Positions 1-64,000 of a stretch of DNA of 64,000 nucleotides are shown piece by piece (the stretch's first letter is position 1; every line of letters begins with the position of its first letter). Both the position numbers and the translations under genes were made by a program. Source of the stretch: an uncultured Alphaproteobacteria bacterium (GTDB lineage: Bacteria > Pseudomonadota > Alphaproteobacteria > HIMB59); assembly GCA_902521465.1 (NCBI GenBank), contig CABYRL010000001.1, positions 62,001 to 126,000 of the forward strand, written 5' to 3'. A model generated the notes under the pieces. The model did not search any database and had not been told where the DNA came from. It saw only the letters and a program-made list of their open reading frames with translations.

Positions 1-372
1 TCCTTTTTGAATAGTCATCCAAGACTCAGGGTCATAAGATTTCAATGCATACAGCTCAATATCCTCTAGTATCAGCAATGTTCTTTTTTTAGATAACTGA
101 TTGTGAGCAATCCAACCTTGTATTCCATTAAATAATTCAATGCGGTACCAGTCTGTATAAGAACTCCAACTATTTCTAAACTCTTCAATAACCTTTACAG
201 GCATATTTTCCTCTGTAAGGAGAAACTTCTCAGTTTGTTTATTCAAATCTTGATTTTCTGGATAGTGACGTAGCCAAGACTCATCATGAGCAAGAGATTT
301 ATAATATGGAATATGTTTATCAGAGTATGCAGTCAATGGGAGTACCAGAAACAAAAGCACTAACCTGATCAT
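1..372 (-). CDS. Secreted SH3-like domain protein (3' end beyond window)
   Basis: The first 124 codons are present and the gene runs off the left edge. It starts at ATG 372, with a clear signal peptide (hydrophobic residues 2-16 ending at AYS). The rest resembles the bacterial SH3-like fold found in secreted alphaproteobacterial proteins. Visible hallmarks are a 'MPVKVIEEF' strand, 'WYRIELF' and 'GWIAHNQLS', followed by a second repeat ('LYALKSYDPESWMTIQKG'). Such domains are thought to bind cell-wall peptides or proteins in the periplasm; that role is inferred. It begins 4 nt after the stop of the GMC oxidoreductase, so the two are probably cotranscribed. The usual 'NVRSGPG' turn is absent, replaced by 'SWLRHYPEN', so the family match is by overall pattern. 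Confidence 0.72.
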   Translation of the reverse strand, partial: MIRLVLLFLVLPLTAYSDKHIPYYKSLAHDESWLRHYPENQDLNKQTEKFLLTEENMPVKVIEEFRNSWSSYTDWYRIELFNGIQGWIAHNQLSKKRTLLILEDIELYALKSYDPESWMTIQKG

Positions 373-376
373 TAAT

Positions 377-2035
377 TTATCTTTGTGAATTTTGCCAATT
401 TGGATGGGTATAAGGTTGCAGATTTGATGGTGCTAAAAGAGGTTTTCCCAAGATGTGATCTGAGGCTTTCTCACCCGTCATTATAGATGGAGCATTAAGA
501 TTGCCATTACATATCTGAGGAAAAATTGATGAGTCTGCAAGAAATAAATTTGAAAAACCCTTTACTTTGCAATCGTTTAGAACGACAGAAGAAGGGTCAT
601 CTTCTTTTCCAATCTTGCAGGTACCACATGGATGATAAGCACTTTCACAATTATTTTTTATAAATTCGTCGAGACCTTCATCCGAAACAACGTTATCACC
701 AGGTTGAATTTCATCTCCTTTAAAAGGAACTAGGGCCTCTTGACTCAGTATCTCTCTACTAAGTCTAAGTGATTTTCTAAAGTTTGGAAAATCATCTTCA
801 TGAGACATGTAATTGAATTTTATAGTTGGTGAATCAAATGGGTCACTAGATTTTAATTTTACAAAACCTCTAGATTTTGAACGCATTGGCCCTACATGCA
901 ATTGAAAACCGTGACCTTCGCTAGGCGCCTTTCCGTCATATCTAATTGCGACTGGAAGAAAATGAAATTGTATATCAGGATATGGTATGTTTTTATCAGA
1001 GCGAATGAAACCAAGAGTTTCAAATTGGTTTGTTGCACCTGGTCCACTTTTAAGAAACATCCATTGCATGCCGATAAGTAATTTAGAAAAAGGATTTAAA
1101 TATTTATTAAGTGTTACTAGTTGTAAACATTTGACTTGAAAATAAACTTCTAAATGATCTTGTAAGTTTTTACCAACACCTGGTAAGTTTTTAATAACCT
1201 TGATCCCCAAATTATTTAAATCATTGCCCTCTCCAATACCCGATCTTTGAAGAATTGTTGGACTATTGATAGCGCCAGCTGATAAAACAACACCAATATT
1301 TGCACTAAAGGTTTTTTTTTGGCCCCGATGGTATACTTCAACTCCCTTAGCTTTGTCTTCTTGAAATATTATTTTATCGACTAGAACCTTTGTTATGAGT
1401 TGTACATTTTTTTTCGCTAATGCAGGCTTTAAATAAGCTTTTGCTGTTGAAAAACGAGAGCCTTTCCAAACGGTCATATCAGCTGGTCCAAAACCCTCCT
1501 GTCGAAAGCCATTGTAGTCATCAGTATAGGTGTATCCCGCCTGCTCGGTAGCTTTTACAAAAGCATTGTGTAATGGGTTATCTCTTTTGCCATGAGTTAT
1601 GTTTAGAGGACCTGATTTCCCTCTAAACTCTGAATTGCCTCCGTGGCTTGCTTCCATTCTTTGAAAGTATGGAAGGACATCGGGATAATCCCAACCTTTT
1701 GCACCACTTTCTGCCCATTGATTATAATCACCAGCATTACCCCTTACATAAATCATTCCATTAATTGACGAAGACCCTCCTATAACTTTACCTCTAGGGC
1801 ACACGAGAGACCTACCATTTAAAGTTGGCTCAGGTTCTGCTTTAAAGCCCCAATCGAATTTATTCATATTCATTGGGTATGAGAGTGCTGCAGGCATTTG
1901 TATAAAAGGACTATTGTCATTGCCGCCAAATTCTAATACTAGAATTTTTAATTGAGGGTTTTCCCCAAGTCTGTAAGCGATTGTAGATCCTGCTGATCCA
2001 GAACCAATTACGATATAATCAGGATTTTCAAACAT
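377..2035 (-). CDS. GMC-family FAD-dependent oxidoreductase (choline dehydrogenase-like)
   Basis: A 552-residue flavoenzyme that oxidises an alcohol group. The N-terminal FAD-binding motif GSGSAG is at residues 11-16 and the ribose-binding Glu is at 35 in 'VLEFGG'. The GMC signature 'PRGKVIGGSSSINGMIYVRG' lies near 80-100. The active-site region is 'YHPCGTCKIG' near residue 465, and 'NGNLNAP' near 512 supplies the second catalytic residue. Length and motifs match choline dehydrogenase (BetA) and broader alcohol dehydrogenases. No betaine-aldehyde dehydrogenase or betaine transporter is nearby, so the substrate is open. It lies 8 nt downstream of the photolyase stop and 4 nt upstream of the SH3-like gene, on the same strand. 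The family is certain; the choline assignment is not. Confidence 0.9.
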   Translation of the reverse strand: MFENPDYIVIGSGSAGSTIAYRLGENPQLKILVLEFGGNDNSPFIQMPAALSYPMNMNKFDWGFKAEPEPTLNGRSLVCPRGKVIGGSSSINGMIYVRGNAGDYNQWAESGAKGWDYPDVLPYFQRMEASHGGNSEFRGKSGPLNITHGKRDNPLHNAFVKATEQAGYTYTDDYNGFRQEGFGPADMTVWKGSRFSTAKAYLKPALAKKNVQLITKVLVDKIIFQEDKAKGVEVYHRGQKKTFSANIGVVLSAGAINSPTILQRSGIGEGNDLNNLGIKVIKNLPGVGKNLQDHLEVYFQVKCLQLVTLNKYLNPFSKLLIGMQWMFLKSGPGATNQFETLGFIRSDKNIPYPDIQFHFLPVAIRYDGKAPSEGHGFQLHVGPMRSKSRGFVKLKSSDPFDSPTIKFNYMSHEDDFPNFRKSLRLSREILSQEALVPFKGDEIQPGDNVVSDEGLDEFIKNNCESAYHPCGTCKIGKEDDPSSVVLNDCKVKGFSNLFLADSSIFPQICNGNLNAPSIMTGEKASDHILGKPLLAPSNLQPYTHPNWQNSQR

Positions 2036-2043
2036 AGATTAGT

Positions 2044-3477
2044 TCAATTTCTTCCTCTACTACCATGTTTTAAATAAACATTTTTTGCAAGTATTTTATG
2101 TTCTTGTGATTTGCGAATATCAAAAATTTTTTTTCTAGCATACTGAGCAGTTTCTTTAACATTTATTATTTCTTTTTGAAACTCATTATCGAACAAATTT
2201 ACGTTCAAACTTTTTTTTGGGGGATTATGAAAAAAAGCAGGTGGGAAATTTTTTACTTCAGGAATTTGTGACTTAATAAATTTACCGAGAGGATCTTGAT
2301 CCATAGCTTGTTTATAAGGATTATACATTCTAATCGTATTGATACCGGTTGTACCTGATTGCATTTGTATTTGACTGTAATGAATTCCAGGTTCAAAGTC
2401 TGTAAACAACGCTGCCAAGCGTGGAGCAAAGTATCTCCAATCAAGCCATAAATTATAAGAAGCAAATGATGCTAACATTGCTCTCATTCTAAAATTGATC
2501 CATCCATAATTTCTTAAATAAATCATACATGCATCGATAAAATGAACTCCAGTCTTACCTTCAATCCAAGCCTCTAATTTCTCTTCATCTTTATCACGTA
2601 TTTGATCATACACAGGAATAAAGCTTACATGTTCAATTGACGGCTGATCCTCTAATTTTTGAATAAAATGCGATCTCCAATATAACCTAGATAAAAATGA
2701 ATTTATAGATTTAGCAAAATTTTTATTGGTATGCTTTATTAGATCTCTTTTTTTTTCGGCCTCTTGAAAAACTGTGCGGTGTGATATTGTACCGTATGTC
2801 AAATGAGTTGATAATCTTGAGCAGCTTTTTTCAGCAGTTATCGGGCTAGACATCTCAAATTGATAATTTTCACCTCTTTTATTTAAAAAAGACTGAAGCA
2901 ATTTTTCTGCTTCGACAGATCCACCCTTTTGCCTATATGGACATGGTGTTGAATCATAAAAAAATTTTGGTAATTCATGTTTTGTTAATTCTAAATTAAC
3001 TGATTGTTTTATAATGGGCAAATTAGACTTTTTAATAATCTCGTTTCTAAAATTTTTTGCCCATAGGTTTCTATCATGTTGTCCTCTTTTAACGCCTGGG
3101 TAAGAGCATTCAATCCAATCAATTTTTTTTTGAAAAAAAAATTTTTTTAATTTTTTATCTCTTTGGTAAGTCCATTCAATACCTGTTTCTTGTTCGCTAA
3201 TTACGCTTGAAAAGCTATGTTTATCTTTTAAAAACTTGAATATTTCAATCGCGTCACCAAAAAAGATATTTAAATATAAATTATTTTTTAATAATTGTCG
3301 TTTAAGGTCATTTACACTCTCTAATGTAAATTGCCATTGCCTTAAAGACATATCTTTTTGCTTCCACAGCTCGGGTTCTATAATGTAAATTAATATAGAT
3401 CTTTTATTTTCATCAATAAGAATTTCATTGTCTTTAAATCTTAAATTCTTCTTAAACCAGACGATCCTATTTGACAT
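2044..3477 (-). CDS. Cryptochrome/photolyase family protein
   Basis: A 477-residue member of the photolyase/cryptochrome family, which uses FADH- and blue light to split UV-induced pyrimidine dimers. The N-terminal antenna-binding alpha/beta domain opens with 'RIVWFKKNLRFKDN'. The C-terminal FAD domain carries 'LTYGTISHRTV', 'YWRSHFIQKL', 'GKTGVHFIDACMIYLR' and 'GWINFRMRAMLASF'. Instead of the classical 'NNGGWQWSAGTG' loop it has 'GIHYSQIQMQSGTTGINTI' followed by 'RMYNPYKQ', a variant I associate with a separate bacterial branch also seen in cyanobacteria. DNA repair is the likeliest role, but a photosensory role cannot be excluded. It lies 6 nt downstream of the ABC permease stop, on the same strand. 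Confidence 0.88.
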   Translation of the reverse strand: MSNRIVWFKKNLRFKDNEILIDENKRSILIYIIEPELWKQKDMSLRQWQFTLESVNDLKRQLLKNNLYLNIFFGDAIEIFKFLKDKHSFSSVISEQETGIEWTYQRDKKLKKFFFQKKIDWIECSYPGVKRGQHDRNLWAKNFRNEIIKKSNLPIIKQSVNLELTKHELPKFFYDSTPCPYRQKGGSVEAEKLLQSFLNKRGENYQFEMSSPITAEKSCSRLSTHLTYGTISHRTVFQEAEKKRDLIKHTNKNFAKSINSFLSRLYWRSHFIQKLEDQPSIEHVSFIPVYDQIRDKDEEKLEAWIEGKTGVHFIDACMIYLRNYGWINFRMRAMLASFASYNLWLDWRYFAPRLAALFTDFEPGIHYSQIQMQSGTTGINTIRMYNPYKQAMDQDPLGKFIKSQIPEVKNFPPAFFHNPPKKSLNVNLFDNEFQKEIINVKETAQYARKKIFDIRKSQEHKILAKNVYLKHGSRGRN

Positions 3478-3483
3478 CTGTTA

Positions 3484-4245
3484 CTAGTCTTTAATTTTGA
3501 AGCCTTTTGAAAAAATATAAATAATTGCAGAAATATTTAGAATTAAAAAAGTAAATATCATAATCAAACTCGTTGTAATACTTACATCAGCCATTTCATA
3601 AAAACTCCATCGAAAACCACTTACTAAGTAAAGAACTGGATTTACCAAAGAAACGTTCTGCCAGAACTCTGGTAACCAGTTGATTGAATATAGCGAGCCG
3701 CCAAGAAATACAAGTGGAGATAAAATTAGTGTAGGAAATATTGATAGCTCCTCCCAATTTGATGACAACATCCCTATGAGAAAACCTAGTAAGCTAAAAG
3801 TTAAAGATGTTAAGACGAGCATTAAAATCATTGTAAACGGATGCATAATATATATTTCAACAAAAAATAACCCTGTTGCTAATATTAAGCTTCCTAAAAT
3901 TATTGATTTTGTAGTGGCCGCGCCAACAAAACCAATAACAATCTCTGTTGTTGATAGTGGGGCAGCATAAATTTCATTTATAGTTCCAAGAAATTTTGGA
4001 AAAAAGATACCTGAAGAAGCGTTTGAGACACTTTGTGTAAGTAAAGCTAACATTATCATACCAGGCACTATGAAAGAACCATATGATATATCTTCAATCA
4101 CAGGGATGCGACTGCCGATTGCAGCACCGAAGACTACAAAATAAAGAGAGGATGATATCACAGGAGAAAATATACTTTGAACAGTTGTTCTTCTCATTCG
4201 ATCCATTTCATGCAAGTAAATCGCCATTATGCCTGTCCAGTTCAT
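3484..4245 (-). CDS. ABC-2 type exporter permease
   Basis: A 253-residue inner-membrane permease with about six hydrophobic segments (near residues 25-45, 55-75, 105-130, 138-160, 168-188 and 225-245). It has the typical ABC-2 ending, a C-terminal helix followed by a short Lys-rich tail ('FSKGFKIKD'). It forms the transport half of a two-component exporter with the ATPase immediately upstream. The two genes share an ATGA start/stop overlap (4242-4245), so they are translationally coupled. Relatives of this size export drugs, polysaccharides or lipids, and the substrate cannot be told from sequence. Confidence 0.88.
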   Translation of the reverse strand: MNWTGIMAIYLHEMDRMRRTTVQSIFSPVISSSLYFVVFGAAIGSRIPVIEDISYGSFIVPGMIMLALLTQSVSNASSGIFFPKFLGTINEIYAAPLSTTEIVIGFVGAATTKSIILGSLILATGLFFVEIYIMHPFTMILMLVLTSLTFSLLGFLIGMLSSNWEELSIFPTLILSPLVFLGGSLYSINWLPEFWQNVSLVNPVLYLVSGFRWSFYEMADVSITTSLIMIFTFLILNISAIIYIFSKGFKIKD

Positions 4246-5171
4246 ACACTCTCCTCCAAAAGTTTTTCGAATATCGTCTCCAGCGATGTCTGGGAGGAAT
4301 TTAAATCTTTTAATTTTAGACCAGCTGTCTTTATGTCTTGAAGAAGTGCGGTAATACCAGTCGAAGATCCGTGAGAGTCATATGAATATGTTAAAGAGTT
4401 ATTACTATTCATTTTTAAGTTATACGACTCTAAAGTAGATGGGATTTGACTAAAAGGCTCCTGAAATTCTATAGTTAAATTCTTTTGACCCATTTTTTGC
4501 ATTAAATCATTCTTATTATCAGTAATTATGATCTCGCCATTATTGATTACAGATACTCGATCAGAAATAGCCTCAGCTTCTTCTATATAATGAGTAGTAA
4601 GAATAATCGTTACACCATTTTCTTTAAGCTCCTTTACCGCTCTCCACATATCTCTTCGCAAATTAATATCGACACCTGCAGTAGGCTCATCTAGAAAAAG
4701 TATTTTTGGTTCATGACTCAATGCCTTTGCAATTAATGCTCTTTTTTTCATACCTCCAGAAAGCTCACGAAGCTTACTATCTTTTTTATCCCAAAGGCTG
4801 AGATCTTTAAGAATTTTTTCTATGTATGCAGGATCTTTTTTCTTACCATATAAGCCTCTAGTGTAAGAGACATTTTGAAAAACTTTTTCAAAGGCTTCTA
4901 AATGGAGTTCTTGAGGCACAAGGCCAATCATCGATCGAGTTTTTCTGAAATCTTTAACAACATCATATCCATCAACTGAAATGGTTCCTGATGTAGGTAA
5001 GACTATACCACATATGGCATTAATGAGTGTTGTTTTTCCAGCACCATTTGGACCAAGAAGTGCAAGAATTTCACCTCTTTGAATTTCTAAATTGACTCCT
5101 TTGAGGGCTTCTAAACCTCCTTGAAAAGTTTTTTTTAAATTATCAATTTTAATTAAGATATCTGCTGACAT
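4242..5171 (-). CDS. ABC exporter ATP-binding protein
   Basis: A 309-residue ATPase. It has Walker A 'GPNGAGKTT' near residue 40, a Q-loop in 'GLVPQELHLE', signature 'LSGGMKKR' near 138, Walker B 'ILFLDEPTAG' near 158, and switch His in 'LTTHYIEEAE'. After the nucleotide-binding domain (to about residue 215) comes a roughly 90-residue C-terminal domain, as in DrrA/NodI/CcmA-type exporter ATPases. It energises the permease encoded immediately downstream, with which it overlaps by 4 nt. About 37 nt separate its start from the EamA gene end, so it may be read from the same transcript. Confidence 0.92.
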   Translation of the reverse strand: MSADILIKIDNLKKTFQGGLEALKGVNLEIQRGEILALLGPNGAGKTTLINAICGIVLPTSGTISVDGYDVVKDFRKTRSMIGLVPQELHLEAFEKVFQNVSYTRGLYGKKKDPAYIEKILKDLSLWDKKDSKLRELSGGMKKRALIAKALSHEPKILFLDEPTAGVDINLRRDMWRAVKELKENGVTIILTTHYIEEAEAISDRVSVINNGEIIITDNKNDLMQKMGQKNLTIEFQEPFSQIPSTLESYNLKMNSNNSLTYSYDSHGSSTGITALLQDIKTAGLKLKDLNSSQTSLETIFEKLLEESV

Positions 5172-5208
5172 GATTAGATTGCGTACAGTATATTATAAGC
5201 AAATAACA

Positions 5209-6108
5209 TCAAGATAGTTTATCAGTAATCTTATTTTTTTTACTTTTTTCAATTAAGTAAGTGCTAATTAAAACAGCAATAAGGGCAACAATAATTTTAT
5301 AAGTTATTTTTTCATTTAAAAAAAGATATCCAAATATCAATCCAAAAATTGGAATGATGTAGGCAACTTGTGATTGAAAAACTAAGCCATTATTTTTAAG
5401 AATATAAAATCTCATTAACCAAGCTATCGCAGTCGCAACGATACCAAGATACAAAAGAGAAATTGTAGCATTAAGAGACGGTCTCAATTCTGTTGGATTT
5501 TCAAAAATGAACATAATTGGTAATAAAAGAATAACTGCCCAAATTAAAATACTTGATGTAAGTACTTCATTTTTAATATGTTTTAGCTTGAGTGAAAATA
5601 GTCCACCTATGGTGTAACAAACTGGACCCAAGATTACCATAAATGCGTAAAAGATATTTGACTGATTGATTAGAATATTATCTGAAAATAAATAAACGAT
5701 ACCAAGAAAGCCTATTAATATTCCAACAAATTTTAAAAAATTAATTTTTTCATTTTGAATAAATAAATGTCCTAAGATTGTTGCTGCAATAGGTGCCGTG
5801 GACATCAAGATTGCTGCTAGATTACTTTGAACTTTTAATATACCGAATGAAATAAAAAAAAAGGGGAGAACTAAATTCACAAATCCTATAGTTGCGTACC
5901 ATAACCAATTTTCTCCAAATGCTTCAATTGAAATTTTTCTTATCCAACAGTAAATAAGCATTACTATTGCAGCAAAAAAAATTCTACCAAAGGCAAGTGC
6001 CATGGGTGTATAACTTTCTGAAGCAATTTTGATGTTAAAGAACGCACTTCCCCATATACCAGCTAATAAAAATAAAAGTAAAAAATCTTTAAAGGATGCT
6101 TTGTGCAT
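5209..6108 (-). CDS. EamA/DMT-superfamily transporter
   Basis: A 299-residue membrane protein with ten predicted transmembrane helices in two EamA repeats (about 10-140 and 150-285). The first repeat starts 'LLAGIWGSAFFNIKIA', a typical DMT opening. It ends with a charged cytoplasmic tail ('IEKSKKNKITDK'). DMT carriers export amino acids, metabolites or nucleotide sugars; the substrate is unknown. Its ATG overlaps the stop of the alaX gene by one base (TAATG), indicating translational coupling in the minus-strand operon pncC-pif1-small ORF-alaX-eamA. Confidence 0.9.
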   Translation of the reverse strand: MHKASFKDFLLLFLLAGIWGSAFFNIKIASESYTPMALAFGRIFFAAIVMLIYCWIRKISIEAFGENWLWYATIGFVNLVLPFFFISFGILKVQSNLAAILMSTAPIAATILGHLFIQNEKINFLKFVGILIGFLGIVYLFSDNILINQSNIFYAFMVILGPVCYTIGGLFSLKLKHIKNEVLTSSILIWAVILLLPIMFIFENPTELRPSLNATISLLYLGIVATAIAWLMRFYILKNNGLVFQSQVAYIIPIFGLIFGYLFLNEKITYKIIVALIAVLISTYLIEKSKKNKITDKLS

Positions 6109-6791
6109 TATATGAGAGTAAACTGAACACGTTTATTCATTTTTCCTTTACTCTCATACTTAATAAATTTAAATTCGCCAATTTCATTTGTATTAGCTAC
6201 GTGAGTTCCACCACACGGTTGTAAATCAATATCTCCTATTTTAACAAGTCGAATTTTATCATTTGTTCTTGGTGGTTTAACTGACAAGGTTCGTACTAGC
6301 TCAGGTTTTTGATCTAGCTCTTCATTTGTTATCCACTGATAAGAAATAGAGTGAGATTGTTGAATAAATTCATTAATGATTTTATTTAAAGTTTCAAATT
6401 CAAATGTTTCTTCGCCTAAATCAAAATCAATCCTACTTTTTTCTAAACCAATTGATCCTCCTGTAACATAATAAGGTAATGCTGCACACATTAAGTGCAT
6501 CGAGGTATGCATTTTCATTAGGCGATATCGATGATCCCAATCAATATGGCCTTTTATTTGTCCAGAAAGATTTATATTTTCTGATTCAACAACATGCGCA
6601 ATACCTAACTCATGTTTAACTGTATTGATAACATTGAATTTTTTATCATTAATTTCTAGTACTCCCTTGTCTCCAGGTTGCCCACCACTTTGAGCATAAA
6701 AAGAGCTATCTTGAGTAATGATTTTGTCACCCTCGACTAATAAAATTTTTTCTTCGAAACTCTTTGTATAACTGTCTTTGAGATAAATCAT
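6108..6791 (-). CDS. Alanyl-tRNA editing protein (AlaX family)
   Basis: A 227-residue stand-alone editing domain that hydrolyses mischarged Ser- or Gly-tRNA(Ala). The zinc ligands are visible: HxxxH at residues 95-99 ('MHTSMHL') and CxxxH in 'QPCGGTHVAN' near 193-197. The N-terminal strand 'FYAQSGGQPGD' matches the AlaRS second additional domain. The length suits AlaX without a C-terminal oligomerisation domain. Its start shares an ATGA overlap with the preceding 57-residue ORF and its stop overlaps the EamA start, so it sits inside a compact operon. Confidence 0.93.
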   Translation of the reverse strand: MIYLKDSYTKSFEEKILLVEGDKIITQDSSFYAQSGGQPGDKGVLEINDKKFNVINTVKHELGIAHVVESENINLSGQIKGHIDWDHRYRLMKMHTSMHLMCAALPYYVTGGSIGLEKSRIDFDLGEETFEFETLNKIINEFIQQSHSISYQWITNEELDQKPELVRTLSVKPPRTNDKIRLVKIGDIDLQPCGGTHVANTNEIGEFKFIKYESKGKMNKRVQFTLI

Positions 6792-6961
6792 TTTTTTGCT
6801 TCTTCAATCATAAAGTCTACACAGGACTCTATACCTCCTTGAGTATTGCTTTGTTTTTCACATTCCTCATAGTATTCGTGGTATTCAAATGTCGAAGTAA
6901 TATATAGGCCCAAACCTATAATGCTAAAGACTGCAATACTATATAATATTTTTTTAGCCAT
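6788..6961 (-). CDS. Small single-pass membrane protein, 57 aa, function unknown
   Basis: A short ORF tightly packed in the operon. It starts at ATG 6961, 2 nt after the Pif1-like gene stop (6963), and its stop overlaps the alaX ATG (ATGA, 6788-6791). The protein begins MAKK, has one hydrophobic segment (residues 5-22, 'ILYSIAVFSIIGLGLYIT') and then an acidic domain with two cysteines (C34 and C47) and paired aromatic/acidic residues ('FEYHEYYEEC'). The layout suggests an N-in anchored protein with a periplasmic domain that could form one disulfide. I do not recognise the family. The perfect operon packing is the main argument that it is real. Confidence 0.72.
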   Translation of the reverse strand: MAKKILYSIAVFSIIGLGLYITSTFEYHEYYEECEKQSNTQGGIESCVDFMIEEAKK

Positions 6962-6962
6962 C

Positions 6963-8264
6963 TTAAATTAATCTGTCTTGGAAACCTATCAATTGATTGT
7001 TAACAATGATATCTGATTTTTTAATAGGTCTAAGCAGTTCTATACCTTCTAAACTTATACATCTACTTAGTGCAACATAAAGTTGTCCTGGGGCAAAAGA
7101 GCCTTGACTCATATCTATAATTACTCTTTCAAATGTTTGTCCTTGACTTTTATGAATTGTGATTGCCCAAGCCAATCTCATTGGATACTGTTTGAAAGAT
7201 CCTGTTATTTCCTCTTGAACTTCTTGTTGATCATCATCATATGTATATTGAATACGATCCCATTTTTCTTTTTTAACCTCATATATTTTATTATTAATTT
7301 TTACTTTTATTTTTTTTTGAGCGATATCATGAATTATACCAATAGATCCATTAACCCACCTTTTTTCAGGATCATTTTTAATCATAATTACTTGAGCTCC
7401 TTTTTTTAATTTTAAGATTTCATCAGTGGGAAATAATTCTTTATAAAATTGACCAGTGGCTTGTCCCCTGTAAGAAAACTCCTCCTGATTTAATTGGCTT
7501 AAATATTTTTGATTAATGCTGCTCGCTCGAGCATTAGTTGTAGTAAGTATGATTTTACCTTCATCCATCTCAATGTGATCAGTTAAAGAGTCGTTTATAT
7601 TCTCGATCTGCGTGTGAGTAATTGAGCCATCTCTAACAGAGTTAAGCAAATGAATAAAATGGTCATCTTTTTGACGATAAATATTATGTAATTCAAGCGT
7701 TTTAAATTGGGCATCCTGGAAAATATTTGAATGAAAGAAGAAATGACCTTTAGGATAAATGCGCTGTAGAAGTCCTGACTCATCCATATTCACAACTGGT
7801 GGTAGTTGAAATAAATCCCCAAAAACGATTAACTGAACTCCGCCAAATGGTTGTGTAAGTTTTTTTCTGTGAACACGAAGGCTATAATCAATCGCATCAA
7901 AAACATCAGCACGAACCATAGATATCTCATCAATAATTAATGTTTCCAAATTTTGAAGAATTTCGATTTGTCTTACTTTTTTTATATGTCGTGTTTGAAT
8001 AACCTTTGGTGGAAAACCAAAAAATGAATGAATAGTTTGTCCTTTAACTCGAATTGCAGCGACTCCTGTTGGAGCAAGAACAACTGTATTCTTCTTTGTT
8101 ATAGATCGAAAGTAGGCCAATAGTGTAGACTTACCACTACCTGCTTTACCAGTAATATAAAAATGATCTTTTGTACTTTCAAGTTGCTCAATAATATTTT
8201 CAAATTCTTCACTGAGCTCGAAATCGTCAGGTAGTAAACTATTATAATTTCGCTTATAGCTCAT
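6963..8264 (-). CDS. Pif1-like superfamily 1 DNA helicase
   Basis: A 433-residue AAA/SF1B helicase. It has Walker A 'GKAGSGKSTLL' near residue 39-49, motif Ia 'APTGVAAIRVKGQTIHSFF', Walker B 'IIDEISMV' near 113, motif III 'GDLFQLPPVV' and the C-terminal helicase motifs 'IHKSQGQTF' and 'YVALSRC' near residues 375-405. These are the core Pif1/RecD-type motifs. Such helicases unwind 5'-overhang duplexes, G-quadruplexes or stalled fork structures. The protein is the compact core without accessory domains. It overlaps the pncC stop by 11 nt and is followed within 2 nt by the small membrane protein gene. Confidence 0.88.
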   Translation of the reverse strand: MSYKRNYNSLLPDDFELSEEFENIIEQLESTKDHFYITGKAGSGKSTLLAYFRSITKKNTVVLAPTGVAAIRVKGQTIHSFFGFPPKVIQTRHIKKVRQIEILQNLETLIIDEISMVRADVFDAIDYSLRVHRKKLTQPFGGVQLIVFGDLFQLPPVVNMDESGLLQRIYPKGHFFFHSNIFQDAQFKTLELHNIYRQKDDHFIHLLNSVRDGSITHTQIENINDSLTDHIEMDEGKIILTTTNARASSINQKYLSQLNQEEFSYRGQATGQFYKELFPTDEILKLKKGAQVIMIKNDPEKRWVNGSIGIIHDIAQKKIKVKINNKIYEVKKEKWDRIQYTYDDDQQEVQEEITGSFKQYPMRLAWAITIHKSQGQTFERVIIDMSQGSFAPGQLYVALSRCISLEGIELLRPIKKSDIIVNNQLIGFQDRLI

Positions 8265-8733
8265 CTATAATATTATTTAACATGTGAAAACATTCTTTCA
8301 CTGTACCTTTTTGAATTTGAATTCTAGAAAGTTTTGGATTGAAATTTAATTGTTCGATATAAATATTTTTTTTAAAATATAATCCGATAAAAACTAAACC
8401 TACAGGTTTTAATTTAGTACCACCGTTTGGACCAGCTACACCTGTTGTTGAAAATGTTAGCTGACTTTTGGAAATCTTGTGTAAATGTAAACACATTTGA
8501 GCACATACTTGACGGCTGACCGCACCGTACCTTTTAATAGTACTAGATTTGACTTTGAGATTTTTAATTTTTGAGTCATTTGAATATGTTATCAACCCAG
8601 TTTTATAAATTTTAGATATACCAGACACAGCTGTAAATTCTGCTGCAAGCAAACCACCAGTACAAGATTCTGCTGTTGAAACTGATATGTTTTTATCGAG
8701 TAAATATTTGATTGTTTTCGAAACGACGCTCAT
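8254..8733 (-). CDS. pncC: Nicotinamide-nucleotide amidohydrolase (CinA C-terminal domain)
   Basis: A 159-residue stand-alone CinA C-terminal domain. It deamidates nicotinamide mononucleotide to nicotinate mononucleotide for NAD recycling. Diagnostic stretches are 'STAESCTGGLLAAEFTAV' (residues 18-35) with the catalytic Ser/Lys region, 'GLITYSNDSK' and 'STTGVAGPNGG' near 98-108. The length equals typical PncC, without the N-terminal MoaB-like domain of long CinA. It appears to lead the minus-strand operon, since the next plus-strand gene is divergent and lies about 190 nt away. Confidence 0.93.
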   Translation of the reverse strand: MSVVSKTIKYLLDKNISVSTAESCTGGLLAAEFTAVSGISKIYKTGLITYSNDSKIKNLKVKSSTIKRYGAVSRQVCAQMCLHLHKISKSQLTFSTTGVAGPNGGTKLKPVGLVFIGLYFKKNIYIEQLNFNPKLSRIQIQKGTVKECFHMLNNIIDEL

Positions 8734-8827
8734 AAGCTAGTTATACTTATTATATGGACGAAGAAATAACAATGGTGCTTATTGGTATAAAAAAAATGCA
8801 TAATTAATCCCCATAATTCAGAATAAA

Positions 8828-8836
8828 TGTGGATAA
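8828..8836 (-). promoter_or_regulatory. Exact DnaA-box match
   Basis: The minus strand reads TTATCCACA, the consensus DnaA box, in the divergent gap between pncC and the small membrane peptide. A single 9-mer in this much AT-rich DNA is expected by chance about once, so on its own this is weak. It may regulate a flanking promoter or be fortuitous. Confidence 0.25.
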
Positions 8837-8857
8837 ATTAACAAAATTTGTCTATAC

Positions 8858-8876
8858 ATATGCAAATATTGCATAT
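8858..8876. promoter_or_regulatory. Operator-like perfect dyad
   Basis: A perfect inverted repeat, ATATGCAA-ata-TTGCATAT (8-bp arms, 3-bp centre), sits 47 nt upstream of the 27-residue ORF, in the pncC/aminotransferase divergent region. The size and symmetry suit a dimeric helix-turn-helix regulator. Which regulator binds is unknown and none is encoded next to it. Confidence 0.5.
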
Positions 8877-8922
8877 TACTATGAAATCCTATAACTTAAT
8901 TAAAGGAATCATGGAGGTTTAT

Positions 8923-9006
8923 ATGGCAGATATGTTTACAGGACACTACCCCTTTATAGTTATGATTATTTGGTTCATAGCAGGTTTCATCGGATCAAAA
9001 ATGTGA
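8923..9006 (+). CDS. 27-residue membrane peptide
   Basis: A very short ORF with an unusually good Shine-Dalgarno (ATGGAGGTTTAT before ATG 8923). The peptide starts MADMFTGHYP, then has one hydrophobic helix ('FIVMIIWFIAGFIGSKM'), which would span the membrane once. It is preceded by a palindromic operator and followed 7 nt later by a GC-rich hairpin, so it has the architecture of an independent gene. An upstream in-frame ATG at 8911 would add four residues, but that codon is part of the Shine-Dalgarno. The function is unknown. Alternatively the region is a leader for the aminotransferase downstream. Confidence 0.55.
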   Translation: MADMFTGHYPFIVMIIWFIAGFIGSKM

Positions 9007-9013
9007 TTGTGAT

Positions 9014-9035
9014 GAGGGCAGTCCACGCTGCCCTC
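9014..9035 (+). terminator. GC-rich hairpin after the 27-residue ORF
   Basis: A perfect 8-bp stem, GAGGGCAG / CTGCCCTC, with a 6-nt loop. It is markedly more GC-rich than its surroundings. It starts 8 nt after the small ORF stop and lies 84 nt before the aminotransferase. No U-tract follows, so it could be a weak terminator, a 3' stability element or part of the aminotransferase leader. Confidence 0.5.
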
Positions 9036-9119
9036 TCCCTACTCTAAAAGATGACATTATTACCCTTGCTGAAGCATTTGTGAGGGAATAATGTATCTTT
9101 ATTAAAATCAGGAGAGAGA

Positions 9120-10433
9120 ATGAATAAGCCAAATAATCTAGAACCGCTGTGGATGCCTTTCACTCCTAACAAAGTATTTAAGAAAGACCCAAGAATTATT
9201 GTCGGTGCTAAAGATATGCATTTTATTAGTGACGATAATCGTGAAATTTTAGATGGTACTGCAGGGCTATGGTGTGTAAACGCCGGTCACGGTAGAAAAA
9301 AAATTCAAGAAGCTGTAAATAAACAAATTGAAAATCTTGATTACTCTCCACCTTTTCAATTTGGACATCCGAAACAATTTGAACTAGCTAATCGTTTAGC
9401 TGAGATTTTTCCTGAAGGAATGAATCATGTTTTCTTTTCTAATTCAGGATCTGAAGCAGTTGATAGTGCATTAAAAATTGCACTAGCTTATCAACGTGCA
9501 CGTGGACATTCATCTAAAACTAGATTAATAGGTCGCGAAAGAGGTTATCATGGTGTGGGTTTTGGAGGAATAAGCGTAGGTGGTATGGTAAAAAATAGAA
9601 TGTACTTCGGATCAATGTTAAATGGTGTTGACCATTTACGCCATACCCACAATTTAAAATTAAATGCTTTTTCAAAAGGTGAACCTGAACATGGAGCAGA
9701 ACTTGCCGATGATTTAGAGCGTCTTGTTCAATTGCATGATGCATCAACTATTGCAGCTGTAATTGTTGAGCCAATTGCTGGATCAACTGGTGCGCTGCCT
9801 CCGCCTAAAGGATACTTAAAAAGATTAAGAGAGCTCTGCACAAAACATGACATTTTATTAATTTTTGATGAAGTCGTAACTGCTTTTGGCCGTATGGGAA
9901 AAGCAACTGGCTCTGAGTTTTTTGGTGTAACACCAGATATTATTTCATGTGCAAAAGGTATTACAAATGCCACCATCCCTATGGGTGCAACCATAGTTCA
10001 AGACTTTATTTATGAATCAATGATGGAAAATGCGGATGCTCCAATAGAATTATTTCATGGATATACTTACTCTGGTCATCCTGTTGCTTGCGCTGCAGCC
10101 TTAGCAACACTAGATATTTATCAAGAAGAGGGATTATTTGATAATGCTGCTCATATGGCGCCTATTATTGAGGAAGCCGCTCATAGCCTGAAGGGCACAA
10201 AACATATAATCGATATTAGAAATTTAGGAGTGATTGCTGCACTAGAATTAGAGCCTAAAGGTAATGCTGTTGGTGCAAGAGGGTTTGAAGCTATGAAAAA
10301 AGCTTGGGATCTTGGCTTAATGGTAAGAGCTAACGGAGATACGCTTGCTTTTTCTCCACCTTTAATAATTAAAGAAAATCAGGTCGATGAAATGTTTACG
10401 AAAGTAAAAAAAGCCCTGGAACAAGTAGACTAA
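9120..10433 (+). CDS. Class III omega-amino acid:pyruvate aminotransferase
   Basis: A 437-residue PLP enzyme closest in pattern to beta-alanine (omega-amino acid):pyruvate transaminases. Landmarks are the opening 'LWMPFTPNKVFKKDPR', the PLP phosphate-binding 'NSGSEAVDSALKIA' near 108-121, 'RGYHGVGFGG', 'LLIFDEVVTAFGRMG' with the PLP-binding Asp, and the Schiff-base Lys at 279 in 'SCAKGITNA'. It moves amino groups from non-alpha amines (beta-alanine, taurine, GABA or polyamine products) to pyruvate. A strong GGAGAG ribosome site precedes ATG 9120. No matching semialdehyde dehydrogenase or transporter is adjacent, so the physiological amine is open. Confidence 0.9.
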   Translation: MNKPNNLEPLWMPFTPNKVFKKDPRIIVGAKDMHFISDDNREILDGTAGLWCVNAGHGRKKIQEAVNKQIENLDYSPPFQFGHPKQFELANRLAEIFPEGMNHVFFSNSGSEAVDSALKIALAYQRARGHSSKTRLIGRERGYHGVGFGGISVGGMVKNRMYFGSMLNGVDHLRHTHNLKLNAFSKGEPEHGAELADDLERLVQLHDASTIAAVIVEPIAGSTGALPPPKGYLKRLRELCTKHDILLIFDEVVTAFGRMGKATGSEFFGVTPDIISCAKGITNATIPMGATIVQDFIYESMMENADAPIELFHGYTYSGHPVACAAALATLDIYQEEGLFDNAAHMAPIIEEAAHSLKGTKHIIDIRNLGVIAALELEPKGNAVGARGFEAMKKAWDLGLMVRANGDTLAFSPPLIIKENQVDEMFTKVKKALEQVD

Positions 10434-10701
10434 AAACGTCCCCACTACAACCATATCCTGTTTCAAAAACGCCGCTTGGTTGGTAAAAACCACATAACAT
10501 TACCCATCTATATAAAAAGACAATTCCGGGAACTAAAATAATCGCATTAATAAGAAAAAGAGCTATAGAAATAACTACCCTCATTGGTAGCTTTGTATTC
10601 ATATACTGTTTATAAAAAATACGAATTATCAAACCAGTTGTTACAGCAGATAGCAATAGAAATGGTGCATCAAGGTATGTAACTAAAAATTCATAATACA
10701 T
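10396..10701 (-). CDS. Small hydrophobic membrane protein, about 101 aa
   Basis: A minus-strand ORF that fills the gap between the aminotransferase and the aquaporin. It has about three hydrophobic helices: residues 10-27, 40-62 ('VVISIALFLINAIILVPGIV') and a C-terminal one. I chose ATG 10701; an in-frame TTG at 10719 would add six residues but has no ribosome site. Its last 38 nt are antisense to the aminotransferase C-terminus. I do not recognise the family. Its length, hydrophobic periodicity and filling of an otherwise empty 300-nt gap favour a real gene, but the antisense overlap leaves doubt. Confidence 0.5.
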   Translation of the reverse strand: MYYEFLVTYLDAPFLLLSAVTTGLIIRIFYKQYMNTKLPMRVVISIALFLINAIILVPGIVFLYRWVMLCGFYQPSGVFETGYGCSGDVFSLLVPGLFLLS

Positions 10702-10740
10702 TTCTTTAAAACTTAGCAATGATACATTAAGACTTTAAAA

Positions 10741-11385
10741 ATGCAAAAATACATATCTGAATTTATAGGCACATTTATTTTACTAGTATCAATTGTTGGT
10801 TCTGGCATAGCAGGACAGCAATATACGAATGATCAAATGGTAATTTTGTTTAGTCATGCTGTTGTAATAGGTTTCACACTAATTTTTATAATAAGAATAT
10901 TTGCAAATTTTTCTGGAGCTCATTTTAATCCTATTGTTTCAATTATATTTTTCTTACAAAAAGATTTGAGTTCTAAGGATTTATTTCTTTATGTACTAAT
11001 ACAAATTATTGCAGCTGTACTAGGCACACTTTTTGCAAATTATATTTTTGGATTAAATGTAATTGAGATCTCTTCAAATATAAGAAGTGGAGCAAATATA
11101 TATATTTCCGAAATTTTTGCTGCAACTGGATTGTTATTGGTCATACTTTTATCGAGAGCAGATGGTAAAAATGTAGTTTCATTTAATGTTGGTATTTATA
11201 TTACAGCGGCTCTTATATTTACATCATCTACAAGTTTTGCAAATCCGGCTGTAACAATTGCTAGAATGTTTACTGAGTCGTTTACGGGTATTAATCCCTC
11301 CACCGTAATATTTTTTATTAGTTGTCAAGTTATTGGAATGTTTGTTGCCTACATTTTGTATAATCAGTTCTTTAAAAGCAAATAA
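10741..11385 (+). CDS. Aquaporin (MIP family channel)
   Basis: A 214-residue major intrinsic protein with six hydrophobic helices. It begins 'YISEFIGTFILLVSIVGSG' and has the two half-helix pore motifs. The first is 'SGAHFNPIVSI', where NPI replaces canonical NPA (about residues 60-70). The second is 'FANPAVTIAR' near 162-171, with the conserved selectivity Arg. It passes water and possibly small neutral solutes such as H2O2; katG starts about 100 nt downstream on the same strand. It has its own short upstream region and no clear Shine-Dalgarno. The NPI change may alter conductance. Confidence 0.9.
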   Translation: MQKYISEFIGTFILLVSIVGSGIAGQQYTNDQMVILFSHAVVIGFTLIFIIRIFANFSGAHFNPIVSIIFFLQKDLSSKDLFLYVLIQIIAAVLGTLFANYIFGLNVIEISSNIRSGANIYISEIFAATGLLLVILLSRADGKNVVSFNVGIYITAALIFTSSTSFANPAVTIARMFTESFTGINPSTVIFFISCQVIGMFVAYILYNQFFKSK

Positions 11386-11416
11386 TTTCAAGGATTTTTG
11401 TAAATTATTAACAGAG

Positions 11417-11457
11417 ACAATTCGTATTGTTGACTTACTTACAAGTTAAATTTTAAT
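11417..11457 (+). promoter_or_regulatory. katG promoter with overlapping dyad
   Basis: A TTGACT -35 (11430-11435), 16-bp spacer and TTTAAT -10 (11452-11457), each 5/6 to consensus, give a start about 25 nt before katG, which also has a GGAGAG ribosome site. The inverted repeat ACAAT-tcgt-ATTGT (11417-11430) abuts the -35. That placement is typical for an activator or repressor of peroxide response (OxyR or a Fur/PerR-type protein), but the motif does not clearly match either. Confidence 0.55.
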
Positions 11458-11479
11458 TACTTCAATATTAATTAAGTAG

Positions 11480-13642
<2,163 letters not shown>

Positions 13643-13645
13643 TTA

Positions 13646-14308
13646 ATGTTCAATTATGGTAATATCCAACTTAAAGTTTGTGGTATTACAGATCAAAAAT
13701 CTTTAGAAGTAATTCAAAAGTACTCTGTAAGTAGGGTGGGCCTTGTAAGTGATTACTTATATGGCCCAAATACACTTAGTACTAAAGAAATTCAAGAACT
13801 GACTATTGCATCCTACAATTTAAAATTAAATCCAATTTTATTGATTGGAAATATACAGATACAAGAAGTAATTAGTATCGTAAATGATGTAGCAATAAAA
13901 GAGGTTTGCATATCTAATCAATATAAAAATGAAGAAATTGAATTGCTGAATAATAAAACAGATGCAAAAATTTCAATTTCGGTAAATTATGAGAATTTTG
14001 ACTATAATTTCTTTGAAGAGATTTTAAATAATATAAGTAGTTTTTATTATGATTTAAATATTTACAGAAAAGATACTATTGAAAAAAAATCTCTTGTGGA
14101 ATGTGAAAAACAAATCAATCAATTAAAGATCTTTGCGAAACCTCTCTACCTTGGTGGGGGGATAAATATAGATAACATAAAAGAGGCAATTAAAACAATA
14201 TCTCCTCATGGAATTGATATTTCAACAGGCTTAAAACAATCTAATAGTGTGGATGAGGAAAAGCTTAAAAAAATCCTTGATAATCTTGGGTTTGACGAGA
14301 TTTCTTAA
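13646..14308 (+). CDS. Divergent phosphoribosylanthranilate isomerase-like protein (TrpF-like)
   Basis: A 220-residue (beta/alpha)8 protein whose ends match TrpF: 'QLKVCGITD' at residues 8-16 with the catalytic Cys, and the C-terminal phosphate-binding pattern 'PLYLGGGINIDNIKEAI' / 'GIDISTGLK'. TrpF isomerises phosphoribosyl-anthranilate in tryptophan synthesis. The middle is poorly conserved: the usual 'VQLHG' is replaced by 'VCISNQY', and the catalytic Asp region is only loosely recognisable ('YYDLNIY'). It follows katG by 3 nt. It could be a diverged TrpF or a recruited relative. Its 3' end overlaps convergent folK by 44 nt. Confidence 0.68.
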   Translation: MFNYGNIQLKVCGITDQKSLEVIQKYSVSRVGLVSDYLYGPNTLSTKEIQELTIASYNLKLNPILLIGNIQIQEVISIVNDVAIKEVCISNQYKNEEIELLNNKTDAKISISVNYENFDYNFFEEILNNISSFYYDLNIYRKDTIEKKSLVECEKQINQLKIFAKPLYLGGGINIDNIKEAIKTISPHGIDISTGLKQSNSVDEEKLKKILDNLGFDEIS

Positions 14309-14792
14309 TAATAAATCGTTCATCTAAATTATTTATGAGTCTTTTGTAAGTATATTGGGTTTTTAAATCAATAAAATTAGGATTGAGGTCTAATATTGGC
14401 TGTATAACAAAATCTCTTAAATGTGAGGAAGAATGAGGAATTGATATTAAATGATTTTTAACTTTCAAGTTTTCGAATTGAATAAGATCTAAATCAATTC
14501 TTCTTGGCCCATTCTCTAAAATTTTATTTTTTTTAATCAGCTTTTCTACAGCGCTCATTTTTATAAATAGCTCATTAAAAAATAAATTTGTAAGAAATAA
14601 AAAGGCAGCATTATGAAAATATTTTTGGGTGGTTAAGCCAAAGGGCTTGGTAAAATAAACCCTACTGACCTTTTTAACATGACCAAATTTATTCATTAAG
14701 TTTAATGCATTGTTAAAATTACTTCTCCAATTGCCTACATTTGATCCGATAGCAATATATGATTTATATCGATACGCTAACTTTTTTTGCAT
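14265..14792 (-). CDS. folK: 6-hydroxymethyl-7,8-dihydropterin pyrophosphokinase
   Basis: A roughly 175-residue HPPK that transfers pyrophosphate from ATP to hydroxymethyl-dihydropterin in folate synthesis. It shows 'YIAIGSNVGNW', 'VYFTKPFGLTTQKYFHNAA' and the signature 'GPRRIDLDLIQF' with catalytic Asp residues. It ends with a short tail that overlaps the TrpF-like gene. I chose ATG 14792; an upstream TTG would extend it by seven residues. It overlaps folB by 29 nt. It completes a minus-strand block pabB-pabA-pabC-folP-folB-folK. Confidence 0.93.
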   Translation of the reverse strand: MQKKLAYRYKSYIAIGSNVGNWRSNFNNALNLMNKFGHVKKVSRVYFTKPFGLTTQKYFHNAAFLFLTNLFFNELFIKMSAVEKLIKKNKILENGPRRIDLDLIQFENLKVKNHLISIPHSSSHLRDFVIQPILDLNPNFIDLKTQYTYKRLINNLDERFIIKKSRQTQDYQGFF

Positions 14793-15111
14793 TATATTTT
14801 TTAGCAATCTCAATTTTATTTATTTCTAATTTTTCTATTTGAATTGGAAACTTATCATCTAGTTGTTTTTTAAGATCTGTAATTAATTTTTCCAATGTTT
14901 TATATTGAGAGGCTGAAACAAATTTAATTATTTCATTTTTGATATCTGAATAACTTGTAACATTTTCAATATTGTCAAGATCTTGATTATGATCAATATC
15001 TAACTGACATTTTATACTTATTAATATAGTTTGGGGTTTTAACCTTTCTTCTTCGAACACTCCAATAATTGTGTCGACTTTTAGTTCTTCTATTTCGATA
15101 AAAAATTTCAT
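14764..15111 (-). CDS. folB: Dihydroneopterin aldolase
   Basis: A 115-residue DHNA aldolase of the tunnelling-fold family. It releases glycolaldehyde from dihydroneopterin to give the HPPK substrate. The opening 'IEIEELKVDTIIGVFEEER' contains the active-site Glu of the family, and 'YSDIKNEIIKFV' and 'KTLEKLITDL' are the usual helical landmarks. The Tyr-Lys of the catalytic C-terminus is less clear ('EIAKKYNAKK'). Its start overlaps the folP stop (ATGA), so translation is coupled. The length is normal. Confidence 0.88.
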   Translation of the reverse strand: MKFFIEIEELKVDTIIGVFEEERLKPQTILISIKCQLDIDHNQDLDNIENVTSYSDIKNEIIKFVSASQYKTLEKLITDLKKQLDDKFPIQIEKLEINKIEIAKKYNAKKVSVSI

Positions 15112-15923
15112 TTATTTAATGCTTTCAAAACTTTTATCATTTGATTTGTCTCTTTGACATCATGAATTCTATATGTGTGAATATTTTGTTCGAGAGCATG
15201 CGCTACAGAAGCTAAAGATCCTCCAATCCTTTCATCAGCATTTGATGGGTCAATATAGTTTATCCAACTTTTTCGTGAGGATCCCAATAATACTTGGATA
15301 TTTGCACTACTGAATTTCTTCAAAGATTTCATTAATTGTAAATTTTGATTTAGTGTTTTGCCAAATCCTATACCAGGATCAAACCATACCTTTTTGAGAT
15401 TAATCTTCATTTTATTAAGTATTTTCAATCTTTTTTTAATAAAATAATCAAATTCTCTTACCATATTTACTCTGGAATTAAGTTTTTTTTGCATTTCCTT
15501 TGGTGTTCCTCTTTTGTGCATTAAGAAAAGTCCTGCGTTATATTTCTTTATAAGTTTAAATAGCTCTTCTGATCCTCCATTAATATCATTAATGATATGG
15601 GCACCTTTTTTCAGTGCATACTCTTGGGACTCAATTTTATACGAGTCCACAGAGACAAGGTATTTCTTATAGTTTAAATATGGTAAGATTTTGGATAAAC
15701 GATTTATTTCTTCAATATATGTAATTGGCTCGCTATTTGGTCTAGTGCTTTCAGCACCAATATCAATAATTTGTGCACCATCTTTAACCATTGCATTTAT
15801 ATGTTTCAATGCAGTAGATCGTGAAAATGTTTTTCCCCCATCACTAAATGAGTCAGGTGTAAAATTACATATACCTACTAGTAAAGGCGTTTTCAAAGCA
15901 AAGGAATGTTGATTAAATTTCAT
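15108..15923 (-). CDS. folP: Dihydropteroate synthase
   Basis: A 271-residue TIM-barrel enzyme that condenses p-aminobenzoate with dihydropterin pyrophosphate. It has signature 1, 'GICNFTPDSFSDGGK' (residues 17-31), 'IIDIGAESTRPNS' (signature 2), 'INDINGG' and the C-terminal 'GSSRKSW' and 'IHDVKE' loops that bind pterin and phosphate. This is the sulfonamide target in other bacteria. It overlaps pabC by 11 nt upstream and folB by 4 nt downstream. Confidence 0.96.
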   Translation of the reverse strand: MKFNQHSFALKTPLLVGICNFTPDSFSDGGKTFSRSTALKHINAMVKDGAQIIDIGAESTRPNSEPITYIEEINRLSKILPYLNYKKYLVSVDSYKIESQEYALKKGAHIINDINGGSEELFKLIKKYNAGLFLMHKRGTPKEMQKKLNSRVNMVREFDYFIKKRLKILNKMKINLKKVWFDPGIGFGKTLNQNLQLMKSLKKFSSANIQVLLGSSRKSWINYIDPSNADERIGGSLASVAHALEQNIHTYRIHDVKETNQMIKVLKALNK

Positions 15924-16692
15924 AATAATTCCTTTTTATCATAGTTTCATAATCTTTTTTTAATTTTTGAAAATATTTTGTAGACGCTCTCTTCCATAAA
16001 ACACTTTGAATTTTTTTTATTGAGGTAATACCTCTACCAGAGCCAATCGATAATATCTCACTGTATTCTTTTAGATCCTCTAATAAAATTTTTCTTTTAA
16101 TAAATTTCGATTTTGATATTTCTTCAATAAGCTTCAATGTATTTCCATGATAATACCCAGTTTTGGGAATATAAATTTTATCTCTCTTTACAAAAACTAA
16201 ATTTGTGACTGCTCCTTCTGTAATTTCATCGTCTCTTAGTAATATAATTTCATTTTCAGAGTAATTTATTTCACTCATGAATTTTAATAATTTTTTGTAA
16301 AATAAGTTTTTATTTTTAAAGTCTCTTCTTTTGTATTTTTTTATAAATCCAATGACACTGTCTTTAGTTGTTGTTCTCTTTCTAAACGAAATTGATAATG
16401 TTGTTCCATTAGTTGCTATTCTCAATAAGTGATTAAAATTTTTGATTTTCTTTAAATCCGCTCCTACTAAACTTCTGATAATGTTTAAATCTATTTTGGT
16501 AGCAAATTTATAATCCCGACATGTTGTGTTAAAAGTTCTCAAATATTTATTTAAACCTATTAACCTTGGTGTTTTTCCAATTACAGGTATGGATGTAAAA
16601 ACACCTTTTTGACCCCACAGTGGCTTAAATTGTGAGGAGTAATATGAATTATTTTTTATATTGAATGATTTTTCGAATAAATTGTTTGCCAT
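15913..16692 (-). CDS. pabC: Class IV aminotransferase, probable 4-amino-4-deoxychorismate lyase
   Basis: A 259-residue PLP fold-type IV protein. Its second half shows the family pattern 'EITEGAVTNLVFVKRDKIY', then 'GYYHGNTLKLIEEI' and a final 'SIGSGRGITSIKKI'. The PLP Lys is probably in 'YKRRDFKNKN' near residue 120. ADC lyase releases pyruvate from aminodeoxychorismate to give p-aminobenzoate. Position between pabA and folP is the main reason for this call over branched-chain or D-amino acid aminotransferase. It overlaps pabA by 44 nt, an unusually long same-strand overlap, with both frames clearly coding. Confidence 0.78.
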   Translation of the reverse strand: MANNLFEKSFNIKNNSYYSSQFKPLWGQKGVFTSIPVIGKTPRLIGLNKYLRTFNTTCRDYKFATKIDLNIIRSLVGADLKKIKNFNHLLRIATNGTTLSISFRKRTTTKDSVIGFIKKYKRRDFKNKNLFYKKLLKFMSEINYSENEIILLRDDEITEGAVTNLVFVKRDKIYIPKTGYYHGNTLKLIEEISKSKFIKRKILLEDLKEYSEILSIGSGRGITSIKKIQSVLWKRASTKYFQKLKKDYETMIKRNYYEI

Positions 16693-17215
16693 TTGGAGTC
16701 AAAAACGAGTCTGGGTGAAATTGTAAACCACAAATATCATATTTATGACTTTCCAAACACATTGCAACATTAGTTTCTTCACATCTCATTGTAATATGCA
16801 TTGAAGAGGAATTAAATGGCTCTTTTAGTTTTAAAGAATGGTATCTACCTACTTGATATAAAGCATTATTAGGAAATCTTAAACTTTTTGAATTCGTTCT
16901 AATATAAGTCTGATAACCATGAAATATTTTTTCTTGCTTAGAAATAGTTCCGCCCTCTCCATTAGCAATAAGTTGAAAACCAAGACAAATACCAATTATT
17001 TTTTTCTTTGATTTATAATTATTATAAATATCAAGTGATACTGGGTAATCTGAGGGCTTCCCTGGTCCTGGAGAAAAAATAATGATGTCAGATTTTTTTA
17101 TAGATTTTTCTTTAATGTCATAAAAATTTTTTACTTCTAAATTACCAAATCCTGATAACAAATGTGCCAGGTTATAAGTAAAGGAGTCTTCGTGGTCAAT
17201 TAAAAGTAAGTTCAT
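16649..17215 (-). CDS. pabA: Aminodeoxychorismate/anthranilate synthase glutaminase subunit
   Basis: A 188-residue class I glutamine amidotransferase that supplies ammonia to the chorismate-binding subunit. It shows 'LLIDHEDSFTYNLAHLL', 'FSPGPGKPSDY' and the nucleophile Cys in 'IGICLGFQLIA' (His after Gly is usual; here Phe). The catalytic His is in 'LQFHPDSFLTPNG', where the usual Glu of HPES is Asp. A Glu-to-Asp change in the triad could slow the enzyme. It overlaps pabB by 4 nt (ATGA) and pabC by 44 nt. Confidence 0.88.
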   Translation of the reverse strand: MNLLLIDHEDSFTYNLAHLLSGFGNLEVKNFYDIKEKSIKKSDIIIFSPGPGKPSDYPVSLDIYNNYKSKKKIIGICLGFQLIANGEGGTISKQEKIFHGYQTYIRTNSKSLRFPNNALYQVGRYHSLKLKEPFNSSSMHITMRCEETNVAMCLESHKYDICGLQFHPDSFLTPNGKQFIRKIIQYKK

Positions 17216-18417
17216 TTTAATAAATCCAATAACGATTTAGCTTTTAAGTAATTTTCATGGTATTCATTTTTTGCAGTACTATCTAAAATCACACCACTAG
17301 CAGCAAATACCTCATTATTTTTTTGAAAATTTAAAATAGATCTAATTATTATGTTAAAACTCATATCCTGTTTAGAGCGATAGTAACCAAAAGAACCAGT
17401 ATAAATTCTTCTTGGTTCTTTCTCCTCTTTATTGAGTAATTTTAAAGTATTAATTTTTGGACAACCTATAACTGAGCCACCGGGCATCATCGCCTTAATC
17501 ACTGCAGATAACCTTACATTATCAAGAAGTGTTCCTGAAATTTCAGAGACATTGTGGAAAATATATTGGTATTTTTGAACAAATTTTAAATTTTGAATTT
17601 TGACAGTGTTTGCCTTAGTTATACGACTTAAATCATTTCTTTCTAAGTCAACAATCATATTATGTTCTTTGTCCTCTTTTTGATTATTTTCAAAAAACTT
17701 TCTAGCCTCTTTTGTTGATTTTACTTTATCTCTACTTACTGTTCCTGCTATTGGGGAGGTGATTATTTTTTTTCCTTTTACCTTAAAAAGGTTTTCAGGA
17801 GAGCAACTAATTATATTAAAATCATTTGTTCTAATACAAAAAGACTCTGGACTAAGATTTTTCTTCATCAAATTGAAAAATAAATTCACTACATCTAAAT
17901 CTTTTTTGTTCGAATATTTTTGAGCAATTTTTATTTGATAGGTTTCACCAGCCCTTATATTTTTTTTAAATTTATTAAAGATTTTTTCATATACTTGGAC
18001 GTTTGGACTTACAGATATTTTATTGCTATTTGAAAAAGTAGTTTTATTTAAAGCTTTAAGGTCTTTTAGTAATTTTGATTTAGATTTGGTTACAATTTTA
18101 ACTTGTTTATTTAAGATTATTTTAGTTTGTGGTCGAAAAAAAACTCCCTCAGGAAAAGATGAATTATCTTTGTTTACTTTTAAATTAATATTCTTACAAA
18201 GTAATTCATAACCGAAGAAGCCAATATAACAATCATAGGGTTTATTTGATTTAAATCGCTCTAATTTATTTAAAAACTTATCTAAATTACCTATATTTAA
18301 ATTAACTTTTTCAGCAAAATCCGTATATATTTCGAAATTATTTTTATCTGAGTTTCTATAAATTATTAATTCTTTATCAGAATTTAATAAAACACTGAGT
18401 ATTTCAGAATTATTCAT
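17212..18417 (-). CDS. pabB: Chorismate-binding enzyme, probable aminodeoxychorismate synthase subunit I
   Basis: A 401-residue chorismate-utilising enzyme. Conserved features are 'AGETYQIKIAQKY', 'NMIVDLERNDLSRI', 'GGSVIGCPKINTLKLL' (about 313-328) and 'YTGSFGYYRS'. Folate neighbours and the GGS motif point to PabB. However, the PIxGT motif reads PIAGT (222-226): Ala is typical of anthranilate synthase TrpE, while PabB normally has Lys there as a catalytic nucleophile. It may therefore be PabB with a changed mechanism, TrpE-like, or dual purpose. I chose ATG 18417; an in-frame TTG is two codons upstream. It is the first gene of the folate operon. Confidence 0.82.
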   Translation of the reverse strand: MNNSEILSVLLNSDKELIIYRNSDKNNFEIYTDFAEKVNLNIGNLDKFLNKLERFKSNKPYDCYIGFFGYELLCKNINLKVNKDNSSFPEGVFFRPQTKIILNKQVKIVTKSKSKLLKDLKALNKTTFSNSNKISVSPNVQVYEKIFNKFKKNIRAGETYQIKIAQKYSNKKDLDVVNLFFNLMKKNLSPESFCIRTNDFNIISCSPENLFKVKGKKIITSPIAGTVSRDKVKSTKEARKFFENNQKEDKEHNMIVDLERNDLSRITKANTVKIQNLKFVQKYQYIFHNVSEISGTLLDNVRLSAVIKAMMPGGSVIGCPKINTLKLLNKEEKEPRRIYTGSFGYYRSKQDMSFNIIIRSILNFQKNNEVFAASGVILDSTAKNEYHENYLKAKSLLDLLK

Positions 18418-18485
18418 AAGCAAATTTTAGTTATAAAGATTATTTATTCAACTGAAGCGATTGCTACAATTTCACATTCATTTAT

Positions 18486-18515
18486 GAAAAATGCACCCTA
18501 ACCAATGGGGTGCAT
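18486..18515 (-). terminator. Rho-independent terminator of fbpA
   Basis: A perfect 8-bp stem ATGCACCC / GGGTGCAT (18491-18498 and 18508-18515) with a 9-nt loop. On the minus strand it is followed at once by a run of five T. It begins 44 nt after the fbpA stop in the direction of transcription, and separates fbpA from pabB. Confidence 0.8.
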
Positions 18516-18559
18516 CGGGCCTATTTGAAGCGACCAACCTTTGAAATATAAAAAATCTA

Positions 18560-19561
18560 CTACTCGTCGTAATTTATTTTATTTAAAATATTAATAACAG
18601 CTTTTCGATTTTCAGCTATTTTTAATAAATCAATATTGTCAAACTTAGCACCTCCTGCTAATTCATTCACACCATCTGATAAAGGTACATCGGGTGAAAC
18701 AGGAAATTCATTATTGTCATTTGCGTATATGGCCTGAGCTTTTTGACTAACTAAGAAATCCAAAAGTTTTTCAGATTTTTCTCTAGAACTTTCTTTAAGT
18801 AAAGCTATACCAGAAATATTAACATGAGTTCCTCTATCCTTTTGGTTAGGAAAAACAATTGTTGCTTTCTCTAGCCATATCTTTTGTTCTTCATTATTGA
18901 GCATCTTGAAATAATAATAATGGTTGCCGATACTTAGATCACAAACCCCTGCATATATTGCTTTGACTTGGTCTCTGTCGTTACCCTGAGGTTTTCTAGC
19001 TAAATTTGCTTTTAAATTAATCAAATAATTCTCTAACCACTCCTCACCATGATGAGCCATCAAAGATGCAAACAATGAAACATTATATGGGTGAAAACCA
19101 GATCTTGTACATATTCTTCCTTTATATTTTTCAGATACTAAATCCTCATAAGTAATATCATTAAGACCTAAATCTTTATTCACGTATATAATCCTTGCTC
19201 TTTGAGTAAGGCCTATCCAATTATCACTTTGGAGATGAGAGGGCAAAGCAGAAGAATTATTAATTTTAATTGAGGCTCCTGCTTCAGCTACATCAATTAA
19301 TCTTGATATATCTGATGCTAAGAATACGTCAGCTACAGGCTTATCTTTTTCTAAAATAATTTTTTGAACTAAGCCTTTCTTGGAATATATCCATTCAACA
19401 TCAATACCAGTTTGACTCTCAAATTCATTTAAAAGAGGTTCAATTAACATTGGTTGTCTTTCTGAGTAAATTTTTAATAAATCATCCGCATGTGCACCAC
19501 TAAAACCAATAAAGAAATTAATTACTAAAATCTTTATTAAAAAAGAAATTAAATTTTTCAT
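18560..19561 (-). CDS. fbpA: Periplasmic iron(III) ABC transporter substrate-binding protein
   Basis: A 333-residue exported protein with a signal peptide (hydrophobic 6-22, cleaved after AHA). It is a FbpA/FutA-type solute-binding protein: 'LKIYSERQPMLIEPLL' at the mature start, 'EWIYSKKGLVQKI', 'VADVFLASDISRL', 'GRICTRSG' and the iron-binding Tyr cluster 'GNHYYYFKML' near 222-231. It would bind ferric iron for an FbpBC importer. No permease or ATPase gene is adjacent. It lies directly downstream of an Irr-like regulator on the same strand and ends at a strong terminator. Confidence 0.92.
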   Translation of the reverse strand: MKNLISFLIKILVINFFIGFSGAHADDLLKIYSERQPMLIEPLLNEFESQTGIDVEWIYSKKGLVQKIILEKDKPVADVFLASDISRLIDVAEAGASIKINNSSALPSHLQSDNWIGLTQRARIIYVNKDLGLNDITYEDLVSEKYKGRICTRSGFHPYNVSLFASLMAHHGEEWLENYLINLKANLARKPQGNDRDQVKAIYAGVCDLSIGNHYYYFKMLNNEEQKIWLEKATIVFPNQKDRGTHVNISGIALLKESSREKSEKLLDFLVSQKAQAIYANDNNEFPVSPDVPLSDGVNELAGGAKFDNIDLLKIAENRKAVINILNKINYDE

Positions 19562-19637
19562 ATCATATTACTAATCTCAAATTGAAAAAATCTAAATACA
19601 AAAAAAAATGAATGTTACAAATGAATAAAAAAAAACT

Positions 19638-19648
19638 ATTTCTGAAAT
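19638..19648. promoter_or_regulatory. Short dyad upstream of fbpA
   Basis: ATTTC-T-GAAAT is a perfect 11-bp palindrome in the roughly 105-nt gap between the irr-like gene and fbpA, 77 nt before the fbpA start. Position next to an iron regulator makes it a candidate iron-responsive operator. The core is short and A/T-rich, so chance is a real alternative. Confidence 0.3.
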
Positions 19649-19666
19649 GAACTACAGATTAAAAAT

Positions 19667-20083
19667 TTACTTTTTTTTTAAATTTATAACTAGTGAATAT
19701 TCTTCAAGAAGTGATAAGCAAGCTGGTATAGGAAGATCTTTGTGAAGCTCTTTGCAATCGTCATAATCATAGATTCGGTTTTCTTCTTGATTATAAACAT
19801 GTATGTGATCGGTAGTATTAGTGTCGTAAAATGATTGTTTATCAACAACGATTTGTTTTAAATATCCTTTATCAACAAGGGTATTTAGATTTTCATAAAG
19901 AGTAGTCAGAGAAAAATAACTTCTATTGTCTTTTAAAATTTCATTAATTTGATTAATAGAAAAATGTTTATGATTTCCATCAAAAATTGACTTTAAAAGC
20001 ACCACTCTCTGTTTGGTCTGTCTCCAGCCACAATTTTCTAAGACCACATCAATGTCTTTTTTACAAGCGTTTGATAAGTTCAT
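19667..20083 (-). CDS. Fur-family regulator, Irr-like
   Basis: A 138-residue Fur-superfamily protein. It has an N-terminal winged helix ('LENCGWRQTKQRVVLLKSIF', 'YFSLTTLYENLNTLVDKGYLKQI') and a dimerisation domain with 'FYDTNTTDHIHVYNQEEN'. The latter resembles the haem-responsive Irr subgroup ('YFDTN..HHH') rather than Fur or Zur, and there are no CxxC zinc pairs. Irr controls iron and haem genes in alphaproteobacteria. Here the HHH region reads HIH, so haem sensing may be modified. It lies 105 nt upstream of fbpA on the same strand, which suggests it regulates iron uptake. Confidence 0.82.
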   Translation of the reverse strand: MNLSNACKKDIDVVLENCGWRQTKQRVVLLKSIFDGNHKHFSINQINEILKDNRSYFSLTTLYENLNTLVDKGYLKQIVVDKQSFYDTNTTDHIHVYNQEENRIYDYDDCKELHKDLPIPACLSLLEEYSLVINLKKK

Positions 20084-20461
20084 CAGAGTTAAACTATGTT
20101 AAATTTCATTATTTATCAATACTTTCAGGATAAAAATTAAAGACAAAATAGCACTATTAGATTGAAATGAGTTTTAAATAACTTTGTTTAGTTAGCTGTA
20201 TCAAGGCTTACTCATGTTAGTGACATTCACTTTATTTTTTTTTTGAGAGTTCAATTGATAAATAACATTTACTCTATCAATAAATGATATTGGATAATAT
20301 TTTTCCTCGACAAGTCTTTTTATTCTAAGATTACAAACTTTATTATTAATTTTTCTCATAGGCATATAAAATGCCTATAAGAAAGACATGTAAATTAGTT
20401 ATTTTTTAGCCTTTAAGTTTCTATGAATATTTCAATTTTCTGAAACTTATTTCAAATTTTA
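20084..20461. other. 378-nt intergenic region with hairpins, no gene
   Basis: I found no ORF above about 15 codons on either strand with a ribosome site. It holds a strong stem-loop (20353-20383: TTCT + ATAGGCAT, loop ataaa, ATGCCTAT + AGAA with one mismatch), about 79 nt downstream of the znuA stop, and a weaker one (ATTGATA 20254-20260 with TATCAAT 20275-20281). A T-run lies at 20231-20244. It must contain the irr-like promoter. A small RNA cannot be excluded. Confidence 0.5.
20353..20383 (-). terminator. Stem-loop downstream of znuA
   Basis: An 8-bp stem ATAGGCAT/ATGCCTAT with a 5-nt loop, extended by TTCT/AGAA across a single mismatch. It is positioned as a terminator or 3' end-protecting structure for znuA on the minus strand. 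No U-tract follows on that strand, so the terminator reading is tentative. Confidence 0.4.
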
Positions 20462-21499
20462 TTAGTGACAATCTTTAATTGAATTTGCAATTCCATTAAT
20501 TAGATCACTATACATTGAAGGTCCAGCATCTATATAAGCTCCCAAAGGATCCATTACACCAGTAGAAATTTTCATATCATTCCCGATAGTTTCAATTATT
20601 TTTGGATTATATTGAGGTTCAGAAAAAATACATTTAATACCTTTGTCATTTATAACATCTTGTATATCTGCTATTTGTTTAGCTCCTGGTAGAACATCTG
20701 GATTTAAAGTCAATGCTCCAGCAGGAATTACTCCAAATCTATTCTCAAAATATTGGTAAGCATCGTGAAATACAATATAGCTAATATCTTTTGATAATTC
20801 TTTTTCTACACTATTGATTAAATTATCTAGTTCCAATGTTGCCCCTGCAGTATTAACTGAATATTGTCTTTGACCATCTGGATCTATTTTAATTAATTCG
20901 TCTCGGATAATTTTAACCATTTCTTTAGCATTTTCTGGGTCTAGCCAAATGTGTGGATCAAACTCACCGTGTGCATGCGCATGTGCGTCCTTGTGATCGT
21001 CATCGTGACCTTCATGTTCATCTTCATGGCCATCATGATCATCATCGTGATCGTCGTCCTTGTGACCATGATCATCCTCATCCTCATGGCCTTCATGTTC
21101 ATCTTCATGGCCATCATGATCATCAAAAATATTTTTTTCTCTAAATTTTAATTTTTCTATAGATGATAGCTCCATAAATGAAATAACTTGTGCTTTCTCA
21201 GCAAGTGAGTCTAAAGGTTTTTCCATAAAAGCCTCTAAATCCTCGCCAATCCAAAAAATAATATCAGCTTCTTCAATCATTTTTGCATGAGATGGTTTAA
21301 AAACAAATGTGTGAGGATTATTTGTACCTTCAATAATTAATTGAGGTTCTCCTCTTGTTTCCATAATTCTTGATATCAATGAATGTAAAGGCTTTATTGT
21401 AGTGACTACTTTAATGTCCGTTTTCACATCTGCATGAGAATTAAAACTTAAAAATAAAAAAGAAAGTCCGAAAAATATTGATCTTTTGAAAAAATTCAT
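20462..21499 (-). CDS. znuA: Zinc ABC transporter substrate-binding protein
   Basis: A 345-residue periplasmic zinc-binding protein. The start is ATG 21499: an AGAGGTGG ribosome site precedes it and a signal peptide follows at once ('FFKRSIFFGLSFLFLSFNSHA'). Reading from an upstream ATG at 21550 would add 17 residues encoded by the operator. Zinc ligands are expected in 'TIKPLHSLI', in 'HIWLDPENAKEM' and in 'IVFHDAYQYF'. Between the first two sits an exceptionally long, almost purely His/Asp/Glu/Gly loop, encoded at about 20970-21130. This loop captures zinc and is typical of ZnuA but unusually long here. It is divergent from znuC with Zur operators between. Confidence 0.96.
   Translation of the reverse strand: MNFFKRSIFFGLSFLFLSFNSHADVKTDIKVVTTIKPLHSLISRIMETRGEPQLIIEGTNNPHTFVFKPSHAKMIEEADIIFWIGEDLEAFMEKPLDSLAEKAQVISFMELSSIEKLKFREKNIFDDHDGHEDEHEGHEDEDDHGHKDDDHDDDHDGHEDEHEGHDDDHKDAHAHAHGEFDPHIWLDPENAKEMVKIIRDELIKIDPDGQRQYSVNTAGATLELDNLINSVEKELSKDISYIVFHDAYQYFENRFGVIPAGALTLNPDVLPGAKQIADIQDVINDKGIKCIFSEPQYNPKIIETIGNDMKISTGVMDPLGAYIDAGPSMYSDLINGIANSIKDCH
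21009..21125. repeat. 36-bp direct repeat inside the znuA His-rich loop
   Basis: Positions 21009-21044 and 21090-21125 are identical over 36 bp and lie 81 bp apart, a multiple of three. Each copy encodes the same 12 residues (DDHDGHEDEHEG). The segment between is a looser version of the same His/Asp code. This indicates in-frame repeat expansion of the metal-binding loop by slippage or recombination. Confidence 0.95.
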
Positions 21500-21517
21500 A
21501 TTAATTACCACCTCTAA

Positions 21518-21549
21518 TGTTATACTATTACATATGTAATAATATAACA
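21518..21549. promoter_or_regulatory. Tandem Zur operators between znuA and znuC
   Basis: Two 15-bp dyads, TGTTATACTATTACA (21518-21532) and TGTAATAATATAACA (21535-21549), match the alphaproteobacterial Zur consensus TGTTATANTATAACA. They are mirror images around ATATGT, so the whole block is a near-perfect 30-bp palindrome. They lie between the divergent znuA and znuC starts, and zur is the last gene of the znuCB-zur operon. Zinc-bound Zur would repress both directions. Confidence 0.88.
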
Positions 21550-21572
21550 CTATTAATAAGTCAAATTAAAAA

Positions 21573-22325
21573 ATGAATAAGAGTCTGGTTGAATTAAATA
21601 ATTGTGGAGTCTTTAGAAATCAAAAATGGTTAGTGCGGGGTGTTTCCTTAAAAGTCTCACAAGGAGAAATTGTAACACTAATCGGCCCCAATGGATCAGG
21701 TAAATCAACTACTGCTAAAATGTCTTTAGATATTTTAAAACCTGATGAAGGTACAAACACAATTAAAAAAGATATTAGAATTTCATATGTACCACAAAAA
21801 ATTTCAATTGATTGGTCTTTACCCTTGAGGTCAATAGATTTTGTTAATTTAGTAACAAAGCATAAAACTAGTGAAATAAATGATGCACTTGGAATTACAG
21901 GTATCCAACATCTGATTAATGAAGATGTAAGAAATTTATCAGGAGGTGAATTTCAACGATTACTCATGGCCCGTGCCATAGCTAAAGAACCCCATTTTCT
22001 GGTATTAGATGAACCTGTTCAAGGGGTAGACTATTCTGGAGAGATTGCTTTATACAAAACAATTCAAGAAATTGTAAAAAAAATTAATTGTGGCATTCTT
22101 TTGATATCGCATAACTTACATGTAGTTATGTCTCAAACTGATTATGTTATTTGTCTCAATGGGCATGTTTGCTGTTCTGGTATTCCCAGTTCAGTTATAA
22201 AAGATCAAGAATACATTAAGCTATTTGGTAGTAATATTGATCCTACTTTATCGCTGTATAAGCATAATCATGATCATCATCATTTGCCTGATGGGAGCAT
22301 AGATAAGGCGGATAAAAATAAATAA
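21573..22325 (+). CDS. znuC: Zinc ABC transporter ATP-binding protein
   Basis: A 250-residue ATPase of the high-affinity zinc importer. It has Walker A 'GPNGSGKSTTAK' near 38-49, signature 'LSGGEFQRLLMARA' near 126-139, Walker B 'FLVLDEPVQG' and the switch 'LLISHNLHVV'. The C-terminus is His-rich ('YKHNHDHHHLPDG'), a common zinc-transporter feature. It is the first gene of znuC-znuB-zur, and its stop overlaps the znuB ATG by one base. Confidence 0.96.
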   Translation: MNKSLVELNNCGVFRNQKWLVRGVSLKVSQGEIVTLIGPNGSGKSTTAKMSLDILKPDEGTNTIKKDIRISYVPQKISIDWSLPLRSIDFVNLVTKHKTSEINDALGITGIQHLINEDVRNLSGGEFQRLLMARAIAKEPHFLVLDEPVQGVDYSGEIALYKTIQEIVKKINCGILLISHNLHVVMSQTDYVICLNGHVCCSGIPSSVIKDQEYIKLFGSNIDPTLSLYKHNHDHHHLPDGSIDKADKNK

Positions 22326-23146
22326 TGTTTGATGATTTTATTATCAGAGCGTTTGCAGCAGGTATTGGTTTGGCATTAATTACAGGCCCACTTGGATGTT
22401 TTATTATTTGGAGGAGACTATCTTATTTTGGTGACACAATCGCCCACTCTGCATTGTTAGGTGTTGTTATCGCTTATGCGATGAATTTTAATCTGATCAT
22501 TGCAGTTTTTGCTGTTTCTTGCTTTATTGCTTTATCACTACTTTTTTTACAAAAAAGAACCAATCTACCTGATGATGCATTACTAGGTCTTTTAGCACAT
22601 TCAGTTTTAGCAATTGGTTTAGTTCTATTAGGCATACTTTCGTTTATAAGAATTGATCTTATAGGTCTACTTTTTGGTGATATTTTATCAGTAAACATCA
22701 CTGATGTTTTGTTCGTTTGGATTGGTGGAAGCATTGTTTTGATAGTGTTAATACTAATTTGGAGGCCTCTATTTGCTGCAACTGTAAATTTAGAATTAGC
22801 TAAAGCAGAAGGTTTAAATGCTGATCTAGCTAATGCTATTTTTACAATTCTAATTGCCAGCGTAATAGCAATTTCAATTAAAATTGTTGGAATATTATTA
22901 ATTACAGGTCTTCTAATAATACCTGCTGCTGCCTCTAGAAATTTATCATCTACCCCTATACAAATGGCAATAATTTCATCAGTGATAGGACTTGTTTCAG
23001 TTGTCCTCGGATTACAAACTTCAATGATTTGGAATTCTCCGACAGGTCCAACTATACTAGCAATAGCCTTAGGTGTCTTTATATTAACTCTAATACCTCT
23101 GAAAAAATTGCTAATTTCAAAAAAAAAAATAGAATTGTCAAATTAA
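22325..23146 (+). CDS. znuB: Zinc ABC transporter permease
   Basis: A 273-residue inner-membrane permease of the ABC-3 family with about eight hydrophobic helices. Family landmarks are 'GPLGCFIIWRRLSYFGDTIAHSA' in the N-terminal region and 'LAKAEGLNADLAN' in the cytoplasmic coupling loop. It also shows 'IVGILLITGLLIIPAAASR' near 190-208. It pairs with ZnuC and receives zinc from ZnuA. It is coupled by TAATG to znuC and followed 1 nt later by zur. Confidence 0.95.
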   Translation: MFDDFIIRAFAAGIGLALITGPLGCFIIWRRLSYFGDTIAHSALLGVVIAYAMNFNLIIAVFAVSCFIALSLLFLQKRTNLPDDALLGLLAHSVLAIGLVLLGILSFIRIDLIGLLFGDILSVNITDVLFVWIGGSIVLIVLILIWRPLFAATVNLELAKAEGLNADLANAIFTILIASVIAISIKIVGILLITGLLIIPAAASRNLSSTPIQMAIISSVIGLVSVVLGLQTSMIWNSPTGPTILAIALGVFILTLIPLKKLLISKKKIELSN

Positions 23147-23147
23147 G

Positions 23148-23561
23148 ATGAGTTCAATACATTCACATTCTAAAAAAAATCAAAGTTTGACCAAAAATCA
23201 AAGAATTGTTCTTGATCTCTTGCAAAACAGTGGTGAGCCTTTAAAGGCATACTTTATATTAGACAGTCTGAAGAAAGAGGGTTTAAACTCACCTCTTCAA
23301 GTTTACAGAGCTTTAGATAAATTGGTTGAATTAGGAAAAATTCACAAAATTGAGAGTATTAACTCATTTATAATATGTAATAACTCAAACTGTGCGAGCA
23401 ATACCGCTTTTACCATTTGCGAGAGATGTGGAAAGGTAAAAGAGATTAAAAATAAATATTTAAAGGATAGTGTCAGTGATCTGGTTAAGGATAATCAATT
23501 AGAAATCACAAGGTATAACCTTGAATTTTATGTTTTGTGTAAGTCTTGCAAAATAAATTAA
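23148..23561 (+). CDS. zur: Zinc uptake regulator, Fur family
   Basis: A 137-residue Fur-family repressor. It has a winged helix (about 15-85, 'LTKNQRIVLDLLQNSGEPL' and 'SPLQVYRALDKLVELGKIHKI'). The structural zinc site is formed by the two CxxC pairs 'CERCGK' and 'CKSCKIN' at the C-terminus. Operon position after znuCB and the tandem operators upstream fix the assignment as Zur. This makes an autoregulatory loop in which zur is repressed together with the importer. Confidence 0.93.
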   Translation: MSSIHSHSKKNQSLTKNQRIVLDLLQNSGEPLKAYFILDSLKKEGLNSPLQVYRALDKLVELGKIHKIESINSFIICNNSNCASNTAFTICERCGKVKEIKNKYLKDSVSDLVKDNQLEITRYNLEFYVLCKSCKIN

Positions 23562-23610
23562 TCAAAAACTAATCCTCAAATAAATCCCTATTTTATTGCA
23601 TTTTTGACTA

Positions 23611-23638
23611 TTGACATAAATAAAGACCTATATATATT
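23611..23638 (+). promoter_or_regulatory. Strong rplU promoter, near-leaderless
   Basis: A perfect TTGACA (23611-23616), a 16-bp spacer and TATATT (23633-23638) match 11 of 12 consensus bases. The predicted start is about 23645, only about 6 nt before the rplU ATG, and there is no Shine-Dalgarno in that space. The L21-L27 mRNA should therefore be almost leaderless. Confidence 0.75.
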
Positions 23639-23650
23639 GACCGACTTATT

Positions 23651-24175
23651 ATGTACGCAGTTCTTAAATCAGTTGGTAAGCAATTTAAAGTGTCTCCAGG
23701 AGATGTTTTAAAGATTGATAAAATAGAGGGTAACGTTGGTGATACAATATCTTTTAAAGATATCGTTGCAGTTGGAAATGGAGATAAGTTTGAACTTGGT
23801 TCTCCAGCTGTAAAAGGTGCTGAAGTATCTGCAAAATTACTGTACCAGACAAGGGACGATAAGATTAGAGTTTTTAGAAAAAATAGAAGAAAACATTTTC
23901 AAAGAACTAAAGGTCATCGTCAATATATCTCTATACTAAAGGTCATGGCAATCAAGTCAGCCATAGGAGAAGAAAGCTTTAAAGAGCCGGTAAAGAAAGC
24001 TGCGCCGAAAGCAGAAACTCCAAAAAAAGTTGAAAAAAAGGCTGAAACTTCAAAAAATACTGAAGTAAAAGCTACAGAAACAAATAAAGTTGAAGCTAAA
24101 GCTGAGAAACCTAAAAAGGTTGAAGCTAAAGAAAAAAAGACTGTGAAAAAAGAAACAACTGAGGTAAAAAAGTAA
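23651..24175 (+). CDS. rplU: Ribosomal protein L21 with long C-terminal tail
   Basis: The first 105 or so residues are L21 of the large subunit ('[18 protein letters not shown]', '[19 protein letters not shown]'). A typical L21 has about 100 residues; this one has 174. The extra 70 form a low-complexity Lys/Glu/Ala/Thr/Pro tail built of repeats such as 'KKVEAKA' and 'KPKKVEAKE', expected to be disordered. Similar tails occur in other alphaproteobacteria. It heads the rplU-rpmA pair, with 4 nt between them. Confidence 0.97.
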
Positions 24176-24179
24176 AACT

Positions 24180-24425
24180 ATGGCAACAAAAAAAGCAGGT
24201 GGAAGTTCCAAAAACGGAAGAGACTCGGCTGGTAGAAGGCTTGGGGTTAAAAAGTTTGGTGGAGAACACGTAATTCCTGGAAATATTATTGTTCGTCAGC
24301 GTGGTACAAAATTTTACCCGGGCGAAAATGTTGGGATTGGAAAAGATCATACTCTTTTCTCCTTAGTTGAAGGCAAAGTTCTGTTTAAAAAATCTCGAAA
24401 CAGACAGTTTGTTTGCGTTAACTAA
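24180..24425 (+). CDS. rpmA: Ribosomal protein L27
   Basis: An 81-residue L27. Its N-terminus '[20 protein letters not shown]' reaches the peptidyl-transferase centre. '[20 protein letters not shown]' and '[19 protein letters not shown]' are diagnostic. There is no cleavable N-terminal extension of the Firmicutes type. It is cotranscribed with rplU and followed 32 nt later by obgE. Confidence 0.98.
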
Positions 24426-24457
24426 ACCCACTTAAAAAAACCTCAAATTAAACTGTT

Positions 24458-25444
24458 ATGGCATTTATAGATAAAGCAAAAATATATATTAAATCAGGAA
24501 ATGGTGGGCACGGCGCTCTTAGTTTTCGAAGAGAAAAATTTGTGGAGTACGGAGGTCCTAATGGTGGAAATGGTGGAAAAGGTGGTGATGTTATTTTTCG
24601 AGGGAATAAAGGAATCAACACTCTCCAAAGATATCGTTTTAACCAGCATCATAATGCGCAAAATGGTATGGGTGGTGCTGGTCAATTAAAAACTGGCGCA
24701 AGCGGTAAAGACCTTATTTTAGACGTCCCTTGTGGAACTGAGATATACACCGAAGACATGAGTATTAAAATTCATGAGATTTTAAAAGATGATGAAACTT
24801 ATCATTTTTTAAGAGGAGGTCAGGGAGGCAAAGGCAATGCTCACTTTAAAAGTTCTACTAATAGAGCACCTCGTAAGTTCCAACAAGGAGAAAAAGGACA
24901 AGAGTCAACTGTCAGATTAAAACTGAAAATATTAGCTGATGTTGGTTTGGTGGGAATGCCAAATGCAGGTAAATCTTCAATTTTAAATTTTGTAACGAAT
25001 GCTAAGTCAAAAGTTGCTGATTATGCCTTTACAACACTTCATCCACACATCGGAATGGTTCAAAAAGAAGATCTTGAATTTGTATTAGCAGATATACCTG
25101 GACTCATAGAACATGCTAGTGCTGGGAAAGGACTAGGTCATGATTTCTTATCCCATGTTGAAAGATGTAAAATTTTAATTCATGTCGTAGATATCACTGA
25201 AGAAAAACCTTTTGAAAATTATAAAGTTATTCGACAAGAACTTTTAAATTATGGAGGTAAAATAGAACAAAAAAAAGAGATTATTGCACTAAATAAGATT
25301 GAAATTGCTGATCAGAAAAGGGTTGAGGAAATTAAAAAAGAATTTGAGACTTTAAATCAAGAAGTTAAATTGATTTCAGCTGCAACGGGCCATCAATTAG
25401 ATCAATTAACAAATTTATGTTTGGAATATTTACAAGATGAATAA
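24458..25444 (+). CDS. obgE: GTPase ObgE/CgtA
   Basis: A 328-residue essential GTPase that associates with 50S subunits and links ribosome assembly to stress. The glycine-rich Obg domain (1-158) contains 'GNGGHGALSFRREKFVEYGG'. The G domain follows, with G1 'GMPNAGKSS', switch I 'YAFTTLHPHIG', G3 'DIPGLIEHA' and G4 'ALNKIEI'. There is no C-terminal OCT domain, as in short alphaproteobacterial forms. It overlaps proB by 8 nt. Confidence 0.97.
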   Translation: MAFIDKAKIYIKSGNGGHGALSFRREKFVEYGGPNGGNGGKGGDVIFRGNKGINTLQRYRFNQHHNAQNGMGGAGQLKTGASGKDLILDVPCGTEIYTEDMSIKIHEILKDDETYHFLRGGQGGKGNAHFKSSTNRAPRKFQQGEKGQESTVRLKLKILADVGLVGMPNAGKSSILNFVTNAKSKVADYAFTTLHPHIGMVQKEDLEFVLADIPGLIEHASAGKGLGHDFLSHVERCKILIHVVDITEEKPFENYKVIRQELLNYGGKIEQKKEIIALNKIEIADQKRVEEIKKEFETLNQEVKLISAATGHQLDQLTNLCLEYLQDE

Positions 25445-26555
25445 AAAATTTTTAGAATTAGCTAAAAAATCAAAAGTTATTGTCATTAAAGTTGGCTCAA
25501 ATATTTTAGTTAATGAAAAGCATGTGCTGAGGAAAAAATGGCTAAGCTCCCTAATTGCAGATGTGAAAGAACTCCAAAAGAGAGGTTCTAAGATAATCAT
25601 TGTTTCATCTGGTGCAATCGCTTTAGGTAGGAATATACTCTCAAAAAAAAAGTTGACTAATTTGCATGAAAAGCAGGCTGCTGCATCAATAGGTCAAATA
25701 CAACTCTCGCAACAATGGCAAAAAGCTTTTGCAAAATTAAATATTCAAAGTTCTCAGATTTTAATAACAGCTGAAGATTTAAACGAAAGAAGAAAATATT
25801 TGAACATCAGAAATACAATTTACTCTCTCATGGATTTAAATGTTGTTCCAATAATTAATGAAAATGATACTACCTCGACAGAAGAAATTCGTTTTGGAGA
25901 TAATGATAAACTTTCTGCTATGATTGCAAATGCCCTGTCAGCAGAGTTATTAATTTTATTATCTGATGTGAATGGTCTGTATACTGCAAATCCTAAAAAA
26001 TCATTACAAGCTAAACTGATTACATCTGTTGAAGAGGTTGATCAACAAATAGAAAAATATATTGATAAAGATTTAAGTGAGTTTGGTTCTGGTGGGATGT
26101 TGGCAAAAATCAATGCTGCAAAACTCTGTATTCAATCTGGATCCACCATGATCATATCAAATGGTTTGGTGAATAATCCTTTGAGTAAGATTGATCCTCA
26201 ATCTTCAACATGGTTTCACCCTTCCAAAAATATTCTGACAAGCCGCCAGCAATGGATTTGGAATAGACCAATACAAAAAGCAATTGTTCATATTGATGAA
26301 GGGGCCTCAAAAGCACTCAAGAAAAATTCAAGTCTGTTGGCAATCGGTGTAAAGTCAATCGATGGAAAGTTTTATCGTGGTGATACTGTTTCGATCCATT
26401 ACAATAAAAAAGAGTTAGCTAGAGGCATGATTAATTATGATTTTCAAGAAATGGATAAAATAAAAGGTAAAAAATCATCAGAATTCAGTGAAATTCTTGG
26501 TTTTGTCCGAGAGGATGAGATTATTCATAAAGATAACTTGGTGAGATCGAGATGA
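25437..26555 (+). CDS. proB: Glutamate 5-kinase
   Basis: A 372-residue enzyme with an N-terminal amino-acid-kinase domain and a C-terminal PUA domain (from about 275). It phosphorylates glutamate as the first step of proline synthesis. Motifs are 'VIVIKVGSNILVN', 'IIVSSGAIALGRN', 'PIINENDTTSTEEIRFGDND' and 'GSGGMLAKINAAK'. It overlaps obgE by 8 nt and proA by 4 nt (ATGA). Confidence 0.97.
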   Translation: MNKKFLELAKKSKVIVIKVGSNILVNEKHVLRKKWLSSLIADVKELQKRGSKIIIVSSGAIALGRNILSKKKLTNLHEKQAAASIGQIQLSQQWQKAFAKLNIQSSQILITAEDLNERRKYLNIRNTIYSLMDLNVVPIINENDTTSTEEIRFGDNDKLSAMIANALSAELLILLSDVNGLYTANPKKSLQAKLITSVEEVDQQIEKYIDKDLSEFGSGGMLAKINAAKLCIQSGSTMIISNGLVNNPLSKIDPQSSTWFHPSKNILTSRQQWIWNRPIQKAIVHIDEGASKALKKNSSLLAIGVKSIDGKFYRGDTVSIHYNKKELARGMINYDFQEMDKIKGKKSSEFSEILGFVREDEIIHKDNLVRSR

Positions 26556-27805
26556 GTGACTATTTTCAAGAAATTTTAAACCATTCAAAGAGGGCATCGA
26601 GTGCCATGTCTAAACTATCTGCAGAGGATAGAAGTAGAATTTTAATGAATATTAGTGGTTTTCTATTATCTAATAAAAATGAAATTTTAAAAGCTAATCA
26701 AGCAGATGTAGAAAGAGCTAAATCAAATAATATTTCTGCACCTATGATTAATAGATTAGTTTTGACTTCAGAAAAAATAGACCAACTATCTCGTGACGTA
26801 GAGAAAATAGCTCAAATGCAAGATCCACTTGATCAAACTTTAGAAAGTTGGACCAATGCCACTAATGGGTTGCAATTTACAAAAGTCTCAGTGCCTATTG
26901 GTGTGATTGGTATTATTTATGAGTCTCGACCTAATGTCACAATAGATGCTGCATGTCTTTGCCTTAGATCTGGAAATATTTCTATTCTTAGAGGAGGCTC
27001 TGAGTGTATCGAAACTAATAAAAAACTTTATGAGTGCATTCAAGATGCTTTAAAAGATTTAAATTTTGATACTCATCTTGTCTGTTTTATTCAAAATACT
27101 GATCGTAGTTTTGTTGAAGAGTTGTTAAAAGCTGAAGGAGATGTAGATGTGATTATTCCTCGTGGGGGAAAATCGTTAATTGAAACAATTTCTAAAAATT
27201 CAAGAGTTCCTACAATTAAACATTTGGAAGGTTTGTGTCATACTTTTTGGGATGAAGGATATGATAAAGATAAAGCCACTGAGGTCATCGCAAATGCCAA
27301 GCTGAGAAGACCAGAGATTTGTGGTGCAACAGAGACTTTACTTATACACTCTAATAATTCAGCAGAAGATATTTTATCTGTTTTAGATAATTTAAAATCA
27401 CAAGGATGTGAAATTATTGGATGTAGTCGACTCAAAGATATTTATTCAATCGATCGAGATGCAACAGAAGAAGATTGGTCAACTGAATATTTAGATAAGA
27501 AAATTACAGTAAAACTAGTTGATAATGTTGAAGAATGTGTAGAGCATATAAACAAATATTCTAGTGGACATACCGAGAGCTGTTTAAGTAACAATCAACA
27601 ATCTATAGAGTATTTCTTTCAAAACTGTAAAAGTGCCATTTTAATGAATAATGCTTCCACTCAATTTGCTGATGGTGGAGAATTCGGATTTGGAGCAGAA
27701 ATAGGTATTTCTACTGACAAGCTTCATGTGAGAGGGCCAGTAGGAGCAAAACACCTAACAACATTTAAATATCAAGTAATAGGCAATCACACCACTAGGC
27801 CTTAA
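26552..27805 (+). CDS. proA: Glutamate-5-semialdehyde dehydrogenase (gamma-glutamyl phosphate reductase)
   Basis: A 417-residue ALDH-fold enzyme that reduces gamma-glutamyl phosphate with NADPH in proline synthesis. Recognisable segments are 'PIGVIGIIYESRPNVTIDAA', 'LRSGNISILRGGSE', 'IIPRGGKSLIE', the catalytic Cys region 'LRRPEICGATETLL' and 'ADGGEFGFGAEIGISTDKLH'. It overlaps proB by 4 nt and shares TAATG with the following unknown gene. ProC is not in the window. Confidence 0.97.
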   Translation: MSDYFQEILNHSKRASSAMSKLSAEDRSRILMNISGFLLSNKNEILKANQADVERAKSNNISAPMINRLVLTSEKIDQLSRDVEKIAQMQDPLDQTLESWTNATNGLQFTKVSVPIGVIGIIYESRPNVTIDAACLCLRSGNISILRGGSECIETNKKLYECIQDALKDLNFDTHLVCFIQNTDRSFVEELLKAEGDVDVIIPRGGKSLIETISKNSRVPTIKHLEGLCHTFWDEGYDKDKATEVIANAKLRRPEICGATETLLIHSNNSAEDILSVLDNLKSQGCEIIGCSRLKDIYSIDRDATEEDWSTEYLDKKITVKLVDNVEECVEHINKYSSGHTESCLSNNQQSIEYFFQNCKSAILMNNASTQFADGGEFGFGAEIGISTDKLHVRGPVGAKHLTTFKYQVIGNHTTRP

Positions 27806-28218
27806 TGGAATTCCGTAATAATTTTCAAGAATTAAAATCTCAGATCGAATATCTTAGCTCTTTGAACAAAGAGGATGTTACTCATATAATCAAATCTTCA
27901 ATATATGAGTTAGAAAGTTTAAATTTTTTAAATGAAAAAGAATTAAATGAAATTAATAAAGTGACTCTTATAAGTGAGCCCTTTAATAACCTTTTCTTTA
28001 AATATAACAAAGAGCGTTTGATAAACAAAGGTGTAGTTTATATAGAGGAAGAAAACGATTTGCAATTTATTATATCTTTACTTTATTTTTTTAAACAAAG
28101 AGTGCCGATTTTATTTCATACAAGTTCAAAATTACAATTACAATTTATAGATATTCTAAATAAATTCCTCGAGGAAAATGGTGTCTCTAAAAAATTTTTG
28201 AGGAAAATAGATGAATAG
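27805..28218 (+). CDS. Uncharacterised 137-aa protein between proA and nadD
   Basis: A coding frame overlapping proA by one base (TAATG) and nadD by 8 nt, so it is clearly part of the operon. The N-terminal half looks helical and charged, with Leu/Glu/Asn richness (residues 1-60). The C-terminal half contains an alternating hydrophobic stretch ('VVYIEEENDLQFIISLLYFF', 'VPILFHTSSKLQLQFI'). There is no signal peptide or obvious motif. This slot is usually empty in alphaproteobacterial obgE-proB-proA-nadD clusters. I do not recognise the family; a degenerate enzyme domain is possible. Confidence 0.75.
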   Translation: MEFRNNFQELKSQIEYLSSLNKEDVTHIIKSSIYELESLNFLNEKELNEINKVTLISEPFNNLFFKYNKERLINKGVVYIEEENDLQFIISLLYFFKQRVPILFHTSSKLQLQFIDILNKFLEENGVSKKFLRKIDE

Positions 28219-28768
28219 AAAGATTGGACTGTATGGTGGATTTTTTAATCCCTTACACGAGGGACACGTTCATGTAATAGAAAGTTCAATAAAAAGTTTA
28301 AATCTGAAAAAACTATTTATCCTTCCCACTTATCAAAATCCTCTTAAAGCTAATCAAAATTTAAACTCAATAAATTCTCAATTATCAAATATCCGATCAA
28401 AAATTAAAGAGCCGTTAGTAAAAGTTTCTGACTTTGAACATCGTTATAAAATGAAATGTACCTATGATGTGTTGCAAAAAATTAAGACTAAATGTGACCT
28501 TAGCTCTTTTTATTTAATTATAGGGCTTGATCAGCTTGGTCATTTTCACAAATGGAAAGAATATGAGTGGATTTTAAAAAATATTAGTATTTGCGTTATT
28601 TATAGACCGAGATATGATGAATTTATTGAAAATTCAACAGTCCAAAAGCAATTCTCACATTTATTTATGCCTAATTTAAATAGTTTTATTAACTGCTCTA
28701 CTCCTTGTTTCCATATTCTTGATAATATAGGTGTAGAGATGTCATCTAGTGAGTTACGAAATTCTTAA
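28211..28768 (+). CDS. nadD: Nicotinate-nucleotide adenylyltransferase
   Basis: A 185-residue nucleotidyltransferase that adenylates nicotinate mononucleotide in NAD synthesis. It has the 'GLYGGFFNPLHEGHVHVI' start with the nucleotide-binding HxGH motif, 'FILPTYQNPLK', 'FYLIIGLDQLGHFHKW' and the C-terminal 'VEMSSSELRNS' (the ISSTxIR-type phosphate motif). It overlaps both neighbours (8 nt upstream, 20 nt with rsfS). Confidence 0.94.
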   Translation: MNRKIGLYGGFFNPLHEGHVHVIESSIKSLNLKKLFILPTYQNPLKANQNLNSINSQLSNIRSKIKEPLVKVSDFEHRYKMKCTYDVLQKIKTKCDLSSFYLIIGLDQLGHFHKWKEYEWILKNISICVIYRPRYDEFIENSTVQKQFSHLFMPNLNSFINCSTPCFHILDNIGVEMSSSELRNS

Positions 28769-29117
28769 TCACGATAAAGACCCTTCTGTTAAGGCTATAG
28801 TCGACAGTCTTGAAGACAATAAGGCTGAGAATATCTCAGTTATTTCTCTAAAAGGAAAGGCAGAATTCGCTGAGTTCATGATCGTTGCATCCGGGCGATC
28901 AAATAAGCATGTAGACTCAGTTTCAGATAAGGTTTACCGATACCTTAAGAAAAATAAACTTTATTGCAATAAACCAGAAGGAAAGCCCCTTTGCGACTGG
29001 ACGGTCATTGATGCTGGACATGTTTTAGTGCATATTTTTAGAAATGAAGTTAGAGAAATATACGATTTGGAAAAACTATGGTCTGAAGACTTCAACACGA
29101 TCAATACTGCCTCTTAA
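28749..29117 (+). CDS. rsfS: Ribosome silencing factor
   Basis: A 122-residue RsfS/Iojap protein that binds L14 and blocks subunit joining when nutrients are low. Diagnostic stretches are 'DNKAENISVISLKGKAEFAE', 'MIVASGRSNKHV', 'PEGKPLCDWTVIDAGHVLVH' and 'YDLEKLWS'. The start is GTG 28749, inside nadD; no ATG lies upstream of the conserved region. The rlmH gene that usually follows rsfS is absent here, and ctpA follows after 10 nt. Confidence 0.95.
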   Translation: MSYEILNHDKDPSVKAIVDSLEDNKAENISVISLKGKAEFAEFMIVASGRSNKHVDSVSDKVYRYLKKNKLYCNKPEGKPLCDWTVIDAGHVLVHIFRNEVREIYDLEKLWSEDFNTINTAS

Positions 29118-29127
29118 AAAATCAAAT

Positions 29128-30354
29128 ATGCTCAAAATATTTTTTATTTTAATTTTAATCTTTAATGTGAATGTCAGTCTTTCTGATACTAAAGAAACCT
29201 ATAAACAATTAAGTATTTTCAACGAAGTTTATAACCGAGTAAAAAATCAATATGTTGAAGAGGTAACTGATAAAGAGTTAATAGAAAAAGCTTTGAATGG
29301 GATGCTACAGGCTCTGGATCCTCATTCAAGTTTTATGAGTGAAGAAATTTATAAAGAAATGCAGATGGACACATCAGGTTCTTTTGGTGGATTAGGCATC
29401 GAAATCACGACAGATAAAGGTTTCATAAAAGTAGTCTCTCCAATTGACGATACCCCTGCCTATAAGGCTGGAATTTTAGCTGGAGATTATATAACGCATT
29501 TAGATGGCACATCAGTAGTTGATATGACTTTAAAGGAAGCAATTGATATTATGAAAGGTGAACCAGGGACCACTATAACTTTAACAATTTTTAGATCTTC
29601 CGAAGATCCATTCGATGTCGATATTAAAAGAGATATAATTAAAGTTGCATCTGTTAAACATCGTTTGATTAATGATGTAGGATACATAAGAATAATTCAA
29701 TTTAATGAGCAAACAACAACAGGATTAAAAAAAAGTATAAAAGAACTTGAAGATGATACTGATGCTCCAATTGGTTATGTTCTGGATTTAAGAAATAATC
29801 CAGGGGGATTATTAAATGAGTCTGTATCAGTTACAGATATGTTCCTTGATAAAGGAGAAATAGTTTCAATCAGAGGAAGAGAAAAGAAAGATGTTCAAGT
29901 TTACTCTGCTAAAAAAGGAGATCTAATTAATGGAAAACCATTGATTATATTAATCAATGAGGGTTCTGCTTCGGCATCTGAAATTGTTGCTGGTGCATTA
30001 CAAGATCATGATAGAGCAGTAATTATGGGTATAAAGTCATTTGGAAAAGGTTCTGTGCAAACCATTATACCTATTGACAGCGGTGCAATCAGACTCACCA
30101 TCGCAAAGTATTACACACCAAGCGGGGATTCAATACAAGCAGTTGGTATTGAGCCGGATGTTGTAGTGCCTAGAGCTGAACTAAATGTGATTGATAATAA
30201 CTTTACGTTTAGAGAGTCAGATTATCGTGAAGCTTTAGATAATGAGACAAATGAAGAAAGTGAGGAGGAAGAGTCAACTGATGATATTCTTGAAAGAGAT
30301 TATCAGCTATCTCGTGCCATTGATGCAGTCAAAACCATAGCTGTATTAAATTAA
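29128..30354 (+). CDS. ctpA: S41-family C-terminal processing protease
   Basis: A 408-residue periplasmic serine protease. I place the start at ATG 29128, giving an immediate signal peptide ('LKIFFILILIFNVNVSLSD'); an upstream in-frame ATG at 29044 lies inside rsfS. Domains are an N-terminal helical region, PDZ (about 85-165, 'GSFGGLGIEITTDKGFIKV') and the S41 core with 'DLRNNPGGLLNESV', catalytic Ser in 'NEGSASASEIVAGAL' and Lys in 'GIKSFGKGSVQT'. It cleaves C-termini of envelope proteins. It overlaps rppH by one base (TAATG). Confidence 0.95.
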   Translation: MLKIFFILILIFNVNVSLSDTKETYKQLSIFNEVYNRVKNQYVEEVTDKELIEKALNGMLQALDPHSSFMSEEIYKEMQMDTSGSFGGLGIEITTDKGFIKVVSPIDDTPAYKAGILAGDYITHLDGTSVVDMTLKEAIDIMKGEPGTTITLTIFRSSEDPFDVDIKRDIIKVASVKHRLINDVGYIRIIQFNEQTTTGLKKSIKELEDDTDAPIGYVLDLRNNPGGLLNESVSVTDMFLDKGEIVSIRGREKKDVQVYSAKKGDLINGKPLIILINEGSASASEIVAGALQDHDRAVIMGIKSFGKGSVQTIIPIDSGAIRLTIAKYYTPSGDSIQAVGIEPDVVVPRAELNVIDNNFTFRESDYREALDNETNEESEEEESTDDILERDYQLSRAIDAVKTIAVLN

Positions 30355-30827
30355 TGAAAATAAACCCCAAAGATTATCGACCAAATGTTGGTATGATGAT
30401 TATTAATCAAAATAAAGAAATATTTGTTGGAAAAAGAATAGACCACCCTTCAGAATTTTGGCAAATGCCACAAGGTGGGATTGATCCCAAAGAAAAATCT
30501 GAAGTGGCAGCTCTTAGAGAAATGGAGGAAGAGGTTGGTATAAAAAAAAATAAAGTTAAATTAATCTCACAGAGCAAAGACTGGTATTACTATTCTTTAC
30601 CTAAAGACTTATCAAAAACTCTTTGGAAAGGTAAATACAAAGGTCAGCGTCAAAAATGGTTCTTGTATGAATTTAAAGGCAGTGAGAAAGATATAAATAT
30701 TGAAACATCTCACCCTGAATTTTCTGATTATAAATGGGTTAAACCAGATTTTTTGGTTCCCAACATAGTGCCTTTTAAAAAAGCAATTTACGAAAAATTA
30801 TTAAAAGAATTTAAAGACTATTTATAA
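30354..30827 (+). CDS. rppH: RNA pyrophosphohydrolase
   Basis: A 157-residue Nudix hydrolase that converts 5'-triphosphate RNA to monophosphate, initiating decay. The Nudix box is complete: 'GGIDPKEKSEVAALREMEEE' followed by VGI. 'YRPNVGMMIINQNKEIFVGK' and 'WQMPQGGID' are typical of RppH/IalA, as is 'QKWFLYEF'. It is the last gene of the plus-strand operon and overlaps convergent atpC by 10 nt, so there is no room for a terminator. Confidence 0.95.
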   Translation: MKINPKDYRPNVGMMIINQNKEIFVGKRIDHPSEFWQMPQGGIDPKEKSEVAALREMEEEVGIKKNKVKLISQSKDWYYYSLPKDLSKTLWKGKYKGQRQKWFLYEFKGSEKDINIETSHPEFSDYKWVKPDFLVPNIVPFKKAIYEKLLKEFKDYL

Positions 30828-31183
30828 GGCGGATTATTTACCACTTGTTCAAACGTACCAAGAGCAGTTTCATTACCCTCTAGTTCTTGATAGGTTTTAG
30901 ATTGTTGGTAGTTAGAGCTATTAACATCAGACAATGGCTCTATTTGATCAACTAAGACCTCACAAACCTTTTCTTTTAGCATAACCAAACCACCTGACAC
31001 AAAGAAACTCTCATCGACTTTGTTTGAAGACATAATTGCCATTTGACCAGGTCGCAAAGAGCTGATGAACGGAGAATGATTAGGCATTGCAGCAAAATCA
31101 CCCTCTGCTCCTGGCAAAACTGCCATTTCAACTTCTTTTTCAAAAATCACTTTTTGAGGAGATACGACCTTCAAATTAATCAT
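30818..31183 (-). CDS. atpC: ATP synthase epsilon subunit
   Basis: A 121-residue F1 epsilon subunit. The N-terminal beta-sandwich contains 'LKVVSPQKVIFEKEVEMAVL' and 'PGAEGDFAAMPNHSPFISSL'. The C-terminal helical region is short and less conserved. It couples the rotor to the catalytic hexamer and can inhibit hydrolysis. It is the last gene of atpHAGDC, 2 nt after atpD. Confidence 0.96.
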   Translation of the reverse strand: MINLKVVSPQKVIFEKEVEMAVLPGAEGDFAAMPNHSPFISSLRPGQMAIMSSNKVDESFFVSGGLVMLKEKVCEVLVDQIEPLSDVNSSNYQQSKTYQELEGNETALGTFEQVVNNPPYK

Positions 31184-31185
31184 AA

Positions 31186-35580
<4,395 letters not shown>

Positions 35581-35645
35581 TTTGTATAGTTAACCTCAAT
35601 TTTTTATCACATCACTAGGCCAACCGGCATCATACAAATGACGCA

Positions 35646-37718
35646 TCAAGCGATTGATAGTGGATCAATGTCAATATTTAGAAAACGCCTGTATTTTGGG
35701 GCTATTTTTGACATTAAGATATCTATTTTTTTTCTCAAAGCCTTATATGTCCTCTCTTTAAAATAAAAATTCTCATGAAAATGCTTCATTTTATATGGAA
35801 TCAATGAGGGGACAGGCCCTAAAATATCAAGTTTACTCTTTTTCGATATATCAAGAATTTCTTGGCAAGCCTCTCTTATAGCTGAGACATTAGGGTGGAT
35901 TAATTGAATTTGAACAATTTTGTAAAATGGAGGTAAGTTGTTCTCTTCTCTTCTTTGAAGTTCTAATTTTATAAATTGATCTCTACTTTGGTTCTTAAGT
36001 GAATTGTATATCGAATGCTTAGGATTGTAAGTTTGAATTAAGACCTTACCCCTGTTACCCTCTCTACCAGATCTCCCTGCTACTTGTTGCAAAAGCTGGT
36101 ATGTTTTTTCCATAGCTCTGAAATCAGGACTATACAGACTTGAGTCTGCATCAATAATATTTACTAATTTTAAATTTGGAAAATGAAAAGACTTCCCTAT
36201 TATTTGTGAGCCAATCAATAGACTAGTATTTAAATTAAATATATTTTCAATGATTTCTTTTTTATTTTTTTTTGATTTTAATGTGTCACTCGAAAATAAT
36301 TGATTTGAGTATCCTGGAAAAAGGCGTGTAACTTCCTCTTGAAGTCTTTCTAACCCTATACCAATCGATATAAATTTATCAGATGAACACATCTTACATA
36401 TTTGGTTAGGCTCAAAATAATTTGAACAATGATGACAAATGAGTCTATCAATTTTTTTGTGATAAACTAAATTTGCCGCACAATTTTGACACTGTATTGG
36501 TGCATGACAACTTGCACATATTTTGGATGGGGCATAGCCACGTCTATTGAGAAAAAATAAAACTTGTCCTTTTTGTTTTAGGACCCTATTTGTTTCATCA
36601 AATACTTGTTTTGATATCCAGGCCCTAGAGCTAGGTTTTGATTGATTCATGTCAACAATTTCAACTGATGGTAATTGAGTTTTATGAAATTGATTGGAAA
36701 GATGATGAATATGAAATTTTCGCTGATTAGAATTATGAAGACTCTCTAATGATGGAGATGCGCTTATTAAAAGACATAAAGCCTTTGAACATTTTGCTTT
36801 ATATATAGCCATATCTCTTGCTTGATATTTTGGGCCCTCTTCTTGTTTATAAGATGAGTCGTGCTCTTCATCGCATATAATTAATTTTAAATTCTTGAAA
36901 GGAAGTAAAACTGATGACCTTGCTCCAACTAAAACGCATGGTTCGCCTGATAAAAGAGATCTGATTATTCTAGCTTTTTGAATTTTTGATTGTTTAGAGT
37001 GCCAAATAAAGGGCCTACAACCAAAATATTTAAAAAATCTTTTAGACCATTCTTCAGTTAAAGCTATCTCTGGTAAAAGTATTAAAGATTGATTTCCCCT
37101 GACTAAATTTGACTCAACAGCTTTTAAATACAACTCTGTTTTACCCGAACCTGTAACACCATCTATAAGGTGAACTTGAAAATTATTATTTTTATTAATT
37201 TGAAGTGATTTAAAAATATTTTCTTGATCAGTGTTTAAAGAAATTTTTTGCGCCATGCCATCAAAAATAAAACTATCTGTAGTTTGGGAAATTTTTCTTT
37301 CTTCTAATAATTTCAACCAATCTTTTTTTGATAGATTGTATTGATGAATGAGATTTTTTTGATTTTCATAAATTTTATTTTCAAAAAGATAATAATTTTT
37401 TAATTGTGTATTAGGAAATTGTTGTATTGCCATCTTCAAAACCATACCTAAATCTATGAAGCAATGTATTGACACATACTTGTAAAAATCAATGTTTTCT
37501 GTGCAAACAGCAAATTGATAATAATTACTTATTGAAAGTACTTTTTTGAGATCAAATTTTAAATCTTTAATGTTTGTTTGAGATATAATTACTCCTGCTG
37601 ATTTTCTTTTTCTTAAAGGAATTTCAACGATAGAGCCTACCTCAATAGAATGCGAGTATTTATAAGTCAGGCTCTCATTTATTTGCCCTATTGGCATAAC
37701 TTGGTAGTAATAATCCAT
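35646..37718 (-). CDS. priA: Primosomal helicase PriA
   Basis: A 690-residue DEAH helicase that restarts stalled replication forks. It has Walker A 'GVTGSGKTELYLKA' near 190, the DEEH box 'LIICDEEHDSSYKQEEGP', eight zinc-binding Cys between about 395 and 450 ('CASCHAPIQCQNC', 'CHHC', 'CKMC'), and 'QVAGRSGREGNRGKVLIQT'. The N-terminal 3'-DNA-binding domain begins 'YYYQVMPIGQI'. It is divergent from xerC with only 35 nt between starts. Confidence 0.96.
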   Translation of the reverse strand: MDYYYQVMPIGQINESLTYKYSHSIEVGSIVEIPLRKRKSAGVIISQTNIKDLKFDLKKVLSISNYYQFAVCTENIDFYKYVSIHCFIDLGMVLKMAIQQFPNTQLKNYYLFENKIYENQKNLIHQYNLSKKDWLKLLEERKISQTTDSFIFDGMAQKISLNTDQENIFKSLQINKNNNFQVHLIDGVTGSGKTELYLKAVESNLVRGNQSLILLPEIALTEEWSKRFFKYFGCRPFIWHSKQSKIQKARIIRSLLSGEPCVLVGARSSVLLPFKNLKLIICDEEHDSSYKQEEGPKYQARDMAIYKAKCSKALCLLISASPSLESLHNSNQRKFHIHHLSNQFHKTQLPSVEIVDMNQSKPSSRAWISKQVFDETNRVLKQKGQVLFFLNRRGYAPSKICASCHAPIQCQNCAANLVYHKKIDRLICHHCSNYFEPNQICKMCSSDKFISIGIGLERLQEEVTRLFPGYSNQLFSSDTLKSKKNKKEIIENIFNLNTSLLIGSQIIGKSFHFPNLKLVNIIDADSSLYSPDFRAMEKTYQLLQQVAGRSGREGNRGKVLIQTYNPKHSIYNSLKNQSRDQFIKLELQRREENNLPPFYKIVQIQLIHPNVSAIREACQEILDISKKSKLDILGPVPSLIPYKMKHFHENFYFKERTYKALRKKIDILMSKIAPKYRRFLNIDIDPLSIA

Positions 37719-37739
37719 TTTTAAATTTTGATTCTAATT

Positions 37740-37745
37740 TATAAT
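37740..37745 (+). promoter_or_regulatory. xerC -10 box, leaderless position
   Basis: TATAAT (perfect) ends 8 nt before the xerC ATG (37754), placing transcription start within a base or two of the start codon. A second TATAAT overlaps at 37745-37750. No clear -35 is visible, and the gap is shared with the divergent priA promoter. Confidence 0.45.
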
Positions 37746-37753
37746 ATAATGTA

Positions 37754-38734
37754 ATGAATTTTATTGAACTGTTAGAACAGTTAAAAATAGATAAATCCTC
37801 AATTCAAGACTTTGATAAATGGGCTACTTATTTAAAAGACATAAAAGGCCACTCGGAAAACACTTATAGATCGTACTGCTTTGATGTATGTGATTTTTTA
37901 ATTTTCTTTAAATTCTATAATGGAAATTCCGTATATTTATCAAATTTAAAAGATTTAAATTTGCAGACATTTAGGGCTTGGTTGGCAGATCTCAGTGAGA
38001 ATAGAAAATATAAAAATATTTATAAAAAACCATTATCGGCAAGGTCAAGGAGAAGAGCGATTAGTTCTATTAAAAATTTTTTTAAGTATTCATCACTAAA
38101 TAATGATTTATATAAAGTTGCTTATAGCGAGGTTCAATTATTAAAAAATCCAAAAATTCCAAGATCCCTTCCCAAACCTATAGCAGAGGGAGATATTGAG
38201 CTTTTAATTGAAGAGTTAAAAAAAATATCAAAAAAAAGCTGGATTCAAAAAAGAAATATAGCTTTGCTTTATCTTTTGTACGGATGTGGGCTACGAATAA
38301 ATGAAGCGCTATCTATTACTAAAAGCCATTTAATTGATAAAAGTTCTCTTACAATCTTGGGTAAAGGTAATAAAGAAAGATTAGTGCCAGTTCTTGATAT
38401 TGTAGCTAACTCATTAGAAAATTATCTAAAAGAAATACCATATGATTTGCCAAGCGATGTTTCGATATTTGTGGGAGATAGAGGTAATCCGCTTAAAGCC
38501 TCGGCTTTCCAAAGAGATTTGAAGAATGCCAGAGTTAATTTGGGGCTACCAAAAACAGCAACACCTCACTCATTAAGACATAGTTTTGCAACTCACTTAT
38601 TAAAAAATGGTGGGGATTTAAGAATAATTCAAGAATTACTAGGACATAGTTCGTTATCTACAACTCAAATATACACTGAAGTAGATGACATAAGTTTAGA
38701 AAAAACTTATAAAGAAAAAAACCCTAGTAAGTAA
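37754..38734 (+). CDS. xerC: Tyrosine site-specific recombinase XerC/XerD type
   Basis: A 326-residue tyrosine recombinase for chromosome dimer resolution. The N-terminal SAM-like DNA-binding domain ('FDKWATYLKDIKGHSENTYR') is followed by the catalytic domain. All catalytic residues are visible: Arg in 'YGCGLRINEALSI', Lys in 'LGKGNKERLVP', His-x-x-Arg in 'PHSLRHSFATHLL', His in 'LLGHSSLSTTQIY' and Tyr in that same segment. The position next to priA matches XerC in alphaproteobacteria. No phage or integron genes are adjacent, so a housekeeping role is likely. Confidence 0.92.
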   Translation: MNFIELLEQLKIDKSSIQDFDKWATYLKDIKGHSENTYRSYCFDVCDFLIFFKFYNGNSVYLSNLKDLNLQTFRAWLADLSENRKYKNIYKKPLSARSRRRAISSIKNFFKYSSLNNDLYKVAYSEVQLLKNPKIPRSLPKPIAEGDIELLIEELKKISKKSWIQKRNIALLYLLYGCGLRINEALSITKSHLIDKSSLTILGKGNKERLVPVLDIVANSLENYLKEIPYDLPSDVSIFVGDRGNPLKASAFQRDLKNARVNLGLPKTATPHSLRHSFATHLLKNGGDLRIIQELLGHSSLSTTQIYTEVDDISLEKTYKEKNPSK

Positions 38735-38736
38735 AT

Positions 38737-39501
38737 TTAGATTTTACCTCTAACTATAAAATGAGAATTGATTATATCTTTCTTTGAATATTTTAACCTA
38801 TTACCTTTTAGGTCTTTTACAGTACCACCTGCTCCCTCTACAACCGCTTGTGCTGCTGCAGTGTCCCATTCAGAAGTAGGTCCCAGCCTAGGATATAAGT
38901 CTGCCAAACCCTCTGCTATCATACAAAACTTTAAAGAACTACCAGCTTGAAGAGTATCAAAATTATTAAACTGAGATAAATAAGTTTTAGTCTCATGATT
39001 GAGATGACTTCTGCTCGTAACAATCTTTAATTTATCGGATGGTGATTGCACAGAAATAGGTTTGATATTGTCGTTTAATAACTTGTATGAACCTTTGTTA
39101 AGACCCCCAAAAAATAATGTCTTATCTTTTGGAATGTAAACAAACCCTTGGGTGGGATAATTGTTGTTAATCAAAGCAATATTAATTGTAAATTCACCAT
39201 TCTTATTGATAAATTCTTTAGTACCATCCAAAGGATCAACTAACCAGTATTTTGACTCATCAGTATATTTTTGCTCACCCTCCTCTGAAATTATGGGGTA
39301 AGCTGAAATAGATGATAATAAATCAGAAATGTGTTCATGTGATGCTAAATCTGCTTCTGTTAATGGACTTTTATCGTCTTTTAATTCAATACTTTGATCA
39401 TAATTATCATAAATATTAAGAATTTTTTGGGAACATAACTCAAGATTTTCACTGATTTCATTGAAAAACTCAAATTGTCGTATTATGTTATTATTTGTCA
39501 T
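38737..39501 (-). CDS. cysQ: 3'(2'),5'-bisphosphate nucleotidase
   Basis: A 254-residue inositol-monophosphatase-fold enzyme that removes the 3'-phosphate from PAP(S), a by-product of sulfate assimilation. Metal-binding motifs are 'PIISEEGEQ', 'WLVDPLDGTKEFINKNGEFT' and 'TSEWDTAAAQAVVEGAGG'. It is divergent from cysD, consistent with a sulfate-assimilation role, and convergent with xerC with a 2-nt gap. Confidence 0.95.
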   Translation of the reverse strand: MTNNNIIRQFEFFNEISENLELCSQKILNIYDNYDQSIELKDDKSPLTEADLASHEHISDLLSSISAYPIISEEGEQKYTDESKYWLVDPLDGTKEFINKNGEFTINIALINNNYPTQGFVYIPKDKTLFFGGLNKGSYKLLNDNIKPISVQSPSDKLKIVTSRSHLNHETKTYLSQFNNFDTLQAGSSLKFCMIAEGLADLYPRLGPTSEWDTAAAQAVVEGAGGTVKDLKGNRLKYSKKDIINSHFIVRGKI

Positions 39502-39570
39502 GTTTTTAAAATTTTACTTTTTTTTATATACATTTAGATTATTTTTTGTATTTTTCCAATAATACGACAA
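39475..39570. promoter_or_regulatory. 12-bp inverted repeat across the cysQ/cysD divergent gap
   Basis: TTGTCGTATTAT at 39475-39486 (inside the first codons of cysQ) is exactly repeated in inverse at 39559-39570 (13 nt before the cysD ATG). Read in each gene's own direction, both copies are ATAATACGACAA. This symmetry suggests a shared DNA or RNA control element for sulfur genes; function is inferred. Confidence 0.5.
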
Positions 39571-39583
39571 ATGGTCAATTATA

Positions 39584-41056
39584 ATGAATCATACTTTATT
39601 TTTTAAAATTAACCCATCAATAAAATTTCCAGCTTGGGATAGCGATAGTCATTATAAATTCCTTTTTAGTAAAAATTTATTTAAAACAAAAAGATCTTAT
39701 GAAAGGTGGTTGGAAAAAATATCAATATTTCCAGAGAATTTAAATATAGAAAGCTTTTTAAACATACATGCAGGCCGTATAAACAAATTAATTTATGAAG
39801 ATTCCATAAAAAAATTTGAAAAACAAAGATCACTTATTTTGTTTATCCAATACGTTGAGATAAATAATAATAAATTTTTATTTGCAAATGATAGACGTAA
39901 TGGAAGACTATGGGTCAAAGTTAAGTCAAATAAAATAAAAGATATATCTGAGAGTTTAAAATATTTCTCAAAATTAAGAAAAAAAAATATTATTATTTTT
40001 CCAGACGCTTATCTTCTTAAAATTTTTCTTGATCAAAAAATTGATGAAAATCAAATTAACAATAAATTCAAACTTTCAATTCATTTTCCTGAGTATTTAT
40101 TTTATATAAATGATCTCAAAATTTATGATACAAAACTACATAATAAATTTAATTTACCTCCAAACAGTTATCTGTCAGATCTAGAAGCGGAAAGTATTCA
40201 TATTATCAGAGAAGTAGTTAGTGAAACAAAAAATCCTGTCATGCTTTACTCAATAGGAAAAGATAGTTCAGTGATGTTGAGGCTTGCTCAAAAAGCTTTT
40301 TACCCTAGTCTTCCCCCATTCCCACTACTACATGTTGATACTCGATGGAAGTTCCGAGAAATGTATTTATTTAGAAATTGGGTAGAAAAAAATAGTGGTA
40401 TGAAGCTAATAACACATATTAATCCTGATGGTATTAAATCAAATATTAATCCCTTTGATCATGGCTCTGCTCTCCACACTGATATAATGAAAACTCAAAG
40501 TCTAAAACAAGCCTTGGATAAGCATAAATACGATGCTGCTTTTGGTGGAGCAAGAAGAGATGAAGAGAAATCAAGAGCTAAAGAAAGGGTTATTTCATTC
40601 CGAAACCCCTCTCATCAATGGGACCCCAAAAATCAGCGTCCAGAGCTTTGGTCTTTATATAACTCTAAAGTCAATAAGGGTGAAAGCACAAGGGTTTTTC
40701 CATTATCTAATTGGACAGAATTAGATATTTGGCAATATATATACCAAGAACAAATACCAATAGTTCCCTTATATTTTGCAAAAGTTAGACCTGTAGTCGT
40801 GAGAGATGGAATGATTATCATGGTCGATGATGATCGATTTAATATTCAGTCTAACGAAAAAATTGAATTAAAAAGAATTAGGTTCAGAACACTTGGCTGT
40901 TATCCCTTAACTGGTGCTATTGAATCAAATGCAAATTCACTTGAAGACATTGTTCTTGAACTTCTTCAATCCAAAACATCCGAAAGACAAGGAAGAGCTA
41001 TCGATACAGACTCAAGTAGCTCTATGGAAATCAAAAAAATTGATGGTTATTTTTAA
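39584..41056 (+). CDS. cysD: Sulfate adenylyltransferase subunit 2 with 195-residue N-terminal extension
   Basis: Residues 197-490 are a complete CysD of the ATP-pyrophosphatase family: '[15 protein letters not shown]' start, PP-loop '[13 protein letters not shown]' (222-234), '[16 protein letters not shown]', '[14 protein letters not shown]' and the C-terminal '[17 protein letters not shown]'. With CysN it forms APS from ATP and sulfate. CysD normally begins around residue 197. The preceding 195 residues form a Lys/Phe/Ile-rich domain ('[13 protein letters not shown]', '[19 protein letters not shown]') that I do not recognise. One continuous frame covers both parts. Confidence 0.93.
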
Positions 41057-42922
41057 ATGTATAAAGCCAGTACAATTAGTAGATACTTAAAAAGTCAAGC
41101 ATCCCTTAATCTATTAAGGTTTATCACTTGTGGATCTGTTGATGATGGTAAAAGTACATTAATTGGGAGGATGCTTTATGAGTCTCAAATGATATTTGAT
41201 GATCAAGTTGCTTCCTTAAAAAACGACTCAAAAAAATATGGAACACAAGGTGAAAATATAGATTTTGCATTACTGGTCGATGGTTTATCAGCTGAGAGAG
41301 AACAAGGTATTACCATAGATGTTGCATATCGATTTTTTTCAAGTAGCAAAAGAAAGTTTATTGTAGCAGATACACCAGGTCACGAGCAATACACTAGAAA
41401 TATGGCGACTGGGGCCTCAACAGCCGAGTTAGCTATCTTGCTTGTTGATGCCCGTAATGGCATACTTACACAAACTAAGAGACATTCTTTCATTGTATCT
41501 CTTCTTGGAATTAAAAGTATTATCTTGGCAATTAATAAAATGGATTTAGTTAACTATGATAAAAATATTTACGAAAAAATAAGCTCTGAATACATATTAT
41601 TCTCCAAAAAATTAAATTTTGAAAATATTCAAAGTATTCCTATATCAGCACTTAAGGGAGATAATATTCACAAAAAATCTAAATACATGAAATGGTACAA
41701 TGATAAAACCCTATTTGACTATTTAGAAACTACTAAAACTAAAATACAAAGCTCAGATAGTTTTGTTCTTCCTGTTCAAAGTGTCAATAGACCTAATTTA
41801 AATTTCAGAGGATATTCAGGAACCATCGCTGAGGGAAAAATTAGAAAGGGTGATGAGTTAATTTCTCTTCCGTCAAATCAAAAAGTAAAAGTAAAAGAAA
41901 TTTTTATAGGCGAAAGATCACTTAAAACAGCAAATTTAAAGCAAAGTATTACACTTACCATAGACAAAGATATAGATACCTCTAGGGGCGATATATTCTG
42001 CTCAAAAAACTCCACAGTTGATATGGCTGACCAATTTAACATGAATGTTATTTGGATGTCAGAGGATAAGGGTTTTGCTGGAAGAACTTATTTAGCGAAA
42101 ATTCATAATATCTCAACCAGTATTAAAATTATGAACATAAAAAAAATTTATGATGTAAATACCTTAGAATTTGCAGCTGGAAATGAACTTAAACTCAATG
42201 ATGTTGCAGAAATTTCTATCTCATTTAACAAAGCTGTTCCCTTTTCGACTTTTAAAGAAAATAAAATTTTGGGATCTTTAATTATTATTGATCCAATCAA
42301 TAATCAAACTATTGGAATGGGAATGATAAACTTTTCTCTTCATAGATCACAAAATATTCAATTTCAAAACTTAACCATCAATAAAAATTTAAGAGAAAAG
42401 ATTAATGGTCATAAAGGTCAAGTGCTGTGGATGACAGGTCTTTCAGGATCAGGAAAATCCACTATTGCTAATGAACTAGAAAAAATATTATATTCTCAAG
42501 GTAAAAAAACATACATTCTTGATGGAGACAATATCAGACACGGATTAAATAAAGATTTAGGTTTTACAGACAAAGATAGAGTTGAAAATATAAGACGAGT
42601 TGCAGAGGTGGCAAAACTTATGTGTGACGCTGGACTAATTGTAATCACTGCTTTTATATCACCATTTAGATTAGAAAGAGAAATGGCTCGATCACTTTTT
42701 GAAAAGAATGATTTTAAAGAAATTTATATTTCAACTCCTTTAAAAGTAGCTGAAAAGAGAGATCCAAAAGGTTTATATAAGAAGGCAAGACAGGGTAAAA
42801 TACCAAACTTCACAGGCATAGACAGTATCTATGAAAAACCTACAAATCCTGAACTGGAAATTGATACCTCTAAAGTTTCTTTAAGTGAGGCTGTTAAAAA
42901 AATATCGAGTATTATTACTTAA
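41057..42922 (+). CDS. cysNC: Bifunctional sulfate adenylyltransferase subunit 1 / APS kinase
   Basis: A 621-residue fusion. The N-terminal GTPase CysN has G1 '[14 protein letters not shown]', '[13 protein letters not shown]', G3 '[13 protein letters not shown]' and G4 'INKMDLV', then beta-barrel domains to about residue 445. The C-terminal APS kinase CysC has P-loop '[11 protein letters not shown]' (about 460-470), '[16 protein letters not shown]' and '[19 protein letters not shown]'. It makes APS then PAPS. Its ATG directly abuts the cysD stop. Confidence 0.96.
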
Positions 42923-43355
42923 GTCGAATTTCCAATTGTTGAAATTTAGTCATATCAAAAACTATGTTTTCAAAAACAACATCTTCAAAATTTAAATCAG
43001 GGTTTAATGAAAAACCGAATGGTTCTAGAGGTTGACCTTTAAAATCTCTTGAAAATTCTCCATTTCCATCAGTATCTTGAAAAGCAAATAAGCCAATATT
43101 GATATGTGGGAATGCTTTTAAATTAATCCTATTAAATTTGTTAATATCCTTTTCTACAACGATAAATAGGGGTGCGGAATTTTCCTCAAAATAAAATTTC
43201 CTATCATACCCCAGAATGTGAATTGGGCTTGAAGCATCAACAAAACCTGTGATTTTTGCTGTGAGATGATCTGAATATGAAGTTTTTATTACAAAAAAAG
43301 CCTGAAAAATCAGGAAATAAATGATCAATTTAATACTAGCCAGATAGCTGTGCAT
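42915..43355 (-). CDS. Secreted DUF2141-family protein
   Basis: A 146-residue protein with a signal peptide ('[20 protein letters not shown]'). The mature part is a beta-rich domain with the DUF2141 pattern: '[20 protein letters not shown]', '[13 protein letters not shown]' and '[13 protein letters not shown]'. The DxDGNGxF loop resembles a calcium site. The function of the family is unknown, and it is commonly envelope-located. It is convergent with cysNC, overlapping by 8 nt. Confidence 0.8.
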
Positions 43356-43565
43356 AACTTTTGAAAGATTAATATATTTTCACAAAAGTTGTACAAACAA
43401 TTTGATTGGATTTAAAACAAAAGAACAAACTACAAAAAAAACTTGAAAAACATGGTTTTTTTTTTAATTAATTTGAAATGTATTATCATCATTCAACCAA
43501 TAAACTACATGCATAATGAATAACTGTGGATAACTCTGTTTAAAAGTATTAATTTATCCTTGGTT
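43356..43565. other. Intergenic region with clustered DnaA-box-like sites
   Basis: A 210-nt gap between divergent genes. The minus strand has the exact DnaA box TTATCCACA (43525-43533) and a one-mismatch box TTATGCACA (about 43345-43353, at the DUF2141 start). The plus strand has TTATCCTTG (about 43555-43563). A very AT-rich stretch with a T-run lies between. This could be a DnaA-regulated promoter or, less likely, a replication origin. Confidence 0.3.
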
Positions 43566-43856
43566 ATGAAAAAAGGATACATCATTGTGAGAGTTTCAAT
43601 TCACAAAAAGGAATTATTTCAAAAATATCCTCCTTTATCAACTGAAGTGATGAAAAAATATGGGGGTAAATACATAATTAGAGGTGGAAAAACTGAAGTT
43701 TTTGAGGGGGAATGGCCTGTAGACAGAACTACCGTAGTAGAGTTTGAAAGTTTTGAAAGTGCTAAAAAATGTTATGAGTCTGTTGAATACTCAGAGGCTA
43801 TGAAAATTAGGCAAAATAGTACAAAAAGTGACCTCATATTAATAGAGGGATATTAA
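43566..43856 (+). CDS. DUF1330-family protein
   Basis: A 96-residue ferredoxin-like (dimeric alpha/beta barrel) domain: 'KKGYIIVRVSIHKKELFQKY', 'YGGKYIIRGGKTEVFEGEWP' and 'TVVEFESFESAKKCYESVEY'. The match to DUF1330 is clear along its whole length. The biochemical function of the family is not established. I chose ATG 43566 rather than the in-frame TTG two codons upstream. It overlaps convergent DUF1192 by 4 nt. Confidence 0.9.
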   Translation: MKKGYIIVRVSIHKKELFQKYPPLSTEVMKKYGGKYIIRGGKTEVFEGEWPVDRTTVVEFESFESAKKCYESVEYSEAMKIRQNSTKSDLILIEGY

Positions 43857-44029
43857 TTCTTTTTAAAAAATTGATCGGCTAATTTGAGTTTGTCTTTTTT
43901 CTTTTTCAATAAAGTCTCAAGGTTTTTGATTTCTAATTTATGATTGCCAATCATCCCCTCAATTTCTTCAACACTCAAATCATCTAAATCAATTGGTTTT
44001 ATTTTTTTTGGCTCTTCTTCATCAAACAT
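43853..44029 (-). CDS. DUF1192-family small protein
   Basis: A 58-residue protein of the alphaproteobacterial DUF1192 type. It has an acidic start 'MFDEEEPKK', then 'LDDLSVEEIEGMIGNHKLEI' forming a helix, and a Lys-rich coiled end 'LLKKKKDKLKLADQFFKKN'. I take ATG 44029, which begins exactly at the conserved MFDEEEP; a longer frame to 44077 reads through the PhyH gene. It overlaps the PhyH stop by 8 nt, so it is probably coupled to that gene. Function unknown. Confidence 0.85.
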   Translation of the reverse strand: MFDEEEPKKIKPIDLDDLSVEEIEGMIGNHKLEIKNLETLLKKKKDKLKLADQFFKKN

Positions 44030-44861
44030 TTGTTTTATATCCTTCCTTTGTCCAAATAATTGGAAAAAAACTTTCATCTAACTCATCTGTTTCTAATTTT
44101 TTATATTTTTTGTAAATTCTCGCTGTACCTCCTGTGTTTGTAGGATGAAACTTTGAGTCAGAAGGAACGCAATGAGCAACGATTGCTCTTCTATTACTGT
44201 TTGTATTATTTATACCTGACCCATGCCATGTGTATCCATGATGAAATGCTACTCCACCTGCTGGAACTTCAACATATTGAATTTGAATTTCCTTATTTAA
44301 TTTTGACGCATAATCATTTAACTCTTTTTTATAATCACTAGGAGAGTGAAATTGTCCTTTAGGAGGACTTAATCCCCAAAGGTGTGATCCTTTTACATAT
44401 TCAAGTGTCCCTTTTTCTTTATCGACATTATCGATGGGCATCCAACATGTCATCATAGTTTGCGGTACAATCCAATCATCGTACGCAGCATCTTGATGAT
44501 AAGCTAAAGTTTTACCTCCAGGTGGTTTCCATAAAATATTGTCTTGTAAAAGTCTTGATCCGCTCCAGCCCATTAGTTCAGCACAAGCTTTTCCTAAAAA
44601 TTCATTGCAAACTATTTCCTTTATAGAATTATCTGATTTCCAAGCGTTACAAATTTGTCTAGTAACATCTTTGGGTCCACTTTCAAACTTCCAATTCCAC
44701 TCGTCAGGTTCAATACCTGTTTCAAAGTTTCCATTAAATAAACCATGAAACCTCTCATACAATCGCTCAAAATGGGTCGTATCAAGAAAACTCTCAATAA
44801 TCAAAAAACCATTTTTTTGAAAATCTTTTTTTTGATCCTCATTTAAAGAAATTTCTATCAT
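44022..44861 (-). CDS. Phytanoyl-CoA dioxygenase (PhyH) family oxygenase
   Basis: A 279-residue Fe(II)/2-oxoglutarate oxygenase of the PhyH family. The iron ligands are visible: HxD in 'LAYHQDAAYDDW' (near 122-124) and the distal His in 'HHGYTWHGSGINNT' near 215, followed by 'RRAIVAHCVPSD', the 2-oxoglutarate-binding Arg region. Marine bacteria carry many PhyH paralogues for hydroxylating lipids, osmolytes or phosphonates. The substrate here is unknown. Confidence 0.9.
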   Translation of the reverse strand: MIEISLNEDQKKDFQKNGFLIIESFLDTTHFERLYERFHGLFNGNFETGIEPDEWNWKFESGPKDVTRQICNAWKSDNSIKEIVCNEFLGKACAELMGWSGSRLLQDNILWKPPGGKTLAYHQDAAYDDWIVPQTMMTCWMPIDNVDKEKGTLEYVKGSHLWGLSPPKGQFHSPSDYKKELNDYASKLNKEIQIQYVEVPAGGVAFHHGYTWHGSGINNTNSNRRAIVAHCVPSDSKFHPTNTGGTARIYKKYKKLETDELDESFFPIIWTKEGYKTNV

Positions 44862-44916
44862 TATAAAAATTTAATCATCCTTTATGAAATATATTTTAGA
44901 TTATCATTTAAATAAA

Positions 44917-44944
44917 TTGACATTTTTGTTAGATTTCTGATAAT
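44917..44944 (+). promoter_or_regulatory. Promoter of the small lipoprotein, leaderless
   Basis: A perfect TTGACA (44917-44922), 16-bp spacer and GATAAT (44939-44944). The predicted start falls at about 44951, which is the A of the second of two tandem ATG codons (44948 and 44951), so the mRNA should be leaderless from that ATG. Confidence 0.6.
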
Positions 44945-44947
44945 CCA

Positions 44948-45115
44948 ATGATGTTAAAAAAACTAATATTAATAATACTTTCCTCATTTTTTTTAATCAC
45001 TAGTTGCGCAACTGTGAGCGAAAAAGCTAATGACGCTTACGATTCTGTAGCGGGTGCAGTATCTAAAGGTTACAACAAAATTAAAGATACAGTAACCGGC
45101 GACGACGACGATTAA
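44948..45115 (+). CDS. Small lipoprotein, about 55 aa
   Basis: A short ORF with a classical lipoprotein signal: 'MLKKLILIILSSFFLITSC', with the lipobox cysteine at position 20 of the longer form. The mature part is about 35 residues, amphipathic ('EKANDAYDSVAGAVSKGYNK'), and ends in four Asp. It resembles entericidin-like small lipoproteins in design, but I cannot assign a family. A strong promoter upstream predicts a leaderless start at the second ATG (44951). It is too short for standard gene-size cutoffs. Confidence 0.8.
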   Translation: MMLKKLILIILSSFFLITSCATVSEKANDAYDSVAGAVSKGYNKIKDTVTGDDDD

Positions 45116-45168
45116 GTTTAGCGCTTTACAAGGCGTGCCCTTTGCTAAGTTCAAATTAATTTAATTTA

Positions 45169-45894
45169 ATGAAATTTATATCTCTCCAACATATTTCAAT
45201 TGAGGATCCGGGGACGTTTAAAGATTTTCTTATAGAGGATGGTCATAGTATAACAACTATCCAATTGGATGAGGGTGATAGTATTCCAAATAATTTAGAT
45301 GAATTTGACGCTATGCTTTGTATGGGTGGGCCTATGGATACATTTATGGAGGATCAATATCCATGGTTAGTAGCTGAAAAAAAAGCAATAGGTGAATATG
45401 TTTTAAACCTTAAGAAACCTTTTTTAGGGTTTTGCTTAGGATGTCAGCTTTTAGGTGAGGTATTAGGAGGAAAAGTAGTTGAGTCTAAACCACCTGAAAT
45501 TGGCGTATTGGATATTAACATTGAAGCAAGTGCCAAAGAAGATCATATTTTTGATTTTCTTCCAAATAAAATAAAAGCATTGCAATGGCATTCTTATGAA
45601 GTGGTAGGTTTGGAGACTAACTCTAAAGTGAGAGTTATAGGTACCTCGCCCTCAACAAAATATCAAATATTTGGTTATGACAAGTATGCCTATGGAATTC
45701 AATTTCATTTAGAAATTCGAAAAACCACTGTTGATGATTGGGCTAAAGTTCCTGAATATAAAAATGCTCTCGAAAAATCACTCGGTGCTGATGCCTTACC
45801 TCAAATGAAAGATATGGTAGCTAAAGAAATTGATACTATGATGATGCAATGCAACCAAATGTATAAAAATTTCGTTAAACTAACTAATAATTAG
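45169..45894 (+). CDS. Class I glutamine amidotransferase-like protein
   Basis: A 241-residue stand-alone glutaminase domain related to the GMP-synthase N-terminal domain. The nucleophile Cys lies in 'FLGFCLGCQLLGEVLGG' near residue 90. The catalytic His/Glu lie in 'YGIQFHLEIR' near 180, and 'CMGGPMDTFMEDQYPWL' forms the oxyanion region. Such YfeJ-type proteins are often annotated as GMP synthase but lack the synthase half, and may deaminate other gamma-glutamyl compounds. It is followed 21 nt later by the MBL hydrolase. Confidence 0.88.
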   Translation: MKFISLQHISIEDPGTFKDFLIEDGHSITTIQLDEGDSIPNNLDEFDAMLCMGGPMDTFMEDQYPWLVAEKKAIGEYVLNLKKPFLGFCLGCQLLGEVLGGKVVESKPPEIGVLDINIEASAKEDHIFDFLPNKIKALQWHSYEVVGLETNSKVRVIGTSPSTKYQIFGYDKYAYGIQFHLEIRKTTVDDWAKVPEYKNALEKSLGADALPQMKDMVAKEIDTMMMQCNQMYKNFVKLTNN

Positions 45895-45915
45895 TTTTTT
45901 ATAAACTTAATTTAG

Positions 45916-46953
45916 ATGCACAGAAGAAATTTTATAAAAAAGGTTATACTTTTTTCATTTTCCTTTGTAATTCTAAAGACAAAAATTATGGCAAACTCGC
46001 TCTTTAAACCTTTCAATCTAGTAGATGGGGTCTTTGTTAATAACTACGTTTCACATAAAAGTAGTTTCAAAGATTTTTGGAAATGGAGGAGGGAATCAAG
46101 TAAGCCAGAACCTATTTCGTTTCCTATTATTGAAAATGACCCTGAATATTTAAAATCTAATAAATCAAAAAAAACAATTACTTGGATTGGTCATTCAACT
46201 TTTTTAATACAAATTGATGGTGTAAATATATTAACTGACCCCCATTTCACTAAAAGAGCTTCTCCTCTGAGTTTCATGGGACCATCAAGAACAACACCTC
46301 CTGGATTAAAAATAGAGGAACTGCCGTTTATTGACTTTGTTTTAATTTCTCATAATCACTACGACCATCTAGACTCAAAGACTATCCAGCTTTTATTAAA
46401 AAAACAAAGTGTAAATCAACCTACATTTTTTGTACCATTAAAATTAAGAGATATTTTATCAAAATTAGGTGCAAGAAATATTATGGAACATGAATGGTGG
46501 CAAATGACTCAGTTTAAAGACTTAGAAATTCACTCTGTCCCAGTACAACATTGGAGTAAGAGAACATTTAACGATACAAATAAAACACTTTGGTGTGGTT
46601 GGGTTGTTAAATCAAATAGTTTTAAGTATTTTTTTGTAGGCGATACTGGATATTCAAAAGATTTTAAGGATATTCAAAAAAAGTTTGGATCGTTTGACTT
46701 ATCAACAATACCCATAGGGGCATATGCACCAAGGTGGTTTATGAAAGACTCACATTGTAATGTTGAAGAGGCAATTCAAATTCACAAAGATGTTAAATCT
46801 AAAAAATCTATAGCTATGCATTGGGGAACATTTCAATTAACAGATGAACCTATGGATGAACCTATAAAATTACTCCAAGAACTAACTAAGCAGTTAAAGA
46901 TAAGCAAAGATGAGTTTTCTTATATGACTCACGGACAAACAAGAAAAATTTAG
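45916..46953 (+). CDS. Exported MBL-fold hydrolase (NAPE-PLD/UlaG-like)
   Basis: A 345-residue metallo-beta-lactamase-fold protein. The N-terminus has a twin-arginine-type motif 'HRRNFIKKVILFSFSFVI', so Tat export is likely. Core motifs are 'TWIGHSTFLIQIDGVNILTD', 'GPSRTTPPGL', the metal-binding 'LISHNHYDHLD', 'VPVQHWS', 'FVGDTGYS' and 'IAMHWGTFQLT'. This set matches N-acyl-phosphatidylethanolamine phospholipase D-like hydrolases, which suggests a lipid substrate. It overlaps the convergent small membrane gene by 4 nt. Confidence 0.9.
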   Translation: MHRRNFIKKVILFSFSFVILKTKIMANSLFKPFNLVDGVFVNNYVSHKSSFKDFWKWRRESSKPEPISFPIIENDPEYLKSNKSKKTITWIGHSTFLIQIDGVNILTDPHFTKRASPLSFMGPSRTTPPGLKIEELPFIDFVLISHNHYDHLDSKTIQLLLKKQSVNQPTFFVPLKLRDILSKLGARNIMEHEWWQMTQFKDLEIHSVPVQHWSKRTFNDTNKTLWCGWVVKSNSFKYFFVGDTGYSKDFKDIQKKFGSFDLSTIPIGAYAPRWFMKDSHCNVEEAIQIHKDVKSKKSIAMHWGTFQLTDEPMDEPIKLLQELTKQLKISKDEFSYMTHGQTRKI

Positions 46954-47126
46954 GTAAAATAATTATATGCCTGATATAACAGGGTAATTACAATTACTAT
47001 TAATGCCCAAATACTTAAATTACTCAAAAACTGTTTAAAGGAAGAGTTTGTATCCAAAAAACGAGGTCCTACTAAAATCAGTAGACATACAAAATAAATA
47101 ATAGGCATTATGATTTCTGCTGACAT
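46950..47126 (-). CDS. Small two-helix membrane protein, 58 aa
   Basis: It starts at ATG 47126, overlapping the ion-channel stop by one base (TAATG), so it is translationally coupled to the channel. It has two hydrophobic helices, 'IIMPIIYFVCLLILVG' (5-20) and 'LSIWALIVIVITLLYQAY' (37-54). They are joined by a short polar loop with 'PRFLDTNSSFKQF'. I do not recognise a named family. Coupling suggests a partner or accessory subunit of the channel, but this is inference. Its last 4 nt overlap the convergent MBL gene. Confidence 0.75.
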   Translation of the reverse strand: MSAEIIMPIIYFVCLLILVGPRFLDTNSSFKQFLSNLSIWALIVIVITLLYQAYNYFT

Positions 47127-47908
47127 TATTGATCTTTTTTTAGTTTATCTAAACTAATCTCCTCAGAAAATTGCTCATTTAACTTTTCAGCATTATTTCT
47201 AGTTTTTATCACATCGTCTTTTTTTTCGTTCTGATTTACAACTACATCAACCAAAATTGCTATCAGAAGATTTAACATTGTAATGGCACAGACAATTATA
47301 AAACTAAAAAAATAAATCCATGCCCACCAATAAATATCTTGAAGAGGCAACATTACCTGCTCCCAAGATGATAATGTTAAAACTTGAAATAAAGTGATCA
47401 TTGAAACACCCACATCAGACCATCTTGCGGGTATGCTATTTGAAAAGACTATTGCTCCAATAGTTGCATAAATATAAAGAATTATGAAAAGCAACAAACT
47501 TACATAAAACACTCTTTTTAAAGATCCAATCAAAGACTCAATGATTAATTTTAGTTCTGGAATAATAGATATAACTCTCAAAACTCTAAACACTCTTAAT
47601 AATCTCAAAAGAAGAAAACTGGAGTTGTTGGGAATTGGTATTAACGAGACAAAAACAATAAATGTGTCAAAAATATTCCAACCACTTTTAAAAAAATTTG
47701 ATTTTCTAGGTTCTCCAATAAAACGAATTGAAATTTCTATTACAAAAAAAATAGTTATCAAATAATCAAGATATTTAATGAGCTCTCTTGAGAACTCTCC
47801 TAAATTGTAAGTATTTAAACCAATAGTAAATGCATTAAATATGATGATAAATAAAACTGAGTATTGAAATAACTTGCTTTCTCGAATTTTAAAAAATATT
47901 TGTTTCAT
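47126..47908 (-). CDS. Voltage-gated-type ion channel, single domain
   Basis: A 260-residue six-helix ion-transport protein like NaChBac. S1-S4 cover about 15-130. S4 carries Arg every third residue (R102, R105, R108, R111 in 'LRLLRVFRVLRV'), the voltage sensor. The pore domain covers about 133-230, with filter 'TLSSWEQ' at 178-184, where NaChBac-type channels have TLESW. A charged, coiled C-terminal tail follows (from about 230). The missing filter Glu implies different ion selectivity. A four-subunit assembly is expected. A small two-helix protein is encoded immediately downstream. Confidence 0.9.
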   Translation of the reverse strand: MKQIFFKIRESKLFQYSVLFIIIFNAFTIGLNTYNLGEFSRELIKYLDYLITIFFVIEISIRFIGEPRKSNFFKSGWNIFDTFIVFVSLIPIPNNSSFLLLRLLRVFRVLRVISIIPELKLIIESLIGSLKRVFYVSLLLFIILYIYATIGAIVFSNSIPARWSDVGVSMITLFQVLTLSSWEQVMLPLQDIYWWAWIYFFSFIIVCAITMLNLLIAILVDVVVNQNEKKDDVIKTRNNAEKLNEQFSEEISLDKLKKDQ

Positions 47909-47917
47909 TGTTTAAGT

Positions 47918-48274
47918 TTATTTTTTTGAACAATTAAACCATGCTTGTAGGCTTTCTCTTGGATAATCCCAGACAATATTAATGTTTTCATTTAATGGAA
48001 GAAAAATAATTATTTGTATGTCTTGGTCATATAAATAAGTTAGTACATCATCATTTTTTTGTATGAGGTCTAGCTTATCTGTATTATCATCAGAAAAGTT
48101 GATAGTAAGTTTATCTTTAGAACCTGATATTTTTAAAATATGAGGGCCTAAACTTTCGACATAACTACTCATATAAAAGAATTCATCATCTGCTGGTTCA
48201 CAATTATATTTTTTCCCAAAAAAACCCCAACTCAAACTAGGAATTAATAACAATATGACTAAAGGTTTCTTCAT
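47918..48274 (-). CDS. Secreted protein of unknown function, 118 aa
   Basis: It has a signal peptide ('KPLVILLLIPSLSWGFFG') and a mature part of about 100 residues with two Cys (in 'KYNCEPADD' and 'WFNCSKK') that could form a disulfide. The centre predicts beta strands ('HILKISGSKDKLTINFSDDN', 'IQIIIFLPLNENINIVW'). I do not recognise the family. The DNA for its signal peptide is almost identical to a remnant at 48509-48538 and similar to that of the lyase gene, so it belongs to a duplicated cassette. It is followed 9 nt later by the ion-channel gene. Confidence 0.78.
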   Translation of the reverse strand: MKKPLVILLLIPSLSWGFFGKKYNCEPADDEFFYMSSYVESLGPHILKISGSKDKLTINFSDDNTDKLDLIQKNDDVLTYLYDQDIQIIIFLPLNENINIVWDYPRESLQAWFNCSKK

Positions 48275-48279
48275 GGTTT

Positions 48280-48300
48280 CCCCGTATACATCCCGTATAG
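48280..48300. repeat. CCGGTA-type motif, copy A (degenerate)
   Basis: CCCCGTATACATCCCGTATAG: two half-motifs 11 bp apart, immediately upstream of the 118-aa secreted protein start. It resembles copies B and C with GT in place of GGT. Confidence 0.4.
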
Positions 48301-48315
48301 GATTATCAGTATGAT

Positions 48316-48393
48316 TTTATTATTTATAAAAAGAGTATATAAATCAACTATTAAGGTTCTGTGGTGAAACGGATATCACACTTGACTACGGAT
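48316..48393 (+). repeat. Duplicated promoter and 5' half of tRNA-Arg (non-functional)
   Basis: Positions 48355-48393 are identical over 39 nt to the first 39 nt of tRNA-Arg(ACG) at 49628-49666. Positions 48316-48347 match the tRNA upstream region 49590-49621 with two differences. The match ends inside the anticodon loop, after which the sequence diverges, so no tRNA can form. The copies lie 1273 bp apart in direct orientation. Confidence 0.95.
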
Positions 48394-48441
48394 ATCCTAC
48401 GTCTCTTTAATTCATTTATTATCAATACTATTCTTAGAGCA

Positions 48442-48555
48442 TTAACATTGTTTTATCATTGTACCCGGTATAGAGCCGGTACTAAGAATTGATTTAGAAA
48501 TTTTATCACCCCAACTCAAACTAGGGATTAATAACAATAGTGCTAGTTTTATCAA
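48442..48555 (-). pseudogene. Signal-peptide gene remnant
   Basis: Directly after the lyase gene stop, a frame opening with TTG (48555) reads 'IKLALLLLIPSLSWG' and then stops after 37 codons without recognisable protein. Its DNA at 48509-48538 differs from the signal-peptide region of the 118-aa gene (48225-48254) by a single base over 30. It is a truncated paralogue left by duplication or recombination. Confidence 0.75.
48462..48486. repeat. CCGGTA-type motif, copy B
   Basis: TACCCGGTATAGAGCCGGTA plus CTAAG. Two half-motifs 11 bp apart that can also pair as a short bulged hairpin (GTACcCGG with CCGGTAC). It closely matches copy C near the tRNA. It lies between the tRNA fragment and the signal-peptide remnant. 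Confidence 0.65.
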
Positions 48556-49484
48556 TCTTGATATTGGATAAAAGTAGGTTTTATAACCTGATTATCTTTG
48601 TCCCCCAAAGAGTCACATGAGTATCCTAAGTCAGATAACATTTCAGAGAAAATTTTGTTTGTGCATTTTTTTGCTCTGGCAATTCCATCATACCAAGCTG
48701 TGATTTTACCGTTAAAAACTTTAGGAGCATTATTTTGGTATATACCATATCGAAAAGAAGGTCCGTAAGATTTACCATTGTAAGAATAAATATTAGTTAT
48801 AAATCCCTCTTCAGCATATTTTAAATCTCCATTTATATAAAGTTTTAGAAATCCATCATTACCCCAACTTGCATGAATAATTACATCATGCCATTGATTA
48901 AATAAGATATTTTCTGGTATTACTACTGCAGTCTCTTCAGTCTCTAAGACGGTCTTTTTTGTACAGTGTGTTCTATTAATAGCTAACCCTTTATATCTCT
49001 TCTTATATTGAAATATGAAAACATTTTCAGAACCATTATCTCTGCAGTGTGAAAAAACTTTATTTTCATATGATAATTTCATTTGTCCAAATTGAATTAA
49101 ATGATTATCAATTTCTTTATGAGAAGTTGACGAATAAGTAAGCTCAGAATTGTCTATAAAAAATGACCATGCATACCAATTTTCTCCACTCTCTTTTGTA
49201 TTTATATATGTCTCAGTTCTTCCAAAAGAACCTTTAAATTTTCCCCTTTCACAATCAAAGCCTTTACAATCAAGTGCTCTAAACTCAAATTTGTGTGATG
49301 ATTCACCAAGTCTTGAAAATTCAGTATCAACGCTTTGACTCCAATCTTTACCAGCATCTAATCCATGTTTTTCAATAGTTGGCCAACCAATACCCTTGTA
49401 ACTTCCAACTTGTTCTCCATTTTTAAATGTTAAGCCCAAACAGAAACTAGGAATTAATAGCAATAGAGCTAAGAGGGTTTTCAT
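48552..49484 (-). CDS. Secreted polysaccharide-lyase-like protein
   Basis: A 310-residue exported protein (signal peptide 'KTLLALLLLIPSFCLGL'). The mature part has the beta-jelly-roll pattern of heparin-lyase-I/PL20-type polysaccharide lyases: 'ENWYAWSFFIDNSEL', 'FNQWHDVIIHASWGNDGFLK', 'LYINGDLKYAEEG', 'YGPSFRYGIYQNN' and 'KITAWYDGIARA'. Such proteins cleave uronic-acid polysaccharides outside the cell. The C-terminal 35 residues are Cys-containing and unlike the family. It stands alone, between the tRNA fragment and the intact tRNA, and may be a transferred cargo gene. The enzyme class is likely; the substrate is unknown. Confidence 0.65.
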   Translation of the reverse strand: MKTLLALLLLIPSFCLGLTFKNGEQVGSYKGIGWPTIEKHGLDAGKDWSQSVDTEFSRLGESSHKFEFRALDCKGFDCERGKFKGSFGRTETYINTKESGENWYAWSFFIDNSELTYSSTSHKEIDNHLIQFGQMKLSYENKVFSHCRDNGSENVFIFQYKKRYKGLAINRTHCTKKTVLETEETAVVIPENILFNQWHDVIIHASWGNDGFLKLYINGDLKYAEEGFITNIYSYNGKSYGPSFRYGIYQNNAPKVFNGKITAWYDGIARAKKCTNKIFSEMLSDLGYSCDSLGDKDNQVIKPTFIQYQD

Positions 49485-49551
49485 TAATTAATGATAGCCA
49501 ACATAGTCAATATTCTCAATATAGATTTCTTTTGTATGTGAAAAATAACTT

Positions 49552-49575
49552 TACCCGGTACTCAGCCGGTACTAC
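49552..49575. repeat. CCGGTA-type motif, copy C
   Basis: TACCCGGTACTCAGCCGGTA plus CTAC, 68 nt upstream of the lyase gene and 53 nt upstream of tRNA-Arg. Two 'CCGGTACT' units sit 11 bp apart in direct order, and can also form a short hairpin. Possibly a regulator site or a duplicated scar. Confidence 0.6.
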
Positions 49576-49627
49576 AGTTTCCATATAAGTTTATTATTTG
49601 CAAAAAGAGTATATAAATCAAGTTAAT

Positions 49628-49702
49628 GGTTCTGTGGTGAAACGGATATCACACTTGACTACGGATCAAGAATTCAGGGTTCGAATCCTTGCAGAACCGC
49701 CA
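49628..49702 (+). tRNA. tRNA-Arg (ACG)
   Basis: 75 nt with encoded CCA. The acceptor GGTTCTG pairs with CAGAACC. The D stem is GTGA/TCAC, and the anticodon stem CTTGA/TCAAG encloses the loop CTACGGA (anticodon ACG, expected to be edited to ICG). The T arm is CAGGG-TTCGAAT-CCTTG, with one G-T pair. A TATATAAA box lies about 12-18 nt upstream. It ends 2 nt before the panC stop on the opposite strand. Its 5' half is duplicated at 48355. Confidence 0.97.
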
Positions 49703-49704
49703 TT

Positions 49705-50535
49705 TTAAATTTTTAAATTATCAATGAGTCTAATTTTGCCTTTATAGATTGCATAAAAAAGTCTCGACTCAGAAACCTTACCATTGAAACTCAGGTCCTC
49801 ATTATTTCTAAATTCGAAGTAATCAAATTCTTCAATATCTTGTTCAACAATAAAATCTTTAGCTTTTTGGTTTGCAGTATTAATATCAAATGATTTTTCT
49901 AAAGTTTTTAGAAAATTTTCTACTTTTTGATGAAAACTTACAAAATCTTGTATTTGTTTTTTACTTAATTTTTCATTTCTCGATGAATAGGCAATACCTT
50001 CTTCATTTCTTTTTGTAGGTACAGATACTATTTCTAAAAATTTAAAATTTTTTTGAATAAATTTTTCAATTATTTTGAGTTGCTGAAAATCTTTTTCACC
50101 AAAATAAACCTTGTTACTTTTTACAATTGAAAAAAATTTATTTAGTACAGTGATTACACCATCAAAGTGTCCTTTTCTATATTTATCGCAAAGAATATTA
50201 TTAAAGTAAGTATTTTTTAAAATAGTTTCATCTTTGTTGTAAATTTCTTCTGCTGATGGTTCAAATAAAAGATCTACGTTATTGTCAGAGCAAAAATCGT
50301 AGTCAAGGCCTTTATTCCTAGGATAAGAGTTAAAATCTTCTTTACTGTTAAATTGTTTTTCATTTACAAAAATACTTACAATAGTTTTGTGATTATCATT
50401 TTTTGATTTTTTTATCAGTTCTCCATGTCCCTGATGAAGAGCGCCCATAGTAGGAATAAAACCAATTGAGTATTTTCGATTTTGATAAGCAGTCAAATAT
50501 GACTGTAAATTAGAAATGTCTTTAATTATCAACAT
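49705..50535 (-). CDS. panC: Pantothenate synthetase
   Basis: A 276-residue ATP-dependent ligase joining pantoate and beta-alanine in coenzyme A synthesis. It has 'IGFIPTMGALHQGHGELI' with the HxGH nucleotide motif (residues 24-41), 'VSIFVNEKQFNSKEDFNSYP', 'GHFDGVITVLNKFF', 'YFGEKDFQQLKII' and 'SSRNEKLSKKQ'. In many relatives 'QF' of VNPxQF is standard; here VNEKQF. It stands alone on the minus strand. Confidence 0.95.
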   Translation of the reverse strand: MLIIKDISNLQSYLTAYQNRKYSIGFIPTMGALHQGHGELIKKSKNDNHKTIVSIFVNEKQFNSKEDFNSYPRNKGLDYDFCSDNNVDLLFEPSAEEIYNKDETILKNTYFNNILCDKYRKGHFDGVITVLNKFFSIVKSNKVYFGEKDFQQLKIIEKFIQKNFKFLEIVSVPTKRNEEGIAYSSRNEKLSKKQIQDFVSFHQKVENFLKTLEKSFDINTANQKAKDFIVEQDIEEFDYFEFRNNEDLSFNGKVSESRLFYAIYKGKIRLIDNLKI

Positions 50536-50608
50536 AATTTGTTTTTATTTATTGACTTCATATCAATAATTGTTAAATGTAGGAACCAATTTTTTAGGTG
50601 TATTAGCA

Positions 50609-50743
50609 ATGAAAAGAACATATCAACCAAGTCAATTAGTTAGAAAAAGAAGGCATGGATTTCGTTCTAGAATGTCAACAGTTGGCGGTCGTAAAGTTAT
50701 TAATGCAAGAAGAGCTAAAGGTCGATCTAGACTATCTGCTTAA
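50609..50743 (+). CDS. rpmH: Ribosomal protein L34
   Basis: 44 residues: '[20 protein letters not shown]', then '[19 protein letters not shown]' and a final SRLSA, matching L34 along its whole length. It begins the conserved rpmH-rnpA-yidD-yidC-engB block. A possible promoter (TTGACT at 50552-50557 with TTAAAT at 50573-50578) lies 30 nt upstream. Only 3 nt separate it from rnpA. Confidence 0.98.
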
Positions 50744-50746
50744 TTT

Positions 50747-51076
50747 TTGAGACTTCCTACACTAAAAAAATCTTCCCAATTTTCTCAAATTAGAAACAAA
50801 GGCAACTACTTTAAAAGTTCGAGTTTTAATGGCTATATTCTCCATGACGCAGATTTAGAAACTTTTCTAGTTGGTATTATAGCTAGTAAAAAACTTGGTA
50901 ATGCAGTTGAAAGAAATAGGGCTAAAAGAAGGGCTAGAGAGGCAATTCGCACATGCAGTCTTATAAATACATTAAATCATGTCAAATTTGTAATAATACT
51001 CAAAAAAACAGTTTTGAAAGTACCTTTTATTGATTTAAAACAAGATATTGAAAAATTCTTATCTCATGAAAAATAA
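50747..51076 (+). CDS. rnpA: Ribonuclease P protein component
   Basis: A 109-residue basic protein that assists RNase P RNA in tRNA 5' maturation. The RNR motif is present in '[20 protein letters not shown]' near 58-77, and '[18 protein letters not shown]' is the usual start. The start codon is TTG 50747, since no ATG occurs before the conserved region. It is placed 3 nt after rpmH, as in most bacteria, and overlaps yidD by 11 nt. Confidence 0.94.
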
Positions 51077-51302
51077 TATCAAAAAGTTTTGGAAAATAAC
51101 TTTTATTGCACCGATTAAATTCTACCAATTATTCATATCACCTATGTTACCAAAAACTTGTAGACATCTTCCAACATGCTCTGAATATACAATTGAGGCT
51201 ATTCAAGAATTTGGTGTTTTAAAAGGAATAACAAGGGGAATAGTTAGAATTCTAAAATGTAATCCGTTAGGTTCGTCTGGTTACGACCCAATAAAAAAAT
51301 AA
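51066..51302 (+). CDS. yidD: Membrane protein insertion efficiency factor
   Basis: 78 residues. It contains '[20 protein letters not shown]' followed by '[14 protein letters not shown]' and '[15 protein letters not shown]', the YidD/Hemolytic-factor signature with three Cys. ATG 51066 is used; a TTG six codons upstream is less likely. It is peripheral to the inner membrane and aids YidC-dependent insertion. One nucleotide separates it from yidC. Confidence 0.95.
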
Positions 51303-51303
51303 T

Positions 51304-52992
51304 ATGGAAAATCAAAAGAACTTATTCCTAGCTATTATTATTTCAATGGCAATTATTTTTGGTTTTCAGTTACTAGTTCCTCAACCAGAGAGAACACCAA
51401 TGACTGAGGAACAAACAAATGATGAAAGTCTTGTTGATCTTAGTATTCAAAAATCTTCAACTACTGTTTTAGCTGATAGAGGGGAAGTAATAAATCAGAC
51501 AGGAAGAGTGAACTTTGATAACTCTAAAATTAAAGGCTCTATAAATTTAAATGGAGCAGTAATTGATGATCTAATCCTAGAAGAGTTCAGGGAAACCTTA
51601 GATCCAACATCTGACTTAATTGAATTTTTAAATCCTTTAGGATCTGATAATGCCTATTATTTAGATACAGGTTGGGTAAGCTCTGACAGTACAATTGAGT
51701 TACCAAAAAGTTCTAGTATTTGGATTGCTGATAAAAACACTATTGGTGTTAATGAACCTGTAAAACTGACTTGGACTAATGATCAGAACATCACTTTTGA
51801 AAAGATCATAACTCTAGATGAAAACTATTTATTTAGCGTTGATCAAAGGGTTATAAATAATTCAGGTCTTTCTTTTGACCTTTATCCTTACGGATTATCC
51901 AAAAGACAAGGAATTCCAGAAATGCAAAATTTCTTCATTCTTCACGAGGGCCCCTTGTCAATAACTGATGGTGTGCTGGAGGAATATGATTATGACGATT
52001 TAAAAGATGATAAAAAAATTAAACATTCTTCTGTTGGAGGGTGGATTGGGATGACAGATAAGTATTGGCAGACTGCAATAATCCCTAACCAAAACGAACC
52101 TGTTCAGCAGACATACAGTTACAGCTTTGTTGATAATATAGATAATTTCCAAACTGATATTGTTGGGGAAAGAATAGCTGTTTCAAATAATGCGAGTATC
52201 TCCCATAATTTTAAAATTTTTGCAGGGCCAAAAATCGTAAATATTATCGACAAATATATGGAAGAATATGGATTTGACGGTTTTGATCGCTCAGTTGACT
52301 TTGGTTGGTTTTATTTTTTAACAAAACCCATTTTTAATGTTTTAGAATTTATATACGGGTATGTAGGAAACTTTGGTTGGTCAATAATTCTGTTTACAGT
52401 TTTGATGAGAATATGTTTTTTTCCACTTGCTCAACAATCGTTTAAATCAATGGCAAAAATGAAAAAACTTGCTCCTGAGATGCAAAGACTTAAGGAACAA
52501 TACGGAGATGATAGAGCTGGAATGCAAAAAGAAATGATGGCTTTATATAAAAGAGAAAAGGCAAATCCTATAGCTGGTTGTTTGCCAATACTTTTACAAA
52601 TCCCAGTATTTTTTGCCTTGTACAAAGTTTTATTTGTAACTATTGAGATGAGACATGCTCCTTTTATAGGATGGGTACATGATCTCTCAGCGCCAGATCC
52701 CTTAGGGGCTCTTACTCTTTTTGGTTTTGTGGAATGGAACGTTCCAGGTATTTTGCAAATTCTAAATGTTGGAATTTGGCCAATCTTAATGGGTATTTCG
52801 ATGTATATTCAATTTAAATTGAACCCAGCTCCGGTAGATAAAATGCAGGCCAAAATTTTTGGTTTATTGCCAATAGTATTTACTTTTATTTTAGGTGGCT
52901 TCGCAGCAGGGCTGGTTATTTATTGGACAACTAACAATGTTTTATCAATGGCTCAACAATACATAATACAAAGAAAAATTATGAAGAGTTAA
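51304..52992 (+). CDS. yidC: Membrane protein insertase YidC
   Basis: A 562-residue insertase. It has an N-terminal signal anchor (5-25), a large periplasmic beta-sandwich domain (about 50-335), then a five-helix core ending 'IYWTTNNVLSMAQQYIIQRK'. 'FPLAQQSFKSMAKMKKLAPE' is the conserved first core loop and 'MMALYKREKANPIAGCLPIL' the next, with the hydrophilic groove Arg in 'VLMRICFF'. It inserts and folds inner-membrane proteins, including Fo subunit c. It overlaps engB by one base. Confidence 0.97.
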   Translation: MENQKNLFLAIIISMAIIFGFQLLVPQPERTPMTEEQTNDESLVDLSIQKSSTTVLADRGEVINQTGRVNFDNSKIKGSINLNGAVIDDLILEEFRETLDPTSDLIEFLNPLGSDNAYYLDTGWVSSDSTIELPKSSSIWIADKNTIGVNEPVKLTWTNDQNITFEKIITLDENYLFSVDQRVINNSGLSFDLYPYGLSKRQGIPEMQNFFILHEGPLSITDGVLEEYDYDDLKDDKKIKHSSVGGWIGMTDKYWQTAIIPNQNEPVQQTYSYSFVDNIDNFQTDIVGERIAVSNNASISHNFKIFAGPKIVNIIDKYMEEYGFDGFDRSVDFGWFYFLTKPIFNVLEFIYGYVGNFGWSIILFTVLMRICFFPLAQQSFKSMAKMKKLAPEMQRLKEQYGDDRAGMQKEMMALYKREKANPIAGCLPILLQIPVFFALYKVLFVTIEMRHAPFIGWVHDLSAPDPLGALTLFGFVEWNVPGILQILNVGIWPILMGISMYIQFKLNPAPVDKMQAKIFGLLPIVFTFILGGFAAGLVIYWTTNNVLSMAQQYIIQRKIMKS

Positions 52993-53567
52993 TGAGCCTT
53001 GTCTCAAATTATTTCAAAAAACAAACTAAGTTTTTACTAAGCGCTACACAACCTCGTCAATATCCTAATGTAAGTTTTCCTGAAATAGCTTTCATAGGTA
53101 GGTCAAATGTTGGAAAATCTAGTTTAATCAATGCAGTTTTTATGAAAAAACTGGCACATATTTCCAATACCCCAGGTAAAACAAGACAAATTAATTTTTT
53201 TAATCACGGAGACTCAATGATGGTTGTTGATCTTCCTGGGTATGGATTTGCAAAAATATCTCAAAAGGAGGCATTTCAAATATCAGATCTTGTCTCTCAA
53301 TATTTAACATCTCGTGAAAATTTAAAGAAAATATTTGTATTAATTGATAATTCATTGGGGCCAAAAAAAATAGATATAGAGATGATTGACTCGATGAAAC
53401 AAATAAAACAAAAAATTATTATTTGCTATACGAAAAGTGACAAAAAAATAAAAGAAAAGTCTGCTTTTTTAGACAATTTAAATACTGAATTTGAAAACTA
53501 CATTGTAAGCTCAAAAACAAACGAAAACATATTTGAAATTCAAAAAAAAATTTTTGAATTTTTATAA
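52992..53567 (+). CDS. engB: Ribosome biogenesis GTPase YihA/EngB
   Basis: A 191-residue GTPase needed for 50S assembly. It has 'PEIAFIGRSNVGKSSLINAV' (G1), 'TPGKTRQINFF' (G2), 'VVDLPGYGFAKIS' (G3) and 'YTKSDK' (G4, with SKxD-like replaced by TKSD). Its ATG overlaps the yidC stop (TAATG). In many alphaproteobacteria argB follows; here a HAD phosphatase follows directly. Confidence 0.95.
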   Translation: MSLVSNYFKKQTKFLLSATQPRQYPNVSFPEIAFIGRSNVGKSSLINAVFMKKLAHISNTPGKTRQINFFNHGDSMMVVDLPGYGFAKISQKEAFQISDLVSQYLTSRENLKKIFVLIDNSLGPKKIDIEMIDSMKQIKQKIIICYTKSDKKIKEKSAFLDNLNTEFENYIVSSKTNENIFEIQKKIFEFL

Positions 53568-53610
53568 ATCTTCTTGGCTTTTATATAATAAACATTAGTT
53601 TAACACGCTT

Positions 53611-54294
53611 ATGAACAATATAACAAATTGGGTTTTTGACTTAGACAATACACTTTACAAAGCAGAGTGTGGTTTGTTTGATAAAGTACACATACTTATG
53701 GGTAAGTTTATTGAGGAAAAATTGAATTTAGCCTCTGGTGATGCACAAGCTCTGAGGTCTAAATATTATCATCAATATGGAACAACACTTAGAGGTCTTA
53801 TGATTGAACATCAAGTAAATCCTGATGAATATTTGGACTATGTTCATCAAATTAATTATGAAGTAGTTCAACCAAATACATCTCTTGCGGAAATATTAAA
53901 AAGCTTAAATGGAAAAAAGTATATTTTTACAAATGCTAACTTTGAACATGTGGAAAAAGTTTTAGAAAAACTAAATATGACTAATATTTTTGATGGATGT
54001 TTTGACATTTCTGAGAGTGACTATATGCCAAAACCTCACAAAGAAGTTTACGACTCATTCCAAAATAAATTCAATTTAAACAATAGTTCAACAGCTATGT
54101 TTGAGGATCTTCATATTAATTTGAAAGAGCCACATAAAATGGGTTGGCAGACAGTTTGGGTAACGAATAACCTTGAATACAACCTAAATAAAGATGTGAA
54201 TCAACAAGAAGATATCCAAAAAATTATTGATGAAAAAGGTTACATATCACATGTTACTGATGATTTGGAAAATTTCTTAAAAAACGTGATATAA
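53611..54294 (+). CDS. HAD-family pyrimidine 5'-nucleotidase
   Basis: A 227-residue HAD hydrolase of the SDT1/pyrimidine-5'-nucleotidase type. It has motif I '[13 protein letters not shown]' (residues 7-19), motif II '[11 protein letters not shown]', the motif III Lys in '[10 protein letters not shown]' and motif IV '[13 protein letters not shown]'. It dephosphorylates UMP/CMP or related metabolites. The location between engB and dapD is typical for the class. It is followed 7 nt later by dapD. Confidence 0.88.
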
Positions 54295-54301
54295 AAGTAT
54301 T

Positions 54302-55132
54302 ATGAGCCATCAAGATATAGTTGAAAAATTATGGGATCAAAGAGATCAGATAAATTTTATTGAGGATAATGAGGCAAAAAAAAATATAGAAAATGTTCTT
54401 AACCTATTGGATGAGGGAAAGCTTCGAGTATGCGAAAAAAAAGAAAATGAATGGCATGTAAATCAATGGCTTAAAAAAGCAATTCTTTTAAGTTTTAGAA
54501 TTCAAGATATGGAAATAATCACTGGCGGTCCAAGTGTAAAAGATGGAACTACTTCATGGTGGGATAAAGTTCCCTCAAAGTTTCAAGATTGGAAATCAGA
54601 AAATTTTCAATCAGCTGGTTTTAGAGCTGTTCCTAACTGTGTTGTAAGAAGGTCAGCATTTATTGCAAAAAGTGCAGTGCTTATGCCTTGTTTTGTTAAC
54701 TTGGGTGCATATGTAGATGAGGGAACAATGGTTGATACTTGGGCTACTGTTGGATCTTGTGCTCAAGTTGGAAAAAACTGTCATATCTCAGGAGGTGCAG
54801 GTATAGGAGGAGTCTTAGAACCTTTGCAGGCAAATCCAGTTATAATAGAGGATAATTGTTTTATTGGTGCGAGGTCAGAAGTCGCCGAGGGTGTAATTGT
54901 TGGAGAGGGATCAGTATTATCCATGGGGGTATTTATTGGTGCTTCAACAAAAATTTATAATCGTGAAACTAAAGAAATTTATATGGGGAAAGTTCCTCCA
55001 TATTCTGTAGTTGTTCCGGGTAGTCTTCCAAGTTCTAAAGGAGATGCATCATTGTACTGTGTTGTGATTGTAAAAACGGTTGATGAAAAAACTCGTTCAA
55101 AAACCTCCGTTAATGAATTATTAAGAGATTAA
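54302..55132 (+). CDS. dapD: Tetrahydrodipicolinate N-succinyltransferase
   Basis: A 276-residue left-handed beta-helix enzyme with hexapeptide repeats ('[20 protein letters not shown]', '[20 protein letters not shown]', '[20 protein letters not shown]'). It succinylates tetrahydrodipicolinate in lysine and diaminopimelate synthesis. The N-terminal helical domain and C-terminal strand are complete. dapE starts directly downstream (1 nt gap). Confidence 0.97.
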
Positions 55133-55133
55133 A

Positions 55134-56297
55134 ATGTTAGACACAATAGAGCTATCAAAAAAATTAATATCTTTTGACTCTGTTACACCAGCAAAACAAG
55201 ATATTTTTGATTTCTTAATTGAAACATTTGAAGAAAATGGTTTTACAACAAAACAACTAAACTTTGATGGAGATGGGAGTTACGAAGTAATTAATATAAT
55301 GGCTACGTATGGGCCAACCAATACAAATGGAAAACATTTTAATTTTTTATGTCATGTTGATGTAGTGCCCCCTGGTAACTTAGAGGATTGGGACACACCA
55401 CCTTTTGAACCAACGATTAAAGATGGGTATTTATATGGTCGTGGATCAGAGGATATGAAGGGGTGCACGGCAGCCAGCATGGTAAGCGTATTTAAATTTA
55501 TAAAGGAAAATAAAGATTTTAATGGCACAATAAGTTTTATCATAACTGGGGATGAAGAAGCAGACTCCGTAAATGGTGTAAAGAAAGTGGTAAAATGGTT
55601 GAAAGAAAACAATATCAGAATAGATGGATCAATAGCTACTGAGTCATCTTCTGAAAAAATAGTCGGTGATCAGATTAAGGTTGGAAGAAAAGGAGCAGTA
55701 GATGTTCAAGTTGAAATTATTGGTAAGCAAGGGCATGCTGCGTATCCTCAACTAGCTCAAAACCCCTTACATTGTTTGTCTAAAGTTATCTCTTTTTTTG
55801 ATGATCAAAAACTTGATGATGGCGCAGAATATTTTGAACCATCTACGCTTCAATTTACTCAGATCAATTTAAATAATAAGGCAAAAAATGTAATCCCTGA
55901 AAAATTGATAACTGTTGGCGATATGCGCTTTAATGACAACTGGGATAAAGAAAAAATACAGAACTATTTTGATGAACACTTAACTAAGATTTGCGCAGAA
56001 AATAATTGTTCGTATAAGTTGAAATTAACTTTTAGAGGTATGCCTTTTCAATCTTTCAATAATCCATTTACAAAACATTGTATTAAAGCAATCAAAGATG
56101 TAACGGGATTAGAAGCTAGCCAAGATACAGGAGGTGGAACATCAGATGCTAGATTTATGCAAGAAATCTGTCCTGTCTTTGAATTTGGAACAATTAACAA
56201 AACTCTGCACAAAGTTAATGAGTGCGTTTCTATCGAAGATCTCAAAACGACTGAACAAATCTATTTCAAAACTTTAGAGAACTTTTTTGACAATTGA
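55134..56297 (+). CDS. dapE: Succinyl-diaminopimelate desuccinylase
   Basis: A 387-residue M20 metallopeptidase-fold enzyme. Metal ligands appear in 'FLCHVDVVPPGNLEDW' (His/Asp), 'YGRGSEDMKGCTAAS', 'ITGDEEADSVNG' and 'GTINKTLHKVNE'. The dimerisation domain insertion (about 180-300) includes 'GRKGAVDVQVEIIGKQGHAA'. It releases succinate to give LL-diaminopimelate for peptidoglycan. Its TGA overlaps the TTG start of the peroxiredoxin. Confidence 0.96.
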   Translation: MLDTIELSKKLISFDSVTPAKQDIFDFLIETFEENGFTTKQLNFDGDGSYEVINIMATYGPTNTNGKHFNFLCHVDVVPPGNLEDWDTPPFEPTIKDGYLYGRGSEDMKGCTAASMVSVFKFIKENKDFNGTISFIITGDEEADSVNGVKKVVKWLKENNIRIDGSIATESSSEKIVGDQIKVGRKGAVDVQVEIIGKQGHAAYPQLAQNPLHCLSKVISFFDDQKLDDGAEYFEPSTLQFTQINLNNKAKNVIPEKLITVGDMRFNDNWDKEKIQNYFDEHLTKICAENNCSYKLKLTFRGMPFQSFNNPFTKHCIKAIKDVTGLEASQDTGGGTSDARFMQEICPVFEFGTINKTLHKVNECVSIEDLKTTEQIYFKTLENFFDN

Positions 56298-56770
56298 AAC
56301 AAGGAGATTTAATTCCTGATATTACTTTAAGATCTGTCTCGGCAGATGGTACTAAAAATTTTGGATTTCACGATAACTTCAAATTAAAAAGGGTAATGAT
56401 AATTTGCGTTCCAGGAGCATTTACTTCAACATGTCACATGCAACACCTTCCTCCATTTATTAAGGGTGCAAAAAAGTTAATGTCTGAAAAGCAAATTGAT
56501 CAAATTTGTTGCATGACCACTAATGATCCTTATGTACTTGATTTGTGGAGAAAAGATTTAGGTGACTCAGAAATTTTATTTTTATCAGATGGAAATAATG
56601 AGTTTTTATTATCTTCTCAATTGATTAGAAATCATGAAAATAGCTTTATGGGTCAAAGACTTATTCGTTCAATTATCTTAGTAAATAATCTCAAAGTTGA
56701 AAAATTAATTTGTGATAAGCCAGGTGAGTTAAAAGAAACAAGCTATGAGTCAGTTTTAGGTAGCATTTAA
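56294..56770 (+). CDS. Peroxiredoxin (Prx5-like redoxin)
   Basis: A 158-residue redoxin-family protein. The peroxidatic Cys lies in 'VPGAFTSTCHMQHLPPFI' near residue 48, the Prx5/AhpE-type active site. 'GDLIPDITLRSVSADGTKNF' is the usual first segment and 'ILVNNLKVEKL' the last strand. It reduces H2O2 or organic peroxides with thiols. The start is TTG 56294, overlapping the dapE stop by 4 nt; a GGAG follows within its first codons and no ATG is available. It overlaps the convergent glycosyltransferase by 15 nt. Confidence 0.86.
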   Translation: MKQGDLIPDITLRSVSADGTKNFGFHDNFKLKRVMIICVPGAFTSTCHMQHLPPFIKGAKKLMSEKQIDQICCMTTNDPYVLDLWRKDLGDSEILFLSDGNNEFLLSSQLIRNHENSFMGQRLIRSIILVNNLKVEKLICDKPGELKETSYESVLGSI

Positions 56771-57805
56771 ATACTCTTTTATTTTTTTGCTTGACTCAAA
56801 ATTATTTGCAAACACGTAACTTTTTCTACTATAGCTCTTATATTTTTTGAAAATATCGATAATTGATTTTACAAGCTGTTTGGGGTCATTTTCTTTTACA
56901 ATTATACCATTGTTACCTATTGACTCTGGAGTCCCCCCACTATTGCTGACTATGCAAGGCAATCCATAAGAGGCAGCTTCAACATTGGATATACCAAAGC
57001 CCTCAATACTTTGAGGTGTAGTAATAGTTGGCATTATATGAACAGAGGAATTTTTATAAATTTTTTCACTTGAGATATTTTGGTCTATGAAGTCTACCTG
57101 CTTTTGCAGTGAGAATTTCATAACAAGATCTTTCAATCTAGATAATTCTGGTCCATCTCCAAGAATTGCATATTTAAGTGATATCTTATAATCAGTTCTT
57201 AATATAGACATTGCTTCAAATACTAAATGGTGCCCCTTTCTATATTCTAGTCTAGCAACAGTACATAAATCGTATCTTTTTTTATTGTTAATATTTTTAG
57301 GAATTTTTTTTATAAAAGCTGGATAAATTATTTTATGATTAATTTTTTTTAAAATTTTAAAATTTTTAAATGTTTTATTTCTTGTAAATTGAGAATTATA
57401 GATAATTAAATCTGCTTTGTTTAAAGTATTTAGAATTCTATTTTTATCACTTAATTTTAATATTTCATTTCCATGAGCTAAGCAAATTTTTCTAATATCT
57501 GTAGTATTATTAAATAGCTCTAAAGATTTCCAGCTATCAAAAAAAATATAATCGATTTTATTTTTTTTTAAAAAGTTCTGAGCGAAACTTAATTTTATTC
57601 TTTTTCTAAGAAACTTGATTTGATCAAATCTGTAAATATCAAACTTACATTTATTGTCAAAATCTGAGGAGAAGAGTTTAGACCCGTCAGAGAGAACCGT
57701 TACTTTGTTTCGTGTGCTAGATGCATGATGAGCTATATTTGTCATTACAGACTCGATGCCACCTACTTTGGGAGCAAAACATTGTGTATAAATGAGAATG
57801 TTAAT
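56756..57805 (-). CDS. GT4-family glycosyltransferase with apparent ATT start
   Basis: A 349-residue GT-B glycosyltransferase. The C-terminal donor-binding half is clear: 'DLCTVARLEYRKGHHLVFEA', 'YAILGDGPELSRLKDLV' and 'TTPQSIEGFGISNVEAASYG' with the catalytic-type Glu, then 'PCIVSNSGGTPESI'. The N-terminal acceptor domain begins 'INILIYTQCFAPKVGGIESV' upstream of the first ATG (57745). That conserved segment can only be reached from ATT 57805, which has an AAAGGAG ribosome site 7 nt before it and overlaps the truA stop. The first ATG would delete the nucleotide-proximal GGIES loop. It probably acts on surface polysaccharide. Confidence 0.82.
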   Translation of the reverse strand: MNILIYTQCFAPKVGGIESVMTNIAHHASSTRNKVTVLSDGSKLFSSDFDNKCKFDIYRFDQIKFLRKRIKLSFAQNFLKKNKIDYIFFDSWKSLELFNNTTDIRKICLAHGNEILKLSDKNRILNTLNKADLIIYNSQFTRNKTFKNFKILKKINHKIIYPAFIKKIPKNINNKKRYDLCTVARLEYRKGHHLVFEAMSILRTDYKISLKYAILGDGPELSRLKDLVMKFSLQKQVDFIDQNISSEKIYKNSSVHIMPTITTPQSIEGFGISNVEAASYGLPCIVSNSGGTPESIGNNGIIVKENDPKQLVKSIIDIFKKYKSYSRKSYVFANNFESSKKIKEYLNAT

Positions 57806-58538
57806 AAGATATCTCCTTTAAAATCAATCCTTTTGAAGGGACCGTTGGTCCCGCTAACTTTCTATCTTTAGCTTCAATTAATTCCTTTATCCAATTAATA
57901 TTTTTATTTTTTAAACCAACTTCCAATAAAGATCCAACCATTATTCTAATCTGTTGATAAAGGAAGGACTGTGCCTTAAATACAAAAATAATTTTGTTAC
58001 CTTTGACATCAATTGATGCCTCATTAATTGTTCTAAGTGGTTTATTAGCTTGACATCCTTGTGCTCTAAACGATGAAAAATCGTGTTTGCCAAGAAACTG
58101 CTTAATAGCCTCTTGCATTGCACCTAAGTCTAAAGGTTGACGTATATGTATACTGAAATCGTCCTCAATAACAGATGGGGCTAGACTATTAAAAACTTGG
58201 TAATTATAAATCTTATTTTTAGCAGTAAAACGAGCATTAAATTTATCATCAACATTCTCAACTTTAGTAACTCTAATCTTTTCGGTCCCAAGGTGAAAAT
58301 TAATCCCATTTAAAATTTGATATTCATCAAATTGTTTTTCTAACTCAAAGTTAGCACATTGTCCAATGGCATGAACACCGGCATCAGTTCTTCCAGCACC
58401 TTGAATAGTTTTTTTTTCTCCAGAGAATTTAAATATTGCTTTTTCTATTTCACCTTGTACAGTTTTCTCATTTTTTTGGTGTTGCCAACCACAATAAGGT
58501 AAACCATGATACTCAATTGTAAGTTTTACATTAGTCAT
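57801..58538 (-). CDS. truA: tRNA pseudouridine synthase A
   Basis: A 245-residue enzyme that makes pseudouridine 38-40 in tRNA anticodon arms. The catalytic Asp is in 'GAGRTDAGVHAIGQ' near residue 52. 'YHGLPYCGWQHQKNEKTVQG' and 'FLYQQIRIMVGSLLEVG' are conserved. It overlaps fmt by 8 nt and its stop overlaps the glycosyltransferase start. Confidence 0.96.
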   Translation of the reverse strand: MTNVKLTIEYHGLPYCGWQHQKNEKTVQGEIEKAIFKFSGEKKTIQGAGRTDAGVHAIGQCANFELEKQFDEYQILNGINFHLGTEKIRVTKVENVDDKFNARFTAKNKIYNYQVFNSLAPSVIEDDFSIHIRQPLDLGAMQEAIKQFLGKHDFSSFRAQGCQANKPLRTINEASIDVKGNKIIFVFKAQSFLYQQIRIMVGSLLEVGLKNKNINWIKELIEAKDRKLAGPTVPSKGLILKEISY

Positions 58539-59460
58539 TATCGATTATTTCATTTAATTGAAATTGATTATTTCCCAAAACAAATTCTTTAATGTCTAAT
58601 GGTTTCTTTCCTTCAGCTTGAATTTCTAAAATATCTAAACTGTTATTTTTACATGCAATAGTAAGAGGTAAATGAATTATCTTACCTTCATCATCTTGTT
58701 TGTTAGAAATTTTAGCTTTCAAAATTTTAAATCTTTGACCTTTATATTTAAACCACATTGCTGGTGATGGGTAAAAGGCTCTTACTTTTTTTTCAATTAT
58801 ATCTGCAGATAGTCCCCAGTCCACTCGTGTTTCAACTTTATCTATTTTTTTTGCGTATGTGGATTGTGAATGGTCTTGTTCTTTTAATTGGACTTGGCCT
58901 AGAAAATATTTTTTTAGTGTGTTGAATAATAATGAGCAAGAATCATGACTAATTTGATCAATTAATTGCTTTCCATCAGTTAATTCATTAATTTCTATAT
59001 TCTGCTGGGCTAAAATTGGACCTTCATCAATTTTATCGTTCATTTTCATTATACTAATGCCTGTCTCTTTATCATTATTTTCGATAGCTCTTTGAACAGG
59101 CGCCGCTCCTCTCCATCTTGGTAGAAGCGAGGCGTGTATGTTAATAAATCCGTTTAAAGGAGTATTTAACCAATTTAGTGGAACTATTTTCCCATATGCA
59201 AAAAGGATTGCGACATCAGGCTTTAATAATTTAAATTCTTTCAAAGATTTATCATCAAGTGTTTTGGGAGTAAAAACACGAAGAAGTTGACTTTCTGCCC
59301 ATTGTTGAACTGGTGTATTATATTTTTTTTGTCCTCTAAATTTTTTTTTTGGTTCTTGTGTGTAAATCCCTACTATATCGTACCCACCAAGGTAAAGTGT
59401 CTTTAGGGGAGGAAGAGAAAATTCTGGTGAACCAAAATAAACTACTCTTTTTTTTTTCAT
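58531..59460 (-). CDS. fmt: Methionyl-tRNA formyltransferase
   Basis: A 309-residue enzyme that formylates initiator Met-tRNA. The formyl-folate domain carries 'NIHASLLPRWRGAAPVQRAI' with catalytic Asn/His and 'DEGPILAQQ'. The C-terminal OB domain begins near 205 ('VDWGLSADIIEKKVRAFYP'). It acts as a pair with def, whose stop abuts its start, and is overlapped by truA. Confidence 0.97.
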   Translation of the reverse strand: MKKKRVVYFGSPEFSLPPLKTLYLGGYDIVGIYTQEPKKKFRGQKKYNTPVQQWAESQLLRVFTPKTLDDKSLKEFKLLKPDVAILFAYGKIVPLNWLNTPLNGFINIHASLLPRWRGAAPVQRAIENNDKETGISIMKMNDKIDEGPILAQQNIEINELTDGKQLIDQISHDSCSLLFNTLKKYFLGQVQLKEQDHSQSTYAKKIDKVETRVDWGLSADIIEKKVRAFYPSPAMWFKYKGQRFKILKAKISNKQDDEGKIIHLPLTIACKNNSLDILEIQAEGKKPLDIKEFVLGNNQFQLNEIIDND

Positions 59461-59973
59461 TTAAATTTTTTCTATTTCTTTTTTATACTTTCTCATCTTT
59501 CTTATAATTACATCTCTTTTTAAACGACTTAAATGATCAACGAATAAAATTCCGTTTAGATGATCTAATTCATGTTGTATAATCCTTGATTCAAAACCTG
59601 TGAATGTAGAAATTTTTTTTGAGTTATCCTCATCAAGATACTCCATTTTAATTTTTTCAGGACGGTCTATTTCTGCAAAATGCTCCGGAAAAGATAAACA
59701 ACCCTCTTCATATGGCACTTTATTTTCATCTAATGATATAATTTTAGGATTTATCATTGTCATAGGTTTTTTTTCTTCGTCTCTAGAGCTAGCATCAAGA
59801 ATAAATATGCGAATATTTAAACCTATTTGTGGAGCAGCTAAACCTACTCCATTTGCAGAATACATAATTTCATACATTTGTTTTATTAATTCTCTATGAT
59901 GTTGGTCTACTTGCGGTAAAGATACACTATCTTTTTTTAATATGGGATCAGGTGCATAAATAAGCTTTAACAT
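59461..59973 (-). CDS. def: Peptide deformylase
   Basis: A 170-residue metalloprotease that removes N-terminal formyl groups. All three family motifs are present: 'GVGLAAPQIG' (about 43-52), 'EEGCLSFP' with the metal Cys, and 'HELDHLNGILFVD' with HExxH (here HELDH). It is adjacent to fmt, and separated from recR by about 70 nt. Confidence 0.97.
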   Translation of the reverse strand: MLKLIYAPDPILKKDSVSLPQVDQHHRELIKQMYEIMYSANGVGLAAPQIGLNIRIFILDASSRDEEKKPMTMINPKIISLDENKVPYEEGCLSFPEHFAEIDRPEKIKMEYLDEDNSKKISTFTGFESRIIQHELDHLNGILFVDHLSRLKRDVIIRKMRKYKKEIEKI

Positions 59974-60046
59974 GAAATTTAATATAGTTTAATTTATACA
60001 GTTATTAGTGGCAATAAATCAAACTTTTAAGATGTTACTTTAAAAT

Positions 60047-60643
60047 TTAGCTTAGGTTTTTTCGTGACTCTAATGCTGCTCCTAAAGTATTATCATCTAA
60101 ATAATGAATTTCACTTCCTACAGGAACACCATACGCAAGTTGGGTTATTCTAATATTTTGATTTTCTAGTTTATCCTTTATTACTAATGCTGTGGTTTGC
60201 CCCTCAATTGTTGCGCTCAATGCTAAAATAATTTCTTGCACTTGATTGTTGATAATTCTTTCTTTGAGTTTGTTTAAATTTAAATCTTGTTCTGTGAAAT
60301 TCTTTGAGGCTGATAAAAGTCCACCAATAACATGATAGTGACCTTTATGATATCCAGATCTTTCAAATGCCCAAACATCAGCCATATCTTCGACAATACA
60401 TATAGTAGTTTTTGATCTATTATCTGAAGAGCAAATTTTGCACGGAGCTATGACGTCTAATATTCCACAATTAGTGCACTTTTTTACCACAGATGCAGTC
60501 TCTTTTATACTTTCTCCTAAAGGTAACATTAATTCTTGTTTATTCTTCATCAAATATAAGGCTATTCTTTGCGCAGAGCGCTGCCCGATACCAGGTAGTC
60601 TAGAAATTAAATTAATAAATTTTTGAAGTTCGTCTTGTGACAA
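60047..60643 (-). CDS. recR: Recombination mediator RecR
   Basis: A 198-residue protein of the RecFOR gap-repair pathway. It has a helix-hairpin-helix 'LPGIGQRSAQRIALYL' (about 15-30), a zinc finger 'CTNCGILDVIAPCKIC', a Toprim domain ('TICIVEDMADVWAFE', 'EIILALSATIEGQTT') and a Walker-B-like C-terminal 'GVPVGSEIHYLDDNTLGAAL'. The start is TTG 60643; no ATG precedes the conserved region. It follows ybaB by 2 nt. Confidence 0.95.
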   Translation of the reverse strand: MSQDELQKFINLISRLPGIGQRSAQRIALYLMKNKQELMLPLGESIKETASVVKKCTNCGILDVIAPCKICSSDNRSKTTICIVEDMADVWAFERSGYHKGHYHVIGGLLSASKNFTEQDLNLNKLKERIINNQVQEIILALSATIEGQTTALVIKDKLENQNIRITQLAYGVPVGSEIHYLDDNTLGAALESRKNLS

Positions 60644-60645
60644 TT

Positions 60646-60972
60646 TTAAAAAGGCATCTTCATTCCTGGAGGTAATGGTAATCCTCCAGTTATTTTTTTC
60701 ATTTCTTCAGCTGACATTTCCTCAACTTTTTCTTTTGCTTGATTAAGAGCAGCTTTGATTAAATCCTCCAGTACGTCTTTTTCGTCAGAAGATAACAGTG
60801 ATGGATCAATATCAATGGATTGAACAATTTGTTTACCATTCATAATCACTTTGACCATTCCACCTCCGGACTCGGCTTCAACAGTTTTATTTTCTAATTC
60901 CTTCTGCATTTCTTGCATTTTTGTTTGCATTTCCTGGACTTTTTTCATCATACCGCCCATATTACCCATCAT
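60646..60972 (-). CDS. YbaB/EbfC nucleoid-associated protein
   Basis: A 108-residue DNA-binding protein, Met- and Lys-rich at the N-terminus ('GNMGGMMKKVQEMQTKMQEM'). Then come 'ESGGGMVKVIMNGKQIVQSI' and 'EDLIKAALNQAKEKVEEMS', the family's core. ATG 60972 is chosen because GAGGTGA lies 5 nt upstream; an in-frame GTG at 60981 is part of that site. It overlaps dnaX by 11 nt, a conserved dnaX-ybaB-recR set. Confidence 0.94.
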   Translation of the reverse strand: MMGNMGGMMKKVQEMQTKMQEMQKELENKTVEAESGGGMVKVIMNGKQIVQSIDIDPSLLSSDEKDVLEDLIKAALNQAKEKVEEMSAEEMKKITGGLPLPPGMKMPF

Positions 60973-62566
60973 TTTCGTCACCTCTTTCTAATTCTTCAAC
61001 ATCTATAATCTTTGCATTAGGAAATTTAGCAAGAACTTTTTTAAACTCATCAGTCTTCATTTCATGCTCAATTAACTCTTGTTTATATAGAGACTTAATT
61101 TTCTTTATAGTTGTTATTTCTTTTTTCTCAGTGACCTCAAGCTCATAGTCAGTCATCATGTTTTTATATAGCTCTTCACTTCCATTAAAATTTTTATCAA
61201 TAACATTGATATGGAGTATTTTATTTTTTTCTGAGAATTCAACTACTTGAATATTTTCCATAATAATTCCTGCCATTAAAGGTGAAAAATTTTTTCCATA
61301 ATATTGAAAAAATAGATTATGCATATCAATTTTATCTTTTAAAGACTTCTCTGGTAATTGATTTACTTTATTTTGAATTACTTGATCAAGGTTAGGTGAA
61401 GCTTGACTTATATTTTGATTGATTTCAGACTTTTTTTTTTCTTCTGAGACTGTTAATTGGTTATCATTTAATAGGAAGGCACACCTTAGAAGTACCATTT
61501 CTAGAGTTATGTGTGGTTGAGGTGAAATTTTAATTTCATCATAACCTTTCATTAAGCTTTGCCAAAAAATATTAAGCTTACCTTGGTCAAATTGAATAAT
61601 GTACGAGGCAAAATTTTTATCTTCTTCAGTTAAAAACTCATCATTAAGAAGTTCTTTATTTATCTTTAATTTACATGACCAATTTATTATATTCATCATA
61701 TCTTCTATAATTTTAGAGGTCTCTGATCCTCTTTGATACATTTCATCAAGCATAGCTATTAATTTTGGAAGATTGTTATTTAAAATATATTTAGATAATT
61801 CATATAAATCATTTTGCTTTGCAAAACCAAGCATATTGATGATTTCTTCTACAGTAATTTCTTTTTGAGATTTGAATACATTAGCTTGGTCTAATATACT
61901 AAGAGAGTCCCTAACTGAACCCTCACTAGCCTTTACAATTAAATTTAGTGCATCCTTCGATATCGATATAGCCTCTTTTTCAGCAATACCCTCTAAAAAA
62001 TTTAACAAAGTCCTCTTATCAACTCGTCTCAGATCAAATCTTTGACATCTCGAAAGAATTGTTATCGGAACTTTGGATATTTCTGTAGTTGCGAATATGA
62101 ATTTTGAATGAGGCGGTGGCTCTTCAAGAGTTTTTAGTAGAGCGTTAAAAGCACTTTTGGATAACATATGTACTTCGTCAACTATATAAACTTTATATTT
62201 TCCTAGAACTGGATTATATTTTACGTTCTCAATTATATCTCTTGCGTTTTCTACACTTGTGTTGGACGCAGCATCAATTTCTATGACATCCGGGTGTCTA
62301 TCCTCAGTTATAGCTTTAGCTTGTTCACAATTATCTAAATCAGGATTTTTGTTGTTATCAAAAACTGTACAATTTAACATTTTAGCTACAATTCTAGCAG
62401 TTGTTGTTTTGCCTACACCACGAATGCCAGTGAAAATATATGCATTAGGAATTTTATTAAGCTCAATTGATTTTTGGATGGTATCAACCAAATACTCTTG
62501 TCCAATCAAATCTTGAAAATTTGAAGGTCTATATTTTAATGCTAGGATTTTTGATTGATTTTTCAT
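60962..62566 (-). CDS. dnaX: DNA polymerase III subunits tau/gamma
   Basis: A 534-residue clamp-loader ATPase. It shows 'FTGIRGVGKTTTARI' Walker A (residues 45-59), 'VYIVDEVHMLSKSAFNALLK' Walker B, sensor 1 'FIFATTEISKVPITILSRCQ' with SRC, and 'GSVRDSLSILDQA' sensor 2. The zinc module is reduced: only C66 and C80 remain of the usual four Cys. The C-terminal tau-like region (from about 370) is low complexity then helical. The SRP RNA gene lies 12 nt upstream. Confidence 0.96.
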   Translation of the reverse strand: MKNQSKILALKYRPSNFQDLIGQEYLVDTIQKSIELNKIPNAYIFTGIRGVGKTTTARIVAKMLNCTVFDNNKNPDLDNCEQAKAITEDRHPDVIEIDAASNTSVENARDIIENVKYNPVLGKYKVYIVDEVHMLSKSAFNALLKTLEEPPPHSKFIFATTEISKVPITILSRCQRFDLRRVDKRTLLNFLEGIAEKEAISISKDALNLIVKASEGSVRDSLSILDQANVFKSQKEITVEEIINMLGFAKQNDLYELSKYILNNNLPKLIAMLDEMYQRGSETSKIIEDMMNIINWSCKLKINKELLNDEFLTEEDKNFASYIIQFDQGKLNIFWQSLMKGYDEIKISPQPHITLEMVLLRCAFLLNDNQLTVSEEKKKSEINQNISQASPNLDQVIQNKVNQLPEKSLKDKIDMHNLFFQYYGKNFSPLMAGIIMENIQVVEFSEKNKILHINVIDKNFNGSEELYKNMMTDYELEVTEKKEITTIKKIKSLYKQELIEHEMKTDEFKKVLAKFPNAKIIDVEELERGDENDG

Positions 62567-62578
62567 TTTAGGCTTGTA

Positions 62579-62667
62579 GGAGAATTACACGACCCAATTC
62601 TTTATGTTACGGCTGCTTTCTTTCGAACCTGACCGGATTGGCATAAAAAACTGCCCATGTAATTCTC
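62579..62667 (-). ncRNA. ffs: Signal recognition particle RNA (4.5S, short bacterial type)
   Basis: On the minus strand the RNA contains the SRP-binding domain (GGTCAGGTTCGAAAGAAAGC followed by AGCC), which includes the Ffh-binding internal loop and a tetraloop-like cap. The ends pair as GAGAATTACA / TGTAATTCTC, closing a single hairpin of about 89 nt. Location directly upstream of dnaX on the same strand is typical of alphaproteobacteria. It targets membrane proteins with Ffh. Confidence 0.95.
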
Positions 62668-62674
62668 AAATTAT

Positions 62675-62703
62675 CTTATAGCAGTATTAAATGAAAATAT
62701 GAA
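62675..62703 (-). promoter_or_regulatory. ffs promoter
   Basis: On the minus strand, -35 TTCATA (62698-62703), 17-bp spacer and -10 TATAAG (62675-62680). The -10 ends 7 nt before 62667, exactly the first paired nucleotide of the SRP RNA, which supports both calls. Confidence 0.6.
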
Positions 62704-62704
62704 G

Positions 62705-63544
62705 TTATTGTCTTACACGATATGGAGATTTTTCAAAAACTCCTAATTTTCTCACCTTTGAGCAGTAATGATACATATCATCTAAAGCAAATTTGGTGTT
62801 ATCTTGTTCAGGATGTCCTTCAATTTCACAATAAAATTGTGTTATTACAAAGTCAGCTCCATAATTATAACTCTCAAGTTTTATCATATTTACATTATTA
62901 GTTGCAAAACCACCCATTACTTTAAATAAAGAACCCGGTGTATTTTTTACAGAAAATAAAAATGATGATATATAGATTTTTTTTTTGTCAAATTCTAAGT
63001 TTTCGTTTTTAGACATTACATAGAATCTTGTAATGTTATTTAAAGAATTTGCAAAATTCTCATCAATTACTTTTAAGCCATATGTCTTACCTGCCAAGCT
63101 TGAAGCAATTGCGGCAGTATCAAGTATTTTTTCGTCAGAGATAGTTTTTGCAGAACCAGCAGTATCAGCTCCAATCAAAATATTTAAATCTAATTTTTGG
63201 ATTTTATCACTACATTGTGCCAAAGCTTGTTCGTGACTTAAAATATTTTTAATATTTTCGATTTTACTGTCTGGATGAATTAAAAGCTTGTGTTCAACTT
63301 TTTGAAAATGTTCAAAGTTTATATGCAGATTAGACTTGGGTATTAAACGATGAATATCAGCAACTCTCCCTGCAGCAGAATTTTCAATCGGAATCATAGC
63401 ATAATCGACGTTACCCAACTCAGCTTCATTCAAAGCAATCTCAAATGTTTTGCATGGGAGTGTTTCTGCACCTGAAAAAAAATCTTTTACAGCCAATTGA
63501 CTGTAAGCTCCATCAACTCCTTGGAAAGATATTCTTTTACTCAT
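62705..63544 (-). CDS. pheA: Prephenate dehydratase
   Basis: A 279-residue enzyme for phenylalanine synthesis. It has a periplasmic-binding-like catalytic domain ('VDYAMIPIENSAAGRVADIH' and 'ITRFYVMSKN', the TRF motif) and a C-terminal ACT domain ('FLFSVKNTPGSLFKVMGGFA', 'KLESYNYGADFVITQFY') for feedback by phenylalanine. There is no chorismate mutase domain. It overlaps kdsB by 8 nt. Confidence 0.95.
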   Translation of the reverse strand: MSKRISFQGVDGAYSQLAVKDFFSGAETLPCKTFEIALNEAELGNVDYAMIPIENSAAGRVADIHRLIPKSNLHINFEHFQKVEHKLLIHPDSKIENIKNILSHEQALAQCSDKIQKLDLNILIGADTAGSAKTISDEKILDTAAIASSLAGKTYGLKVIDENFANSLNNITRFYVMSKNENLEFDKKKIYISSFLFSVKNTPGSLFKVMGGFATNNVNMIKLESYNYGADFVITQFYCEIEGHPEQDNTKFALDDMYHYCSKVRKLGVFEKSPYRVRQ

Positions 63545-64000
63545 TTTTTAAAATTAATCGGTTTACTCTATCTAAATCCTCTTTTGTATCAACACCCAAA
63601 ATCTCCTCATTTATGATAGAAATTCCAATTTTACATGTGTCGATTATACGAAGTTGTTCTAATTTTTCATCATGTTCTCTTTGGGTTGGAGGCATAGAGA
63701 TAAAATCTAATAAGAATTTTTTATGATAAGCATACACTCCAATATGATGAAATATATTCTTATTAATTTTTAAATTGCTATCAAGTATTCTCGAAAAATT
63801 TGAAGCATAATTTAGTTTATCTATTGTTACTTTTACTTTTGAAATATTTTTAGCTTCATCAATGTTAATAAATGGACATGCTAGAGTACTAATTTGGAAT
63901 TGTAATAATTTCTCTTTTAGTAGTTGTAAGTGATTGGCACTAATGAATGGCATATCTCCCTGAACATTAATAACAAATTTAAATTTTTTCATTCCCTCTA
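63537..64000 (-). CDS. kdsB: CMP-KDO synthetase (5' end beyond window)
   Basis: The C-terminal part of 3-deoxy-manno-octulosonate cytidylyltransferase, which activates KDO for lipopolysaccharide. Visible are 'FKFVINVQGDMPFI' (family: VxNxQGDxP), 'FHHIGVYAYHKKFLLDFISM' and 'PPTQREHDEKLEQLRI'. The frame stays open to the right edge, so the methionine at 63992 is internal and about the first 80-85 residues lie outside. Its presence indicates a KDO-containing outer membrane. Confidence 0.9.
   Translation of the reverse strand, partial: EGMKKFKFVINVQGDMPFISANHLQLLKEKLLQFQISTLACPFINIDEAKNISKVKVTIDKLNYASNFSRILDSNLKINKNIFHHIGVYAYHKKFLLDFISMPPTQREHDEKLEQLRIIDTCKIGISIINEEILGVDTKEDLDRVNRLILKNE

Follow-up and report, generated by a model that had tools for sequence, protein, structure and literature searches.

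The glycosyltransferase gene that directly follows truA on the minus strand of the 64,000-nucleotide stretch of DNA analysed here (the window) most likely starts at an ATT codon, at positions 57805–57803, which appears to have arisen from TTG within the overlap of the two genes, to be supported by a Shine–Dalgarno (SD) sequence and to persist partly by way of the truA stop. A conserved ATT start is well supported by comparison among related genomes, and our reading is that the AUU start is genuine and coupled to truA termination, with initiation and coupling both judged from that comparison. The case for the start rests on three lines of evidence: homologues that carry TTG at the same position, a coding signal ahead of the first ATG, and the absence of any other start.

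Table 1. Positions of the features around the junction of truA and the glycosyltransferase gene (window coordinates)
Feature	Positions	Strand	Basis or remark
Candidate ATT start codon, codon 1 of the glycosyltransferase gene	57803..57805	-	Same codon in 36/48 genus members; TTG in 12/48
GT4-type glycosyltransferase gene	56756..57805	-	349 aa + stop if read from ATT
Shine–Dalgarno AAAGGAG, 7 nt before ATT, within truA codons AAG GAG	57813..57819	-	Sequence, predicted pairing
truA stop TAA	57801..57803	-	Base 57803 common to TAA and ATT
truA, tRNA pseudouridine(38-40) synthase, directly upstream, same strand	57801..58538	-	TIGR00071
In-frame stop bounding the possible start region upstream	57818..57820	-	Identical in 36/36 ATT species
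Codon 21 ATG, first canonical in-frame start, within helix 1 of the predicted fold	57743..57745	-	Sequence and model

The locus and its start codon among relatives

Read on the minus strand in the glycosyltransferase frame, the upstream stop TAA (57820–57818) is followed by AGG AGA TAT CTT and then by ATT (57805–57803), after which the frame continues AAC ATT CTC ATT TAT ACA CAA TGT TTT GCT. The first in-frame ATG is codon 21, at 57745, and both GTG and TTG are absent between the upstream stop and this ATG. truA ends in TAT TAA, with the glycosyltransferase frame at +1 relative to it. The original prediction had described the ATT, its flanking codons, the upstream stop, the ATG at 57745 and the AAAGGAG 7 nt ahead of the ATT, all of which we confirmed base for base.

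Both genes were identified by profile searches. The truA product matches TIGR00071 (2.6e-62, 210.5 bits against a cut-off of 142.85), and its neighbour matches Glycos_transf_1 (PF00534; 6.2e-33, 114.2 bits, cut-off 26.4) and Glyco_transf_4 (PF13439; 1.3e-7, 32.2 bits, cut-off 28.5). The predicted structure of the latter has GT-B relatives in the PDB, the structures of BshA and PimB' being among those that match it best; profile and fold alike mark the gene as a GT4 glycosyltransferase. A named function was not reached, as the BshA model scored 62.4 bits against a cut-off of 273.7, below the equivalog threshold, and none of the 18 NCBIfam families listed attained its own cut-off. Frames further upstream on the same strand resemble what we take, from their translations, to be fmt, def and recR, and the glycosyltransferase gene appears to close this same-strand run. 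A search for a promoter of its own gave 7 promoter-like matches, below the shuffled mean of 11.0. At its other end the gene overlaps a convergent plus-strand frame (56294–56770), peroxiredoxin-like by eye, tail to tail by 15 bases (56756–56770).

We searched 52 genomes of the genus, one per species, and recovered the glycosyltransferase gene from 48; the genomes with no match (G028, G036, G037 and G049) are 56–79% complete. One of the 48 genes (L052) is a contig-end fragment, which is included in the start-codon count and excluded from the tree described below. A scan of contigs returned 37 loci, 35 from close relatives and 2 remote, which come largely from the same assemblies as the genus set and are not counted again. 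Codon 1 is ATT in 36 of the 48 genus members and TTG in the 12 others, which are the more distant species, and neither ATG nor GTG stands there in any of the 48. The original prediction had placed the start at this ATT and looked to related genomes to learn whether the codon was conserved or replaced by a canonical one. The comparison supports the placement: the ATT is kept in 36 of the 48 members that have the gene, and the replacement found in the remaining species is TTG at the very same position, which itself argues for the position of the start.

The predicted link to truA also held throughout, with truA directly upstream of and overlapping the glycosyltransferase start in 48/48. The overlap takes two forms, TAT TAA with ATT in 36 species and TAT TGA with TTG in 12. 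The arrangement with ATT exceeds chance, since 36 of the 48 genus members that yielded the gene share it. In all 36 ATT species, ATG, GTG and TTG are absent from the upstream in-frame stop to the conserved N-terminus and the open frame spans 347–349 codons, and the codon preceding ATT varies (CTT in 23, GTT in 6, GCT in 4, and ATT, TTT and ACT in 1 each). The C-terminal residue of TruA is Tyr, encoded by TAT immediately before the stop, in 48/48. Because the letters of the ATT are largely set by truA, through this Tyr codon (TAT makes up 74.9% of Tyr codons in the window) and the stop, conservation of the ATT does little by itself to show that it is used as a start.

Homologues from the sister family, of which 20 of 79 matches were read (L090–L109), carry ATG at the codon 2 position, one residue later, in 20/20. 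None of these 20 has truA upstream within the fetched stretch of about 0.9–1.07 kb, and the joining of the two genes may be a peculiarity of the HIMB59-like family. In one sister-family homologue (L105) the frame is open further upstream with other canonical codons, and the true start of that gene could lie further upstream.

Origin and persistence of the ATT codon

To place the change of start codon we used a protein tree of 67 rows with the start codon omitted, built by a quick method with SH-aLRT support only and no bootstrap; 22 of its 64 inner branches are open, and its root is the sister-family outgroup (20 homologues) on a long branch. The ATT rows form one clade (SH-aLRT of 100) inside a TTG grade, with the sister family outside, and the change from TTG to ATT is required once on this tree. 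An alignment of the junction DNA from 15 of the 48 sequences contains a single one-base gap, TATTGAA in the TTG species against TATT-AA in the ATT species. Loss of this base converts the truA stop from TGA to TAA, keeps the last Tyr of TruA and leaves the protein unchanged, and converts the glycosyltransferase start from TTG to ATT. That the 12 TTG species carry a canonical codon here, in a junction longer by one base, both supports the position of the start and explains the ATT. The ATT was probably derived once, in the ancestor of the 36 sampled species, when a TTGA start/stop overlap would have lost one base (TATTGAA to TATTAA). Since the clade has one origin, its 36 species do not count as independent events.

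The 16S rRNA gene of the same genome ends TGGATCACCTCCTTTCT, and with the mature 3' end inferred from it all 7 bases of AAAGGAG are able to pair. Among the 36 ATT species the SD sequence reads AAAGGAG in 34 and AAGGGAG in 2. It is predicted to pair at -8.5 to -8.8 kcal/mol in 36/36 of them (average -8.78), as compared with -0.6 to -7.1 kcal/mol in the 12 TTG species (average -4.41). The truA codons in which the SD is embedded oppose the codon preference of the window, where GAA accounts for 69.5% of Glu codons and AAA is preferred at 83.5%: the Glu is GAG in 36/36 and the Lys is AAG in 34/36, with AGG in 2. Across truA and the glycosyltransferase gene, 20 Glu columns are conserved, and GAG is invariant in the SD column alone; 0 of 29 conserved Lys columns are all AAG. 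This codon usage is consistent with selection on the SD. The strong SD may have followed the ATT or may be older than it. By one model and for one clade, the start codon is predicted to be unpaired at 0.80 in the ATT species versus 0.34 in the TTG species, and the SD at 0.41 versus 0.51, values to which we give no weight.

A genome-wide preference for SD–ATT starts was considered and rejected. The pattern AAAGGAG-N5-8-ATT occurs at 39 sites in the genome against 51 for a backwards control, and so is not a genome-wide signal; among the 30 of the 39 sites examined, only at 57805 does the ATT lead a frame of 60 codons or more that lacks a canonical in-frame start upstream, and there was no second case.

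In the mechanism that we propose, the AUU would be set in the P site either of ribosomes that terminate on the overlapping UAA of truA or of 30S subunits recruited by the SD, and fMet-tRNA would decode it there to give a product beginning Met-Asn-Ile-Leu-Ile-Tyr. We infer initiation at the AUU itself, and any reinitiation as opposed to fresh initiation, from comparison. The strong SD would offset the weak codon, and the AUU would persist at least partly because its only direct one-step fix, AUU to AUG, would remove the truA stop. Indeed, the sole single substitution that turns codon 1 into ATG, GTG or TTG is ATT to ATG, which changes the truA TAA to GAA in 36/36, and loss of this stop would lengthen TruA by 11–38 codons (28 in the window).

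The overlap blocks direct return at codon 1, not every return. An ATG at codon 3 is one step away in 36/36, leaves TruA unaltered and lies 13 nt from the SD. One-step starts are also available at the codon preceding the ATT (8/36; 4 nt from the SD, with the last Tyr of TruA changed to Asp), two codons before the ATT (20/36; 1 nt from the SD) and within the SD (36/36; altering a Lys or Arg of TruA). These one-step canonical starts at neighbouring codons weaken the idea of an absolute lock on the ATT, and we consider that the AUU is probably held in part by the overlap. In the TTG species, changing TTG to ATG or GTG would convert the TAT of TruA into a stop, so the older TTG start is also constrained by the overlap.

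How the rare start came to be kept is a question on which we are more tentative. A rare start may have spread clade-wide unselected, the truA stop then blocking direct return and selection shifting to the SD, an account to which we give somewhat less than an even chance. If it is true, rare starts elsewhere may be traps of overlapping genes rather than regulatory devices. The available parts of the cited work discuss non-canonical starts mostly as regulatory. With 36 sampled ATT species, TTG relatives and a readable origin, this marine lineage is a natural setting in which to test whether rare starts owe their persistence to adaptation or to trapping by gene overlap.

The AUU could instead be adaptive, holding the enzyme low, perhaps under the control of IF3 as in infC, sigR, cvfC1 and ccpN, with the overlap incidental; we regard this as possible but somewhat doubtful. 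Conservation in 36/36 species of the clade, with the one-step escapes unused, is what such an explanation would lead one to expect, and published cases as far as they are available point the same way, with low activity of AUU and AUA reporters in S. aureus and repression of the sigR GTC start by IF3 (PMC13009471, PMC5472188). However, the truA stop alone already fixes the third base of the ATT, so that no adaptive reason is needed, and the SD is stronger in the ATT than in the TTG species, which points to compensation for a weak codon.

Relation to other rare start codons

infC, the obvious yardstick for IF3 autoregulation, is present in 45 of the 52 genus genomes. In 30/30 loci read (L110–L139) an invariant TTG-AAY lies near the infC start, preceded by ATT (ATC in L121), and we set infC aside as a yardstick since the ATT is not clearly used as its start. 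The infC start in the genus is possibly a leaderless TTG (or ATT). The infC loci lack an obvious SD, and in some of them a TATAAT occurs immediately upstream.

Non-canonical starts with experimental characterisation are very few, according to the available part of one report (PMC5472188). Comparison with these, which here draws on the accessible portions of the respective papers, places the glycosyltransferase gene beside several of them. It is like E. coli infC and pcnB in being a chromosomal bacterial gene with an AUU start (PMC9410913, PMC4245954), and E. coli infC likewise has a strong SD (PMC1805508). It differs from both in encoding a glycosyltransferase, in overlapping the preceding stop with its start, in not being known to feed back on its own expression and in its apparent derivation from TTG by loss of one base.

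Parallels are also found in S. aureus, where cvfC1 (AUU), ccpN (AUA) and infC (AUA) have rare starts that are conserved among relatives and accompanied by extended SD sequences, as here. In poor medium, reporters with conserved AUU and AUA starts of this kind reached about 10% of the activity obtained with AUG, and in rich medium the ccpN reporter rose to as much as 30% (PMC13009471). Those starts were mapped by Ribo-Ret and reporters (PMC13009471), whereas ours was located by comparison; the start–stop overlap and the TTG-to-ATT history are features of the glycosyltransferase gene that are absent from the S. aureus account in its available part (PMC13009471).

In Borrelia burgdorferi the true start of pncA (BBE22) is AUU, and annotation of a later start cut off an essential N-terminal part (PMC13398362), much as a later annotated start would remove an N-terminal part of the glycosyltransferase. 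Unlike the start described here, that of pncA was shown by genetics, biochemistry and a crystal structure, and the accessible portion of the report mentions no stop overlap (PMC13398362). Streptomyces sigR, similarly a gene other than infC with a non-canonical start, begins with GTC and is repressed by IF3; in its case, unlike that of the glycosyltransferase gene, IF3 regulation was demonstrated (PMC5472188). Finally, IF3 overproduction inhibits both SD-less reinitiation and fresh initiation at non-canonical codons (PMC2268962), and the glycosyltransferase start differs from the SD-less reinitiation described in the available part of that work in having an SD.

Among the literature matches listed, titles and abstract openings named neither this glycosyltransferase nor a truA-coupled AUU start. 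The gene is a further AUU case beside infC, pcnB, cvfC1 and pncA, and of a new sort, with a readable one-base-loss origin and an overlap that aids persistence.

Other possible starts and translation ahead of codon 21

Initiation could instead use a near-cognate codon close by, for example codon 3, which is also an ATT, or the codon that precedes codon 1, a possibility that we consider unlikely. The sister-family ATG at codon 2 in 20/20 implies that the exact first residue is not essential, which leaves room for such a shift, but the codon before the ATT is variable, codon 3 is 13 nt from the SD, and TTG falls exactly at codon 1 in 12/12 TTG species.

A +1 frameshift at the truA UAU UAA would make the glycosyltransferase part of a fusion with TruA, aided by the SD-like sequence. 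The programmed frameshift in prfB has this anatomy, an upstream SD-like sequence and an in-frame stop, and at our locus an SD-like sequence likewise precedes an in-frame stop, with the glycosyltransferase frame at +1 to truA. We nevertheless hold a frameshift to be very unlikely. In the 12 TTG species the relation between the two frames is shifted by one base; a single frameshift would therefore fail in one of the groups, but a start codon held at one position works in both. In addition, a frameshift would require the tRNA paired with UAU in the P site to slip onto AUU, the SD lies 6 nt ahead of UAU, and truA does not adjoin the sister-family homologues in the fetched stretches (20/20).

Translation from the ATG at codon 21, with the stretch upstream of it untranslated or the gene in decay, has in its favour that no canonical start precedes this ATG in the open frame. 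Such a reading is extremely unlikely in view of how the preceding codons have evolved. When changes are counted over a tree of the 36 ATT species, 58 third-position changes fall in codons 2–20 as compared with 6 at first and second positions (p = 1.5e-21 against one third), and the codons from 21 onward have 894 and 529, respectively. These counts point to strong protein-level selection on codons 2–20, and hence to translation of the stretch ahead of the first ATG. Decay of the gene also sits poorly with a frame that is open over its whole length in 36/36 ATT species.

The predicted structure is consistent with the coding signal. In the AlphaFold model (39-row alignment; mean pLDDT of 91.6, with an average of 76 for residues 11–20), residues 2–7 form the first strand and residues 17–30 form helix 1, which places codons 2–20 in that strand and the glycine loop of the predicted GT-B fold, and codon 21 inside helix 1. 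Residues T7, Q8, F10, G15, G16 and E18 are invariant in the 39 aligned proteins (of 67 in the set). According to the model, a start at codon 21 would delete the first strand and the GG loop, with loss of the invariant GG; selection on codons 2–20 and the predicted fold together contradict such a start. Gene finders restricted to ATG, GTG and TTG would trim the first 20 residues and, with them, this strand and loop.

The original prediction had named a sequencing error as the main alternative to an ATT start, and, while a lone genome could carry one, a sequencing or assembly error is vanishingly improbable and is refuted by the presence of the ATT in 36 separate genomes, one per species, among the 48 of the genus.
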